NCBI RefSeq assembly: GCF_900698865.1
Contig: NZ_LR217695.1
Coordinates: 124,001 to 188,000 of the forward strand
Direction of reading: 5' to 3'
DNA: 64,000 bases
From: Buchnera aphidicola (Cinara cuneomaculata)
GTDB lineage: Bacteria > Pseudomonadota > Gammaproteobacteria > Enterobacterales > Enterobacteriaceae
The notes beneath the pieces were generated by a model that saw only the letters and a list, made by a program, of their open reading frames with translations, was not told the DNA's origin and ran no database searches. Positions 1-64,000 of the stretch are shown one piece after another (position 1 is the stretch's first letter; the number at the start of each line of letters is the position of its first letter). A program made the translations under genes and the position numbers.

Positions 1-335
1 TAGGAGCTTTAGAGGTAATTATTTATGCTGGAGCTATTATGGTGTTATTTGTTTTTGTGGTCATGTTAATAAAAAATAATGTATTTAAAAAATACGATCG
101 AGTTAATTCATCAGTAAATTTATATAACATTTTATGTTATATATGTTTAATTATAATTTTATTAATTTTATCGATTCAATTTATTAAAGAAAAAAATAAA
201 GTTTTAATTTTCCATGATATAGCAATAAAACAGGTTAGTCTATATTTATTTAGTAAGTATAGATTTTTAGTAGAATTTACCTCTTTATTACTTTTTTCTG
301 TTTTATTAGCAGTGTGTGTTTTTTTTAAAAAATAA
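1..335 (+). CDS. nuoJ: NADH-quinone oxidoreductase subunit J, C-terminal part (cut by window edge)
   Basis: The reading frame is open from the first bases (codons in phase from position 3), and the visible protein begins with GALEVIIYAGAIMVLFVFVVML, a stretch typical of NuoJ/ND6 with the conserved Glu-Val-x-x-Tyr-Ala-Gly-Ala helix. About 110 C-terminal residues are present; the E. coli protein is 184 aa, so the N-terminal part lies upstream of the window. NuoJ is a membrane subunit of complex I in the proton-translocating arm. The visible part has about three hydrophobic helices. nuoK follows after 39 nt in the usual nuoJ-K-L-M-N order. An ATG at 39 is internal and is not the gene start. Confidence 0.93.
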   Translation, partial: GALEVIIYAGAIMVLFVFVVMLIKNNVFKKYDRVNSSVNLYNILCYICLIIILLILSIQFIKEKNKVLIFHDIAIKQVSLYLFSKYRFLVEFTSLLLFSVLLAVCVFFKK

Positions 336-374
336 AATTAATTTTATATTTTTATAAGGATAATTAAGAGAATC

Positions 375-677
375 ATGTTGTTATTAAATTACGGATTAAT
401 TATATCATTAACAATATTTTTAATGGGTCTTGTGTCATTATTGAAACATAAAAATTTAATATTTATGTTAATTAGTTTAGAATTAATGACTAATGCTGTT
501 GCTTTAGTATTGATATTAGTAGGACATCATTGGAATCAATTAGATGGTCAAATTATGTATGTATTTATTATTACCGCAGCAGCAGCGGAAGTTAGTATAA
601 TGTTAACTTTTTTTTTAAAAATATATAAAGAGTACAATACGTTAGATATATTTAAGTTAAGCGAGATATATAAATGA
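375..677 (+). CDS. nuoK: NADH-quinone oxidoreductase subunit K
   Basis: This 100-residue membrane protein matches the usual length of NuoK/ND4L. Three hydrophobic helices are visible, and the second and third carry acidic residues (SLELMTNA and AAAAEVSIML) that correspond to the conserved membrane glutamates of the quinone/proton channel region. It works in the membrane arm of complex I with NuoJ, A, H and N. Its stop codon overlaps the nuoL start as ATGA at 674-677, which implies translational coupling. A possible Shine-Dalgarno AAGGA lies around 355-360, a little far from the ATG. Confidence 0.96.
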   Translation: MLLLNYGLIISLTIFLMGLVSLLKHKNLIFMLISLELMTNAVALVLILVGHHWNQLDGQIMYVFIITAAAAEVSIMLTFFLKIYKEYNTLDIFKLSEIYK

Positions 678-2539
678 ATTTAATTTATTATGTAGTTCTT
701 TTTCCGTTATTAAGTTGTTTGATATTGATATCTTTACAAAAATTTTTATCAAAAAATTATGTTTCATGGATTAGTATTTCTTCAGTTTTTATGTCTTTGT
801 TATTTTTTTTGTATGTAGTATATGATTACTATATTAAATTTAATATATCAAAAATTTTTTTTATACCTTTATTAAATTGGACGACGGTATATAATTACAG
901 GGTTGAATGGAATTTTTTAATAGATTTTTTTTCTTTATCGATGATTGGAATGGTTTTAATTGTTAGTATAAGTGTGTATTTATTTTCTGTTTGGTACATG
1001 CAAAATTCTTTGGTATATACAAAATATTTTATATATATGAATTTTTTTGTTTCATTAATGATGATTTTTATATTAACAAGTAATTTAATCATTATGTTCT
1101 GTGCTTGGGAATTAGTTGGGGTTTGTTCCTATTTATTAATTGGTTTTTATTATAATCGTCAACGAAATGGATATGCTGCTATTAAATCATTTTTAATGAC
1201 TCGTTTTAGTGATATATTTTTTTTAGTTTCTATTTTTTTGATTTTTTTAAAATTCCATACAGTAGATTTTGTAGTCTTAAAGTATTTTGTTAGTGAAATT
1301 ATATTATTAAATATTCATACTAATTATGTATATTGGATAACTTGTTTTTTGATTATTGCAGCTATAGGAAAATCAGTACAAGTTCCATTGCATACTTGGT
1401 TAATAGGAGCTATGGTTGGTCCGACGCCTGCTTCAGCATTAATTCATGCAGCTACTTTGGTAACTATGGGTGTTTATTTAATAGTACGTATGTATATTTT
1501 ATTTATATATAATACATATGCTATGAGTTATTTAGCTATACTTGGATGTATAACGATTATAATATCAGGTATTTCTGCTATTTTTGAAAATAATATTAAA
1601 CGTATTTTAGCTTATTCTACTATGAACCAAATTGGTTATATGTTTATAGCACTTGGTTCTTATAATATTAAAGGTGCTTTCATTCATTTAATTTGTCATG
1701 CCTTTTTTAAAGCTATATTATTTTTATCAACGGGATCAATTATCAAGTGTACTAATAATGAGCAAAATATTTTTAATATGGGAGGTTTATATAAAAAAAT
1801 ACCTTTAGTATATATAACTTTTTTAATAGGAAGTTGTTCGTTAATATCATTACCGTTTATAACTTCTAGTTTTTATAGTAAAAGTAATATTATACTTAAT
1901 ATTCCATATTATGGAAATAATTTCTTATTGTTATTCAGTTTAATAGGAATATTTTTAACTTCAATATATTTATTTCGGATGATATTTTTGGTATTTCATG
2001 GTTCTAGTAAACCCAAAATTATATTGTTTAAAAAAAAATGGTTTCATAATATATCATTATTTGTATTATGTATAGGTTGTACTCCTATTACTTGGTATGT
2101 AACATCATATTTTTGGGATCAAGTCTATTATTATACATCTAATAGTATATTGGAATATTCTATATATATAGAATATTTTTCTTTTCTTTTATCTGCACTT
2201 GGTTTTATTATTATATATTTAGTATATAAATCAAAAAAATTTTCATTAAAGAATTTTTATTCTAATCAAATATTTAATTTATTACGTACATTAGCACTAA
2301 ATTATTGGTTTTTTGATTCTTTTTATTTTTATGTATTTATACGAACATATTATAATTTTTCAAATTATTTAAATAAAAATAATTTTTATTATATAGAAAA
2401 AATTTTTTTAAATAAAATTTATTGGTTTATTAAACAGTTCTCTAATTTTACTTCTATTAATATTATTTACCATATGAGATGGAATGTTATTTGTTTAACA
2501 CTGTTTTTATTGATTATTTTTGCTGTAAACAACTATTAA
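674..2539 (+). CDS. nuoL: NADH-quinone oxidoreductase subunit L
   Basis: This is an antiporter-like proton-pumping subunit at the distal end of the complex I membrane arm. At 621 residues it is close to the E. coli length (613). Many transmembrane helices are evident. The central motif GKSVQVPLHTWL, followed by GPTPASALIHAATLVTMG, carries the conserved lysine and histidine of the proton path, and CAWELVGVCSYLLIGFYY carries the helix-5 glutamate. The C-terminal part is less conserved and rich in Tyr/Phe, as expected for the long lateral helix region. The start overlaps the nuoK stop by 4 nt. An 83-nt gap separates it from nuoM. Confidence 0.96.
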   Translation: MNLIYYVVLFPLLSCLILISLQKFLSKNYVSWISISSVFMSLLFFLYVVYDYYIKFNISKIFFIPLLNWTTVYNYRVEWNFLIDFFSLSMIGMVLIVSISVYLFSVWYMQNSLVYTKYFIYMNFFVSLMMIFILTSNLIIMFCAWELVGVCSYLLIGFYYNRQRNGYAAIKSFLMTRFSDIFFLVSIFLIFLKFHTVDFVVLKYFVSEIILLNIHTNYVYWITCFLIIAAIGKSVQVPLHTWLIGAMVGPTPASALIHAATLVTMGVYLIVRMYILFIYNTYAMSYLAILGCITIIISGISAIFENNIKRILAYSTMNQIGYMFIALGSYNIKGAFIHLICHAFFKAILFLSTGSIIKCTNNEQNIFNMGGLYKKIPLVYITFLIGSCSLISLPFITSSFYSKSNIILNIPYYGNNFLLLFSLIGIFLTSIYLFRMIFLVFHGSSKPKIILFKKKWFHNISLFVLCIGCTPITWYVTSYFWDQVYYYTSNSILEYSIYIEYFSFLLSALGFIIIYLVYKSKKFSLKNFYSNQIFNLLRTLALNYWFFDSFYFYVFIRTYYNFSNYLNKNNFYYIEKIFLNKIYWFIKQFSNFTSINIIYHMRWNVICLTLFLLIIFAVNNY

Positions 2540-2622
2540 TATAATGTAATTATATTGTAATAATTTTAATAAATTTTTATGTATATATTTTATACTAACT
2601 TATAGTAAGGATCATATATTAC

Positions 2623-4083
2623 ATGATACTTTTGATTTTTATATTAGTACCCTTGTTAGGGGCTATATTATCAGTATTGACAGGGTTTTTAAATGAGAGA
2701 ATTCCTCGCTATATAGCTATTTTTTCTGTGATGGTTTGTTTATTAACTGTATTGTTGATTTATTTGAAAAGTAATAATAATTTTTTAGTAAATTTTACTA
2801 ATCATACTTTATTAGTGACATTTTATAAAAATTGGTTTCCGGAATATGGTATTTCTATTTATTTTGGTGTAGATAATTTATCACTATTAATGATTTTATT
2901 AACTTCATTCATTGGATTATGTTCTATATATTGCGAGTGGAATACATTAAATAATAAGATAGGAATATTTTATTTTTTTTTATTATGGATAATATCCGGA
3001 ATGTTTGGAATTTTTTTATCTTTAGATATGTTTTTATTTTTTTTATTTTGGGAATTGATATTAATTCCTATGTATTTTTTTATTATTTTTTGGAATAAAA
3101 AGAATAAAAATTTCTGTGATATTATTTCTGTTTTTCGTAAATTTTTTATTCATTCTCAAATTTCTGGTTTTTTTTTGTTATTTTTTATACTAAATATAGT
3201 ATGTATACATTATAAAAATTCTGGAATTTGGACTTTTAACTATTTTATTTTAAAAAATATAAAAATTTCTGTATATACTGAGTTTTATTTAATGTTTAGT
3301 TTATTGTTGTCTTTTATTATAAAAATTCCATTATTTCCATTTCATAGTTGGTTACCTGATGTTCAAGCATGTATTTCTCCTTCAGGATCAGTCGATCTAA
3401 TAGGAATTTTATTAAAACCAGCAATCTATGGTTTATTACGATTTTATTTAGTCTTTTTTGCTCGTACATCTCATATTTTATCTTTGGTTTTTATGTGCAT
3501 AGGATTATTTTCAATGTTTTATGGTTCTATAATGGCCTTTGCTCAAACGAATACAAAAAGATTCTTAGCTTATTCTAGTATTTCTAGTATGGGAGTTATT
3601 TTTGCTGCAATGCATAGTGAAAATATAATTGCTTATCAAGGTATTTTATTATATATAGCATCGTATGTTGTATCTACAGCTGCGTTATTGATAATTTTTG
3701 GAAAAATATTTACTCATATTAATACTCAGAATATTTTGTATATGAGTGGGTTATGGTCTTATATGCATATTATTCCGTCATTTTTTTTATTTTTTTCGTT
3801 AGCAATGCTAAATATACCTTTAACAGGTAATTTTAGTGGTGAATTTATGATGTTATTTGGTATTTTTATGCATTGTCCAATTTTAGGTTGTTTTTTTATT
3901 TTTGGTTTATTTTTATCTTCTATTTATTTTTTAAGATTGATACAACAAGTGTGTTATGGTTCTAATTCATTATCTATCATAAAAAATGAATTAAATTTTT
4001 TTGATTTTATTATATTGCTTTTTTTTGCTTTTTTTATATTTTTTTTAGGACTATATCCAAAATTTATTTTAAATTTTTTATAA
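2623..4083 (+). CDS. nuoM: NADH-quinone oxidoreductase subunit M
   Basis: This 486-residue antiporter-like subunit of complex I compares with about 509 in E. coli. The key ion-path motifs are present: FWELILIPMYFF with the helix-5 glutamate, IKIPLFPFHSWLPDV with the helix-7 lysine, and GSVDLIGILLKPAIYGLLRF with a second conserved lysine. At least twelve hydrophobic segments can be followed. The ATG at 2623 is preceded by AAGGAT around 2608, a plausible ribosome binding site. The gene sits between nuoL and nuoN as in other gammaproteobacteria. It would pump protons in the middle of the membrane arm. Confidence 0.96.
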   Translation: MILLIFILVPLLGAILSVLTGFLNERIPRYIAIFSVMVCLLTVLLIYLKSNNNFLVNFTNHTLLVTFYKNWFPEYGISIYFGVDNLSLLMILLTSFIGLCSIYCEWNTLNNKIGIFYFFLLWIISGMFGIFLSLDMFLFFLFWELILIPMYFFIIFWNKKNKNFCDIISVFRKFFIHSQISGFFLLFFILNIVCIHYKNSGIWTFNYFILKNIKISVYTEFYLMFSLLLSFIIKIPLFPFHSWLPDVQACISPSGSVDLIGILLKPAIYGLLRFYLVFFARTSHILSLVFMCIGLFSMFYGSIMAFAQTNTKRFLAYSSISSMGVIFAAMHSENIIAYQGILLYIASYVVSTAALLIIFGKIFTHINTQNILYMSGLWSYMHIIPSFFLFFSLAMLNIPLTGNFSGEFMMLFGIFMHCPILGCFFIFGLFLSSIYFLRLIQQVCYGSNSLSIIKNELNFFDFIILLFFAFFIFFLGLYPKFILNFL

Positions 4084-4141
4084 GTATATCAGATTAGTTA
4101 TATATATTTGTATATAATGTTATCAATTAGGTAATAAAATT

Positions 4142-5617
4142 ATGATTAAATTATTTTATGGTGTTATTCCGATAACACCAATTTTATTATTAATTTCTTC
4201 TGTTATGATTATTTTTTATATTTCTTTTTATAAAAAAAATGTACGTTTAGAAAGTATTGTTACTATATGTAGTTTTTTATTGAGTATAATAACTATATTA
4301 TGTTCAAGGGTATTTTTTTTAGAATACTTTTCTGAATTAGTCAAAATTGATCAATATTCTTACTTTTATATTTTTATGTTGTTATTATCCGGTTTATATA
4401 CATGTATATTTGTGTATCCGTGGTTATTATATAAGAATATACATTCAACAGAATTTTATGCGTTTATTTTATTATCTACTATAGGAGGCATTTTAGTATC
4501 TATTTCGTTTCATTTTTCTACTTTATTTATAGGAATAGAATTATTATTTTTTCCCTTATTAGGTATTTTAATATTTTTTTCAAAATATAAAGTTAATTTA
4601 TTTTATATATTGTTATATTTAATAACATCAGTTTTTTCATCTGTTTTGTTATTATTGGGATTTTCTTTTATTTATTTTATTTCGGGTCGATTATCGTGGT
4701 CTTTTTTTACATATCTTTTTATATACTATCCTACCATTATGCATAATAATATTATGTTACTTGGTATTTGTATAATTTTATTTGCTATTTTTTTAAAATT
4801 ATCAATCTTTCCATTACATACATGGTCTCCGGGTATATATCAATATACTAATTCTTGTGTATTAATATATTTTTCAACCGTTACGAAAATTTCTCTTTTA
4901 TCTTTTCTCGTTCGATTTTTTTATTATATTCCCTATTTCCATAAGATAAAATTATTATATTTGATATTATATTTTATTGGGATATTTTCTCTTTTATTCG
5001 GTAATATAATAGCTATTATACAAAATAAGATTCAAAGATTAATTGGATATTTATCTATTTCTAATCTTGGTTTTTTATTGTTACTAATAACAACATGTTC
5101 TCAAGAAAAATATATATATATGATGAAGTATTTAAACGTGTATATATTTAGTTATTTATTAGGATTGCTTGGTTTTTTTGGTATTAAAAGTATTGTTGAT
5201 TATAATATATATATAAAAAATATTGATGATTTAGAAAAAAATTCATTGGTTGGGTTGTTTTGGTATGATCCTTTTTTAGGTATTATGATGACAATAATAT
5301 TATTATCTTTGTCCGGATTTCCTTTAACGGCTGGATTTTGGGGAAAATTTTTTGTTTTTAAAAATTTAATTCATAATAATTTTATTATTACAACGATATG
5401 TATGATGTTAAGCAGTATAATAGGAGCATATAGTTATATAAATATTATTTTTAGTTTGTATTGTAATCCTACTATTTTAGAAAAAAAATATCTATTACAT
5501 CATTTAAAAATAACTGTATTACAAAAGTATTTAATTATATGTATTGGGATTGTTTTAATTTTTTTAGGTTTATTTCCGAAATTTATATACAAATTATTTT
5601 TTTATGATTTATATTAA
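4142..5617 (+). CDS. nuoN: NADH-quinone oxidoreductase subunit N
   Basis: This is the last gene of the nuo operon. Its 491 residues are close to the E. coli NuoN length (485). It is a polytopic antiporter-like subunit next to the quinone-proximal part of the membrane arm. The motif LKLSIFPLHTWSPGIYQ holds the conserved helix-7 lysine, and the C-terminal region has SLSGFPLTAGFWGKFFVF, a signature of NuoN and Mrp-type subunits. Conservation is weaker than in NuoL/M, which is usual for this subunit. A strong hairpin follows at 5780-5819, consistent with the end of the operon. Confidence 0.95.
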   Translation: MIKLFYGVIPITPILLLISSVMIIFYISFYKKNVRLESIVTICSFLLSIITILCSRVFFLEYFSELVKIDQYSYFYIFMLLLSGLYTCIFVYPWLLYKNIHSTEFYAFILLSTIGGILVSISFHFSTLFIGIELLFFPLLGILIFFSKYKVNLFYILLYLITSVFSSVLLLLGFSFIYFISGRLSWSFFTYLFIYYPTIMHNNIMLLGICIILFAIFLKLSIFPLHTWSPGIYQYTNSCVLIYFSTVTKISLLSFLVRFFYYIPYFHKIKLLYLILYFIGIFSLLFGNIIAIIQNKIQRLIGYLSISNLGFLLLLITTCSQEKYIYMMKYLNVYIFSYLLGLLGFFGIKSIVDYNIYIKNIDDLEKNSLVGLFWYDPFLGIMMTIILLSLSGFPLTAGFWGKFFVFKNLIHNNFIITTICMMLSSIIGAYSYINIIFSLYCNPTILEKKYLLHHLKITVLQKYLIICIGIVLIFLGLFPKFIYKLFFYDLY

Positions 5618-5779
5618 TTAAAGTATATAAAAAGTTTTATTAAAAATTTTTTATATACCGGATTGTTTTATATATAAATAATTTATTTAATAAAATTTAT
5701 ATTTTTATATTTTAAATATTCTGTGTAAATAGACTATTTAAGTCTTGGTTAATATTGTTGATGTATAAATTTATTTTTT

Positions 5780-5819
5780 AATAATATAATGTTGGAATAA
5801 TTTCCAACATTATATTATT
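5780..5819 (+). terminator. Long perfect hairpin after nuoN
   Basis: A 17-bp perfect inverted repeat (arms 5780-5796 and 5803-5819, 6-nt loop) lies 162 nt after the nuoN stop. The loop-proximal part contains GTTGGA/TCCAAC, so the stem is not just A/T. The right arm runs into A/T-rich sequence, but there is no long T run directly after it. It may act as a rho-independent terminator or as a 3'-end stabilising stem for the nuo transcript. Its position between convergent genes fits either role. Confidence 0.7.
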
Positions 5820-5860
5820 TATAGAAATATAGTTGTTGCATAGATTGTTTTAATTGATAA

Positions 5861-5912
5861 TATCAAAATTATAAGATTTATTATAAATCAAATAAATCTT
5901 ATAATTTTGATA
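5861..5912 (-). terminator. 20-bp perfect hairpin downstream of prs
   Basis: A perfect 20-bp inverted repeat (arms 5861-5880 and 5893-5912, 12-nt loop) lies about 40 nt beyond the prs stop on the minus strand. Both arms are A/T-rich. Together with the hairpin at 5780-5819 it fills most of the 334-nt gap between the convergent genes nuoN and prs, one structure facing each gene. I infer it ends or stabilises the prs mRNA. Confidence 0.6.
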
Positions 5913-5951
5913 AAATACCGGAATATATAAAAAATTTTTTATTTTTAATAA

Positions 5952-6893
5952 CTAAAACATTTCAGAGATTGATTGTTCTGTATGAATTCTATGAATAGCT
6001 TCTGCTAGCGTATCAGAGACTGTTAATATATGTATATTTTTTAAAGATTTTATTTTTTTAGAGAGTGGAATTGTATCACATATAATGATTTCATCTATAT
6101 TTGATATTTTTACAATTTCATAGGCTTTACCAGAAAAAATAGGATGAGCAGCATACGCGTAAATATAACGTGCTCCTTCTTTTTTTAAAGAAGTGGCAGC
6201 TTTGCAAAGAGTTTTTCCGGTATCTATGATATCATCTATTAAAATACAGTCTCTATTTTTTACTTGACCAATAATATTCATGACTTGAGAAGAATTTGTG
6301 GAAGGTCTACGTTTATCGATAATTGCCATTTCAGAATCATGTAATAATTTTGCAATAGTTCGTGTTCTAATAATACCACCGATATCTGGTGATACAAATA
6401 TAGGATTAAAAAAATTAATTTTTAATAATTTTTTTAAAAGTATTGAACTACTAGAAATATTATCTATAGGAACATCAAAAAATCCTTGAATTTGTTCGGC
6501 ATGCAAATCAATAGTAAGAATACGATCAACGCCAACATTTGATAAAAAATCAGCAATTACTCGAGCTGTAATAGGTACTCTAGAGGATTGGATTCTTCTA
6601 TCTTGTCGCGCATATCCAAAGTAAGGAATAACGGCTGTAATACGACCAGCCGAAGCTCGTCGTAGAGCATCTATCATAATTATTAATTCCATTAAATTAT
6701 CGTTAGTGGGTGAACATGTTGATTGTATTACAAAAACATCAGAGCCTCTTATATTTTCATTAATTTGGATACTAATTTCTCCATCACTGAATTTACTAAC
6801 TGTAGCTTTTCCTAATTTAATATTTAAATAATGAGCTATTTTTTTTGCTAGTTCTGGAACTGAATTTCCTGAAAATAATTTGATTTTATCCAT
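5952..6893 (-). CDS. prs: Ribose-phosphate pyrophosphokinase (PRPP synthetase)
   Basis: This enzyme makes PRPP from ribose 5-phosphate and ATP for nucleotide, histidine and tryptophan synthesis. Its 313 residues are close to E. coli Prs (315), and alignment by eye is continuous from the N-terminus ([12 protein letters not shown]). The regulatory/catalytic segment [20 protein letters not shown] and the PRPP-binding loop [12 protein letters not shown] are intact. The ATG at 6893 is preceded by AAGAGAT, a good ribosome binding site. It is a single transcription unit between convergent nuoN and divergent prfA. Confidence 0.97.
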
Positions 6894-7108
6894 ATTGATC
6901 TCTTGTATGATGTATATATTACATATGTAATTAGTGATTTTACCACAAGGAAATTATAAATTATAAAAAATTTTTTTTATTTTAAAAAAAAATAATTATA
7001 TATAAATATATATGATTTTATCATATATATTTAATAATATTATGTTATGATTTATCAAATATACATATTAAATAATATTTTTGCGGTTTTAAGTTAATAG
7101 GTATTTTT

Positions 7109-8182
7109 ATGAAAAAATCAATTATTACAAAATTAAAAAATTTAATAAAAAGATATACAGAATTAGAACAGTTATTATCAAATAATTATACAAAATTTAA
7201 TAAAGAAGAATTTTTTAAATTATCTAAAGAAAAATCAGAATTATTCAGATTAAATGAATCATTTATGCAATGGTTATCTATAAAATCAGAAATTAAAGAT
7301 ATTAAGTTAATGTTAAAAGATCCAGTCGTTAGGACGTTAGCTGAAGAAGAATTATATATATTAAATAATAAAAAAAAACAGATTGAAAGAAAAATAAAAA
7401 TGTTATTACTTCCAGACGATCCGTATGATAAAAATAGCTGCTTTATTGAAATTAGAGCTGCAACAGGAGGATTAGAAGCTGCAATTTTTTCTGGAGAGTT
7501 ATGTAGAATGTATATGAGATATGCTGATTTACGGTCTTGGAAAGTTAGTATTATTAATATGCATGAAGGAGAAAAAGGAGGTTATAAGGTAGTTATTTTA
7601 AAAGTTATAGGAGCGGGAGTATGTAAGCGATTAAAATTTGAATCCGGAGGTCATAGAGTACAACGAGTTCCGCAAACAGAATCTCAAGGTCGTATACATA
7701 CTTCAACATGTACAGTAGCTATTATGCCTGAAGCACCAAAATCAGAAAAAATTATTTTAAATATTAATGATTTAAAAATTGATACGTTTCGTTCTTCAGG
7801 TGCAGGTGGACAACACGTTAATACAACTGATTCTGCAGTCCGTATTACACACATCCCTACGGGCAATGTTGTTGAATGTCAAGATGAACGATCTCAACAT
7901 AAAAATAAAGAAAAAGCTTTGTCAGTTTTGTCTGCTAAAATTTATTCTGAAAAAAATGCACAAAAAGAATCAGAAAGTTCATTAATGAGAAAAAACCTAT
8001 TGGGTACAGGATCAAGATCAGATAGAAACAGGACATATAACTATCCTCAAAATAGAGTAACTGATCATCGTATTAATTTAACTTTATATCGATTAAATGA
8101 GGTTTTATCTGGAAAATTAGATTTATTTATTAATCCATTGTTACAAGAATATCAAGCAGATTTATTATTAATGACAGAATAG
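7109..8182 (+). CDS. prfA: Peptide chain release factor 1
   Basis: RF1 reads the UAA and UAG stop codons and triggers peptide release. At 357 residues it matches the family (360 in E. coli). The universal GGQ motif is in [20 protein letters not shown], and the codon-recognition region is in the preceding domain. The start ATG at 7109 gives a protein beginning [20 protein letters not shown], which aligns with the E. coli N-terminus. prmC, which methylates the GGQ glutamine, follows 24 nt later, the normal operon pair. Confidence 0.97.
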
Positions 8183-8206
8183 AATGAAATTGATATATAT
8201 AGAATA

Positions 8207-9046
8207 ATGAAAGTTTTTAAATGGATATTTAACGCAAAAAAAAAATTAGTGAATAGTTCAACACCACAATTAGATGCAGAGTTATTAATATGTTACGTAT
8301 TAAAATATTCAAAAAAAGAATTATTTTTAAATTCTATGCGAATAATTAAATTTAATAATTTATTGGTATTACGTTATTTATTAAATAGACGAATATTAGG
8401 AGAACCAATAGAGTATATTATTAATAAAAAAGATTTTTGGTCTTTTTCTTTATTTATTTCTTCTTCTGTTTTAATTCCTAGGCCAGATACAGAAATTATA
8501 GTTGAACAGATTTTATTAAAAGTTTCTTTAAATTTCAAGTTAGTTCTTGACTTAGGAACTGGTAGTGGTGCAATTGCATTAGCAATAGCTACAGAATTTC
8601 CTCAATGTAAAGTTATTGGCACGGATAATAATTTAAATGCCTTATCAATAGCTCGGTATAATGCTAAACAATTAAATAAGAAGAACACTATATTTGTATA
8701 TAGCGATTGGTTCTCACATCTTCCTTGTAAAAAGTTTCATGTAATTGTCTGTAATCCACCATATTTATCTGAACAAGATTTTAATAATTCTTTTACAAAT
8801 CTTATTTTTGAACCATATAATGCATTGGTTTCTGGCAAAACAGGAATAGAATGTATACAGTATATTATAGAAAATTCTTGTTTTTATCTTATTGACGGTG
8901 GTTGGTTATATATTGAACATTGTTATAAACAAACTAATATAGTACAAAGGATTTTTAAAAATAATTTTTTTATAAAAATATCTTCAATAAAAGATTATTC
9001 TAATTGTAATAGAGTGACTTATGGATGTTTTAAAAAAAAAGGATAA
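8207..9046 (+). CDS. prmC: Release factor glutamine methyltransferase
   Basis: This enzyme methylates the glutamine of the GGQ motif in release factors. Its 279 residues match PrmC/HemK (277 in E. coli). It has an N-terminal helical domain and a class I SAM domain with LDLGTGSGAIALAIA (SAM loop) and the catalytic NPPYLSEQ motif. It lies directly behind its substrate gene prfA, probably in one transcript. Older annotations call it hemK. Confidence 0.96.
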   Translation: MKVFKWIFNAKKKLVNSSTPQLDAELLICYVLKYSKKELFLNSMRIIKFNNLLVLRYLLNRRILGEPIEYIINKKDFWSFSLFISSSVLIPRPDTEIIVEQILLKVSLNFKLVLDLGTGSGAIALAIATEFPQCKVIGTDNNLNALSIARYNAKQLNKKNTIFVYSDWFSHLPCKKFHVIVCNPPYLSEQDFNNSFTNLIFEPYNALVSGKTGIECIQYIIENSCFYLIDGGWLYIEHCYKQTNIVQRIFKNNFFIKISSIKDYSNCNRVTYGCFKKKG

Positions 9047-9102
9047 TTTTTATAAAAATTTTTATATATATTAATTTTATTAATTATTATTTAGGATAAA
9101 AT

Positions 9103-9912
9103 ATGATAGATTTTAAGAATATTGATTTTTCTACAATGTCTTTATTTGAAGTTATGATGAAAATAATAGCAAATATTCGTAATGATTTTAATGAGATTAA
9201 AATTATGAATATTTATATAAAAAAAATACAAGAAGTTTTATTCTGTATTTCTGATAAATTCTCAGAAATAGAAAAATTAGAAAAATTATTATTCTTGTTT
9301 TATAAGACTTGGAACTTTGGTAGTGCTATAAATGTATATAAATTATCAGATATGATCTGGTTAGATAACGTAATTTTATATCATAAAGGTAATTCCTTTT
9401 CTTTAGGAATTATTCTGATATATATTGCTAGTCAATTAAATTTGACTATTATACCAATAATTTTTCCAACGCAACTGATTTTAAAATTTCAAAGCCTTGA
9501 GAAAAAAATTTTTTATATTAATCCTATAAATGGAGAAATACTTAATAAGCATATTCTTAAAGTTTGGTTGAAGGGGAATATTAGTTCGTCTACTAAATTA
9601 GAAGAGAGTTACTTACAAGAATCGGAACCATTACTTATTATACAAAAAATTTTAGACATTTTAAAAATTGCTTTAATTGAAGAACGAAGTATTGAGTTGG
9701 CTTTACATGTTAGTAATATACTATTGAAAATTAAACCCAAAGATCCATATGAAATTAGAGATAGAGGATTAATTTTTTCTCAATTACAGTGTTATCATGT
9801 AGCTATTTCAGATTTATTATATTTTATTGAACAATGCCCCGAGGATCCGGTTAGTGACATTATAAAAATGCAAATTCATTCTATTGAACAAAAAAGAAAT
9901 ACTTTACATTAA
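9103..9912 (+). CDS. sirB1: SirB1/YchA family protein (transglutaminase-like with TPR)
   Basis: The protein has 269 residues, the same as I recall for the E. coli YchA/SirB1 family, and aligns with it along its whole length. The central part has VIFPTQLILKF and INPINGEIL, and the C-terminal TPR-like part has KPKDPYEIRDRGLIFSQL and FIEQCPEDPVSD. The family's biochemical function is not established; its place between prmC and ackA is inherited from the prfA-prmC-ychQ-ychA order in E. coli. Retention in a reduced genome implies a needed role. The product assignment is firm at family level only. Confidence 0.88.
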   Translation: MIDFKNIDFSTMSLFEVMMKIIANIRNDFNEIKIMNIYIKKIQEVLFCISDKFSEIEKLEKLLFLFYKTWNFGSAINVYKLSDMIWLDNVILYHKGNSFSLGIILIYIASQLNLTIIPIIFPTQLILKFQSLEKKIFYINPINGEILNKHILKVWLKGNISSSTKLEESYLQESEPLLIIQKILDILKIALIEERSIELALHVSNILLKIKPKDPYEIRDRGLIFSQLQCYHVAISDLLYFIEQCPEDPVSDIIKMQIHSIEQKRNTLH

Positions 9913-10031
9913 ATACTATTTAGTAGAAAATTATTAGTAAATAAATTATTTCTATGTGTTTTTGTAATATTAAATATAAATTATAGTAATTTATATTTTT
10001 GAAAATACATTTTTTAGAAAAAGAGATTTTT

Positions 10032-11234
10032 ATGAAAAAAAAATTGATTTTAGTATTAAACTGCGGTAGTTCATCTATAAAGTTTTCAATTATCGATCCT
10101 GTTAAAATAGTTAAATATATTGATGGTATTGTAGAATTCATGCAGACTACAGCGTCTTTGATAATATACGATTATATCGTTGATAAAAAATTGTTGAATA
10201 AATTTGATAATATAAATTCATATGAACAATTAATTATATTAATTTTTGATATATTATCTTCTAAATACAAAAATTATATAAATTATGTAATTGGTATTGG
10301 ACATCGTGTAGTACACGGTGGAGAATATTTAAATAAATCTATGATCATTGATCACGATGTTTTATTAAAAATTCAACAAGCGTCTATTTTTGCTCCTTTA
10401 CATAATCCATTTCATATAATTGCTATTCAGATATCTTTACAAAAAATATCAAAATTAAAAAATAGTAATATAGCAGTATTTGATACTGCTTTTCATCATA
10501 CGATACCAAAAAAATCATTTTTATATGCTATTCCTTATCGATTTTATAAAAATTATTCTATTCGTAGATATGGTGCTCACGGTATAAATCATTTATATAT
10601 AACACAAACATGTTCTCTATTTTTAAAAAAATCTCTTGATCAAGTAAATATTATTAGTTGTCATTTAGGTAGCGGATCTTCTATTACAGCTATTGTAAAT
10701 GGTCAATCAGTAGATACATCGATGGGTTTAACGCCATTAGAAGGATTAATAATGGGAACTCGGTGTGGAGATATTGATCCGTCTATAATTTTTTATATGG
10801 TTCAACATTTAGGAATATCTATTACTGAAGTACAAAAAATATTAACGAAAGAATCAGGAGTTTTAGGAATTAGCGATTTAACTAGTGATTTTAGAGAATT
10901 AGAAAAAAAATATTATATGCATAAAAAAGTAAAATTATCTATTGATATGTTTTGTCATCGAGTATGTAAATATATTAGTGGATATTCTGTATTAATGAAT
11001 GGACGATTAGATGCCATTGTATTTACCGGCGGAATTGGAGAAAATTCTAGTTTTATACGTAATAAAATTATAAAAAAATTATCTTTATTAAATTTTTTTG
11101 TTGATATTAAAAAAAATATAAAAAATAACAAAAAAAATTTTTTTATAAATACTGATTGTAGTAAACCTATATTGGTAGTACAAGCTAATGAAAATCAGAT
11201 TATTGCTCAGGAAACGTATGATTTACTTAAATAA
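10032..11234 (+). CDS. ackA: Acetate kinase
   Basis: Acetate kinase interconverts acetate plus ATP and acetyl phosphate. The N-terminal phosphate-binding motif VLNCGSSSIKFS is intact, as are GHRVVHGGE, THLGSGSS-like HLGSGSSITAI, and FTGGIGENSSFIR near the C-terminus. I chose the ATG at 10032 rather than the in-frame ATG at 9999: it gives exactly 400 aa as in E. coli, starts MKKKLILVLNCG, and has AAAGAG just upstream. The gene is followed by a shortened pta, keeping the ackA-pta order. Confidence 0.95.
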   Translation: MKKKLILVLNCGSSSIKFSIIDPVKIVKYIDGIVEFMQTTASLIIYDYIVDKKLLNKFDNINSYEQLIILIFDILSSKYKNYINYVIGIGHRVVHGGEYLNKSMIIDHDVLLKIQQASIFAPLHNPFHIIAIQISLQKISKLKNSNIAVFDTAFHHTIPKKSFLYAIPYRFYKNYSIRRYGAHGINHLYITQTCSLFLKKSLDQVNIISCHLGSGSSITAIVNGQSVDTSMGLTPLEGLIMGTRCGDIDPSIIFYMVQHLGISITEVQKILTKESGVLGISDLTSDFRELEKKYYMHKKVKLSIDMFCHRVCKYISGYSVLMNGRLDAIVFTGGIGENSSFIRNKIIKKLSLLNFFVDIKKNIKNNKKNFFINTDCSKPILVVQANENQIIAQETYDLLK

Positions 11235-11363
11235 ATGGTACTAGTTTAAATAGTATGAAATATTTACTTTATTATTAGTAATATATTGCTTGATAGCATC
11301 ATTAAGACTAGATTTATAATAAATTATTTTTTAATCTTATTTATTGAATTAATAAAAATATCT

Positions 11364-12350
11364 ATGAAAAATTATATAGAAGAATTTAAATTTTTTTTAC
11401 AAAAAAAAGCTAGTTCATTAGTTAAAACGATTGTTTTTCCTGAAGGAAATAATATTAATATCATTAAAGCTGCATGTATATGTAGTAAATTAAAGATATC
11501 AAAATGTATATTGCTGGGAAATAGAAAGTATATATATGATATTGCTATTAAGAATCAATTGATGATAGATAAAAATATTATTGTAATTAATCCAGATAAT
11601 ATTCGTCATCGTTATATTGAAAATTTATTTCAGATGAGAAAATATAAAGATATTCCAGATCATCAATCATCTTTAAATTTATTAAGTAATAATATAATAT
11701 TATCATTAATGATGTTAAATCAAAATGATGTAGACGGTGTTGTAGCTGGAATTGAACATTCTACAGCTGATGTTATACGCCCTGCATTTAAATTAATACA
11801 AAATAATTGTACAAATTCGTTTGTATCATCAATTTTTTTAATGTTATTTCCGGATCAAGTATTGATATATGGCGATTGTGCCATTAATCAATATCCAGAT
11901 TCTAATACACTTGCTAAAATCGCAATACAATCTGCAGAGACGGCACATTCTGTTGGAATATTTCCTAAAGTAGCTATGTTATCGTATTCTACTGGTAATT
12001 CAGGATCGGGAATTTCTGTAGATAAAGTTAGAGAATCTATTAATATAGTAAAAAATATTAATTCAAGTTTATTAATTGATGGTCCGATGCAATATGATAC
12101 TGCTGTTTCATCAGAAATAGCGTGTATTAAATTACCTAATTCTAAAGTAGCTGGTAAAGCTACAGTTTTAATTTTTCCAGATTTAAATTCTGGGAATATT
12201 ACATATAAAGCCGTTCAACGTTCTACAGGGATTATATCTATCGGTCCTATTTTACAAGGTTTACAAAAACCTGTGAATGATTTATCCCGTGGAGCAACAA
12301 TAAACGATATAGTTTATACAACTGCTATGACAGTAATTCAATCGTTTTAA
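11364..12350 (+). CDS. pta: Phosphate acetyltransferase, catalytic domain only (N-terminal domains lost)
   Basis: This enzyme converts acetyl-CoA and phosphate to acetyl phosphate. Only about 328 residues are present, covering the PTA_PTB catalytic domain: KTIVFPEGNNINIIKAA at the start, and QKPVNDLSRGATINDIVYTT near the end with the Ser-Arg and Asp residues known to be catalytic in this family. The E. coli enzyme is 714 aa with N-terminal P-loop/DRTGG regulatory domains; no trace of these fits in the 129 nt after ackA. An in-frame TTG at 11286 would add 26 hydrophobic residues with no homology, so the ATG at 11364 is preferred. It resembles the short Pta forms of Bacillus and Methanosarcina. 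Confidence 0.9.
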   Translation: MKNYIEEFKFFLQKKASSLVKTIVFPEGNNINIIKAACICSKLKISKCILLGNRKYIYDIAIKNQLMIDKNIIVINPDNIRHRYIENLFQMRKYKDIPDHQSSLNLLSNNIILSLMMLNQNDVDGVVAGIEHSTADVIRPAFKLIQNNCTNSFVSSIFLMLFPDQVLIYGDCAINQYPDSNTLAKIAIQSAETAHSVGIFPKVAMLSYSTGNSGSGISVDKVRESINIVKNINSSLLIDGPMQYDTAVSSEIACIKLPNSKVAGKATVLIFPDLNSGNITYKAVQRSTGIISIGPILQGLQKPVNDLSRGATINDIVYTTAMTVIQSF

Positions 12351-12409
12351 TTTTTATTTAATTACAAATATTATGTAAATATTAGATAGTTTAGATATCG
12401 CGTGATTCG

Positions 12410-12451
12410 TAAAATTACTATAATAAATTGTCTTTTAAAATAGTAATTTTA
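12410..12451. terminator. Hairpin between convergent pta and gyrA
   Basis: An 11-bp perfect inverted repeat (TAAAATTACTA at 12410-12420 and its complement at 12441-12451) flanks a 20-nt A/T-rich loop and ends at the gyrA stop codon. It sits in the convergent junction, so it could end both transcripts. The stem is A/T-rich and the loop large, so this is a weak call. Confidence 0.4.
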
Positions 12452-14947
12452 TGATAATAAAGGAGTATGTGATAGTTTTTGTAAACCAACTACTTTTTCT
12501 TTTTTTGTAGTACGAATTAAAATAACTCCTTGAGTATTTCTTTTCAAAATTGCAATTTCAGATACTCTTGTTCTAACAAGAGTTCCTGCGTTCGTAATAA
12601 TCATAATTTGATTATCATGATGTACTTGTATAGCACCAATAACGACTCCGTTTTTAGGGGTTACTCGAATAGAAATAACACCTTTAGTTGCACGCGATTT
12701 AATAGGAAATTGATTTATTTTGGTTCTTTTTCCGTATCCATTTTCAGTTACTATTAGTATATCGTCTTTTTTATTTGGCACTATTAAGGAAACTAATCGA
12801 TCATTATCAACAATTTTTATTCCTTTTATACCAGAAGCGGTACGTCCCATATTTCTTATTTTATTTTCAGAAAATTGCACTACTTTTCCTTTGGAACTAA
12901 ACATTAAAATATTATTTTGTCCATTAGTTAACGCTACACCAATTAATTCATCTTTTTTTCTTAAATTAATAGCAATGATTCCTGAATTTCGGGGTTTTTG
13001 AAATTGGTTTAACGGTGTTTTTTTAATAAACCCTAAAGCAGTAGCCATAATAATATTTATGGATGATTTATATTCCGAAATAGGTAAAATGGTTGTTATT
13101 CTTTCTTTTTGTGTTAAAGGTAATAAATTAATTATTGGACGTCCGCGGGCATGACGGCTGGTTTCTGGTAATTGGTACACTTTCATCCAGTATAATATCC
13201 CTCTACTTGAAAAACAGAGAATTGTATCATGTGAATTTGCAACTAATAAGTTTTCTATATTATCTTCTTCTTTTGTTTTAGCAGCTGATTTCCCTTTTCC
13301 TCCTCTTTTTTGCGCGTTATAATCAGAAATTGGTTGGTATTTTACGTATCCGGATCGTGATAATGTTACTACAACACTTTCTTTTACTACAATGTCTTCC
13401 ATATTAATTTCGGATGTTTTGTTAATAATTTTAGTTCTTCGAACATCAGAAAATTGTTTTTTTATCTGTACTAATTCGTTAGTAATAATTTTTTTTAATT
13501 TATGAGAATTAGATAATATATTTTCTAATTTTTTTTGTTTTATAAGTAAATATTTATATTTTTTATAAATATTATTTTTTTCTAATTTAGTTAGTTTATT
13601 TAATTTGATATTTAAAATAGCTTGTACTTGTTTTTTACTAAAATTGAAATGTAATTGATCAAGATGTATATTATCTTGATATTGAATAGTCAATTTATTT
13701 TTCCAGATTATTTTTTCTAAATTTTTTTTAGCATTTTTATTATTATTTGCAATTTTTATAACTTCAATAATTTTGTTAATATTATTTAGCGCGACATAAA
13801 ATCCTTCTAGTATATGTATTTTTTTTGTATATTTTTTTAGCTTAAATAAGCATTTTCGAGTAATAATTTTTTTTCTATGTTTAATAAATGCTTTTAAAAT
13901 TTTCTTTAAACTCATTTGTTTTGGTTGTCCTGATGACAGTGCAACCATATTAATTCCGAAAGATGTTTGTAATGCAGTCATTGTATATAATTGATTAAGA
14001 ATTATTTTAGTAAAAAAATCTTTTTTTATTTCTATAACAATTCTCATGCCGTCTTTATCGGATTCATCGCGAATAGTAGAGATACCTTGAATTTTTTTTT
14101 CTTTTATTAATAATGCAATTTTTTCAATTAATTTAGATTTATTAACTTGATAAGGTAATTCGTATATTATTAAGGATTCTTTTTTAGTTTTGTTATTGAT
14201 TTCGATAGAATATCTAGATCTAATGGATATCTTTCCTTTACCAGTACGGTAAGCTTCTTCAATACCGATTTTTCCATAAATAATACCCGCGGTTGGAAAA
14301 TCAGGTCCTGGAATATACATCATTAATTTTTTTAATGTAATTTTCGGATTATGTAGGTATGCAATGCAGCCGTTAATAATTTCTTTTAAATTATGAGGAG
14401 GAATATTAGTAGCCATACCTACAGCAATTCCAGAGGATCCGTTAATTAGTAAATTAGGAATTTTTGTAGGTAAAATTTCAGGTATTTTCTCGGTACCATC
14501 ATAATTTAAAATAAAATTAACTGTATTTTTATCTAAATCACTTAACATCTCATGTGTAATTTTGGACATACGTATTTCTGTATATCTCATAGCCGCAGCA
14601 GAATCTCCGTCAATAGATCCGAAGTTTCCTTGCCCATCAATTAATGTATATCTTAATGAAAATGGTTGAGCCATTCGTACTATAGCATCATAGACTGCTG
14701 AATCTCCATGAGGATGATATTTACCAATAACATCACCTACAATTCTAGCAGATTTTTTATATGGTTTATTCCATTCATTATTTAATATATTCATAGCAAA
14801 TAATATTCTACGATGTACGGGTTTTAATCCGTCTCGTACATCAGGTAAAGCTCGGCCAATGATTACAGACATAGCATAATCAAGATAAGATCTTTTTAAT
14901 TCTTCTTCAATATTGACCTGTTTGATTTCTTTTGCAATGTCTTTCAT
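12449..14947 (-). CDS. gyrA: DNA gyrase subunit A
   Basis: This is the DNA-cleaving subunit of gyrase, which introduces negative supercoils with GyrB. The active-site tyrosine is in [11 protein letters not shown], and the quinolone-region sequence [12 protein letters not shown] keeps the Ser and Asp. The GyrA box needed for DNA wrapping reads QKRGGKG. The start ATG at 14947 gives [17 protein letters not shown], matching E. coli; an upstream in-frame ATG at 14986 adds 13 unrelated residues. The product is 832 aa versus 875 in E. coli, shorter at the acidic C-terminal tail. It is convergent with pta. Confidence 0.96.
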
Positions 14948-15126
14948 GTATTTCTTGTCTCTATAAAATAATTTGTAATATGTCACATATGTGAATTAAC
15001 TTATAAATATACTGTGACATAATTAGTATTAGAAAGATTTTAATAGTGTAAATAAATATTTACTTTGTATATCAATACAATAATGTATTTCATTTTAAAT
15101 GAATGTATATATCGTAATATATAATT

Positions 15127-15729
15127 TTATATTTTTTTAAAATTTTTAGATAAATATTTTTTTATTCCATCTGTTGTTGCGATAATTGCTTCTTTGCCCG
15201 GATACCAGTTAGCAGGACAAACTTCACCAAATTTTTTATAAAATTTTAGTGCGTCAATTATTCGAATGATATCTATAATATTACGACCAATTGGGAGATC
15301 GTTAATAGACTGATGTCGGACTATATGATCTTGATCTATTATAAAAGAAGCTCGTAATGCTATTTTTAATGTTGTATGTTCAACACCATAAGATTGTTGT
15401 ATATTTTTAGTGATATCAGATATCATAGGAAATTTTATAGATCCAATACCTCCATTATCGGGTGTAGTATTACGCCATGCATTATGTGTATATACTGAAT
15501 CTACGGAAACACCAATGATATTTACATCTCTATTTTTAAATTCGTTATATGAATTATTAAATGCGATTAATTCTGACGGACATACGAAGGTGAAATCTAA
15601 AGGCCAAAAAAATAATACTGTTATTTTTTTATTAGAATTTCGGTAAAGATTAAAATCGTTTATTATGGTTCCGTCGTGCAGGATAGCTGGAGCGGTAAAA
15701 TCAGGAGCTTTTTTAGATACTAAAATCAT
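15127..15729 (-). CDS. tsa: Typical 2-Cys peroxiredoxin (AhpC/TSA family)
   Basis: This thiol peroxidase removes hydrogen peroxide and organic peroxides. The peroxidatic cysteine is in DFTFVCPSE and the resolving cysteine in GEVCPANWYPG, so it is a typical 2-Cys enzyme of 200 residues. The conserved Arg region is present in GIGSIKFPMISD and nearby. No ahpF reductase lies next to it, so it probably uses thioredoxin. In Buchnera annotations this gene is called tsa or ahpC. It is transcribed away from ung. Confidence 0.93.
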   Translation of the reverse strand: MILVSKKAPDFTAPAILHDGTIINDFNLYRNSNKKITVLFFWPLDFTFVCPSELIAFNNSYNEFKNRDVNIIGVSVDSVYTHNAWRNTTPDNGGIGSIKFPMISDITKNIQQSYGVEHTTLKIALRASFIIDQDHIVRHQSINDLPIGRNIIDIIRIIDALKFYKKFGEVCPANWYPGKEAIIATTDGIKKYLSKNFKKI

Positions 15730-15965
15730 TTTTTATATTTCCTGTAATTTATATTTGAGTGTTTTATAACATTATACACTATTTTAATTATAGTATGATA
15801 GACTATACCATAATTTTAATTATTACGTATTTTATTTTAAATAAATAATTTTAGTTATGCTTATATATCGGTAATAATATTGATTATTCAAATAGAGTTT
15901 TAAAGAATTTGTAATCTAATATCTTAATATATTAAATGGTAATATTTATATAGGATGATTTTATC

Positions 15966-16646
15966 ATGATTTATATTTATCCGTCATGGTCGAATTTTTT
16001 TTATCTAGAAAAAAAAAAAAAATATTTTATTAATTTACAAAATAGATTAAAACAGATACGAAAAAACACGATTGTATATCCATCGGAAAAAAATGTTTTT
16101 AATGCTTTTTTATTAACTCCTGTACCAGATATTAAAGTAGTAATATTAGGACAAGATCCGTATTGTAATCCTAATCAAGCACACGGCCTATCATTTTCTG
16201 TTCTTGATTCTGTTAAAATACCTCCTTCGTTGAAAAATATTTTTATAGAATTAAAAAATAATTTTTTGATGTCTAATATTAAAATGCGCGGATGTTTAAA
16301 ACCATGGGCTCAACAAGGTATATTGTTATTAAATTCAATATTAACAGTTTCAAGCGGATGTCCTCAATCACATAAAGGATTAGGTTGGGAAATTTTTACT
16401 GATCAAGTTATTAAATTTATTAGTATTGTTAGGACGAGGGTAATCTTTATATTATGGGGAGCATATGCTCATCAAAAATCTAAGCTTATTAATACAAATA
16501 TACATTTTATTTTAAAATCGTCGCATCCATCACCATTATCATGTTATCGAGGTTTTTTTGGATGCAGACATTTTTTGAAAATAAATATGATATTAAAATA
16601 TCTAAAAAAACAACCGATCGATTGGTTTAAAGATATTCAATATTAA
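15966..16646 (+). CDS. ung: Uracil-DNA glycosylase
   Basis: This enzyme removes uracil from DNA, starting base excision repair. Its 226 residues match family 1 UDG. The catalytic Asp motif reads VILGQDPYCNPNQAHGLSFS, where the usual His-Gly after PY is Cys-Asn, and the Leu-loop motif is HPSPLSCYRGFFGCRHF. A run of 14 A residues at 16009-16022 lies in the early coding part (Lys-Lys-Lys-Lys) and is a likely slippage site; the frame is intact as given. It is convergent with grpE. Confidence 0.95.
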   Translation: MIYIYPSWSNFFYLEKKKKYFINLQNRLKQIRKNTIVYPSEKNVFNAFLLTPVPDIKVVILGQDPYCNPNQAHGLSFSVLDSVKIPPSLKNIFIELKNNFLMSNIKMRGCLKPWAQQGILLLNSILTVSSGCPQSHKGLGWEIFTDQVIKFISIVRTRVIFILWGAYAHQKSKLINTNIHFILKSSHPSPLSCYRGFFGCRHFLKINMILKYLKKQPIDWFKDIQY

Positions 16647-16694
16647 ATAATATTTAGTATATTATCGATGTTTTTTAAGATATTAATATTTTTG

Positions 16695-17237
16695 TTATAT
16701 AATAGTAACTATAGCTTTTTTAATGATTTCTTTTTTAAAAATATACCCATTTTTTTTTATTTTTTTAACTATTTTATTATTTTTATGTTCGTTTATTTCT
16801 TTATTTATTGTCATAACATGTATATTTGGATCAAAAGGTATATTGACTTTATTTATTATTTTAACATGCCATGTTTTTAAGTTCTTTTCTAAGATATTGA
16901 ATGTTAATCGTATACCTTCTGTAACTGTATTTTCTGTAGAATTTGAATTTATTGATATTTTTACTAGATTATAAATTTTATCAATAATAGATGTTATAGA
17001 TTTTAAGAAATTTTTAAATTTATTATGTTTGATTAGTTGTATTTCTTTTTTATTTTTTTTAGTTAAATTATCGATATCGGCATAATATCTTAATTTTATA
17101 ACTTTTTTTTCTTTTTTAAATTGAAGGATTTTTTTTTCTATTTTATTGATTTTTTCTTTTATTATTTTTTTTCGATTAATAATGATAGGTTTGTCATTTG
17201 TATCATTTTTTTTTTCGTTATCAATTTTTTTTTGCAT
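16695..17237 (-). CDS. grpE: GrpE nucleotide exchange factor (divergent)
   Basis: GrpE releases ADP from DnaK during chaperone cycling. The 180-residue protein is Lys/Ile/Asn-rich and weakly conserved, but the layout fits: a charged N-terminal coiled coil, then LRYYADIDNLTKKNKKEIQ matching the LR-A-E-x-N-RRR region, and a C-terminal beta domain with TEGIRLTFNIL, NIPFDPNIHVMT-like IPFDPNIHVM and KKNGYIFKKEIIKKAIVTI. The length is near E. coli (197). Buchnera strains can carry two grpE copies; only one is in this window. I see no obvious heat-shock promoter upstream. Confidence 0.85.
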   Translation of the reverse strand: MQKKIDNEKKNDTNDKPIIINRKKIIKEKINKIEKKILQFKKEKKVIKLRYYADIDNLTKKNKKEIQLIKHNKFKNFLKSITSIIDKIYNLVKISINSNSTENTVTEGIRLTFNILEKNLKTWHVKIINKVNIPFDPNIHVMTINKEINEHKNNKIVKKIKKNGYIFKKEIIKKAIVTII

Positions 17238-17444
17238 GATTTTTTAAATAAACTGTTAGTTTTATAATTATTTAAAGATGTTTTATAATTAAATTTATTA
17301 AAAAATTTGAATAATGAAAATATTAGTATATTATTTGATATGGATATATCAGTTAGTATATTTCTATATATTTAATATACTTTAAATTAACTTAAATTCA
17401 TTATAATAAACTATTTTTTAGATTTAAAAAAAATTTTGAAGGTG

Positions 17445-17818
17445 TGGAGCTGGCGGGATTCGAACCCGCGTCCAAAATTACTTAAATTATTGATCTACAT
17501 GTTTAGTTTATTTTTAAATATAACAACAATAATACTCAATAAACGAAGTATTATCGGGTATCTTGATGAATATATAACTTTATTGTTTCAAGATTAACAG
17601 ACTAAAGTTATCTCTTTTTTATGTGACCTTTCTAAATATTACTATCTTATTTAAGAGATGAAATAAAATAGTGTGAAAGGGCTTTATCTAGTTTTTTAAG
17701 CTGCTAAAGCGTAATTTTGTTTATTTGCATTTAATTAAATTGGTTTTTTAACGAGGCAAACCAACCCTCGACATGCAACAACGATTTTCGTATATCTTGT
17801 CAAATCCATAACAGCCCC
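17445..17818 (-). ncRNA. ssrA: Transfer-messenger RNA (ssrA)
   Basis: tmRNA rescues stalled ribosomes and tags their products. The 5' end GGGGCTG (17818-17812) pairs with CAGCTCC at the 3' end (17452-17446) to form a 7-bp acceptor stem with the G3-U pair that alanyl-tRNA synthetase recognises. The T arm CGGGTTCGAATCCCG is near the 3' end. The tag reading frame (17696-17728) encodes ANKQNYALAA and stop. After the discriminator A the template reads CAC, so the CCA end seems not to be encoded. The length is 374 nt. It lies between grpE and grxD with its own promoter. Confidence 0.95.
17696..17728 (-). other. tmRNA proteolysis-tag reading frame
   Basis: Reading on the minus strand from the GCA resume codon at 17728, the codons give Ala-Asn-Lys-Gln-Asn-Tyr-Ala-Leu-Ala-Ala followed by TAA at 17698-17696. 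The C-terminal YALAA matches the E. coli tag (ANDENYALAA) and is the part recognised by ClpXP-type proteases. The middle has changed from Asp-Glu to Lys-Gln, in line with the A-rich genome. Confidence 0.93.
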
Positions 17819-17830
17819 ATATACTATGTT

Positions 17831-17859
17831 AGTATAGTAGATTTATTTGATTTAAACAA
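17831..17859 (-). promoter_or_regulatory. Sigma-70 type promoter of ssrA
   Basis: Upstream of the tmRNA on the minus strand there is TTGTTT (17859-17854) and TATACT (17836-17831) separated by exactly 17 nt. The -10 box ends 12 nt before the mature 5' end, leaving room for a short 5' leader removed by RNase P. This is one of the clearest promoters in the window, but many A/T-rich sites can resemble a promoter here. Confidence 0.65.
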
Positions 17860-18025
17860 TATATTATATAATAAATTATATAATTTATTTTTATAAAATT
17901 TAATATTTTAAATTATTTTAAAATAAAACTATTTATAATAGTATGGTATATATCATATATTTTAAAATAAATATTATTTTATTTGCATATATTTAAATAA
18001 AATATTTTTAAATATTATTAGACTA

Positions 18026-18358
18026 ATGAGTGATTTTCATATGAAAGATGTTTTTAAAAAAATAAAACAACAATTAAAAGACAATAATATTATTATTTAT
18101 ATAAAAGGATCTCCAGAACATCCTAGTTGCGGTTTTTCAGCTAAAGCAGTTCAAGTTTTATCTTTATATACTGCAGATTTTTTTTACGTTGATGTTTTGC
18201 AACACCCTGATATTCGTTCAGCTTTACCCAAGTATTCTAATTGGCCGACGTTTCCACAATTGTGGATTAATCAGCGATTAATAGGAGGATGCGATATAAT
18301 ATTAGAATTATCAAATAATGGTGAATTACTACGTTTAATCCAAAATTGTCACAAATAA
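18026..18358 (+). CDS. grxD: Monothiol glutaredoxin (Grx4 family)
   Basis: This 110-residue protein carries the CGFS active site (PSCGFSAKAVQVL) that defines monothiol glutaredoxins binding [2Fe-2S] clusters with glutathione. The motif WPTFPQLWINQRLIGGCDI, with the cis-Pro and GG-C-D glutathione-binding residues, is also intact. Its length is close to E. coli GrxD (115). It probably helps Fe-S cluster transfer together with ErpA, found in this window. It is monocistronic and convergent with rnt. Confidence 0.95.
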   Translation: MSDFHMKDVFKKIKQQLKDNNIIIYIKGSPEHPSCGFSAKAVQVLSLYTADFFYVDVLQHPDIRSALPKYSNWPTFPQLWINQRLIGGCDIILELSNNGELLRLIQNCHK

Positions 18359-18406
18359 TATTAATATAAAATTAATAATTATTATATTAAATAAATTTAA
18401 AATATT

Positions 18407-19072
18407 TTATATCTCATCGGTTTTTTTACGATGAGATATTTTTGGAGGCCATCCACCTAATCGTTTAAATCGGTTAACTAATTCACAAAAAAGATATGCG
18501 GTTTGCATAGTATCATATAATGCAGAATGTGCTTGAGTAGTATCAAAAGGTATACCGGCTATTTTACATGCTTTTGCTAATACCGTTTGCCCTAAAATTA
18601 AGCCGCTAAGCGCTGCTGTATCAAAAGTAGTAAAAGGATGAAAAGGATTTTTAATTAAACCAGCTCTTTTAGTTGCAGCCATTAAAAAATTATGATCAAA
18701 ATTAGCATTGTGTGCTACTAATATTCCTTTTTTACAATCATTGAGACTAATTTTTTTTCTGACTAATTTAAAGATACACTTTAATGCTTTTTTTTCGCTA
18801 ACAGCTCCCCTTAGAGGATTAAAAGGATCAATTTTATTAAATGCCACAGATTCTGCTTTTATAATAGATCCTTTAAAAGGTATAATGTGAAAATGTAGAG
18901 TATCATCTATATTTAACCAACCTAATTTATTCATTTTTAAAGTCACAATAGCAATTTCTAATAATGCATCTGTTTTAGATTGAAATCCTGCACTTTCTAC
19001 ATCTATAACAACTGGATAAAATCCTCTAAATCGATTTTTGATGGTGTATCTTAAATTTTTTTTTATAGACAT
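18407..19072 (-). CDS. rnt: Ribonuclease T
   Basis: RNase T is a 3'-5' exonuclease that trims tRNA and other stable RNA ends. At 221 residues it aligns throughout with E. coli RNase T (215). The DEDDh catalytic residues are visible: Asp and Glu in VIDVESAGF, Asp in [13 protein letters not shown], and the His-Asp pair in [10 protein letters not shown]. The basic motif [12 protein letters not shown] and [10 protein letters not shown] near the C-terminus are conserved. It is convergent with grxD. Confidence 0.96.
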
Positions 19073-19488
19073 GAGTATCTCAATTTCAGTATATAGTATA
19101 ATGTTTAAGTTCTTATGTTTTCGAATAATAGTATGAAATTATAATCATCTTATCTAAATAACTCAATATATTTAAATAAAAATAATAAATATATACGTAT
19201 CTTATATATAATAAGATTAATAAATTATATTGATGATTTATATATATGATTATACGATTATAATTTATAATTATATAAATCTTTTTATGATTTTTAATTT
19301 AAATGTTTTTAAAATAATTTTTATATAACGTAATTATAAATATAATTAGGTTATATAAACGCAATATTTTTAAAAAAACAATAAATTTATCAATATAAAT
19401 ATTTTTTATATAAAATATATAAAATATTATTTTTTTATATATAAAAAGTATTATTTTTTAATTTAATAAATTTTTATAAGAAGGTATT
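19073..19488. other. Gene-free stretch between rnt and pth
   Basis: About 416 nt of almost pure A/T sequence between divergent genes. I see no homologous reading frame, tRNA or strong hairpin. It must hold the promoters of rnt and pth. The rest looks like eroded gene remnant. Confidence 0.5.
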
Positions 19489-20073
19489 TTGAATACAATA
19501 AAAATGATTGTAGGTCTCGGTAATTATTTAGACCAATATGCTGATACAAGACATAATGTAGGGCATTGGTTTATCAATATGTTATCTGATTTTTACAAAG
19601 TTTCATTTAATTTTAAAAAAAAATTTTTAGGATATGTTTCATGCATTACTTTAAATAATAATAAAATTTATTTATTACGTCCGAATCTTTTTATGAATTT
19701 AAGCGGTTATTCTGTGCGCGCATTATCATCCTTTTATAAGATTGATTTATCTGAGATTTTAATTGTACGAGATGAATTAGATTTGATACCAGGAATTATG
19801 AAAATAAAATTTGGAACACATCATAACGGTCATAATGGTGTAAAAAATATTTTAAAGTTTTTAGTAAGTAAAGGTAATTTTTTACAATTATGTATTGGTA
19901 TCGGTCGTCCAGAACAAAAAAAAAATATTTCAGAATTTGTATTAAAGGCTCCAAATCTAATAGAGATGAACATGATAAAAAAATCAATATTTGAGTTTAT
20001 TTTACTTACTAAAAATAGAATATATCAGAAAAAATTTTTAATAAATAAAACAATTAATATAAATACAGAATAG
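19489..20073 (+). CDS. pth: Peptidyl-tRNA hydrolase (TTG start)
   Basis: Pth frees tRNA from peptidyl-tRNA dropped by ribosomes. The 194-residue product matches E. coli Pth (194). Key residues are visible: the Asn in VGLGNY, the catalytic His in DTRHNVGHWF, NLFMNLSGYSV, and the Asp in VRDELDLIPG. The start is TTG at 19489: AAGAAGG ends 4 nt before it and the protein then begins MNTIKMIVGL as E. coli begins MTIKLIVGL. The ATG at 19504 is too far from that site and would cut into the first strand. ychF follows. Confidence 0.93.
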   Translation: MNTIKMIVGLGNYLDQYADTRHNVGHWFINMLSDFYKVSFNFKKKFLGYVSCITLNNNKIYLLRPNLFMNLSGYSVRALSSFYKIDLSEILIVRDELDLIPGIMKIKFGTHHNGHNGVKNILKFLVSKGNFLQLCIGIGRPEQKKNISEFVLKAPNLIEMNMIKKSIFEFILLTKNRIYQKKFLINKTININTE

Positions 20074-20136
20074 TTATTTTTTATATGCTTAGATATATTT
20101 AAATTATAATGTTGAATCTTATAAGGATAAATAAAT

Positions 20137-21225
20137 ATGATATATAAATTTGGTCTTATTGGATTACCTAACGTAGGAAAATCAGCATTATTTAATGCGA
20201 TAACAAAATTAAATATTCCTTCAAAAAATTTTCCTTTTTGTACAATTAAACCGAATATTGGAATAGTATCAATTTTTGATGATCGATTAAAAAAAATTGC
20301 CGATTGTGTTTCAACAAGTACTATTGTATATAGTACTGCTATTTTAATTGATATTGCTGGATTAGTTAAAGGAGCTTCTACCGGAGAAGGACTAGGAAAT
20401 AAATTTTTAGAAAAAATTAAAGAATGTCATGCACTTATACAAGTTGTACGATGTTTTAAAGAAAGCGATATTATTCATATATATGGTGATATTAATCCAT
20501 CTCGTGATATTGACATTATTAATACAGAATTATTATTATCTGATCTTGATTTATGTGAAAAAATTATTCAACGATATATTACTGTAAGTAATAAACAAGA
20601 TATTTGTTATGATTTTCTTATAAATTTAATACATCGTTGTATAGATCAATTAAAAGCCGGATTTGCTTTACGAAATATTTTATTTACGCGAGAAGAATTA
20701 GAAATATTAAAACAGTATCAATTTTTAACTTTAAAACCTATGGTGTACGTATTCAATATAGCTCGTAATATAGATTTACGTACGTATATAGATCAATGTT
20801 GTACAAATAATTTAATTGACAAATCTACTATATTTCCTATTGCATTAAATGATGAAAATAAGATGATATTAAATCATATTAATGATCCGATACATAAACA
20901 AAATAGTCTATATATTGGTAATTTAAATTACCATAAATTTATTGAAAAATTATGTAATTTTTTACAGTTAAAAACTTTTTTTACTGCCGGACAAAAAGAA
21001 GTAAGATCATGGTTGTTTAAAGCGGATAAAACAGCTATACAAGCAGCTAATTTAATTCATACTGATTTTTCTAAGGGATTTATTAGAGCTCAAATTATTT
21101 CATATCATGATATGATCAAATATTGTAACATTAGTAAAATTAAACAATTAGGAAAAATACGTAGTGAAGGAAAAAAATATATTATTCAAGATGGTGATAT
21201 TATAAATTTTCTATTTAATGTATAA
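20137..21225 (+). CDS. ychF: Redox-responsive ATPase YchF (Obg-like)
   Basis: YchF is an Obg-family P-loop protein that prefers ATP and interacts with ribosomes. Its 362 residues match the E. coli length of 363. The P-loop is GLPNVGKSALFNAI, followed by NFPFCTIKPNIG (switch I) and DIAGLVKGASTGEGLGNKFL (G3). A helical insert and a C-terminal TGS domain (FFTAGQKEVRSWLFK to DGDIINFLFNV) follow. The pth-ychF pair is conserved in enterobacteria. A strong terminator lies just after it. Confidence 0.96.
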   Translation: MIYKFGLIGLPNVGKSALFNAITKLNIPSKNFPFCTIKPNIGIVSIFDDRLKKIADCVSTSTIVYSTAILIDIAGLVKGASTGEGLGNKFLEKIKECHALIQVVRCFKESDIIHIYGDINPSRDIDIINTELLLSDLDLCEKIIQRYITVSNKQDICYDFLINLIHRCIDQLKAGFALRNILFTREELEILKQYQFLTLKPMVYVFNIARNIDLRTYIDQCCTNNLIDKSTIFPIALNDENKMILNHINDPIHKQNSLYIGNLNYHKFIEKLCNFLQLKTFFTAGQKEVRSWLFKADKTAIQAANLIHTDFSKGFIRAQIISYHDMIKYCNISKIKQLGKIRSEGKKYIIQDGDIINFLFNV

Positions 21226-21266
21226 ATAATATATATTTATAAAATATTTTATTGATTAAATAGTTC

Positions 21267-21297
21267 TTTAGAGAGGATTTAAATCTACCTCTCTAAA
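21267..21297. terminator. Bidirectional terminator between ychF and thrC
   Basis: A perfect 10-bp inverted repeat, TTTAGAGAGG at 21267-21276 and CCTCTCTAAA at 21288-21297, with an 11-nt loop. The stem has a GAGAGG core that stands out in this A/T-rich sequence. It ends 11 nt before the thrC stop and starts 42 nt after the ychF stop. T-rich sequence on the plus side and A/T tracts on the other side fit termination of both convergent transcripts. Confidence 0.8.
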
Positions 21298-21308
21298 TTG
21301 TTATATTT

Positions 21309-22601
21309 TTAAATCTGAGTCAATAAAAAATTTTTTAAGTTTAAGAAATTTGGTTTCATTTGATGTGAAAAATTTTTTAGATGGACTCTTGATTGTAATG
21401 AATTAGGTAAATTTAATTTAATATTTAGAACTTTTTCAATGGTATCTTGAAATTTAGCTGGATGAGCGGTACCTAAGAATAATCCAAAATCTGTTTTTTG
21501 TATATTTTTTTTCAATGCTCTATACGCGATAGCTGCATGTGGTTCTGATATATATCCAATTTTATGTAACTCTTGAAGTGTTCGTATAGTTTTTGCATCA
21601 GATATACTTTTAGATGTTAAATTTTGTAAATTCCATTTTTTCCGTTTAAATAATTCTTCTACTCTAGGCCAATTATTAGGTTGACTAATATCCATAGCAT
21701 TTGAAATAGTAGATATAGTGTTATGTGGATTCCAAATACCAGTTTTTAAAAACCGCGGCACAGTATCATTTGCATTTGTAGCCGCGATGAATGATTTAAT
21801 AGGTAATCCTAATGATTTTGCAATAAAACCTGCGGTTAAATTTCCAAAATTACCACAGGGTACAGAGATGATAATATCATTATGATATTGAGGAGGTATT
21901 AATGCAAATGCTTCAAAATAGTAACAAATTTGAGCTAATAATCGACTAATATTAATTGAATTAGCGGAATTTAAACCAATTTTATTTTTTAATTTTGTAT
22001 CATTAAAAGATTTTTTAACTAAATATTGACAATCATCAAAACTTCCATCAACGGCAATTGTATGTATATTTTTACCTAAAGTACAGAATAATTTTTCTTG
22101 TAATGCACTAATCCTTCCTTTAGGATATAAAATTACAACACGAATATTATGCATACAGTAAAATGCATGCGCAACAGCAGCACCGGTGTCACCTGATGTA
22201 GCCGTTAATATTGTCATAATAGAATTTTCATTCTTCCAATATGACAACATGGTAGCCATAAATCTCGCTCCAAAATCTTTAAAAGCTAACGTTGGACCGT
22301 GAAATAATTCCAAACACGATATATTTTTAGTAACCGGAGCAATTATTGGTTGAGTAAAAGAAAATGCAGATTGAATTTGTTTTTTTAGATCGTTTAATGA
22401 GATTTCATCAGATATAAAATGTGAAAGTATATGTGTGCTACGAGTAATAAAATCCATACTGATCAATTTTTTTAAATCATGGGAATTAAATTTTGGTAAA
22501 TATTTTGGAAAAAATAATCCTTGTTTTTTACCTAAACCGTGCTGAATGGCATTTAAAAAATTTACTTCTTCATTACTATCTTTTAGATTGTATAGTTTCA
22601 T
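21309..22601 (-). CDS. thrC: Threonine synthase
   Basis: This PLP enzyme converts phosphohomoserine to threonine. Its 430 residues match E. coli ThrC (428). The PLP-binding lysine is in GPTLAFKDFGARFM, and the PLP phosphate-binding loop is SVPCGNFGNLTAG. Further motifs include TATSGDTGAAVAHAF and LGTAHPAKFQDT near the C-terminus. It is last in the thrABC operon: only 2 nt separate its ATG from the thrB stop, and AAGGAT lies inside the thrB end as its ribosome binding site. Threonine is an essential amino acid the symbiont supplies to its host. Confidence 0.97.
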   Translation of the reverse strand: MKLYNLKDSNEEVNFLNAIQHGLGKKQGLFFPKYLPKFNSHDLKKLISMDFITRSTHILSHFISDEISLNDLKKQIQSAFSFTQPIIAPVTKNISCLELFHGPTLAFKDFGARFMATMLSYWKNENSIMTILTATSGDTGAAVAHAFYCMHNIRVVILYPKGRISALQEKLFCTLGKNIHTIAVDGSFDDCQYLVKKSFNDTKLKNKIGLNSANSINISRLLAQICYYFEAFALIPPQYHNDIIISVPCGNFGNLTAGFIAKSLGLPIKSFIAATNANDTVPRFLKTGIWNPHNTISTISNAMDISQPNNWPRVEELFKRKKWNLQNLTSKSISDAKTIRTLQELHKIGYISEPHAAIAYRALKKNIQKTDFGLFLGTAHPAKFQDTIEKVLNIKLNLPNSLQSRVHLKNFSHQMKPNFLNLKNFLLTQI

Positions 22602-22603
22602 GG

Positions 22604-23536
22604 TTATATCCTTATTTTTCTAGCGCCTAATTGATCAATTTTACAAATATGAACAAATCCTTGATTATTTTTAATATAATTTTTTTCTAACCATTCTTTT
22701 ACTTTATTTGCTACGGAAATGTTTAAACATATTGAAAATAATGTAGGACCAGAACCGGAAATATTACATGTTAATGCTCCTAATTTTAGGAGAGCAGTTT
22801 TTATATATAAAAAATTCTGTATTAACGATATTCGATATGGTTCTGCAATAGTATCTTGCATAAATCGAATGGCTAATTCAGATTTTTGTGTATATAACGC
22901 GTGTATAAATGTTGATAGATTTCGGCTATTTTGGATGCATATCTCTTTGCTATATTGTAAAGGTAGAATATTTCTTGCAGTAGAAGTAGATACCGTAATT
23001 CCCGGCCAAGCAATAATCCATAACCAATTTTTAAATATAGGTAATTTTTGTGTTGGATTATGTATATCATCTGTAATGAGTTGTAGTCCTCCTAAATAAC
23101 ACGGGGCTACGTTATCGTAATGAATGCCTCCAGAGATGCTTCCTTCTAATATACCCATTAATTTTATTAATTCTACTTGTGTGAGTTTAGTTTTATAAAA
23201 TTTATTGAACGCCAGAACACTAGCGACAATAGATGAAGCACTAGATCCTAATCCAGATCCGACCGGCATATTTTTTTCTAATGTAATTGATATTGGTTTT
23301 TTTTTATTAGTTTTTTTACTAAACCATTTCCATGCTTTCCAAGTGATATTTTTTTTTATATCCTTAGGTAAATGAGTAGAAAAATTTCCATAACAATTTA
23401 ATTGAAAGGTATTTGATGGCTCGATTGATACACAATCACCTAATAAAGTATCATCTATTGGTGTAATAGCTGCTCCTAAAATATCAAAACCAACACCAAC
23501 GTTTCCAATGGAAGCAGGAGCATAGATTTTTATCAT
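22604..23536 (-). CDS. thrB: Homoserine kinase
   Basis: This enzyme phosphorylates homoserine with ATP on the way to threonine. The 310-residue GHMP-family protein has the N-terminal [15 protein letters not shown] motif, the ATP-binding [17 protein letters not shown] loop, and the C-terminal [14 protein letters not shown] motif, all intact. The length equals that of E. coli ThrB. It lies 19 nt after thrA and 2 nt before thrC, so translation of the three genes is probably linked. Confidence 0.97.
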
Positions 23537-23555
23537 TTTTTTTAAACTCGTAATA

Positions 23556-26009
23556 TTATAATATTATACGTAATAAATCAGAGAAAATACCTGATGCTGT
23601 TACTTTGTTTCCAGCTCCATAACCGCGTATTATTAAGGGAATTGGTTGGTAATATTTTGTATAAAATACAAATATATTTTCTCCGTTTTTGATGTGATAT
23701 AATGGACTGTTGTTATCGACTTCTTTTATTCTGACACTACATGATCCGTTACCTTTAATCGTCCCAACATATCGTAATACTTTATTTTTACATTTTGCAT
23801 AATTAACTTTTTCAGTAAATTGATTATTTAATTTTTTTAATTGTAATAAAAATTTTTTTTTATTATTTATTGTTTCAAAATGTTTGGGTAGAATTTTTTC
23901 TATTTTAATGTCCGTAAGTTCTATTGAATATCCGAATTCTCTAGCTAAAATTAATAATTTTCTTGCTACATCTATTCCAGATAGATCATCTTTGGGATTA
24001 GGTTCGGTAAATCCTAATTTTTGAGCTTGTTTAGTAGCATCGGAGATAGTTATATCATCATCTAATTGTCCAAATATACAAGACATTGAACCTGATAGAA
24101 TTCCTTGAAATTTAATTAAATGATCTCCAGATTTTATTAGATTTTTTAAATTATCAATAATTGGTAATCCAGCTCCAACATGTGTTTCATAAAGAAATTT
24201 TTTATCGTATTTATTAGCTATTTGATGAACAGATAAATAATCTAATAATAGGGATGAATTAGATTTTTTATTGGCAGTAATAATATTAAATCCGGATTTT
24301 ATGATGGAATTATATTCATTTGCGATATCTTGACTGGCTGTACAATCTATTAAGACTGGATTTAAATATCCATATTTTTTTACTAGTATTAAAATTTTTT
24401 TTAAATAAAAATTTTTTTTAGACACAGCAAATTCATGAGTCCAGTTATTTAAATTTATGTTAGTTTTATTGGTGATATATTTAGTTGAATTAGCAATGAC
24501 ATTGACATTCAATTGAATAAATTTTTTTTCTAACTTATCTCGTTGTTCTAAAATTATTTTTAATAATTCTGATCCTACTCCACCGATACCAATCAAAAAA
24601 ATATTTATAGGTATAGTTTTGTTAATTATAAAATCATGAATTTTTTTAATGATATTAATGATATTGTTAGTATGTAATACTATAGATAATGATATATTAG
24701 ATATGTTATATGATATTTCAAATATTTTATTATTAAATTTTTCAAGAGATAAACAAATTTTTTTAATAATTTTTACATTATATTTTTTTATATTATTACC
24801 CACTATAGAAATAATATTTAGATTTTTAATTTCAATAATCGATTCTATTAATTTTTTTTGAATTTCTTTATTAAGTATTTTTTTTATTTTTTTTTTAATA
24901 TTAAGTGTGTTATTTTTGTGTACATAAAAACTAATAGTATTACTTGATAAGGACTGATGTAATAAATATACAGAAATATTTTTATCTGATAAATATTTTA
25001 ATATTTTATTTGAAATATTTGCTATTTGAATATTTTTAATACTATAAATTTTTATTAAAATCATATTACTTAAATATGTAATTCCTTTAATAATATCAGA
25101 ATTATTTTTATTTTGATTGGTTATTAATGTCCCTGGATGATTACAATTATTAGTATTTTTTATAGTACATGGAATATTATAGTATTGTAGTGGTTTTATA
25201 GAAGCAGGATGAATTACTTTAGCACCTAAATAGGCTAACTCTAGTGCTTCTTGATATGTAATTTCCGATAATGGTCGTGCTGTTGATATAGTGTTAGGAT
25301 CACTAGTATATATTCCATTTACATCTGTCCAAATTTCACAAATATGAGAATTTGTACATATAGATAATAATGTAGCTGAATAATCTGATCCGTTTCTTCC
25401 TAATACAACTAATTCATTAAATTGGTTTCCGGCAATGAAACCAGGCATAATAATAATATCTTGTTTATAGATTTTTAATTTTTTAAAACGTTTTTTTGAT
25501 TTATGTATATCTACAACAGCATTAATATAGTTATTATTAGCTAACAACAATTTAACCGGATCAAGTAAAGTAACCTTGTTTCCAAGCGTTTCTAGAATTG
25601 CTTTCATAATATATGCAGATAAGATTTCTCCCATAGAAATTATTTGAGCATAAATTTTATCGGGACAATAATTGAGAGTTTGGATATGATCTAATAAATT
25701 GTTTAATTGTTTAAATTTTAAAGTTATTTTTTTTTTAATTTTATTGATAGGATATTTATCATGGATGATATTAATATCATCTATTAATTGTAAAAAAAAT
25801 TTTTTGATATTTATGAAAATTTCTATTGGAACGATGTGATTAAATGTATATTTTTGGATAATTTTTTCTAATTGATTAGTTATGTTGGCTGGAGCAGATA
25901 ATACAACAGCTATTTGGTCATTTTTTACCTGATTAAGAATAATTGAAGATACTTGTATAAATTTATTTGCATTCGCAAGTGACGTACCTCCAAATTTTAA
26001 CGTTTTCAT
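23556..26009 (-). CDS. thrA: Bifunctional aspartokinase / homoserine dehydrogenase I
   Basis: The protein phosphorylates aspartate and reduces aspartate semialdehyde to homoserine. It has 817 residues versus 820 in E. coli. The aspartokinase domain starts [17 protein letters not shown] and includes [12 protein letters not shown]; the middle holds the ACT regulatory region, unusually rich in Ile/Asn/Lys; the dehydrogenase domain starts with [14 protein letters not shown] (NAD(P)-binding) and has [20 protein letters not shown] and [15 protein letters not shown]. The catalytic parts are better conserved than the ACT region. I see no threonine/isoleucine-rich leader peptide upstream, so attenuation seems lost. 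Confidence 0.96.
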
Positions 26010-26514
26010 AAATATAATCTCGTTTAAAAATCATTATTTAGATTTAATTTATTAATAATAGTACGATATACTATATATAAATTGTTGTAATAGTAAACAT
26101 TGCTAACATATTAATTGTATTTGATTGTATTATTATGAATGATATGGATAAATCTTTAAAATATAAATTTTTTATTTGTATATTTAATATTTATATTAAA
26201 TCACGTGCATCATGAGGTAAATTAATAAATTGTAACATATTTTTTTATTTTTTTTTTTTTTTTTTTAATTAATTTATTATGAAATAATATAAATAAAAAT
26301 AATATTTTATATTTAATTTTAAAATTATTTATTTTAAGAACGTTAAAATAATATAAGTAATGTTATTTTTGATGAGATAATATGATACAAATAATGTGAT
26401 AGTATTAAAGATATTTTGTATATGTATAATAAAGATATGTCAAAATCAAATATTGATATGTATATTTTATGATTATAAATAAGAGTTAAATTTTATATTT
26501 AGTAAATATGTAAT
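26010..26514. other. Intergenic region upstream of thrA with a 19-T run
   Basis: About 505 nt between thrA and pcnB, both on the minus strand. It holds a run of 19 T (26248-26266) preceded by 7 T, the longest homopolymer I noticed in the window. Next to it a 15-codon mini-frame on the minus strand (26191-26238, MLQFINLPHDARDLI) contains a GC-richer patch CACGTGCATCATGAGG. No attenuator or recognisable gene is evident. The thr promoter must lie here, but I cannot choose a single site. Confidence 0.5.
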
Positions 26515-27747
26515 TTACATTAATTTTTTTTTAAAAAAAAAATATTTTTTTATTCCAAATGAATAAAATTTTTTTAATTCATGTTTATTTTCTGTTTTAG
26601 AACGTAATGAAATAAGCTCTAAAGCTCGAAAAAAATTATTATATTGAATAATTGTTTTAGTTTCGCAATTTTGTTTAGTTTCTATTTCTTTTTGTAAATT
26701 CCATATTTTTTCAATATTTAATAGAATATTTTTAGGTATTCCAAGTAAAATTGAATATTTTTTTAATATATAATTAACAGATATAGAATATGCTTTAAAA
26801 TATTTTAATTTTTTATTAATTGATAATTCTTGTATCTTTTCTGTTAACGGATACCATAACAAAGATGCAAATAAAAATTCAGGACATCGTAATATTTTTT
26901 TAGAAGTGGGAGAATCTACTTTTTTAAAACAATAAACAATAATATTGTTTAAAAAAATAGTATTATTTTTACTGAATTTGTTTACTAAAAAAGGTAATAA
27001 GATATATATTAAAGAATATTTTTTTAATCGCATATAACTTAAATAACCATATCCGAAACAAAATAATTTTATGGATTCAGTAAATAGTCGAGCTGGTGGA
27101 ATATTTTTTAATAATTTTGATAATTTATTAATTGGTTCTGCAGTTTTTTTCTCTATACACATCTGTAAACGTACTGAAAAACGTATGACTCTTAACATAC
27201 GTACTGGATCTTCTCGGTATCGAGTTTCAGCATTACCAATTAATCTAATTATTTTTAGTTTAATGTCTTTAATGCCTCCTATATAATCCCTAATTCCTGA
27301 ATCTTTAATACTATAATATAATGCATTAATTGTTAAATCACGTCTATAAGCATCTTCTTCGATTTTTCCAAAATTATTATCACATAATAACATTCCGTTA
27401 TTTGATTTTTTTATATGAGAAGAATATGATTTATGATTTGCAGGAGTATCATTATTTGCTCGAAATGTTGATACTTCAATAATTTCATTTTTAAAGATTA
27501 AATGTGCAATAATAAATCGTCTACCTATTAATCTACAATTTTTAAATAGTTTTCTAATTTCATTTGGTTTCGCGTTAGTTGCAATATCAAAATCTTTAGG
27601 TTTTTTACCTAACAATAAATCTCGTACTCCGCCACCTACCAAATAAGCTTCATAACCTGATTTATTTAATCTGTACAATACTTTCATAGAATTTTTGCTA
27701 ATCTCTCTTTGAGATATATTATGATTTTTTTTTATAATTAGATTCAT
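26515..27747 (-). CDS. pcnB: Poly(A) polymerase I
   Basis: This enzyme adds poly(A) tails to RNA, which promotes decay. It belongs to the class II nucleotidyltransferases that also include CCA-adding enzymes. The motif YLVGGGVRDLLLGKKPKDFDIAT, with the two metal-binding aspartates in DFD, aligns very closely with E. coli PcnB, followed by LFKNCRLIGRRF and RRDLTINALYY. At 410 residues it is shorter than E. coli (465) because the basic C-terminal tail is reduced. A CCA-adding enzyme is the alternative, but the GKKPKDFD sequence and NCRLIGRRF favour PcnB. Confidence 0.9.
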   Translation of the reverse strand: MNLIIKKNHNISQREISKNSMKVLYRLNKSGYEAYLVGGGVRDLLLGKKPKDFDIATNAKPNEIRKLFKNCRLIGRRFIIAHLIFKNEIIEVSTFRANNDTPANHKSYSSHIKKSNNGMLLCDNNFGKIEEDAYRRDLTINALYYSIKDSGIRDYIGGIKDIKLKIIRLIGNAETRYREDPVRMLRVIRFSVRLQMCIEKKTAEPINKLSKLLKNIPPARLFTESIKLFCFGYGYLSYMRLKKYSLIYILLPFLVNKFSKNNTIFLNNIIVYCFKKVDSPTSKKILRCPEFLFASLLWYPLTEKIQELSINKKLKYFKAYSISVNYILKKYSILLGIPKNILLNIEKIWNLQKEIETKQNCETKTIIQYNNFFRALELISLRSKTENKHELKKFYSFGIKKYFFFKKKLM

Positions 27748-28593
27748 ATGGTAATATCGACGCTATTTTTTATATTTATATATAGTTTCTTAAAATTAGT
27801 AATTTTATACTAGATAAAAATATATAGTATTTAAATACATAGTATTTATTTTTAAATAAACATACAATATTTTAGTTTCATATTAAAAAAATATTTAATA
27901 TATATATCAATATATTTTATAATTGAAATATTTTTATTAAATATTTTTTAAAATAATATAATGAATATATATTTTATATTTCGTACTATACTAACATATA
28001 GTATCTTGATATCAATAATATTAATATATTGCATATTTAACAATATATTAATATTTAATAACAATTAAAATAATTTTTATTACAATATAAAAAATAAATT
28101 TAATGTATGTAATATAAAAATATTTTTAAAAATATTAATTTTTAATTTATATAGTTTATATATGAAATATTTTTATAAAAATAATTATTTTGATAAAAAT
28201 ATTTATATGATTATTTTAAATTAAATAGAACAATAATTCTTATTATAAGAACGGATATAAATTTTATTTATATTCTAAAATAGAAAATATATTTTTAATA
28301 TTTTTTAAAAAATTATTATGTATAATATATTATTTTGATTTTTTTTTAAATTATCTTACATATTTAATATGTACATGAATTAAAAAAGATATATGTTATT
28401 TATATATATAAATATAAAAATTTTTTTAATTTTTTGTAAAATTTTTTATATAGAGATATATCTATATATTTTATGTTAAGTAAACTGATATAATACGAAA
28501 ATTCTTATGTATTATAATGTAATATACATATATTACACTTAATAATTTTAAGATATAATTAACAACTTTAGAATTAATAATTAGGAAACATAA
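27748..28593. other. 846-nt gene-free region between pcnB and truA
   Basis: This is the longest non-coding stretch in the window, lying between divergent genes. It is nearly all A/T with many short repeats of TATATA and AAATATTTTT type. I find no homologous frame, no tRNA and only small hairpins such as TTCTTA-TTA-TAAGAA at 28237-28251. Probably it is the eroded remains of deleted genes plus the two promoters. Confidence 0.55.
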
Positions 28594-29382
28594 ATGAAGT
28601 TTGTTTTTGGTGTAGAATATGACGGAAGTATGTATTTTGGATGGCAAAAACAAAGATCAGTTTTAACTATACAGGGGTATCTCGAGCAGGCTTTGTCTAA
28701 AATAGCTAATTATAAAATAGATGTAGTTTGTGCTGGTCGCACGGATAGAGGAGTACATGCGATTATGCAAATTGTTCATTTTAATACTCATATTATGCGA
28801 AGTTCAAAAGTATGGTTGAAAGGTATAAATTCATTATTACCAACTGATATAACAGTATTGTGGTTACGAAAAATTTCATCCGATTTTGATGCGAGGTTTT
28901 CAGCATTGTCGCGATCATATCGTTATTTAATTCTTAATCGAAGAGTACGATCTAGTTTTTTAACTAAATATTATTTTCATGTAAGAAATATATTAGATAT
29001 TAAAAAAATGCGATATAGTTCTAAATGGTTACTTGGTCAACATGATTTTACTGCTTTTAAAAGTAGTGGTTGCCAATCCCTTTCTGCTTATAGAGAAATT
29101 AGCTCATTAACAGTATATCGTATTCATGATTTTATCATTATTGATATTACTGCTAATTCTTTTTTATATCATATGGTTAGAAATATCGTAGGATGTTTAA
29201 TAGTTGTAGGATTATCAAAACGTAATACTTATTGGGTAAAACAGGTTTTACATGAAAAAAATATAAAAAAAAGTTATTCTACAGTACCATCGCAAGGATT
29301 ATATTTTTTGTCTGCTTCATATCCTGAGTATTATTCTATACCTATAAAATATAATGTGTTTAAATATATAGATTTATTTTAA
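28594..29382 (+). CDS. truA: tRNA pseudouridine synthase A
   Basis: TruA makes pseudouridine at positions 38-40 of the tRNA anticodon arm. The 262-residue protein (270 in E. coli) has FGVEYDGSMYFGWQKQ at the N-terminus and the catalytic aspartate in CAGRTDRGVHAIMQIVHF. The C-terminal FLYHMVRNIVGCLI motif is intact. AGGAAACAT just before the ATG gives a usable ribosome binding site. It stands alone between two gene-free regions. Confidence 0.96.
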   Translation: MKFVFGVEYDGSMYFGWQKQRSVLTIQGYLEQALSKIANYKIDVVCAGRTDRGVHAIMQIVHFNTHIMRSSKVWLKGINSLLPTDITVLWLRKISSDFDARFSALSRSYRYLILNRRVRSSFLTKYYFHVRNILDIKKMRYSSKWLLGQHDFTAFKSSGCQSLSAYREISSLTVYRIHDFIIIDITANSFLYHMVRNIVGCLIVVGLSKRNTYWVKQVLHEKNIKKSYSTVPSQGLYFLSASYPEYYSIPIKYNVFKYIDLF

Positions 29383-29824
29383 TTATTTTAGAATTTATAT
29401 AGTATGATACTAATTATTAATTTTTATAAAATTTAAAAATTAATTTTGATCAGAATAAAATCTATTATTTTGATACATCAGTTATATTTAAATATTATAA
29501 GTAATAGTCAATATTTTTATATAAAAACTTTTGAATATATTTCATGTTAGATATTATTTAAACATGACAATGGAATAGATAGTATATATAATACATGTTT
29601 AGTAAATTATATGTATAAAACATACTACTATATGGATAGTAGATTATATAAAAATATTTTTATGTATATTGTTAAATTTTTTGAATTTATATTATTTTAA
29701 CGTTGATATTGTATATTTATTTTTAATTTTTTAAAGATTTTATATATAGTTTTTTATATTTTATTAAATAATTTTAAATTATATTGTAATTTTATTGGTA
29801 GTATTAGCGAATATGAGATTTAGT
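29383..29824. other. Gene-free region between truA and secA
   Basis: About 442 nt of A/T-rich sequence with no homologous reading frame. A small imperfect stem CTACTATATGGATAGTAG is present near 29625-29642. secM, which regulates secA in E. coli, is not present. The secA promoter should lie in its last part. Confidence 0.45.
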
Positions 29825-32416
29825 ATGTTAGGTAAAATAATTAATAATTTTTTTATGAGCCGTAACGAGCGTATCTTGAAAAATTTAAATGATCTTGTTA
29901 TTAAGATTAATTTCTTAGAAAAAGATTTGTTAAAATTATCAGATAATGAATTAAAAAAAAAAACAGATGAGTTCAAGTTACGATTAAAATATGGTGATAC
30001 AGTTGATTCATTGCTTCCTGAAGCTTTTTCTGTAATTCGCGAGGCTAGTAAAAGAGTGTTTGGTATGCGTCATTTTGATGTTCAGATTTTAGGAGGAATA
30101 ATTTTACATCGACACTGTATTGCAGAGATGCGTACTGGCGAAGGAAAAACATTAACAGCCACGTTACCGGCGTATTTAAATGCATTAGTTGGTCATGGAG
30201 TTCATATTGTTACTATGAACGATTATCTTGCAAAAAGAGATGCTAGTAAAAATCGTATTTTATTTGAATTTTTAGGTTTAAGTGTTGGATTAAATATTTC
30301 TGGAATTTCTCAACAAGATAAAAAAATAGCATATTTGGCAGATATTACATATGGAACGAACCACGAATATGGTTTTGATTATTTACGAGATAATATGGTT
30401 TTTTGTCAAACTCAAAAAGTACAAAGAAAGTTATATTTTGCTTTAATCGATGAAGTAGATTCTATTTTAATTGATGAAGCTCGAACTCCATTAGTAATTT
30501 CAGGACCAATTGAAGATAGTAATTCTTTATATCAGCGTATAAATTCTTTGGTTCCTTTTTTAATTCCTAAAAATAAAAAGAATTATAATAAAATATCTCA
30601 AGTAGGTGATTTTTATATTGATAGTAAACAACGTCAAATTCATTTAACTGAAAAAGGATTAATAAAAATAGAAAATTTATTAGTAAAATATAATTTTTTA
30701 TTAAAAACAGAATCATTATATCTATCTAAAAATATTTTTTTTATTCATCATATGCTATTAGCTTTGAAAGCACATTATATTTTTTTAAAAAATATAGATT
30801 ATATTATACAAGATAAAAAAATAATTATTGTTGATGAACATACTGGAAGAATTATGTCCGGTAGAAGATGGTCTGATGGGCTACATCAAGCTATAGAAGC
30901 CAAAGAAAATGTTTGTATACAAAACGATACTCAAACTTTAGCTACTATTACTTTACAAAATTATTTTCGTTTATACGTGAAACTTTCAGGAATGACAGGT
31001 ACAGCTTCAACTGAAGCATTTGAATTTAATTCTATTTATAATTTAGATACAGTTGTTATTCCAACAAATAAACCTATGATTCGTCATGATATGTCTGATT
31101 TAATTTATTTGTCAGAAACTGATAAAATGAATGCCATCTTATCTGATATAAAAGATTGTGTAGATCGACAACAACCGGTACTAGTAGGAACGGTTTCTAT
31201 TGAAAAATCCGAACAAATTTCTAAACTTTTAAAAAAAATAAATATTAAACATAATATTTTAAATGCTAAAAGACATGCGCAAGAAGCTAATATTATAGCT
31301 CAAGCAGGTGAACCAGCGGCTGTTACTATTGCGACAAATATGGCCGGAAGAGGAACGGATATTGTATTAGGAGGTATTAATCGATATAAAAATAATATAA
31401 AACATTATTTTAATAAAAATTCTTCATTTAATAAATTGTGGTGTAAAAAAAATAAACTAGTAGTAAAATCAGGTGGATTGCATATTATTGGTACAGAAAG
31501 ACATGAATCGCGTAGGATTGATAATCAATTACGTGGGAGATCTGGTCGGCAAGGAGATCCAGGTTCATCTAGATTTTATTTATCATTGGATGATTCGTTA
31601 ATACGTTTTTTTGCTTCAGATAATATAATTAGTTTTATTAAGACTATTGGAATACAGAAAAGTCAATCTATTGAGCATCCGTGGTTAAATATAGCTATTG
31701 AAAGAGCTCAGAAAAAAATAGAAAATCAAAATTTTGATGCAAGAAAACAATTATTAGAATATGATAATATCATTAATGAACAGCGTGCAGTAATATACCA
31801 CGAACGAAATAAATTAATTAAAAATTCTAATATTCATGATCATATTTTATCGATTTTAAAAGATCGTATTTATTTTTGTATAAAACAATATATGTCAGGA
31901 GATGTTGTGAATGCAGATAGTTTTTTGGCTCTAGAACAAGAATTAAAAAATAATTTTTATTTTATTAAGTCAATAAATAAATTTTTAGAGCATGATACTA
32001 CTTTATATAATAATGTAGATAAATTAATTGATTTGATAGTTACTACAATACAGTTTAGTTATAGTAAAAATACTCAATTAATTACTAATCAATATTCTAA
32101 TATGATAGAAAAATCGGTAATGTTGCAAATATTAGATATTTTTTGGGTGGAACATTTAAATACAGTAGATTTCTTACGACATAGTATTCATTTAAGAGGA
32201 TATGCACAACAAGATCCACAACAAGAATATAAACGAGAATCATTTTTTATGTTTCAAACAATGCTAGAATCAATAAAAAATAATGTAATTAAATGTTTGA
32301 TAAACATTTTTTATATGGATTTTGAACAAAAAAAAAATATATATACTCGTTTACTTGATCAAAAAGATTATGATGCATTTCATATGCTAATTATGAAATC
32401 TATTAATATTAATTAA
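29825..32416 (+). CDS. secA: Preprotein translocase ATPase SecA (no zinc-binding tail)
   Basis: SecA drives protein export through SecYEG with ATP. The Walker A motif is in EMRTGEGKTLTATL, the DEAD-type motif in LIDEVDSILIDEARTPLVISG, and motif VI in RGRSGRQGDPGSSRFYLSLDD. The ATG at 29825 gives MLGKIINNFFMSRNERILKNL, which aligns residue for residue with E. coli MLIKLLTKVFGSRNDRTL; an in-frame TTG at 29795 and ATG at 29813 add unrelated residues. The product is 863 aa versus 901 in E. coli. The C-terminal CxCxSGxxxxxCHG zinc domain, which binds SecB, is missing; the protein ends MLIMKSININ. Confidence 0.96.
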   Translation: MLGKIINNFFMSRNERILKNLNDLVIKINFLEKDLLKLSDNELKKKTDEFKLRLKYGDTVDSLLPEAFSVIREASKRVFGMRHFDVQILGGIILHRHCIAEMRTGEGKTLTATLPAYLNALVGHGVHIVTMNDYLAKRDASKNRILFEFLGLSVGLNISGISQQDKKIAYLADITYGTNHEYGFDYLRDNMVFCQTQKVQRKLYFALIDEVDSILIDEARTPLVISGPIEDSNSLYQRINSLVPFLIPKNKKNYNKISQVGDFYIDSKQRQIHLTEKGLIKIENLLVKYNFLLKTESLYLSKNIFFIHHMLLALKAHYIFLKNIDYIIQDKKIIIVDEHTGRIMSGRRWSDGLHQAIEAKENVCIQNDTQTLATITLQNYFRLYVKLSGMTGTASTEAFEFNSIYNLDTVVIPTNKPMIRHDMSDLIYLSETDKMNAILSDIKDCVDRQQPVLVGTVSIEKSEQISKLLKKINIKHNILNAKRHAQEANIIAQAGEPAAVTIATNMAGRGTDIVLGGINRYKNNIKHYFNKNSSFNKLWCKKNKLVVKSGGLHIIGTERHESRRIDNQLRGRSGRQGDPGSSRFYLSLDDSLIRFFASDNIISFIKTIGIQKSQSIEHPWLNIAIERAQKKIENQNFDARKQLLEYDNIINEQRAVIYHERNKLIKNSNIHDHILSILKDRIYFCIKQYMSGDVVNADSFLALEQELKNNFYFIKSINKFLEHDTTLYNNVDKLIDLIVTTIQFSYSKNTQLITNQYSNMIEKSVMLQILDIFWVEHLNTVDFLRHSIHLRGYAQQDPQQEYKRESFFMFQTMLESIKNNVIKCLINIFYMDFEQKKNIYTRLLDQKDYDAFHMLIMKSININ

Positions 32417-32748
32417 TAATATTAATATTTAATATAAAAATATTTATTAAATATAAAAATATTTTTACTATAATCATTATTTATAAATTTACTAGATTTT
32501 TTATTTATAAGACATATATTTTGAGGGATCCTGAATAATAAAATATATACGTTTTTAAAAAAATATATATCTATATTTATATAATTTTAATTGTATTTAT
32601 CATGAATATATGTAATTTTTCAATATGTATACTATACATAGTATATATATTTTATTAATATAATAAATATTAATAAAATATATAAAATTATTAAAATTAT
32701 TAAATTATTCAATAATTAACATATATTTAACTGAAAGGTTTATTAATT
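32417..32748. other. Gene-free region between secA and aceE
   Basis: About 332 nt, A/T-rich, with a tandem near-repeat of TTAATATAAAAATATTT around 32428-32465. A GC-richer patch TTGAGGGATCCTGAATAA sits at 32520-32537 and may be a scrap of a deleted gene. No frame or RNA was recognised. In other Buchnera I recall genes such as mutT and coaE in this interval. Confidence 0.4.
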
Positions 32749-35409
32749 ATGCCACGGAATATTTTTAAAGATATTGATCCAGTAGAAACATCTGAATGGA
32801 TGGATGCTATTGAGGCAGTAGTTACAAGACATGGTATAAAACGAGCTCATTTTATAATAGATAAAATTCTAAATATAAAATTATTAAAAAATACTTATGT
32901 ACATCAAAATGATGTTTCAGATTTCGTGAATACTATTCATGTTAGTAATGAACTTCCATACCCAGGAAATATAAGATTAGAAAAAAAAATTTGTTCAGTA
33001 ATACAATGGAATGCAGTTATGATGGTATTACGAGCTTCTAAAAAAAATTTAGATTTAGGAGGACATATTTCTTCATTTCAGTCTTCTGCTATGATGTATG
33101 AAGTTTGTTTTAATCATTTTTTTCGTGCTTCTAACAAGAATGATGGAGGTGATTTAATCTATTTTCAAGGACATATATCGCCGGGTATTTATGCAAGAGC
33201 TTTTTTAGAAGATCGTTTAACAGAAGAACAAATGGATAATTTTAGACAAGAAACTGATGGAAAAGGATTATCTTCATATCCTCATCCAAAATTAATGCCT
33301 AATTTTTGGCAGTTTCCTACTGTATCTATGGGTTTAAGTGCTATTTCTGCCATTTACCAAGCAAAATTTTTAAAATATTTGAATAATAGAAATTTAAAAA
33401 ATACTTCTAAACAAACAGTATATGTTTTTTTAGGAGATGGAGAAATGGATGAACCGGAATCAAAAGGTGCTATTACTATAGCAGCACGAGAAAAACTTGA
33501 TAACTTAATATTTATTGTTAATTGTAATTTACAACGATTAGATGGACCGGTAAACGGTAATGGTAAAATTATTAATGAACTAAATGATTTTTTTTTAGGA
33601 GCTGGATGGCATGTTATTAAAGTTATTTGGGGTAGTTCATGGGACCATTTATTAGAACAAGATACTTCAGGACACTTAAAAAAATTAATGAATGAAACTT
33701 TAGATGGTGATTATCAAAATTTAAGATCAAAAGATGGTGCTTATATTCGAAAATATTTTTTTAATAAATATACAGAAACAAAAAAATTAGTTGATAATAT
33801 GACTGATAAGGATATTTGGAAGTTAAAAAGAGGAGGGCATGATTTTAAAAAATTATATTCTGCTTTTTATTCTGCTAAATTGATTAAAAATAAACCAGTA
33901 GTTATACTAATTCATACTATTAAAGGTTATGGGTTAGGTAATATTGCTGAAGGTAAAAATATCGCTCATCAAGTTAAACATTTAGATATTAAAGATATCA
34001 AACATTTACAACGTCAATTAAAAATAAAATTAGATTCGGGTTCATTGAAAAAATTACCTTATATAAAATTTTCTCCTGATTCTATAGAATATAAATATAT
34101 GCATCATCACAGAAGAAAATTAAAAGGTTATATACCTGTACGTTTAAAAAATTTTTCCGAAGTGTTAACCATTCCTACTTTAAAAGATTTTCAGTCATTA
34201 TTAGAAAAGCAAAAAAGACCTATTTCTACAACTATAATGTTTGTTCGTATCTTGAATTTATTATTGAATAATGTTCATTTAAAAAATAGAATTGTACCAA
34301 TTATAGCTGATGAAGCACGTACTTTTGGAATGGAAGGTTTATTTCGCAAGATTGGTATTTATAATCATAAAGGACAACAATATACGCCAGCAGATAAAGA
34401 TCAGATGTTTTATTATAGAGAAGATTGTCAAGGTCAGATTTTACAGGAAGGTATCAATGAATTGGGCGCTGGTTCTTCATGGTTAGCTGCAGCAACATCA
34501 TATAGCACAAATAATTTTCCAATGATACCCTTTTATATTTATTATTCTATGTTTGGTTTTCAGAGAATAGGAGATTTATTATGGTCTTGTGGAGATCAAC
34601 AGGCTAGAGGATTTTTAATTGGAGCAACTTCCGGAAGAAGTACATTAAATGGTGAAGGATTACAGCATGCTGACGGACATAGTCATGTTTTATCTGCAAC
34701 TATACCTAATTGTATTTCTTATGATCCAACATATAGTTATGAATTAGTAGTGATTATACAATCTGGATTAGAACGGATGTATGGAAAAAAACAGGAAAAT
34801 GTTTTTTTTTATATAACAACTTTAAATGAAAATTATAATATGCCAAGTATATCTGATGATATGATAGAAGGTATATGTAGAGGAATATATAAATTACGTA
34901 CATATCATGGTACTAAAGGACATATTCAATTATTAGGTTCTGGATCTATCTTACGATGTGTAAAAGAAGCAGCTAAAATTTTATTATCTGAATATCAAAT
35001 AGGATCAGATATTTATAGTGTTACATCTTTTACCGAGGTGGCTCGTGACGGTCAAGATTGTGTACGATGGAATATATTGCATCCATTGAATAAAAAGAAA
35101 CAACCGTATATTACTTCTATTATGAACAAGTCACCTGCTGTAGCAGCTACTGATTATATAAAAATTTTTGCGGAACAAATTCGAGCATATGTACCGTCGA
35201 ATATATTTCGTGTTTTAGGATCTGATGGATATGGTAGATCAGATAGTCGTAAAAAATTACGTAATTTTTTTGAAATTGATGAATCATATATTGTCAGCGC
35301 GGCATTAGATGCATTAATCGAACAAGGAAAAATTAGCCCTGATATCCTTGATAATGCTTTAAAAAAATTAAATATTATTTCCAATAAACAGAATCCACGT
35401 TTAGCATAA
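32749..35409 (+). CDS. aceE: Pyruvate dehydrogenase E1 component
   Basis: E1 decarboxylates pyruvate using thiamine diphosphate and passes the acetyl group to E2. The 886 residues nearly equal E. coli AceE (887). The ThDP motif GDGEMDEPESKGAIT ... NCNLQRLDGPVNGNGK is intact, as are GHISPGIYARAFLEDRL and GLQHADGHSHVLSATIPNC. AAAGG lies about 12 nt before the ATG. aceF follows 11 nt later and lpdA further on, giving the complete PDH complex. No pdhR regulator is nearby. Confidence 0.97.
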   Translation: MPRNIFKDIDPVETSEWMDAIEAVVTRHGIKRAHFIIDKILNIKLLKNTYVHQNDVSDFVNTIHVSNELPYPGNIRLEKKICSVIQWNAVMMVLRASKKNLDLGGHISSFQSSAMMYEVCFNHFFRASNKNDGGDLIYFQGHISPGIYARAFLEDRLTEEQMDNFRQETDGKGLSSYPHPKLMPNFWQFPTVSMGLSAISAIYQAKFLKYLNNRNLKNTSKQTVYVFLGDGEMDEPESKGAITIAAREKLDNLIFIVNCNLQRLDGPVNGNGKIINELNDFFLGAGWHVIKVIWGSSWDHLLEQDTSGHLKKLMNETLDGDYQNLRSKDGAYIRKYFFNKYTETKKLVDNMTDKDIWKLKRGGHDFKKLYSAFYSAKLIKNKPVVILIHTIKGYGLGNIAEGKNIAHQVKHLDIKDIKHLQRQLKIKLDSGSLKKLPYIKFSPDSIEYKYMHHHRRKLKGYIPVRLKNFSEVLTIPTLKDFQSLLEKQKRPISTTIMFVRILNLLLNNVHLKNRIVPIIADEARTFGMEGLFRKIGIYNHKGQQYTPADKDQMFYYREDCQGQILQEGINELGAGSSWLAAATSYSTNNFPMIPFYIYYSMFGFQRIGDLLWSCGDQQARGFLIGATSGRSTLNGEGLQHADGHSHVLSATIPNCISYDPTYSYELVVIIQSGLERMYGKKQENVFFYITTLNENYNMPSISDDMIEGICRGIYKLRTYHGTKGHIQLLGSGSILRCVKEAAKILLSEYQIGSDIYSVTSFTEVARDGQDCVRWNILHPLNKKKQPYITSIMNKSPAVAATDYIKIFAEQIRAYVPSNIFRVLGSDGYGRSDSRKKLRNFFEIDESYIVSAALDALIEQGKISPDILDNALKKLNIISNKQNPRLA

Positions 35410-35420
35410 GAGGTGATATA

Positions 35421-36671
35421 GTGGACGTAGAAGTTTATGTACCAGATATTGGTGTGAAAAGTGTCGAGGTAATTGAAATTTTAGTAAAAATAGGAGATGA
35501 AGTAAAAAAAGAAGACGGTTTAATTTCGGTAGAAAGTAATAAATCCGTATTAGAAATACCTTCTCCATTTTCTGGAATTATTAAAAAAATTTCTGTTAAC
35601 GTAGGAGATAAATTATCTGTTAATAATTTGATTATGATTTTAGAAAATACTGATTCAAATCAGTACTTAACAACAAATACTATAAATGACAGTAACCTAT
35701 ACGACAGGGAGCAATTAAATACTCCGCATTTATTAGATCAAAAAAACATTATTAATAATGTTATTAACGATATTTATGCGTCTCCTAAAGTACGACGTAT
35801 TGCAAGATTATTAAATATAAATTTATTAAACTTAACCGGAAGCGGTTCTAAAGGTCGAATTACTTGTAAAGATATAGAAAAATATAATATGAAACAGATG
35901 TCTAATACTTTATGTGAACATAATACCGGATATACTGATTCTAATCATAAAAATATAGATCATATTGATGATAATCAATCGTATCAATCATTAACTAAGA
36001 TTCAGCGTATTTCTGGTAATCGTTTATTAAATAATTGGAAAAATATTCCACATGTTACTCAATTTAATGAAGCAGATATCACTGATTTAGAAGATTTTCG
36101 AAAATTATATAATTCTCGTTATTTACATGATAAAAGTTATAAGAAAATTTCGATTCTTTCATTTTTAGTAAAATCTGTTATACGAGCTTTATTGGAATAT
36201 CCGAGATTTAATAGTGTTTTGCATTCTAGTAATAACAGCATTATTTTGAAAAAAAATATTAATATAGGTATTGCTGTAGATACTAAAGATGGATTATTAG
36301 TTCCTGTTTTGAAGAATTTAAAAAATAAAAATATTAGTGAAATTTCATATAAAATCTTTGATATTGTTCAAAAAGCTAAAAACAATAAATTAGATATTCA
36401 TGATATGAAGGATGGAAGTTTTACTATTTCTAGTTTAGGAGGAATTGGCGGTACTGGTTTTACGCCTATCATTAATGCTCCAGAAGCTTGTATATTAGGT
36501 ATATCAAAAGCTACAATAAAGCCTATTTGGAATCAAAAAAAATTTTATCCTCGTTTAATTCTTCCATTTTCTTTATCATATGATCATCGTATAATTGACG
36601 GTGCTGATGGAGTACGTTTTACGAATTTTTTAGTTCAGTTATTATCTGACATTAGAACTTTGCTAATGTAA
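35421..36671 (+). CDS. aceF: Dihydrolipoamide acetyltransferase (PDH E2), single lipoyl domain
   Basis: E2 carries acetyl groups on lipoate to coenzyme A. The start is GTG at 35421 with AGAGGTGA just upstream. Domain order: one lipoyl domain (residues 1-77, lipoyl lysine K41 in SVESNKSVLEIPS), a linker, an E1/E3-binding domain (SPKVRRIARLLNINL ... GRITCKDIEKY), and the catalytic domain with SLSYDHRIIDGADGVRF. At 416 residues it has one lipoyl domain, where E. coli (630 aa) has three; Buchnera AceF is known to be shortened this way. The linkers are Asn/Asp-rich rather than Ala/Pro-rich. Confidence 0.95.
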   Translation: MDVEVYVPDIGVKSVEVIEILVKIGDEVKKEDGLISVESNKSVLEIPSPFSGIIKKISVNVGDKLSVNNLIMILENTDSNQYLTTNTINDSNLYDREQLNTPHLLDQKNIINNVINDIYASPKVRRIARLLNINLLNLTGSGSKGRITCKDIEKYNMKQMSNTLCEHNTGYTDSNHKNIDHIDDNQSYQSLTKIQRISGNRLLNNWKNIPHVTQFNEADITDLEDFRKLYNSRYLHDKSYKKISILSFLVKSVIRALLEYPRFNSVLHSSNNSIILKKNINIGIAVDTKDGLLVPVLKNLKNKNISEISYKIFDIVQKAKNNKLDIHDMKDGSFTISSLGGIGGTGFTPIINAPEACILGISKATIKPIWNQKKFYPRLILPFSLSYDHRIIDGADGVRFTNFLVQLLSDIRTLLM

Positions 36672-36765
36672 TCATTTTTAAATATAAAACAATGATATTG
36701 TAATTTTTAAGCATAGAATTTTAATCAAGATAGAAATTTATTTTTATTAATAAAAAGAGTTTTTT

Positions 36766-38178
36766 ATGAAAAAAAATATTGATATTGATGTAGTAGTAAT
36801 TGGCGGTGGTCCGGCGGGATATTCGGCAGCTTTCCGATGTTCTGATTTAGGATTGTCTACTTTAATTATAGAAAAATATGGTATTTTAGGTGGTACTTGT
36901 TTGAATGTTGGTTGTATTCCATCAAAATCATTATTATATTTAACTAATTTAATTAAAGAAATAAAAGAATTTTCTAAATATAAAATAAATATCGGTAATT
37001 CTAATCAGTTGAACATTGTTCAAGTTAGGAATTGGAAAAATAATATTATTTATCAATTAAATCGCGGTTTAAGTGATTTAGCTAAATATAGAAAAGTTGA
37101 TATAATACAAGGAATAGCTAAATTTTTAAATAAAAATTTATTAGAAGTTACATATAAAGATATTATATATAATATTCACTTTAATTATGCTATTATCGCA
37201 ACTGGATCGCAGCCGAGAGAATTATCTCAGTTCTCTAAGAGAGATAATCGTATTTGGAATTCTACTGATGCTTTAAATTTTACTATAATTCCTAAAAAAT
37301 TATTAATTATTGGTGCCGGAATTATTGGATTAGAAATGGCTACAATATACAGCTCTTTAGGATCACGAGTAGATATTATAGATAGTGCCACTAGGTTTTT
37401 TCCATCTATTGATAAAGATATTAGTGATATGTTTATTCAATATACACGAAATGATTTTAAGGTGTATTTAAATACATCTGTGGTTGATTTGGTTGCTGGT
37501 ACTTCCGGAATAACTTTAAAAACACAAAAAAATAGTGATGTATTACAAAATAAAATATATAGTAATGTACTAATCTCTGTTGGCAGACAAGCTCATACAA
37601 ATAATTTAAATTTGTCTAACATCGAGGTTAAATTAAATCCTTCAGGTTTTATTAAAGTTAATAATCAAATGCGTACAAGTATATCAAATATTTTTGCTAT
37701 AGGAGATGTAGTAGGAGCACCGATGTTGGCTCATAAAGGTATACATGAAGCGCATATAGCTGCTGAAGTTATTTCTGGTAAAAAACACTTTTTTGAACCT
37801 AAGGTAATTCCATGCGTTGCATATTGTGATCCGGAAGTTGCGTGGACCGGTATTACAGAAGAAAATGCAAAATTAATAGGAATTAATTGTCGATCAGTTA
37901 TGATGCCATGGAAATTTTCAGGTAAAGCAATCAGTTCCAATTGTTCTGAACGCGGTATTACAAAATTAATTGTTAATGCTGATGATAATAGAATCATCGG
38001 GGGTATTATTGTTGGTAGACATGCCGGAGAATTATTATCAGAAATTAATTTATCTATCGAAATGGGCTGCGATATAGAAGATTTAGCATTAACAATTCAT
38101 TCTCATCCTTCTTTATCTGAATCGATTAATATATCTGCCCAATTATTTAATAAAACCGCAACTGATTTAATCAATTAA
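36766..38178 (+). CDS. lpdA: Dihydrolipoamide dehydrogenase (E3)
   Basis: E3 reoxidises the lipoyl groups of PDH and 2-oxoglutarate dehydrogenase, passing electrons to NAD. The 470-residue flavoprotein (474 in E. coli) starts with the FAD-binding motif VVVIGGGPAGYSAAFRC and has the redox-active disulfide in GGTCLNVGCIPSKSLL. The NAD domain begins IIGAGIIGLEMA. FAIGDVVGAPMLAHKG and the catalytic HPSLSES motif near the C-terminus are present. It lies 94 nt after aceF. A clear hairpin follows at 38342-38363. Confidence 0.97.
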   Translation: MKKNIDIDVVVIGGGPAGYSAAFRCSDLGLSTLIIEKYGILGGTCLNVGCIPSKSLLYLTNLIKEIKEFSKYKINIGNSNQLNIVQVRNWKNNIIYQLNRGLSDLAKYRKVDIIQGIAKFLNKNLLEVTYKDIIYNIHFNYAIIATGSQPRELSQFSKRDNRIWNSTDALNFTIIPKKLLIIGAGIIGLEMATIYSSLGSRVDIIDSATRFFPSIDKDISDMFIQYTRNDFKVYLNTSVVDLVAGTSGITLKTQKNSDVLQNKIYSNVLISVGRQAHTNNLNLSNIEVKLNPSGFIKVNNQMRTSISNIFAIGDVVGAPMLAHKGIHEAHIAAEVISGKKHFFEPKVIPCVAYCDPEVAWTGITEENAKLIGINCRSVMMPWKFSGKAISSNCSERGITKLIVNADDNRIIGGIIVGRHAGELLSEINLSIEMGCDIEDLALTIHSHPSLSESINISAQLFNKTATDLIN

Positions 38179-38341
38179 ATATATCTCAATACTATATAAA
38201 ATAGTATTATTATTTTAATTATTTTATGCATGTATTCATGTTTAATTTAATTTTTATTCATTGACATTTTTATATTCGTAATTAATGCGTTAAGTTAATT
38301 AATTTTAAAAATTATTAATGATGTTATATTATTAACTCCAC

Positions 38342-38363
38342 AGAGCAGGAAATAACCTGCTCT
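38342..38363 (+). terminator. Rho-independent terminator after lpdA
   Basis: A perfect 8-bp stem AGAGCAGG/CCTGCTCT with a 6-nt loop AAATAA, followed by TAAATAAAATTTTTT. The stem is 5/8 G+C, exceptional in this sequence. It lies 164 nt after the lpdA stop and closes the aceE-aceF-lpdA unit. A second, weaker A/T stem (ATTACTA/TAGTAAT, 38383-38403) follows and may serve the convergent erpA. Confidence 0.8.
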
Positions 38364-38468
38364 AAATAAAATTTTTTATAATATTACTATTCAAAGTAGT
38401 AATTATACGATGACATCGTTTTATTATTTGTTAATATAAATTTATATTAAAATAATCGTATTAGTATG

Positions 38469-38810
38469 TTATATACTAAATGATAATCCGCAGCCACATG
38501 TTGTTTTAGCATTTGGATTAATTATGATAAATTTAGAACCTTCTAAATTTTCTACATAATCTATTTTTCCTTTTATTAAATATTGAGAACTAATAGGATC
38601 AATGACAATTTCTATTCCAGATTGTTTAATATGAAGATCGTCTTTATTTATCATCTTTATTAGTTTAAATCCATATTGAAAACCACTACAACCGCCTCCG
38701 GTTATATAAATACGTAGTTTAAATTTTAATTTTTTTTTTATAATTATAAGTTGTTTTATTTTATTAATTGCTTCAATAGTAATATTGAATGGAAATGTTG
38801 ATGTATTCAT
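38469..38810 (-). CDS. erpA: Iron-sulfur cluster insertion protein ErpA
   Basis: ErpA is an A-type carrier that delivers Fe-S clusters to apoproteins such as IspG and complex I subunits. The 113-residue protein matches E. coli ErpA (114) and has the three ligand cysteines: one in [14 protein letters not shown] and two in [11 protein letters not shown] at the C-terminus. The ErpA-specific GFQYGF after the first cysteine distinguishes it from IscA/SufA. It is convergent with lpdA and stands alone. Older Buchnera annotations call it yadR. Confidence 0.95.
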
Positions 38811-39012
38811 ATAAACGCTATTTTTGTAAAAGTTATAAAAATTTTATTAGATCATATTATGATATAATCATTAATTAAATTAATGATTTATGTGGTTAAT
38901 AATATTTTAAAAATTAGATTTATGATACAATTGTAAAAATTTTCTATATTTTTAATGAATGATATTTATGAATAATTTTGATTCAAGAATATATTTTTTA
39001 TGATAAATAATC

Positions 39013-40167
39013 TTATTTTTTTCTTCTCAAAAAAGCCGGTATATCTAAAAAATTTTTTTCATATTTTTTTGGTTGTGATAAATTATTATTGATATTTTTT
39101 TGCGATTGTTTAGTGTGATTTATAATTCGATTTTTTTGTAAGGTTTGATTTCTATAATCTGATAATAATTCTTTGGAAGTCTGGTTTCTCATAAAAGAAA
39201 TTCCAGATCTTTGTTCCATACCAATACCGGTAGCAACTACAGTTACTCGCAAGGCATGATCCATTTGAGGATCTAATGAAGTACCAATGACAACTGTAGC
39301 ATTATCAGAAGAAAATGCACGTATGGTATTTCCAACAGTTTCAAACTCATCTAGTCTTAAATCAAAACCAGCAGTAATATTTACTAATACTCCTCGAGCT
39401 CCAGATAAATCTATATCTTCGAGTAAAGGGCTAGATATAGCGATTTCTGACGCTTCTTCAGCTCTATTTTCTCCTGATGCTGATCCTGTTCCCATCATAG
39501 CATATCCCATTTCTGACATTACAGTTCTTACATCTGCAAAATCTACATTCATTAAACCAGGTCGTGTAATTAGTTCTGCGATTCCTTGTACTGCACCTTT
39601 TAAAACATCATTTGCCGCTCCGAATGCATCTAACAACGATATTCCACGAGTTAATACTTTCAATAATTTATCATTAGGAATAGTAATTAATGAATCAACG
39701 TATTTAGATAACTCATTTAATCCTTGTTCAGCAAAATTCATTCTTTTTTTTCCTTCAAAACTAAAAGGTTTTGTGACTACTGCAACGGTTAAAATGCCAA
39801 GTTCTTTGGCAACTTCCGCTACTACTGGTGCGGCTCCAGTACCTGTTCCACCGCCCATTCCAGCGGCTATAAATACCATATCTGCTCCATCTAATGCTGA
39901 TTTTAATGTTTCTTTATCTTCTTCAGCAGAATCTTTTCCTACATCAGGATTTGCTCCAGCACCTAATCCTTTGGTTATGGTATTACCAATTTGTATCGTT
40001 TGTCCGACAGCTATTTTTCTTAATGCTTGTGCATCCGTATTAATAGCAAAAAATTCAACTCCTTCTATTTTTTCGCGAACCATATGTTCTACAGCATTAC
40101 TACCGCCTCCGCCAACACCAATCACTTTAATAACTGCATCATTATTTAATTCAGACGGTTCAAACAT
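39013..40167 (-). CDS. ftsZ: Cell division GTPase FtsZ
   Basis: FtsZ is the tubulin-like protein that forms the division ring. Its 384 residues equal E. coli FtsZ (383). The tubulin signature GGGTGTGAAPVVAEVAK, the T7 synergy loop region NVDFADVRTVM and GVGGGGSNAVEHMV are intact. The C-terminal conserved peptide FLDIPAFLRRK, which binds FtsA and ZipA, is kept after a short Asn/Gln/Lys-rich linker. The gene uses more G/C than its neighbours, a sign of strong conservation. It follows ftsA by 57 nt. Confidence 0.98.
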   Translation of the reverse strand: MFEPSELNNDAVIKVIGVGGGGSNAVEHMVREKIEGVEFFAINTDAQALRKIAVGQTIQIGNTITKGLGAGANPDVGKDSAEEDKETLKSALDGADMVFIAAGMGGGTGTGAAPVVAEVAKELGILTVAVVTKPFSFEGKKRMNFAEQGLNELSKYVDSLITIPNDKLLKVLTRGISLLDAFGAANDVLKGAVQGIAELITRPGLMNVDFADVRTVMSEMGYAMMGTGSASGENRAEEASEIAISSPLLEDIDLSGARGVLVNITAGFDLRLDEFETVGNTIRAFSSDNATVVIGTSLDPQMDHALRVTVVATGIGMEQRSGISFMRNQTSKELLSDYRNQTLQKNRIINHTKQSQKNINNNLSQPKKYEKNFLDIPAFLRRKK

Positions 40168-40224
40168 AAAATATACTCCATTATATTAAGATATTTAATA
40201 TTATTAAAAATTTTTAAGATTTAA

Positions 40225-41475
40225 TTATTCATGTAACCAGCATTTGATTTGGTTAAATAAATATTGTAAAAATCTCGGAGATTGATTTTTTTTCCGAGAA
40301 GATTGTTGATAATTTTTTCCATATTGTAGTAACCCGATAATAGTAGCATATTCTGGTTGATGAAGATATTCGGGTATTTTGGGTATATTGCAAGGTTTTT
40401 TTATTATAATTTGTGCTTGAAATATTTTATTTGCACATTTTAACAAATGTTTTATTTTTGAAGAACCTCCAGTAAGTATAACATTAGATATTTTTTGATA
40501 TTTATTTTTTTTAATATTGTATTTATCATATAAGTTTATAATTTCATTATTTACTAAGTGTAATAATTCAGTATATCTTGGTTCAATAACTTCAGTTAAA
40601 GATTGATAATGACAGTGATCAATTTTATTACCATTTTTATTAAAAATTTCTATATTTTTACATGTCATAGATAGATCCGCAACAGCATATCCGTATTTTT
40701 TTTTTATAAATTCTGCATCTGAAAATGATAAAGAAAATGCATAAGCAATATCACGTGTAACTGTATTTCCTGCATAAGGAATTACAACATTATGATATAA
40801 AGAGCCTTTTATATGGATACTAACATGCATTGTTTCACCGCCCATATCTACCAAACAGACTCCTGAATTTTTTTCTTCTTCTGTTAAAATCGATAAGCTA
40901 GATGCTAGTCCGGTAAATATAGTTTTTTTAACATTAATTCCGCATTTTTTAATAGCATTAATAATATTTTTTTTAATATTTTTATTGCCTGTAATTAAAT
41001 GTACATTAGCTTGCATGCGTACACCGGATAATCCGATTGGGTTTTTAATTCCCGATTGGTCATCAATAGAAAATTCTTGTGGAATAATATGTAAAATATT
41101 ATGATTATTTTTTATTTTAACAGATTTAGCGGTTTTAATAACTTTTTCTATATCTTTTTTTGTAATTTCTTTACTTTTAATAGGAGTGATACCAATTTCA
41201 TTTTGACAATTAATTTCATTATGTGATATTGATAAATATACAGAATATATTTTACATTTAGCCATTTCTTCTGCGTCATGAATAGAACTATTAATACATT
41301 GTGTTAATAGTTCTAAATTATTAATATTACCTTTTTTTATACCTTGAGTTGGATGTTTACTAAAACCAATTATATCAATAATCCCACATTCAAGAATTTC
41401 TCCTATTAACACAATTATTTTTGTAGTTCCTATTTCTAACCCGACAATGATATTTTTTTTTGTTGAAAGATTCAT
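40225..41475 (-). CDS. ftsA: Cell division protein FtsA
   Basis: FtsA is an actin-like ATPase that anchors FtsZ to the membrane. The 416-residue product (420 in E. coli) has the phosphate-1 motif VGLEIGTTKIIVLIGE, phosphate-2 VCLVDMGGETMHVSI, and the adenosine motif VILTGGSSKIKHL. The C-terminal PRFLQYLFNQIKCWLH can form the amphipathic membrane-targeting helix. The upstream dcw genes murF to ftsQ are missing, so ftsA now follows a MurE-like gene across a 339-nt gap. Confidence 0.96.
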   Translation of the reverse strand: MNLSTKKNIIVGLEIGTTKIIVLIGEILECGIIDIIGFSKHPTQGIKKGNINNLELLTQCINSSIHDAEEMAKCKIYSVYLSISHNEINCQNEIGITPIKSKEITKKDIEKVIKTAKSVKIKNNHNILHIIPQEFSIDDQSGIKNPIGLSGVRMQANVHLITGNKNIKKNIINAIKKCGINVKKTIFTGLASSLSILTEEEKNSGVCLVDMGGETMHVSIHIKGSLYHNVVIPYAGNTVTRDIAYAFSLSFSDAEFIKKKYGYAVADLSMTCKNIEIFNKNGNKIDHCHYQSLTEVIEPRYTELLHLVNNEIINLYDKYNIKKNKYQKISNVILTGGSSKIKHLLKCANKIFQAQIIIKKPCNIPKIPEYLHQPEYATIIGLLQYGKNYQQSSRKKNQSPRFLQYLFNQIKCWLHE

Positions 41476-41814
41476 ATGATTTAACTAAACTAGATTTTTA
41501 TTTTTATATTGATTATGTTTATAACTGCAGTATATAATATGTTTTTTATGTATAAATACTGATTATATATATAAGTATATACGATATTATATTTATATAT
41601 ATAAATATATTTTGATTTTAATTAATAAAAATGTTTATTTAAATATATGATATACTTTTTTGATTTTTTAAAATGATAATATTTTGCGATTAATAATAGT
41701 AAATATATTTATTTCTTGATTATAGTTAATTCAAGCTTATTGAATATAAATATATTTTTGGATATAAAAATAATATTTTTTATTTTGGTTAATTTAAATA
41801 TTAATTAAGTTCTA
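41476..41814. other. Deletion scar in the division/cell-wall cluster
   Basis: About 339 nt of A/T-rich sequence between ftsA and the MurE-like gene. In E. coli this position holds murF, mraY, murD, ftsW, murG, murC, ddlB and ftsQ. No remnant frame of any is recognisable; alternating TATATA tracts fill 41565-41610. The ftsA promoter may be here. Confidence 0.6.
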
Positions 41815-43308
41815 TTATTCGTACACTGTATCAGTAGAAACAATATTTTTTTTTGATAATAATTTCATATATTTGATAATTTTTTTTACTTTTTTTTCTT
41901 CTTCTGAAACTAATATTATATCATATTTATTAGTTTTATAAAAAATAAATTGTATTGCTTTTTTTATTTTGTAAAATATAAAAAATTTATTTTTTTTATA
42001 ATAATTCATTATTATCTCATTAATAATTAATAATTCATGGTTTTTATGAGGATCATTATTAATTAATATGATAAAATCAGAAAATTTTTCTACAATGCTC
42101 CCTATGATTTTTCTCTCACTGATATTTTGTGTTTTTTTATATCCTAAGATACACCAGATATTTTTATATTGATAATTTTTTAATGAAGATAATGTTCGAT
42201 ACAATATTTGTGGTGTATGAATATTATTAATAATAAATAAAGGACTATTATTTATCTGAATTTTTTCCATTTTACGATGAATAGGTCGTAAAAATTTACT
42301 GCTTGGAATCAATATGTTTAATGGATGTTTTAATGATATCATTGTTGCCATTGCGAGAATTATATTGGTAACATTAAAGTCACCAATTAATGAGCTATAT
42401 AAATGCCCGGACCCCCATGTTGAATTAAAAAAAATTTTTGTACGCAAAGTACTATAAATAATTTTGATAGTATGAATCCAATATTTTGTATTAAAGATAT
42501 CGTTTTTTTTAAGTGTAGTAATAAATATAATTTTTTTATTTTTTATTTTGTTTATCCAATTATTTGCAATGTTTTCATTTCCATTTAAAATAATGGTTTT
42601 TATTGTATTTTTATTTAAAAAAGAAAACTTAATTTTTTCTTTTTCAAACATATTTTTCTGTCCGTTTATATTGTTGTTAGTTATATTAGTACATATTATT
42701 GATTCAAATTTTAAATAAGATATTTGTTTTTGCATTAATACGGTATAAGGCATTTCTAATATGGTAAGATCTATTTTTTTTTTTACTAACCGATATAGTA
42801 TTTTTTGAACATTATTATAGTAATGAATACTATTCTTCATAGTTGATTGAAATATATTTTTCGTATCTTCTAAATTTTTTATTACACCGATTTTTTTATT
42901 AATTAATTGTTCCCATTGTGCGATTAAGTTAGTAACAGTAGTTTTTCCGTAAGTTCCTATTACTCCGATTAATTTAATTTTTTTTTGTGGATAACTAAAA
43001 AATCTTTCATATATATCATGGATATAATTTCTTAATTTTTTAAAATAAATAATAAGTGTATTATATTTTGTTGATATACATAATCCGTGTTTATTTTTTT
43101 TTGTTTCATATAAAACGACATTTGCTTTATTTTTAATAGCATTTATAATAGATTTTTTATGTATATTTATTTTTTGGTTTAATGATATAAATAAATCACC
43201 AATTTTTATTTTTTGACTGCATCTGGTGATATTACAAATTTTTTTTTGAGGAATATTATTGATCCAAGGATTTAATAGTATTTGGATATTGTCTATTTTT
43301 TTTATCAT
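41815..43308 (-). CDS. murE: MurE-like ligase with degenerate substrate and catalytic motifs
   Basis: The 497-residue protein aligns end to end with E. coli MurE (495), the ligase that adds meso-diaminopimelate to the peptidoglycan precursor. Kept: LLNPWIN at the start, GDLFISL, the ATP loop GTYGKTTVTN (118-127), a lysine at 227 where the carbamylated one is expected, GDFNVTNIILAMAT (309-322) and HTP (364-366). Lost: DSR is CSQ, EVSSH is EMPYT (185-189), SRDHLDYHG is TNNNINGQK, GCGGDRDKGKRP is replaced, the DNPR motif reads NNDPH (417-421), and GKGHE is gone. Other mur genes of the cluster are absent. The frame is intact, so either it has another role or it is decaying late. Confidence 0.82.
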   Translation of the reverse strand: MIKKIDNIQILLNPWINNIPQKKICNITRCSQKIKIGDLFISLNQKINIHKKSIINAIKNKANVVLYETKKNKHGLCISTKYNTLIIYFKKLRNYIHDIYERFFSYPQKKIKLIGVIGTYGKTTVTNLIAQWEQLINKKIGVIKNLEDTKNIFQSTMKNSIHYYNNVQKILYRLVKKKIDLTILEMPYTVLMQKQISYLKFESIICTNITNNNINGQKNMFEKEKIKFSFLNKNTIKTIILNGNENIANNWINKIKNKKIIFITTLKKNDIFNTKYWIHTIKIIYSTLRTKIFFNSTWGSGHLYSSLIGDFNVTNIILAMATMISLKHPLNILIPSSKFLRPIHRKMEKIQINNSPLFIINNIHTPQILYRTLSSLKNYQYKNIWCILGYKKTQNISERKIIGSIVEKFSDFIILINNDPHKNHELLIINEIIMNYYKKNKFFIFYKIKKAIQFIFYKTNKYDIILVSEEEKKVKKIIKYMKLLSKKNIVSTDTVYE

Positions 43309-43335
43309 AACATAATACTTTATAAATTTTTCAGC

Positions 43336-44262
43336 TTATAATATTTCAGCAATTCTTAATATTGCGCTGCGTGCGCGAGGGTTTTTTTGAATTTCTTGAT
43401 TGCTAGGTTTAATTTTTTTAATAATTTTCAATTTTTTTTTTGAATATTTAATTATTTGATTATTAGAAATCGGTAATCCTTGGGGAAAACTAATATGACC
43501 ACTATTTTTTTTAAAAAAATTTTTTATAATTCTACTTTCAATTGAATGAAAGCTAATAATAGCTATTCGTGCTTTTTTTTTTAATATCTTTGTAGATAGA
43601 TTTAAAGTTTTTTTTAATGAATCTATTTCAGAGTTAATATAAATGCGTATTGCTTGAAAAGTGCGTGTAGCGGGATGCTTTTGTTTATATTTGTATTGTG
43701 TTGGTATTATTTTTTTTATAATATCAACCAAATCAAATGTATTTATAATAAGATTTTTTTTATTCTGGTTAACAATAGCATAAGAGATTTTTTTAGCGTA
43801 TCGTTCTTCTCCAAAATTTTTTAAAACATATTCTATTTTTTTTTGACTAGATTTTTGTAACCATTTCCATGCCGGTATTCCTGATTGATTATTCATTCGC
43901 ATATCTAATGGTCCATTTTTCATAAACGAAAAACCTCTATCAGCTATATCTAATTGTACTGATGAAATTCCTAAATCTAATAGAATTCCATTAACTCGTA
44001 TATTATTACGAAAATATAAATTTTTAATAATGTTAGAGAAATTTCCGTATTTAATAAAAAATCTTTTATCTTGTATTTTTTTACCTATTCTTATAGAATA
44101 AGGATCTTGATCAATAGCGTATAATGTTCCTTTAGGTCCAATATTTTTTAATATTTCTAATGAATGCCCCCCTGATCCAAATGTCCCATCAATATATGTA
44201 CCTGTCGGTTTAATTTTTAAAGCATTTATTGATTCTTGGAGTAGTACTGGTATATGTAACAT
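43336..44262 (-). CDS. rsmH: 16S rRNA (cytosine-1402-N4) methyltransferase RsmH
   Basis: RsmH (MraW) methylates C1402 of 16S rRNA near the decoding site. Its 308 residues match E. coli (313). The N-terminal HIPVLLQESINAL, the SAM loop YIDGTFGSGGHSLEIL, DLGISSVQLDIADRGFSF, HPATRTFQAIRIYIN and the C-terminal NPRARSAILRIAE are all intact. It begins the dcw remnant; mraZ upstream and ftsL and ftsI downstream are missing, so only 27 nt separate it from the MurE-like gene. Confidence 0.97.
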   Translation of the reverse strand: MLHIPVLLQESINALKIKPTGTYIDGTFGSGGHSLEILKNIGPKGTLYAIDQDPYSIRIGKKIQDKRFFIKYGNFSNIIKNLYFRNNIRVNGILLDLGISSVQLDIADRGFSFMKNGPLDMRMNNQSGIPAWKWLQKSSQKKIEYVLKNFGEERYAKKISYAIVNQNKKNLIINTFDLVDIIKKIIPTQYKYKQKHPATRTFQAIRIYINSEIDSLKKTLNLSTKILKKKARIAIISFHSIESRIIKNFFKKNSGHISFPQGLPISNNQIIKYSKKKLKIIKKIKPSNQEIQKNPRARSAILRIAEIL

Positions 44263-44420
44263 GATTTTTATAATTAAGTTTAAATTTATACATTCTCTAA
44301 AACATTGTTTATAGGGAATAAAACATGGTTAGATATTTAATAGAAAATGTATAAAATAGTTATAATGAATATTATAAATTAATCTATATCATATTAATTA
44401 ATAACAATGATTATTGTTTT

Positions 44421-44903
44421 TTATTTACAACAATTGATACTAATTATTCCAGATCTAGACGATTCTATAATGGTAAACGATTGTTTTACAATTTTTAAAA
44501 ATGAGTCAATTGTATGGCTAGTATCTGTAATTTGGATAATGTATTGTTCTTTAGAATCATTAATAAGAATGCCGTTATAAATTTCTATTAATTGATTCAT
44601 TTTGTGTAGTTTTTTAAAATCTTGTATTTGAATTTTTATTAGCAAAATTTCTCTTTCTATGTAGTTTTTATTAGTTATTTCGATAACTTGATGAATATCA
44701 ATTAATTTTTGTAGTTGTTTTTCAATTTGTTCAATAGTTTTTTTATTTCCAAAAGTTTGAATAGTTAATCGAGATATTTGATTATCTTCAGTAGGAGCGA
44801 CTGTTAGGCTATCTATATTATACCCACGTTGTGAAAATAAACCTATTACACGAGATAACGCTCCTGATTCATTTTCTAATAAAATCGATAAAATTCGGCG
44901 CAT
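44421..44903 (-). CDS. ilvH: Acetolactate synthase small (regulatory) subunit
   Basis: IlvH activates IlvI and gives valine feedback inhibition. The 160-residue protein (163 in E. coli) starts MRRILSILLENESGALSRVI, with an ACT domain that continues LFSQRGYNIDSLTVAPTED. The Asn, Gly and Ser residues of the valine-binding loop (NESGALS) are unchanged from E. coli, so feedback may persist; this is inference. It lies 9 nt after ilvI in the same operon. Confidence 0.96.
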   Translation of the reverse strand: MRRILSILLENESGALSRVIGLFSQRGYNIDSLTVAPTEDNQISRLTIQTFGNKKTIEQIEKQLQKLIDIHQVIEITNKNYIEREILLIKIQIQDFKKLHKMNQLIEIYNGILINDSKEQYIIQITDTSHTIDSFLKIVKQSFTIIESSRSGIISINCCK

Positions 44904-44912
44904 AATTTAAAT

Positions 44913-46637
44913 TTATCCTGTTTTTTGTAATAACATATCATTCATACCACCGTCTTTAATTTGCATAGGATAAATATGTTCGTAAGGATCTATCAGAACA
45001 TCTACAAATACTAATGATCCTAATTGAACTTTTTTTATAGCTATTTTTAATGTTTTGATAATTTCATCCGATGTTTTAATTTGTAGTCCGATATGTCCGT
45101 ATGATTCAGCTAGTGTGATAAAATTAGGTAATGATTTCATATATGAATGCGAATGTCTGCCTGAATATATTATATCTTGCCATTGTTTTACCATTCCTAA
45201 AGATTTATTATTTAAATTAATAATCAATATTGCAAGATTATATTGTTTAGCGGTAGATAATTCTTGTATATTCATTTGTATACTTCCATCTCCGGTAATA
45301 CAAATTACAAGTTCTTTAGGAAAAGCTATTTTTACACCTAATGCTGCTGGTAAACCGAATCCCATTGTTCCTAATCCTCCAGAATTGATCCAGTAACGAG
45401 GTTTGTTAAAGGTATAATATAGAGCAGTAAACATTTGATGTTGACCGACATCCGATGTTATATAGGCGTTTCCTTGAGTTAATTTATATAATGTTGCAAG
45501 TAACGCTTGCGGCTTGATGATATTTTTATAGTTTTTAGTATTAATAGTTTTAATTTTTTTCCATTTTTTAATTTTTTTCCACCATTTATCCAAATAAGAA
45601 GCAGATCTATTATGGATATGTAAATTAATAATTTTTAACATTTTTTTTAATATTTTTTTTGCATCGCCAATAATAGGAATATCTGCTGTAATAGTTTTTG
45701 AGATAGAAGTGGGATCAATATCAATGTGTATAATTTTTGCATAAGGACAATATTTTTCTACGTTATTAGTAGTTCTATCATCAAATCTAACGCCAATAGC
45801 TAAAATTGTATCAGAATTATGCATAGCCATATTTGCCGCATATGTTCCGTGCATACCTAACATTGATAAACATTGCGAGTGATTGCCAGGAAAAGATCCT
45901 AAGGACATTAAAGACATAGTAACTGGGATATTAAGAATAGTTGCTAATAAATATAATTCGATATGACTATTGGAGCTAATTACACCTCCTCCAGCGTAGA
46001 TAATTGGTTTTTTAGATTTTAATAATACATGTATTGCATTTTTTATATATTTAATATTATCTTTTTGTTTGGATTGATAAGATTTAATTTGTATAGTATT
46101 AGTCCATACATATTTTTTTTTTATTTTTTGGTCCAAAATATTTTTTGGTAAGTCGATAACAATTGGTCCCGGTCTTCCGCTAGATGCTAATAAATATGCT
46201 TTTTTAAAAATTAATGGAATATTTTCAGTTTTTTTTACTAAAAAGCTATGCTTTACAATTGGTCTAGAAATACCCATCATATCACATTCTTGAAAAGCAT
46301 CTAATCCAATTAAATGTGATGATACTTGTCCTGAAATAACAATCATAGGTATAGAATCCATGTATGCTGTTGCAATACCAGTAATAGCATTTGTTGCGCC
46401 TGGACCAGAAGTTACTAATACTACTCCTATTTTTCCAGTACATCTAGCATATCCGTCAGCCATATGGGTAGCGCCCTGTTCATGTCGCACCAATATATGT
46501 CGAATTTTTTTTTGACCGATTGTATAGATAGCATCGTATATATCTAATACGGCTCCACCGGGATAACCAAATATTGTATCTATTTTTAAATCTATTAATG
46601 ACTGTATGACCATTTCAGCACCTGATAATAATGTCAT
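44913..46637 (-). CDS. ilvI: Acetolactate synthase large (catalytic) subunit
   Basis: This ThDP/FAD enzyme performs the first shared step of valine, leucine and isoleucine synthesis. The 574 residues equal E. coli IlvI. The catalytic Glu is in [16 protein letters not shown], the ThDP-Mg motif is [15 protein letters not shown] ... [12 protein letters not shown], and the [12 protein letters not shown] region is intact. The start ATG at 46637 is preceded by AAGGAT. With ilvH it forms the only acetolactate synthase visible here. Confidence 0.97.
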
Positions 46638-46773
46638 TTTATAATATATCCTTATATATAGAAGTATTTTAAATGTGTATATTAAATATACATTAATTAT
46701 AATACTGATCAGTTTATATAATATATAATATATATTATTATAATTTTATATATATTTATGTTATTAAAATAAC

Positions 46774-46793
46774 ATCCGCCTTATTAGGCGGAT
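46774..46793 (-). terminator. Rho-independent terminator after dapD
   Basis: A perfect 7-bp stem ATCCGCC/GGCGGAT with a 6-nt loop TTATTA, of which five pairs per arm are G:C. On the minus strand it lies about 34 nt beyond the dapD stop and is followed by GTTATTTTAATAAC. It is among the most G+C-rich hairpins in the window. It separates dapD from the ilvIH operon that follows on the same strand. Confidence 0.8.
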
Positions 46794-46827
46794 AGAAATT
46801 AATGATAAAAATTATTTTTAATTATAT

Positions 46828-47661
46828 TTAATTAATTGCCATACTTCGCAGTAAAGTATTTAGTTCAGTTTTTTTTAATGTATTGTTATCAACTTTCTTG
46901 ACTATTACCGCGCAGTATAATTGTATATTTTTATATTTACTAGAAGGTAAAGTTCCCGAGATTACCACTGATCCAGAAGGAACACGTCCGTATAATATTT
47001 TTCCCGTTTCTCGATCATAAATTTTAGTACTTTGACCAATATATACGCCCATAGAAATAACTGAATTTTTTTCTACAATTACACCTTCGACTATTTCAGA
47101 TCTCGCACCAATAAAACAATTATCTTCTATAATAGTAGGATTATTTTGCAAAGGTTCTAAAACACCGCCTATACCTACACCGCCAGATATATGGACATTA
47201 CAACCGATTTGTGCGCATGAACCAATAGTTGCCCAAGCGTCAACCATAGTATTTTGACCTATATAAGCTCCAATATTTACAAAACTAGGCATTAATACAA
47301 CATTTTTACCAACAAAAGCACCGAACCGAACTATTGAATTAGGAACTATTCGTACGGAATCGTTAACGAATTGTGATTCACAATAATCTTTATATTTTAG
47401 AGGTATTTTATCATAAAAAACATTATTTGATGTTTTTATAACTTTATTGTTTTTAGAATACAAATATAATAATACACATTTTTTTATCCATTGATGTGTA
47501 ATCCAAGTATTATGGATTTTTTCTGCAATTCTAATAGTTCCGGAATTTAATTGTGATATTGTATCATTAATATAGGATTTTTCATTTTTTGTAATTTTAT
47601 AATTATGTTTCTTAATTTTTTTTTCAAATATTTCTTCTATATGATCTCGTATTCTTGTCAT
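46828..47661 (-). CDS. dapD: Tetrahydrodipicolinate N-succinyltransferase
   Basis: DapD succinylates tetrahydrodipicolinate on the pathway to diaminopimelate and lysine. The left-handed beta-helix hexapeptide repeats are clear ([54 protein letters not shown]). I chose the ATG at 47661, giving 277 aa (E. coli 274) and an N-terminus [15 protein letters not shown] like the E. coli one, with TAGGT 10-12 nt upstream. The in-frame ATG at 47700 would add 13 residues with no ribosome binding site. In this genome the product probably serves lysine for the host rather than peptidoglycan. Confidence 0.95.
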
Positions 47662-47805
47662 ATGTATTGTTGACCTATTATGATTGCATAATGATTTCAT
47701 TATTTAAAATATAATATAGTAATAAAATTATCAAATAAACTTTAAAAATATTTTTTGAAAAATTTAAAATTTTTGTATATACTTAAAATAATTTTTTTAC
47801 ACATT

Positions 47806-48597
47806 TTATGTATTAATAAAAATTTTTGGAATTTTTTCGTTTTCTTGATGTGTTATGATTTCACATCCAATATCGGTCACTAAAATAGTGTGTTCATATT
47901 GAGCGGATAAACCACCGTCTTTAGTTTTTATTGTCCATCCGTCTTCCATACATTTTGTATGGGAAGATTTTTCATTCACCATAGGTTCTACGGTAAAAAC
48001 CATACCTTCTCGCATGATTGTAGAATCATTTTTATTATAAAAATGTAAAATATATGGTAAATCATGAAAATTTTTTCCTATTCCATGTCCACAATATTCT
48101 TTTACTATAGAAAATTTATTTTGTTCTACATATTTTTGAATAATTTTTCCAATATTATTGATTCGAGCGCCATGTTTTATACATTTTAATGATAAATATA
48201 GACTATTTTGAGCAATTTTACATAATAGTTTATTTTTTTTATTTATTGGACCTACTGAAAACATTTTAGATGCGTCAGTGTAATAATTATTTTTAATGAC
48301 CGATACATCTATATTGACAATGTCTCCGGTTTTTAAGAATGATTTTTTATTTGGAATTCCATGACATATAACATCATTAACGGATATACATATAGATTTA
48401 GGGAAATTATTGTATCCTAAACATGCTGGAATAGCTTTTTTAACGTGCGTTATATAATGATGACAAATTTTATTTATTTCTTCGGTTGATATATCAGGTA
48501 TTATGTACGGTTGAATCATTTCAAGTACATTAGCTGTTATTTTTCCTGATATTCGTATTTGTTGAAGATCGTATTTATTTTTTAATATATTTTTCAT
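47806..48597 (-). CDS. map: Methionine aminopeptidase
   Basis: Map removes the initiator methionine from new proteins. The 263 residues match E. coli Map (264). The metal ligands are visible: Asp in NIDVSVIKNNYYTDASKMF, His in EYCGHGIGKNFHDLPY, Glu in FTVEPMVNE and Glu in AQYEHTILVTD. VICHGIPNKKSFLKTGD holds the substrate-binding histidine. It is divergent from rpsB, the usual arrangement. Confidence 0.97.
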   Translation of the reverse strand: MKNILKNKYDLQQIRISGKITANVLEMIQPYIIPDISTEEINKICHHYITHVKKAIPACLGYNNFPKSICISVNDVICHGIPNKKSFLKTGDIVNIDVSVIKNNYYTDASKMFSVGPINKKNKLLCKIAQNSLYLSLKCIKHGARINNIGKIIQKYVEQNKFSIVKEYCGHGIGKNFHDLPYILHFYNKNDSTIMREGMVFTVEPMVNEKSSHTKCMEDGWTIKTKDGGLSAQYEHTILVTDIGCEIITHQENEKIPKIFINT

Positions 48598-48955
48598 ATT
48601 GAAAATAATAATTTATTTGTTATTTAATGAGTTATAAAAATTTTTATATTTGAGGTAATAATCAATGTTGTATGTAAATGTTAAATAAAATTAATAGTAT
48701 GAATTGTATTAAAAATATAAAAAAAACGATATAAATAATATTATTATATTGTGATATAATATATTTTGTATAAAATATGTAGGATAGAATTTTTTTGCTT
48801 GATAAATTCTAGTAATTAACAATAGTAAATATATTTACTATTGTTAATTCTATAAGTATAAATACTTTTATTAAGATAATTTTATTGTCATATTGATGCA
48901 TATATTATTATATTAACATATTTTTTTTTATTTTAAAATTTATAGGAGAATAGTA
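48598..48955. promoter_or_regulatory. Divergent map/rpsB control region
   Basis: About 358 nt between divergently transcribed genes. An extended -10 box TGATATAAT occurs at 48752-48760 on the plus strand, without a clear -35 box. Downstream of it lies a 36-bp perfect palindrome (48814-48849). In E. coli the rpsB leader is long, structured and the target of S2 autoregulation; this region has the right length and position for that, but I cannot match the known leader fold by eye. Confidence 0.45.
48814..48849. repeat. 36-bp perfect palindrome in the rpsB leader region
   Basis: The arms 48814-48831 and 48832-48849 are exact reverse complements (AATTAACAATAGTAAATA). In RNA this would be an 18-bp stem with at most a few central bases in the loop. 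It lies 106 nt before the rpsB ATG and 217 nt from the map start, that is, upstream of both genes, so it is not a normal end-of-gene terminator. It may be a leader hairpin controlling rpsB-tsf or a protein-binding site. Confidence 0.75.
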
Positions 48956-49681
48956 ATGGATATTCCTTTAATGAAGAATATGATTAAAGCTGGTGTTCAT
49001 TTTGGACACCAAACACGATATTGGAACCCAAAAATGAAACCGTTTATTTTTGGTATTAAAAATAAAGTACATATTATTAATTTAGAAAAAACTTTGCCGT
49101 TATTACAATCCGCTATTATTGCGCTTCAAAAAATTATTCAACGTAATGGAAAAATATTATTTGTTGGAACTAAGCAATCTGCTAGACCAGGAATTAAATA
49201 CATTGCGTTATCATGTCGTCAATTTTATGTGAATCATCGATGGTTAGGTGGTATGCTAACAAACTGGAAAACAGTCAGACAGTCAATTCATAAGTTACAA
49301 GATTTAGAAAAACAATCTATGGATGGTACATTTGAAAAATTAACAAAAAAAGAAGTTTTATTACGAACACGATCTTTACATAAATTAGAAAATAGTTTGG
49401 GTGGAATTAAAAATATGGGCGGTTTACCTGATGCAGTTTTTGTAATTGATACCACGCATGAACATATAGCTATCCAAGAAGCTAATCATTTAGGTATACC
49501 GGTATTTGCTGTAGTTGATACTAATTCGAGTCCTGAAGGTGTTAATTATATAATTCCTGGTAATGATGATGCAATTAGATCTATTAATTTATATTTAAGT
49601 ATTTTATCTGATTCTTTATCTAAAGGCTACGAATCAAAACAAGAATCGTTAATTTTAAAAAAAAGATTACAGGAATCGTAA
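48956..49681 (+). CDS. rpsB: 30S ribosomal protein S2
   Basis: S2 assembles late on the small subunit and helps bind S1. The 241 residues equal E. coli S2. The motif [22 protein letters not shown] is intact, as are [18 protein letters not shown] and [27 protein letters not shown]. The start has AGGAGAAT about 7 nt upstream, a strong ribosome binding site. tsf follows in the same transcript. Confidence 0.98.
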
Positions 49682-49736
49682 TTTTAATGTTTTTAAAACA
49701 ACATAACAATCATGTTAATATTGGATAATTGATATC

Positions 49737-50558
49737 ATGGAAATTTCGAAAAAATTAATACAAGAATTGCGTATTAAAACTGGATCCGGATTTATGAATT
49801 GTAAAGTTGCTTTGCAGAAATCAAAAGGTAATATTGCAAATGCGATTGATTATTTAAGAACTGTAGGCGCCTGTATTGCGGATAGTAAAATAACACGTAA
49901 AACATTATGCGGACGAATATTTTTATATCAAGATAAATCTATTGCTGTATTATTAGAATTAAATTCAGAAACTGATTTTGTAGCAAATAATAATGAGTTT
50001 AAAATTTTTGGACAAACTGTAGTAGATTATGCCGGTATAAATAAATTGTTTGCTTTAAATGATTTAAATAATATTTTTAATGAACAAAGAATTTCTTTAA
50101 TTGCTAAAATTCATGAAAATATTATTATTCGTAGAATTCAATATACTACAGGAAATATTATTTCTTCATATATTCATGCACATAAAATTGGCGTTCTAGT
50201 AAACGGGTTGACATTATCACCCATGAAAGATAATAAAGATCAGTATTTTAAATATGTTGCAATGCATATTGCAGCTTCTCGACCGTTGTTTTTATCTGAA
50301 CAAGATATTCCAAAAGATGTACTGGAACGGGAAACACATATTCAACAAAATATTGCAAATAAAACCGGTAAAAATAATTATATAATTAAATCTATTGTTA
50401 AAGGACGTGTTGATAAGTTTATTAGTGAAATTACATTAATTCGTCAAAAATTTATTGTAGATCCTACAATTACAATTAATGATTATTTAAAAAAAAATTC
50501 TATTTCTATTTGTTCTTATATACGCATGCAAGTTGGAGAAACTACGTCAATTAATTAA
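49737..50558 (+). CDS. tsf: Elongation factor Ts
   Basis: EF-Ts regenerates EF-Tu-GTP. The 273-residue protein (283 in E. coli) has the N-terminal UBA-like domain LIQELRIKTGSGFMNCKVAL and the signature LELNSETDFVANNNEF, where the TDFV motif contacts EF-Tu. AMHIAASRPLFL and the C-terminal FIRFEVGE-like YIRMQVGE complete the family pattern. It is more diverged than rpsB: the loop normally reading RPxGAxxAxKKAG is changed to VGACIADSK. It is in the rpsB-tsf operon. Confidence 0.96.
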   Translation: MEISKKLIQELRIKTGSGFMNCKVALQKSKGNIANAIDYLRTVGACIADSKITRKTLCGRIFLYQDKSIAVLLELNSETDFVANNNEFKIFGQTVVDYAGINKLFALNDLNNIFNEQRISLIAKIHENIIIRRIQYTTGNIISSYIHAHKIGVLVNGLTLSPMKDNKDQYFKYVAMHIAASRPLFLSEQDIPKDVLERETHIQQNIANKTGKNNYIIKSIVKGRVDKFISEITLIRQKFIVDPTITINDYLKKNSISICSYIRMQVGETTSIN

Positions 50559-50580
50559 TATATTTTGATATAAATAAAAT

Positions 50581-50595
50581 TGCGATAATATCGCA
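50581..50595 (+). terminator. Short hairpin between tsf and pyrH
   Basis: TGCGAT-AAT-ATCGCA forms a 6-bp stem with a 3-nt loop 23 nt after the tsf stop. It stands out by its GCG/CGC core but lacks a T run directly after it. It may weakly end the rpsB-tsf transcript, as in E. coli, where pyrH has its own promoter. Confidence 0.4.
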
Positions 50596-50651
50596 TTATA
50601 AATAATAATATTAACAATTTTTATTAACAATATAGGTTCTAACACTTCATT

Positions 50652-51374
50652 ATGAAAAATAAAAACAAGTATAATAGAATTATATTAAAAATTAGTGGAG
50701 AATTTTTAAAAGATAGTATAAATGGCAACATTAATATGATTTTTATTAAAAATTTAACACGACAAATACAGTTACTCACTAAAATCGGCATTAAAATTGG
50801 TTTAGTTGTAGGGGGCGGGAATTTATTTAGAGGTTCTGATTTAGAAAAATTAGGTATGCGACGAACCGTATCAGATCATGTCGGGATGTTATCAACTGTT
50901 ATTAATGGATTATTACTTTATGAATTTATGAAAAAATATAATATTAAAATTAGAATTTTTTCATCATTGAATTTAGAAGGTATGTGTGAACGATATAGAT
51001 TAGACGTAGTAAATAGTGCACTAGATGATGGATATGTGGTTGTTTTTTGTGGAGGATTAGGTGTTCCGTTATTTACAACAGATTCAGCGGCATGTATATA
51101 TGCTATTGAACTTAAAGCGGATATTTTATTGAAAGGGACTAAGGTGGATGGAATTTATTCATCAGATCCGGTTTTTAATACATCAGCTACATTATATCAG
51201 ACGTTAAGATATACAGAAGTTTTAAATAAAAAATTAAAATTTATGGATTATACGTCAGTAGTGTTGGCTCATGAACATAAATTGCCTATTTTAGTATTTA
51301 ATATGTATAATCCAAAAATTTTAAATGATATTATCATCAACAATAAACCCGTTGGAACTTTGATTTATAAATAA
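50652..51374 (+). CDS. pyrH: UMP kinase
   Basis: PyrH phosphorylates UMP to UDP. The 240 residues match the E. coli length of 241. The amino-acid-kinase family motifs are present: ILKISGEFL at the N-terminus, GLVVGGGNLFRG, ADILLKGTKVDGIYSSDP and PILVFNMYNP. It lies between tsf and frr as in E. coli. It is cytoplasmic and needed for all pyrimidine nucleotide synthesis. Confidence 0.97.
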   Translation: MKNKNKYNRIILKISGEFLKDSINGNINMIFIKNLTRQIQLLTKIGIKIGLVVGGGNLFRGSDLEKLGMRRTVSDHVGMLSTVINGLLLYEFMKKYNIKIRIFSSLNLEGMCERYRLDVVNSALDDGYVVVFCGGLGVPLFTTDSAACIYAIELKADILLKGTKVDGIYSSDPVFNTSATLYQTLRYTEVLNKKLKFMDYTSVVLAHEHKLPILVFNMYNPKILNDIIINNKPVGTLIYK

Positions 51375-51423
51375 ATTTACTAATATAAATATATTAAATA
51401 CGGAGTTATAAAAATAAAAAATT

Positions 51424-51981
51424 ATGTTAATTACGTTAAAAGAACGTGTTTATATTCAAATGAATAAAAGTTTTTTATCATTTAATAAAGATTTAAGTAA
51501 AGTTCGTACTAATCGTATTTCACCAGATTTGTTAGACAATGTGTATATAGATTATTATGGTACGTCTACTGCACTAACACAGTTATCTAATATCATTGTA
51601 GAACAAAATAATATTTTAAAAATTACTTTATTTGATGTGTCTATTAAAGAGATTGTAGAAAAAACAATTATTAACTCTAATTTAGGATTAAATCCTGTAT
51701 CTACTAATTCATGTATCCGTATTCCTGTTCCAGCTTTAACAGAATCTCGGAGAAAAGAATTTATTAAAATTATTAATCATGAAGCAGAACATGCACGGGT
51801 ATCTATTCGAAATATTAGAAGAGAAGCAAATGATAGAATAAAAAGATTATTAAAAAAAAAAGAAATTACTCAAGATATAGCTCGAGAATTAAAACAAAAT
51901 ATTCAACAAAATACCAATTTGTTTATAAAAAAAATAAATGATATAACTATTATTAAAGAAAAAGAATTATTAATAATTTAG
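51424..51981 (+). CDS. frr: Ribosome recycling factor
   Basis: RRF splits post-termination ribosomes with EF-G. The 185 residues equal E. coli. The two-domain pattern is clear: [21 protein letters not shown], then [16 protein letters not shown] for the small domain, and [18 protein letters not shown] and [19 protein letters not shown] for the helical domain. dxr, uppS, cdsA and rseP, which follow frr in E. coli, are all missing; the next gene is bamA after 99 nt. Confidence 0.97.
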
Positions 51982-52080
51982 TTATTAATTTTTAATTTTA
52001 ATGATGAAAAATAATAATCATATTTATTAAAAAATTTAATATTTAATATTTTATATTTTATATAGGAACGTAACACTTAT

Positions 52081-54507
52081 ATGTTATTAAAAAAAATTTT
52101 TTTTGTATGTTGTTTATGTTTTTCTATGTCTGTTTCCGCTGCAAATATAAAACATATTAAACGTATTTCGATACGTGGAATTCAAAATATATCTGCAAAT
52201 AATATATTACGAACTGTACAATGTAATTTAGTAAAAGATAATACATCTATTAATGTTTCTAAGACGCTATCCTGTTTGTTAAAAACTAATCATTTTATTC
52301 ACATTAATACCTGTAAATTAAATGATACTTTAGTATTTTCAGCACAAGAACATCCTATTATTAGAAATATTAGTATATCCGGAATTAATGATAAACAATG
52401 TAAATATTATACTGCATTATTGAGAAAATTTAATATTAAAAAAAATAGATTTTTTTATATATTTAATTTTAAGAAGTTTTGTTGGTATTTAAAGAAATCA
52501 TATGAACTAAATGGATATTTTAATGTTTATTGTACTCTAAAAATTATACGCTATTCTAATAATACGGTTCAATTAAAAATCATGTTACATAATGGACCAG
52601 AATTATGTATATCAAAAATCATGGTTCATGATAATAAAATTTTTTCTAAAAGAAAATTATTACAAAATTTACCTCAATATCAGGATAGTTTATTGTGGAA
52701 TTTTTTTGAATATCATAAATATGATAGTATGAGTTTTAAAAAATCTTTACATGCTTTATATGATTTTTATACGCATAACGGATATTTAGATTTTAAAATT
52801 AATAAAATAAAAAAATGTTACTCAACAAATAAGAAAGATATTAATGTTAAAATTAACATTAACGAGGGATCACAATATCATATTAAAAAAATTTTTATAA
52901 ATACATGTGATAATTTATGTGTAGGAGTATCGGTCAATGATATAAAAAAAAATTTATTAAATATGCCTTATTGTACGGCCGTGATAAGTCAAGCCAAAAA
53001 AGATTTTAAAAACTTATTTTTAAAAAAAGGTTTATTGAATACTCGTGTTTTATTGCATACAGAATTAGATAAAAAAAATCATGTAGTATTTTTATATGTT
53101 GTAATAGATTCAAAAAAACAATTTTTTATTAAAAATATATTTTTTTCTGGAAATTATGATATAGAACATAAATTTTTAAATAAATTTATGTATAAACATA
53201 AAAATGATTTTTTTGATATTAATCTAATTAAGCAAGCTTGTGATAGTATGTTTAATACTGATTTATTTAATGATTTAAATGTGTACGCAACAAATAAAAT
53301 ATATGATAATAAAGTTGATGTTTATTTTTCTTTTAAAGAAAATGATAATACTAGAAATATAAATATATCAACTAATTATCAAAAAGGTAGAGGTCTTTTA
53401 CTACAGTTATTATTAATAGAAAAAAATCTTTTTAATACCGGAAATCAATTATATGTTAAAATGTTACGAAATGTTTACGATACTCGTTTAAAAATTCATT
53501 TATTAAGGCCTTTGAGTGTGTTTAAAAATTTTTTTTTTAAATCACACGCTTTTGTTAATTGTATTCATGAAAAGTATGCTGTTCATAATAATTATATTAA
53601 TAAATTATTTGGATGCAGTACTTCAATATATACACCGACAATAAAACACAAAAAATTTTCTATATTATGCGGATATGAAAAAGTACAAATTTTTTGTATA
53701 TCTCCTCATGTTGCGGCGCTAAAATATTTAGCATCCCTTCCAAAAGATTTTTTTTTAAATTCACAAATAAATAATTTTCGTGTAAATGATTTTTTTATTA
53801 AATATAAATTCGATTTTAATAATATACGGACAAAAGATTTTTATAAAATAGGAACACATATAAAATTTATAGGTAAACTAATGTTACCTTATTCTGATAA
53901 TTTTTATCATAAAATATTATTTAAAATAAATCAATATTTTCCTTTAGAAAATATGTATGATCTTATGGTACATAATTTTTTAGAATTTGGATCCGGATTA
54001 ACGTTAAGTAAGAATGCTTTTCCGTTTTATGAGAATTATCAGTTTAATAAAAAAACAAGAAAAAGTGGTTTTCGAGATAATTCTATTGGTCCGGTAGCTA
54101 TATACTATAAAAATAGTATTCAGACTGTTAGTGATTCAAAAAAACATGTTGTATCAAAATTTTATTCTTCCGCGGATTCTATAGGTGGAAATATGATGAT
54201 ACATGCTAATTCAGAATTATTATTTCCAGAAGTTAGAATCTTAAAAAAAATTTTTCAGTTATTTCAAGCAGGTGTATTTTTAGATGCCGTAAATATTTGG
54301 GATACTAATTGGAAAAATAATGTTGCATTATATTCTATAAAAAATGCTATAACTAATATAAAGCCTGATGATATACATTTATCTGCTGGTACTTTTATCC
54401 GTTTAAGTTCTATATTTGGTCCCGTTACTTTTACATATGCATTTCCGTTATATCCATATCATTTACCACGTCATTGTTTAAATAGATTTAGTTCTAATTT
54501 TGTATAA
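52081..54507 (+). CDS. bamA: Outer membrane assembly factor BamA (divergent)
   Basis: BamA inserts beta-barrel proteins into the outer membrane. The 808-residue protein (810 in E. coli) has a signal peptide cleaved near VSA-A, about five POTRA domains (first one IKRISIRGIQNISANNIL), and a C-terminal barrel. The loop-6 signature VRGF reads KSGF (661-664), followed by a recognisable NSIGPVAIYY. The end, GPVTFTYAFPLYPY, is conserved, but the terminal strand finishes NRFSSNFV rather than FNIGKTW. No skp or lpxD follows. Likely functional but adapted to few substrates. Confidence 0.92.
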   Translation: MLLKKIFFVCCLCFSMSVSAANIKHIKRISIRGIQNISANNILRTVQCNLVKDNTSINVSKTLSCLLKTNHFIHINTCKLNDTLVFSAQEHPIIRNISISGINDKQCKYYTALLRKFNIKKNRFFYIFNFKKFCWYLKKSYELNGYFNVYCTLKIIRYSNNTVQLKIMLHNGPELCISKIMVHDNKIFSKRKLLQNLPQYQDSLLWNFFEYHKYDSMSFKKSLHALYDFYTHNGYLDFKINKIKKCYSTNKKDINVKININEGSQYHIKKIFINTCDNLCVGVSVNDIKKNLLNMPYCTAVISQAKKDFKNLFLKKGLLNTRVLLHTELDKKNHVVFLYVVIDSKKQFFIKNIFFSGNYDIEHKFLNKFMYKHKNDFFDINLIKQACDSMFNTDLFNDLNVYATNKIYDNKVDVYFSFKENDNTRNINISTNYQKGRGLLLQLLLIEKNLFNTGNQLYVKMLRNVYDTRLKIHLLRPLSVFKNFFFKSHAFVNCIHEKYAVHNNYINKLFGCSTSIYTPTIKHKKFSILCGYEKVQIFCISPHVAALKYLASLPKDFFLNSQINNFRVNDFFIKYKFDFNNIRTKDFYKIGTHIKFIGKLMLPYSDNFYHKILFKINQYFPLENMYDLMVHNFLEFGSGLTLSKNAFPFYENYQFNKKTRKSGFRDNSIGPVAIYYKNSIQTVSDSKKHVVSKFYSSADSIGGNMMIHANSELLFPEVRILKKIFQLFQAGVFLDAVNIWDTNWKNNVALYSIKNAITNIKPDDIHLSAGTFIRLSSIFGPVTFTYAFPLYPYHLPRHCLNRFSSNFV

Positions 54508-54583
54508 TATTTTTATAAATTTTTATCATAATTATTATAAACAGTAATTATACTGTTATTTTTGTAAGGTAAAATACGTCATT

Positions 54584-55042
54584 ATGAACAATATCATAGA
54601 TGATCAATATACTTTTAGTTTAAAAGATATTTTACGAATTTTGCCACATCGATTTCCTTTTTTACTAATTGATAAAATATTAGATTTTAAAAAAAATATA
54701 TATATACGCGCCTTAAAAAATATCACTGTAAATGATTTTTTTTTTTGTGGTCATTTTCCAAAAAAATTTATTTTTCCAGGTGTATTGATTATAGAATCCA
54801 TCGCTCAATCGTGTGGTATATTACTTTTTTATTATAAAAAAAATAATTGTATTAAAAAAAAAATTTGCTGTTTAACCGGTATATATAATACACGGTTTAT
54901 TCATCCAGTATATCCTGGCGATCAAATGATCATAAAAACATGTTTTAAAAAACAATTAGGTGGTATTTATTTATTTAAAGGTATAGTAACAGTAAAAAAA
55001 TTGATTGTATGTCAGTCTACTCTTTCATTATCATTTTTATGA
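54584..55042 (+). CDS. fabZ: 3-hydroxyacyl-ACP dehydratase FabZ
   Basis: FabZ dehydrates 3-hydroxyacyl-ACP in fatty acid elongation. The 152-residue protein (151 in E. coli) has LPHRFPFLLIDKILDF and the active-site sequence CGHFPKKFIFPGVLIIESIAQ, with catalytic His57 and Glu71. The middle and end are Lys/Ile-rich but keep YPGDQMIIK and FKGIVTV. In E. coli it sits between lpxD and lpxA on the way to dnaE; here all lpx genes are gone but the bamA-fabZ-dnaE order is kept. No other fab gene is in the window. Confidence 0.93.
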   Translation: MNNIIDDQYTFSLKDILRILPHRFPFLLIDKILDFKKNIYIRALKNITVNDFFFCGHFPKKFIFPGVLIIESIAQSCGILLFYYKKNNCIKKKICCLTGIYNTRFIHPVYPGDQMIIKTCFKKQLGGIYLFKGIVTVKKLIVCQSTLSLSFL

Positions 55043-55338
55043 AATTATATTTATATTAAGAAATAATTAGAATTTTTTTATTTGGTAAAACATATAGTTT
55101 TATTTATTAAAAATATAAAATGATTAAAATCAATATATTTATATATTTTATATACTATATTTAATTTTTGTTGAATTAAAGGTTAATTTTATCTAATAAT
55201 CTTAGAAATATTAAAGTTATTAATTATATTTATTTATTTATTTAAAAGGATATATATTGGTATATAGTTTTTTATAAATTAAATTTAATAAGATTTGTAT
55301 CTTTGATTTTATTTTTATATCTACTATTTAGGTTAAAT

Positions 55339-58300
55339 ATGCGTTTAAATAATTTTGTACACCTACGTATCCATAGCGATTATTCAATGATGGATAGTAT
55401 CGTAAAATTAGAAAAATTAATACAATATGCAAAAAATATGAACATGATATCCTTAGGTATTACTGATGTAAATAATTTGCATGGTATTATTAAATTTTAT
55501 TTATTGGCTCGTCAAGCTGGTATTAAACCTATTATTGGTGTTGATATTGTGATTAAATCAAACATTATGAATGGTATGAAGTGTAATTTAACTTTGCTAG
55601 CTGCTGATAATTATGGTTATAAAAATATTATGGAATTATTATCTGAATCGTATAAGTTAGGATATGATAACAAGTTTGGGTTAACAGTGGAGATAGATTG
55701 TTTATTAAAATTTAAACGTGGATTATTAATTTTATCTGGAGGTATAAACGGAGATGTTGGTCAATGTATATTTAAAAATAATATAAATTTATTAAATCGT
55801 TGCATTTCTTTTTATAAAGAAAATTTTCCGAATAAATATTATTTAGAAATTTCTCGTATTGGAATGTCACGAGAAGAAGAATATATTAAATATATTAAAT
55901 ATATTTCTGATACACATTCTTTACCAATAGTAGCTACTAATGAAGTTTTATTTTTAAAGAAAAGTGATTCATATGTTCATAGGATTAAAGTTGCTATTTA
56001 TAAAAAAAAAACTATTGCTGATCCAAAATTTATTTATAAATATACAATAAATCAATATTTAAAAAATCAAAATGAAATGATTAATATTTTTCATGATTAT
56101 CCTGAATCAGTCATCAATAGCCTAGAAATTATAAAACGATGTAATGTTATTATTCCGTCCGGTTCTTATTTTTTACCTGTTTTTCCTACAGGTTTAGTAG
56201 ATTTATATAAATTTTTTATAGAAAAAGCAAGTATGGGTTTAGAGGCGCGTTTAATAAATATTTTTCCTGATCCGATAGATAGAAAGATAAAAAAAAAAAT
56301 ATATTTTTCTAGATTACATCATGAATTATTAATTATAAAAAAAATGGGATTTGCTGGTTATTTTCTTATTGTAATGGAATTTATTCGGTGGGCTAAAAGC
56401 AAGCATATACCTGTCGGTCCAGGAAGAGGATCTGGCGCAGGATCTTTAGTTTCGTTTGCTTTAAATATCACAGAAATAGATCCTTTACAATTTAATTTAT
56501 TGTTTGAACGATTTTTAAATCCTAATCGCATTTCTTTACCAGATTTTGATATTGATTTTTGTATGGACAAAAGAGATTTAGTAATTGATCATGTAATGAA
56601 AAAGTACGGTCGTGATTCAGTGTCGCAAATTATTACTTTTGGTACAATGGCCGCTAAAGCTGTTATTAGAGATGTCGGAAGAGTGTTAGGCTATCCATAT
56701 GGATTAATAAATAAAATTTCTAAATTAATACCGTTAGATCCTAAAATGACTTTAAAAAAAGCATTTTTTATGAAAAAAGAATTAATAGATTTATATGATC
56801 ATAATGATGATATTAAATTATTAATTAATATAGCTAAAAAATTAGAAGGAGTAATTCGTAATATAGGTAAACATGCAGGAGGAGTAGTTATTTCGCCTAC
56901 TAAAATTTCTGATTTTGTACCAATATTATGCGATTCAAAAGGAAAAAATCAAGTTACACAATTTGATAAAAATGACATTGAATTTGTCGGTTTAGTAAAA
57001 TTTGATTTTTTAGGCCTAAAAACTTTAACAATGATTGATATGATAGTTAAAATGATTAATATTAAAAATATACGTTTTAAAAAAAAAAAATTTTTTATTA
57101 ATCAAATTGATTTACAAGATAAAAAAAGTTTTTTATTATTAAATAAATTTGAAACAACTTCTATTTTTCAATTAGAATCATTAGGTATGAAAAATTTAAT
57201 TAAACGTTTAAAACCTGATTCTTTTGAAGATATTGTTTCCTTAGTAGCTCTTTATCGGCCCGGCCCACTACAGTCAGGCATGGTGGATAATTTTATAAAT
57301 CGTAAACATGGTAATGAAGTTATTTCATACCCGGATCATAAATGGCAACATGAATGGCTGAAACCTATATTAAAATCAACATATGGAATTATTTTATATC
57401 AAGAACAGGTAATGCAAATTTCTCAAGTGTTATCAAATTTCACTCCCAGTGAAGCTGATATTTTAAGAAGAGCTATGGCTAAAAAAAATCCTAAAGAAAT
57501 GCTAGAACAAAGGAAGTTATTTCAATCAGGTGCTTGTAAAAATTCCATTAGTTTACGGTTATCTAATAAAATTTTTGATTTATTAGAAAAATTTTCCGCG
57601 TATGGTTTTAATAAATCACATTCCGTAACATATGCTTTGTTAGCATTTCAAACTTTATGGTTAAAATCTAATTATTCTGCTGAATTCATAGCATCTGCTA
57701 TGACTTTAGAGATGACGCGTACCAATAAAATTGTTAATCTATTTTATGATTCACGTCGTATGAATTTAACGATTCTTTCACCGAATATAAATTTTAGTAA
57801 TTATTCTTTTTCTGTTAATGAGCACGGAGAAATACTTTATGGTTTAGGTGCTATAAAAGGATTAGGTAAATCTTCTGTTGATATCATCTTGCATGAAAGA
57901 GATCAACAAGGCGGATTATTTTCTGATTTTTTAGATTTGTGTGTTCGTTTGCTTTTAAAAAAAGTAACAAATCATATTTTTGAGATATTAGTAATGTCAG
58001 GAACATGTGATTGTTTTAATATATGTCGCGTTCAGTTATTTAATAATATTAAAGATATAATAAAGATTGCTAAACAAAAAATTTTATCTATACAAACTCA
58101 ACAACATGATTTATTTCATTTAAATCATTTAAATATACAAATATTTTCAAAAAAAAATCATCAAAATAATTTTGAATTATTACATGAAAGATTTAATAAT
58201 ATTATCTCTACGATTTTAAAATGGGAACGAGAAACACTGGGGTTATATTTAACTCATCACCCTATTAAAAATTTTGTAAAGGAAATAGAATATTATACTG

Positions 58301-58863
58301 CCGGTGTCAGATTACACGACTGTTTATTAAAGAATATGACAGATAGGATTATCATTTCAGGTATTATTTTTTCTGTTAAATCATCATTTACGAAAAATAA
58401 AAATAAATTTTATATAATTACTTTAGATGATTCGTATAGTCGTTTAGATATATTTTTTTTTAATAGGTCTCATCATGTTACAGATAAATTATCTTATCAA
58501 AAAAATACTATTGTAGTTATTATTGGAAACTTATCATACGATTCTTTTAATAATAGATCCCGTCTTTTAGTACGCAGAATTTATAGTCTTGAAGAATATC
58601 GTAATATACGTATGCGAAGTGTTAAAATTTATATTAAACATGATATTATCATGAATAATCAGATATTTAATAAAATATATTATTATTTATCAAATAAAGT
58701 ATATCCTGGAAATGTATTAATATCTTTTTTTTTAAAAAAAAAACATTATTTCAAACATAAATTATTTGATAAAATTTATCGAATATATCTTGATAATGAT
58801 TTTTTAAATTATTTAAAAACATTTAAAAAAAATATAATCATTAAATTGAATTTTTATAAATAA
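55339..58863 (+). CDS. dnaE: DNA polymerase III subunit alpha
   Basis: This is the replicative polymerase catalytic subunit. The PHP domain begins NFVHLRIHSDYSMMDS, and the catalytic aspartates are in LPDFDIDFCMDKRD and VKFDFLGLKTLTMID. GPGRGSGAGSLVSF, KHAGGVVISP and YGFNKSHSVTYALLAFQT are intact, and an OB-fold region lies near the C-terminus. The ATG at 55339 gives 1174 aa (E. coli 1160); an in-frame TTG at 55303 adds 12 unrelated residues. The C-terminal tau-binding part is strongly diverged. Poly(A) runs of 11-12 nt occur at 56289-56299 and 57079-57090. Confidence 0.96.
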   Translation: MRLNNFVHLRIHSDYSMMDSIVKLEKLIQYAKNMNMISLGITDVNNLHGIIKFYLLARQAGIKPIIGVDIVIKSNIMNGMKCNLTLLAADNYGYKNIMELLSESYKLGYDNKFGLTVEIDCLLKFKRGLLILSGGINGDVGQCIFKNNINLLNRCISFYKENFPNKYYLEISRIGMSREEEYIKYIKYISDTHSLPIVATNEVLFLKKSDSYVHRIKVAIYKKKTIADPKFIYKYTINQYLKNQNEMINIFHDYPESVINSLEIIKRCNVIIPSGSYFLPVFPTGLVDLYKFFIEKASMGLEARLINIFPDPIDRKIKKKIYFSRLHHELLIIKKMGFAGYFLIVMEFIRWAKSKHIPVGPGRGSGAGSLVSFALNITEIDPLQFNLLFERFLNPNRISLPDFDIDFCMDKRDLVIDHVMKKYGRDSVSQIITFGTMAAKAVIRDVGRVLGYPYGLINKISKLIPLDPKMTLKKAFFMKKELIDLYDHNDDIKLLINIAKKLEGVIRNIGKHAGGVVISPTKISDFVPILCDSKGKNQVTQFDKNDIEFVGLVKFDFLGLKTLTMIDMIVKMINIKNIRFKKKKFFINQIDLQDKKSFLLLNKFETTSIFQLESLGMKNLIKRLKPDSFEDIVSLVALYRPGPLQSGMVDNFINRKHGNEVISYPDHKWQHEWLKPILKSTYGIILYQEQVMQISQVLSNFTPSEADILRRAMAKKNPKEMLEQRKLFQSGACKNSISLRLSNKIFDLLEKFSAYGFNKSHSVTYALLAFQTLWLKSNYSAEFIASAMTLEMTRTNKIVNLFYDSRRMNLTILSPNINFSNYSFSVNEHGEILYGLGAIKGLGKSSVDIILHERDQQGGLFSDFLDLCVRLLLKKVTNHIFEILVMSGTCDCFNICRVQLFNNIKDIIKIAKQKILSIQTQQHDLFHLNHLNIQIFSKKNHQNNFELLHERFNNIISTILKWERETLGLYLTHHPIKNFVKEIEYYTAGVRLHDCLLKNMTDRIIISGIIFSVKSSFTKNKNKFYIITLDDSYSRLDIFFFNRSHHVTDKLSYQKNTIVVIIGNLSYDSFNNRSRLLVRRIYSLEEYRNIRMRSVKIYIKHDIIMNNQIFNKIYYYLSNKVYPGNVLISFFLKKKHYFKHKLFDKIYRIYLDNDFLNYLKTFKKNIIIKLNFYK

Positions 58864-58984
58864 ATATTAATTATGTAAGTAATTTTATTTATAAATAAGA
58901 AAATTATTTTTAATATATTTAAGTAAATAAAATATTAAAGAATTAATTTTTTACAATTATTAAGTGTTATAAAAAATATTTAAA

Positions 58985-60595
58985 TTATATAATGGTTTTA
59001 ATAAATGGAAGTAATTGTGATATTAAAATTCTTTTTTTTGAATTATTTTTTCTTATATAAAATTCAATCTCTTTTGTTTCAATTGTATTAGAACTAATAA
59101 TAATTCCATAAGGAATTCCAATTAAATTCATATCAGCAAACATTTTTCCTAAATTTTCTTTTCTGTTATCAAATAAAACATCAATGCAGTTATATTTTAA
59201 TTTTTTATAAATTAATTTAGCTATATTGTTTATGTTTTTATTTTTATGCATATTTATTGGAATAATAAAGATTTGAAAAGGAGCCACACAATGGGGCCAT
59301 ATAATTCCGTTATTATCATGATTTTGTTCAATAATAGACGAAATAATTCTATTTATTCCGATACCATAGCAACCCATCTGTAATGTTTTTTTATTATGAT
59401 TTTTATCATATATAGAAAAATTGATATTTTTAGAATATTTTTTTCCAATTTGAAAGATGTGTCCTATTTCAATACTATTTTTTATTTGAAGCTTATTTTT
59501 ATTTGTATTGTCATAAATAAATTGACTACTATTTTTAGTAGTAATTACTTGATTAAATATTATTTTTTTGTTCCATAAAATTGGAGTTAATTGTTTATCA
59601 AACCATTTTTTTTTAATAATAAAATATGGCATATTCACTATTTTAGAATCTACTATTATAAAAATATTTTGATTATCATAAAATTTTTTATCAGTAGTTA
59701 ACTTATATGTTAAAATCATTTTTTTAGATTTAATAAATTTTATAGGATGTTTGAGAATATCTATACGTTGCAAACTTTCTGTATTTAGAGATGTATACTT
59801 ATGAATTAATAGGACAGCTATAGAATATTGGGATTGATTAGATTTAGTTTTTATTAAATAAATTTTAATTTTATTTTTTTGTTTATTATATTTATTAATA
59901 TTAATAGCATCAGTTGAATATTTAGAAAAAATAATTTTATCTTCTCCGATATTAGATATAGCATGAAATTCATGAGATATAGATCCTCCCATAATTTTTG
60001 AGTCCGCTTCAATAATTTTAAAATCGAGTTGTAATTTTTTAAATATTTTTATATAAATGTTTTTAACGGTTTCGTATGTTTTTTGTAGTGAATGAGTATT
60101 AATATGGAATGAATACGCATCTTTCATTAAAAATTCTACGGATCGAATAACTCCAAATCTTGGTCTTATTTCATCCCTAAATTTTTTTTGTATTTGATAA
60201 AAAACTATAGGTAGTTGTTTATATGAATGAATTTCTTGATGTAATATATGATTAATAGCTTCTTCGTGTGTAGGGCTAAGTATATATTTTTTTTTTCTAC
60301 GATCTATAATATTAATTAATTCTTTTCCATATAATTGTGTTCGTCCACTTTGATCCCATAATTTTTTTGGTTGTATAATAGGCATACAAAGTTCCATATA
60401 TCCATGTTGATCTAATACATCAGAAATAATTTTTATTATTTTTTTAATTACTCGATACCCTGTAGGTAACCAAGTATATATTCCGGAAGATAACATTCGT
60501 ATCATTCCAGAACGTAACATTAATTGGTGGCTTATTGACTCTGTATTTGCAGGAACTTCTTTCATAGTAGAAAGTAAATATTTAGTAGTAAACAT
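58985..60595 (-). CDS. proS: Prolyl-tRNA synthetase with reduced editing domain
   Basis: ProRS charges tRNA-Pro. Class II motifs are present: FRDEIRPRFGVIRSVEFLMKD for motif 2 and LQMGCYGIGINRIISSIIEQ for motif 3, with THEEAIN and the anticodon-binding domain at the C-terminus. The product has 536 residues versus 572 in E. coli. The loss is in the central insertion (editing) domain: the segment with E. coli Lys279 (NLPIEKTVKTL) has no counterpart, and the GKHYFGINW histidine region is not recognisable. Editing of Ala-tRNA-Pro is therefore probably lost. It is convergent with dnaE. Confidence 0.95.
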   Translation of the reverse strand: MFTTKYLLSTMKEVPANTESISHQLMLRSGMIRMLSSGIYTWLPTGYRVIKKIIKIISDVLDQHGYMELCMPIIQPKKLWDQSGRTQLYGKELINIIDRRKKKYILSPTHEEAINHILHQEIHSYKQLPIVFYQIQKKFRDEIRPRFGVIRSVEFLMKDAYSFHINTHSLQKTYETVKNIYIKIFKKLQLDFKIIEADSKIMGGSISHEFHAISNIGEDKIIFSKYSTDAININKYNKQKNKIKIYLIKTKSNQSQYSIAVLLIHKYTSLNTESLQRIDILKHPIKFIKSKKMILTYKLTTDKKFYDNQNIFIIVDSKIVNMPYFIIKKKWFDKQLTPILWNKKIIFNQVITTKNSSQFIYDNTNKNKLQIKNSIEIGHIFQIGKKYSKNINFSIYDKNHNKKTLQMGCYGIGINRIISSIIEQNHDNNGIIWPHCVAPFQIFIIPINMHKNKNINNIAKLIYKKLKYNCIDVLFDNRKENLGKMFADMNLIGIPYGIIISSNTIETKEIEFYIRKNNSKKRILISQLLPFIKTII

Positions 60596-61072
60596 GTTAA
60601 GTTTCCGGAATATAATAGATATATATTCTATAAATTAATAGAAGTAATTTTTACTATAAATTAGTAAATTAAATTTAATTTTATAAGTAATTTGTTGAAT
60701 ATAATTTATTTTTAAATCGATGATGAATTTTATTTAATATTTTGTTAAAAACAGTAAATGTATTCTTCTATATATATTGTTATTGTGATAATTATTAAAA
60801 AATAATAAAATGTAAATATATTATTTATTGATACTATTTTTTACGATTTTTAATCGTAATAAAGAAATTTTATTTTATATAACATTGATATATTAGGTAT
60901 GTATATAAATTTATTATATAAATAATATTTATTAAAATAAATAATTTAATTAAAATAAATATAAATTTATTTATCAGTAAAATAACAAATGTAGTTAGTA
61001 ATAGATATTAAATATAGTAATAAATAGTTATTATACATAAAACTAAATTGATTTGTATCAAGGTATAAATAT
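60596..61072. other. Gene-free region between proS and flhB
   Basis: About 477 nt between divergent genes, nearly all A/T. A small stem TTTTTTACGATTTTTAATCGTAA-like (ACGATTTTTAATCGT, 60842-60856) is visible. No tRNA or homologous frame was found. It must hold promoters for proS and the flhB-flhA unit. Confidence 0.45.
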
Positions 61073-62191
61073 ATGAATTATAGCTTAAATGAAGATAAAA
61101 CTGAAGCTGCAACTCCACATAAAATCAAAAAATTTCAAGAAAAGGGAGATGTTCAGCATTTATTTGATCTAAATTCTTTTTTTATTTTGTTTTTTTTTTG
61201 TTGTATATTTTATATCAATAAAAAATTTATTTTTTTACATTTATTAAAACTATTTATATTGAATTTAACATTTGAAAAAAAAATTATTAGTCAACCTCAA
61301 TTATTTTTTTTACAAATATTACAGCATATAAAAATTTTTATTTTTTATTTTTTAATATTGTTTTTAGGAATATTATTTATATTAATGTTTTCACCTATTT
61401 TTATTCAAGGAAATATAGCGCAAATTAGATTTTTAAAAATTAGTTTCAATTCTTTAAATGTTGTAAATAATTTTAAAAAAAGAAATTTATTTGATATAGT
61501 AATTAATTTTACATCTAATTTGATAAAAATAATAATGATTATTATTATTACTTTGATATTTATGTGGAATCATTATTATTATATTGATAATTTTTATAAA
61601 AATTCATTATCAAAAAATATATTTATTGGTTTTTCTTGGATTTATAAATATATTTTATTAATTTTATTAATAGTAGGTATTATAGCTATTATTGATTCTA
61701 TCATAAAATATTTTCAATACTTTAATAAACTTAACATGACTGTTCAAGAAATAAAGAACGAACAAAAAGAGATAGAAGGAAATGTATTAATTAAACAGAG
61801 AATTCAATTTTTAATGCGACGACAATCATTACATAGATTTTCTGTAACTGACTTAATAAAATCAAATGTAATTATTTTTAACGCTAAAAATTGTGCGATA
61901 GCAATATATTATGATCCAATCACTAAATCTTCCCCTAAAATACTTTTTAAAGGATTGGAAAAATTGTCTAGTTATATAGTTGAAATTGCACGCAAATATG
62001 ATATTCCAATTTTTATTTCTAACTCTTTAGCAATTTATTTGTATAATCATTCCACTAGCGATAATCAGATTCCAAGTATTTTATATCCATCAATATCTAA
62101 AATTTTAGCGTGGGCATGGCAACTTAAACGTTGGAAACAATATGGTGGTATATATCCAACAATGCCAATTATATTTTTTAACAAGCAATAA
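61073..62191 (+). CDS. flhB: Flagellar export switch protein FlhB with altered NPTH motif
   Basis: FlhB is part of the flagellar type III export gate and normally switches substrate class by cutting itself at NPTH. The 372 residues (382 in E. coli) have the N-terminal EDKTEAATPHKIKKFQEKG, four membrane helices, and the C-terminal domain ending ISKILAWAWQLKRWKQYGG. In the cleavage site, VVVTNPTHYSVALQYD of the family is VIIFNAKNCAIAIYYD, so N270-A271-K272-N273 replaces Asn-Pro-Thr-His. Self-cleavage should not occur by the known chemistry. flhA follows 27 nt later. Confidence 0.94.
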   Translation: MNYSLNEDKTEAATPHKIKKFQEKGDVQHLFDLNSFFILFFFCCIFYINKKFIFLHLLKLFILNLTFEKKIISQPQLFFLQILQHIKIFIFYFLILFLGILFILMFSPIFIQGNIAQIRFLKISFNSLNVVNNFKKRNLFDIVINFTSNLIKIIMIIIITLIFMWNHYYYIDNFYKNSLSKNIFIGFSWIYKYILLILLIVGIIAIIDSIIKYFQYFNKLNMTVQEIKNEQKEIEGNVLIKQRIQFLMRRQSLHRFSVTDLIKSNVIIFNAKNCAIAIYYDPITKSSPKILFKGLEKLSSYIVEIARKYDIPIFISNSLAIYLYNHSTSDNQIPSILYPSISKILAWAWQLKRWKQYGGIYPTMPIIFFNKQ

Positions 62192-62218
62192 ATTATGTTA
62201 TTAGGAGAATAATTATTA

Positions 62219-64000
62219 ATGCGAAAATTATCTATTTTATTAAAATTTTTTAATAAAATCAATAATATGAGTTTGTATTCTTTATTTACTCCATCATTAA
62301 TTTTAATGATTTTAAGTATGCTTATACTACCTTTACCATCTTTTGTTTTGGATTTATTTTTTACTTTTAATATTATTGTTTCAATAATTATTTTAATTGT
62401 TTCTATGTTTGTTACTGATGTATTAAGTTTTTCTTCGTTTCCGATAGTCTCGTTATTTTCTACATTATTGCGATTATCTTTAAATGTTGCTTCTACGCGT
62501 GTTATTTTATTAAACGGACATATGGGATTGTATTCTGCTGGTCATGTTATTGAATCATTTGGAGTTTTTTTAATTGGTGGAAATTTTTTTATTGGAATTA
62601 TTGTTTTTATTATTTTAATAATTATAAATTTTATTGTGATTACTAAAGGTTCCGGAAGAATTGCAGAAGTAGGAGCTAGATTTATTTTAGATGCTATGCC
62701 TGGAAAACAAATGGCCATAGATGCTGATTTAAATGCCGGTATTATTTCTGAAAAAGAAGCTAAAAAAAGACGTATGAATGTATATAAAGAAGCTGATTTT
62801 TACGGGTCAATGGATGGATCCAGTAAATTTATTCGAGGTGATGCTATCGCTGGTATTATAATTATAATAGTAAATATTATAGGTGGATTAATTGTAGGAA
62901 TGATTCAACATAATATGTCATTTTTACAAGCAGCTCAAATATACAGCATATTAACTATTGGAGATGGTTTAGCCGCTCAAATTCCTTCTTTAGTTATATC
63001 AATAGCTTCCGGTGTTCTTTTAACGCGGATTGGATCTGAAAAAATCAATGTTAGTGAACAAATAATTAGTCAGATTTTTAATAATTCTCAAGTTATATTT
63101 TTAAGTGGTATTGTATTTAGTATGATCGGTTTAATACCTGGAATGCCTAATTTTATATTTTTATTTTTTTCTATTAGTTTATTAATACTTTCATGGTATT
63201 TATATAGTAAAAATAATGTAAAAAAAAGTTTTTCTAAAATAGAAAATATAAAAGAAAATAAAATATTAATTTTTTCGTGGAACGATATTCAATTTGAATA
63301 TTTAATTGCTTTAGAATTAAGTTCTATTTTTTTTCAATCTGCTTATCAAGATAAACATGATTATTTATTAAAAAAAATATATTTCTTAAGAAAAAATATT
63401 GCTAAAGATTTTGGATTTTTAATTTCTGATATTCATCTTATTCATAATTGTAAGTTAGAAGATGGACAGTATAAAATTTTAATTAAAGGAGTAGAACATG
63501 GATGTGGACATATTTTTTTAGATAAATTATTAGTTATTAATAATAATATTAGTACAGTTACTATTCCAGGAATTCAAGTAAAAGAACCAGTATTTGATCT
63601 TCCTGCTTTTTGGATTGACTCTAATAATAAAGAAATAATTATTAAAAAAAAACTATTAATTGTAAAACCTATTTCGGTAATTATTACACATATTAATAAA
63701 ATTATTAGAAAAAATTTATATGATTTATTTGGTTTTCAAGAAACACAACAATTATTAGATCGTATTTCACAAATTTATCCACGTTTAGTAGAGTGTTTAA
63801 TACCTAATATAATATCAGTTACAATATTACAAAATATTTTGCAAAATTTATTATACGAACATATATCTATTAAAGATATTAGAACAATTTTAGAAACGTT
63901 AATAAAATACGGTAATAGTATGAAAAACGATGTTGACAAACTTACTAATATTATTCGAATTGCGTTACGTAATTTTATTACACAAAAATTTTTTTTAAAT
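62219..64000 (+). CDS. flhA: Flagellar export gate protein FlhA, N-terminal part (cut by window edge)
   Basis: The frame is open from the ATG at 62219 to the window end, giving 594 residues of an expected 690 or so. FlhA is the large export gate component. The membrane domain has PLPSFVLDLFFTFNI, TLLRLSLNVASTRVILL and the highly conserved FHIPEP-type cytoplasmic loop GRIAEVGARFILDAMPGKQM-AIDADLNAG with EADFYGSMDGSSKFIRGDAIAG. The cytoplasmic domain is more diverged but continuous. AGGAGA lies about 11 nt upstream. It forms a unit with flhB. Confidence 0.96.
   Translation, partial: MRKLSILLKFFNKINNMSLYSLFTPSLILMILSMLILPLPSFVLDLFFTFNIIVSIIILIVSMFVTDVLSFSSFPIVSLFSTLLRLSLNVASTRVILLNGHMGLYSAGHVIESFGVFLIGGNFFIGIIVFIILIIINFIVITKGSGRIAEVGARFILDAMPGKQMAIDADLNAGIISEKEAKKRRMNVYKEADFYGSMDGSSKFIRGDAIAGIIIIIVNIIGGLIVGMIQHNMSFLQAAQIYSILTIGDGLAAQIPSLVISIASGVLLTRIGSEKINVSEQIISQIFNNSQVIFLSGIVFSMIGLIPGMPNFIFLFFSISLLILSWYLYSKNNVKKSFSKIENIKENKILIFSWNDIQFEYLIALELSSIFFQSAYQDKHDYLLKKIYFLRKNIAKDFGFLISDIHLIHNCKLEDGQYKILIKGVEHGCGHIFLDKLLVINNNISTVTIPGIQVKEPVFDLPAFWIDSNNKEIIIKKKLLIVKPISVIITHINKIIRKNLYDLFGFQETQQLLDRISQIYPRLVECLIPNIISVTILQNILQNLLYEHISIKDIRTILETLIKYGNSMKNDVDKLTNIIRIALRNFITQKFFLN

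Follow-up and report, generated by a model that had tools for sequence, protein, structure and literature searches.

Background

The wall enzyme MurE has been reused outside wall synthesis at least in the case of PAP11 of plant plastids (PMC12681378, in the part of that source available to us). PAP11 is a MurE descendant that sits in RNA polymerase and carries a P-loop with a changed residue (GTHGKTT). The Mur ligase domains are also shared by cyanophycin synthetase. MreB, MraY and MurG are reported binding partners of Mur enzymes (accessible text of PMC4929429).

Among the Buchnera of Lachninae aphids, the portions consulted of PMC9116674 describe a near-complete loss of peptidoglycan genes, with none left in C. 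cedri, and those of PMC10591338 state that most strains have lost all of the precursor genes. Table 1 of the latter source records murE in 53 percent of 15 Lachninae Buchnera and murA, B, C, D, F, G, I, mraY and ddl in 0 percent; MreB and MurG also stand at 0 percent (Tables 2 and 1), and murJ is the exception among the other mur genes. The accessible part of PMC11188193 lists Lachninae mur losses without naming murE. The tabulated murE is probably the same gene as the one described below. The presence of murE in about half of these symbionts is thus already on record, and no discussion of changed motifs or sites, selection or repurposing of Buchnera murE was found in the passages of the literature consulted here.

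The murE locus and the descent of its gene

The window analysed is a stretch of 64,000 nucleotides from Buchnera aphidicola (Cinara cuneomaculata), whose genome (G000 here) amounts to 442,546 bases in 3 contigs. The features of the window that bear on murE, in window positions, are as follows.

41815..43308, minus strand: murE-derived gene of 497 codons (from its frame, profile matches and fold prediction)
43336..44262, minus strand: rsmH, the upstream neighbour, matched in 16 of 16 genus genomes
40225..41475, minus strand: ftsA, the downstream neighbour
39013..40167, minus strand: ftsZ
51982..52080, no strand: short spacer after frr, where uppS had been expected (frr and the next gene, bamA, were named by eye)

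The murE frame opens with ATG, 27 nt after rsmH and on the same strand, and runs through 497 codons with zero internal stops. Its product matches the NCBIfam models NF001123 (E 2.9e-83, residues 7-470) and TIGR01085 (murE; E 5.2e-62), in both cases below the model's cut-off (280.2 of 586 and 210.3 of 257.3 bits, respectively), and three E. coli MurE sequences match it at E <= 3e-53. The Pfam matches are to the middle and C-terminal Mur ligase domains, and structure prediction gives a complete three-domain Mur fold, with low model confidence at residues 213-216 and a predicted helix at 471-486. The closest protein relatives are Buchnera aphidicola proteins named "Mur ligase family" or MurE, two of which carry a cut-off host name ("(Ci") that we read as Cinara. 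Models of cyanophycin synthetase match more weakly (E 9.6e-15); compared with that enzyme and other members of the Mur ligase superfamily, MurE is by far the better-scoring assignment for the gene, which lies at the murE locus. Profiles, E. coli sequences and locus order all place its descent from MurE end to end, as the initial annotation had read it from the intact frame, and the gene is a full-length MurE homologue.

A search of genome contigs for the locus returned no relatives, and this search may omit records near the window. One related protein (P0004), 71 percent identical to the window protein, is encoded on a 50.9-kb contig labelled as a Janthinobacterium lividum MAG; the label is probably wrong and the contig one of Buchnera. 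On the strand opposite ftsZ, an open frame of 300 codons (window 39287-40189, plus strand) is probably a by-product of ftsZ codon usage.

Absence of the wall genes searched for

Only murE remains between rsmH and ftsA, so that the wall genes that the initial annotation had reported missing from the locus are indeed missing there; for murG and ddlB the absence refers to the locus itself. Genome-wide, the sole Mur_ligase_M match (PF08245, E 0.001) in G000 is murE itself, which is evidence against MurC, MurD and MurF as well. Across the 16 genus genomes, G000 included, this family has one match in nine and none in seven. In the same 16 genomes no match was found to the MraY family (the same search being positive in 12 of 14 control genomes), the transpeptidase family (10 of 14 controls), the FtsW/RodA family (10 of 14) or the UppS family (14 of 14); the reported lack of uppS after frr therefore extends to the whole genome. 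The EPSP synthase family has a single match in each of the 16 genomes, and the one in G000 is AroA, so MurA was not found there. A complete mur set elsewhere in the genome, which would have pointed to an ordinary MurE, was not found: the genome-wide search gave no other Mur ligase, MraY, transpeptidase, FtsW/RodA, UppS or MurA. The setting differs accordingly from that of a MurE ligase, with no other Mur ligase found in the genome and a protein that falls under the NCBIfam cut-offs.

A second orphan of the wall pathway is murJ (lipid II flippase), whose family is present in 7 of the 16 genomes, three of them with intact murE. Its frame is intact in G005, G006, G007, G008, G010, G013 and G014, where MraY and UppS matches are absent, and its dN/dS over these seven genomes is 0.030. 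It does not track murE, and no co-occurrence of the two genes was seen among the 16 genomes.

Beyond the genus, PF08245 was searched in 198 genomes drawn from the larger family. Exactly one match was obtained in seven genomes outside the genus; since none of these seven gave a hit to the MurE alignment (E 0.001), the ligase that they carry is a different member of the superfamily. MurE was found in 6 of the 25 genomes examined with the MurE alignment, each of the six having at least three Mur ligases.

Motifs kept and motifs replaced

The positions of the former ligase motifs in the window gene, all on the minus strand, are listed here together with their state in the intact genes of the genus, which we call orphans.

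42937..42957, minus strand: P-loop GTYGKTT (residues 118-124), in which N of GTNGKTT has become Y in 8 of 8 intact orphan genes
42628..42630, minus strand: Lys227, kept, aligned with K225 of E. coli MurE (alignment), which we take to be the carbamylated lysine
42364..42375, minus strand: N312 to N315 of FNVTN, both invariant N retained
42658..42681, minus strand: position of SRDHLDYH (residues 210-217), whose His, presumably the metal site, is lost and variable among orphans (low model confidence at 213-216)
42265..42276, minus strand: RKME (residues 345-348) in place of GRME, the Arg to Lys change being fixed
42211..42228, minus strand: NNIHTP (residues 361-366) in place of DYAHTP, the Asp to Asn change being fixed
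42046..42057, minus strand: site of the diaminopimelate motif DNPR (residues 418-421), which is lost, with variable residues in its place
41890..41904, minus strand: position of GKGHE (residues 469-473), where the predicted helix 471-486 starts; the changes G to E and E to K are fixed

We compared these positions with E. coli MurE (1e8c, 7b53), assuming for its ligand positions and for the seven Mur invariants (K, E, H, N, N, R, D) the roles given in the UniProt entry and the mutagenesis literature. DSR, SRDHLDYHG, GCGGDRDKGKRP, DNPR and GKGHE are all replaced in the window protein (sequence reading and alignment). Most of the UDP-MurNAc and diaminopimelate positions are changed, which agrees with the initial view that these two sites are gone. 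A few UDP-MurNAc-binding positions match in some orphans (e.g., S29 and Q191); neither DNPR nor the G and E of GKGHE persists. The preserved stretches named at the outset, among them GTYGKTT and FNVTN, are present as read. In an alignment of the window protein with six relatives, the G, T, G, K, T and T of the P-loop, E183, K225, N308 and N311 are retained in all; one protein of this alignment (P0003) starts too late to cover the first two of the positions compared. The E of EVSSH, the aligned Lys (K225/K227) and both N of FNxxN are present in all seven orphan proteins compared, and for that reason the initial statement that almost all ligase motifs are lost is too strong for the nucleotide and metal site.

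Of the seven Mur invariants, then, K, E, N and N are kept and H, R and D are replaced in 8 of 8 intact orphan genes (H211 lost, R342 to K, D357 to N), and the P-loop keeps its catalytic Lys in all eight, with N118 changed to Y. R342 and D357 presumably contact ATP in Mur ligases. The spinach PAP11 chain likewise lacks the metal-site His, having N at the aligned position, whereas PAP11 retains R and D where the window protein has changed residues (alignment).

Which sites remain constrained

Nine canonical MurE proteins chosen by their motifs (four database relatives, E. coli and four from genomes with several Mur ligases), no pair of which exceeds 90 percent identity, served as the reference. 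At the 102 positions that are invariant among them, the eight orphans all keep the residue in 35 cases, share a single replacement in 27 and vary in 40; the 27 shared replacements could be inherited from a common ancestor under constraint. The 18 substrate positions carry on average 2.83 distinct residues among the orphans, as against 1.78 at random sites (0 of 20,000 draws), and when only canonical-invariant positions are considered, 12 substrate positions stand at 2.75 and the 90 others at 1.48 (P 5e-5). By comparison, the P-loop, the invariants and K225 (14 positions, the changed ones included) average 1.14 distinct residues, fewer than random sites (P 0.003). It follows from these contrasts that constraint has left the substrate pocket while persisting in the nucleotide pocket and in the remainder of the protein. 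Three catalytic positions have new residues, two of the three being fixed. At sites that vary among canonical MurE, 61 of 142 are invariant in the orphan clade, which is not unusual, and hence no new interface is located by this means; nor were newly conserved patches seen by eye, block 61-80 having 14 of 18 invariant sites among 25 blocks.

Selection on murE

Codon models on the eight intact genes give murE a dN/dS of 0.084, the highest among the seven genes compared (rsmH 0.067, ftsA 0.054, map 0.053, ilvI 0.046, ilvH 0.042 and ftsZ 0.010), with per-domain values of 0.096, 0.078 and 0.088. Distant pairs were weighted less because their dS is saturated; four pairs at dS 0.22-0.84 have dN/dS of 0.048-0.099, the close ones being G002/G004 (0.091 at dS 0.22) and G006/G007 (0.048 at dS 0.32). 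Pairwise values with G000 were computed on coding sequences without the start codon and with the stop codon, and tree-wide values are unaffected beyond 0.001. The amino-acid sequence of murE is therefore under purifying selection along its whole length.

That a frame of this length should not survive by chance, as had been argued from the base composition, is upheld by neutral simulation. Starting from the G002 gene and allowing substitutions only, a distance of 0.11 substitutions per site produces a mean of 13.4 stops, and over four distances the mean ranges from 13 to 46 stop codons, with 0 of 300 replicates open at each.

Distribution and loss in the genus

Intact, full-length murE is present in 8 of the 16 genomes (G000, G001, G002, G004, G005, G006, G007 and G011). 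It is frameshifted into two frames in one (G015), reduced in G003 to a relic with 15 stops within one matched stretch, and undetected in six. The G003 relic sits between open neighbouring genes and offers a natural neutral contrast to intact murE. In the seven genomes without an intact or nearly whole murE, the longest stop-free stretch in the rsmH-ftsA space is 138 residues, as compared to 506 in G000, and even this maximum comes from G010, where the measured space takes in part of ftsA. On a six-gene protein tree the murE-less lineages are G009, G010/G013, G008/G014, and G003 with G012 (pairing support 50), which implies some 3 to 5 losses, according to how the weak nodes are resolved. In this tree G010 is represented by incomplete ftsA and ilvI, and G000 by coding sequences without the start codon and with the stop codon. 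In G010, ATG is absent near the expected ftsA start and ilvI lies in two frames, which reflects damaged genes or sequence errors.

The break in G015 falls in a stretch of 11 A that begins at codon 43 and leaves a downstream open frame of 456 codons, whose dN/dS against G001 is 0.083 at dS 1.20; the break is therefore recent or tolerated. Transcription slippage could in principle rescue such a frameshift, but the available text of PMC5574713, in which a restored frame in Buchnera was not detected, speaks against it. The G015 frameshift and the G003 relic indicate that murE is dispensable in some lineages. Matches to ftsA and ftsZ are found in all 16 genomes, including 7 of 7 without an intact or nearly whole murE, so ftsA and ftsZ do not need murE.

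What the orphan may do

We lean, by a narrow measure, towards the reading that this murE descendant outlived the peptidoglycan pathway and was co-opted as a scaffold or switch for some partner other than RNA polymerase. Its predicted fold is complete, and it would bind nucleotide through the P-loop, E183 and the carbamylated-Lys and FNxxN positions, having lost most of the residues that hold the UDP-MurNAc-dipeptide and diaminopimelate (by alignment). Such a protein might bind ATP or ADP, contact something else, and in this way serve another cytoplasmic machine as a scaffold or switch that depends on nucleotide. This model is suggested by a nucleotide site that is kept, a substrate site that is lost and a constraint that spans the whole length. 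As judged from its residues, the protein is probably dead as a ligase and probably binds nucleotide; retention of the P-loop is, on the same residues, no proof of nucleotide binding, R342 and D357 being changed. Of the new ATP-dependent role proposed initially, the new role is favoured over decay, and the ATP dependence is something that we infer only from the kept residues.

As a first guess, the partner might be the remaining division apparatus, FtsA and FtsZ here plus the Min proteins (PMC10591338, as far as accessible), since MraY is gone here, MreB and MurG stand at 0 percent in Lachninae Buchnera (PMC10591338), and FtsA and FtsZ remain. We hold division to be a doubtful choice of partner; a partnership with FtsA/FtsZ is plausible from their proximity, but the retention of both genes where murE has been lost counts against it. 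For the fuller picture of a ligase-dead, nucleotide-binding former wall enzyme with a new role in the wall-less Buchnera of Cinara-type aphids, such as gating or scaffolding a reduced FtsA/FtsZ machine, the chances appear to us about even. Against co-option stands the fact that murE is lost or broken in 8 of the 16 genomes, several times on the tree, so that its task must be dispensable or replaceable, as do its dN/dS, which exceeds that of the six genes compared with it, and the lack of a newly located interface; furthermore, the stem of ilvH (4.7) is nearly as long as that of murE, which makes an argument from the stem weak.

Several other readings start from the same observations. The protein could still be an ATP-dependent ligase, now linking another amino acid to another acceptor, given that 8 of 8 orphans retain the P-loop (except N118), E183, the carbamylated-Lys position and the two N of FNxxN and that the whole Mur fold is predicted, with all three domains constrained. 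We judge this unlikely, however, because all eight have lost H211, at a position that now varies, and carry the fixed changes R342 to K and D357 to N, and because the positions that once held the substrate change more rapidly than the rest, unlike those of a reshaped but constrained pocket. A MurE-like subunit on RNA polymerase, analogous to PAP11, seems to us quite unlikely. The long N-terminal part of PAP11 (about 770 residues, with the match starting only at residue ~232-336) is missing from the window protein of 497 residues, the resemblance may reflect only common descent from MurE, and nothing links the window gene to RNA polymerase. An ordinary MurE, working in a peptidoglycan pathway pieced together with a co-resident symbiont or with the host, has a precedent of sorts in the Buchnera of Rhopalosiphum maidis, in which wall synthesis is described despite loss of murC/E/F (PMC9116674, available part) and which cautions that gene lists can mislead. 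It is nevertheless highly improbable here, with most UDP-MurNAc and diaminopimelate positions lost, MraY, UppS, FtsW/RodA and transpeptidase matches in 0 of 16 genomes and the NCBIfam MurE models under their cut-offs.

Late decay, which the initial annotation had kept as its alternative and by which murE would be a functionless remnant with its frame still unbroken, draws on the repeated losses (the G015 frameshift, the G003 relic and the six genomes without a match). The frame of the window gene is unbroken, however, and dN/dS over the eight intact genes is far from 1; the four pairs at dS 0.22-0.84 stay at 0.05-0.10, no simulated frame remained open, and even the downstream frame of G015 is still at 0.083. 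For the eight intact genes, dN/dS and simulation accordingly reject late decay over the period in which they diverged (the nearest relative of the window gene, in G001, lies at dS ~2), and we regard it as very improbable overall. Lastly, murE might persist for reasons unrelated to its protein, such as a contribution to a transcript shared with rsmH, which it follows at 27 nt on the same strand; amino-acid selection in every domain, and the retention of rsmH in the seven genomes that lack an intact or nearly whole murE, leave this reading with hardly any probability.

Implications

Genomes of this size readily lose unused genes. Since murE is a relic or gone in sister lineages and yet purifying selection on it persists in others, a gene of 1.5 kb should matter to the symbionts that keep it. 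An orphan MurE that is probably dead as a ligase and is under purifying selection in wall-less symbionts is a real and unusual feature, and it warns that the presence of murE should not be taken as evidence of wall synthesis. If the co-option that we favour is true, it would add to PAP11 a second, independent repurposing of MurE, this time in an endosymbiont and not in an organelle, and would thus be an independently evolved bacterial counterpart of the co-option of MurE in plant plastids.
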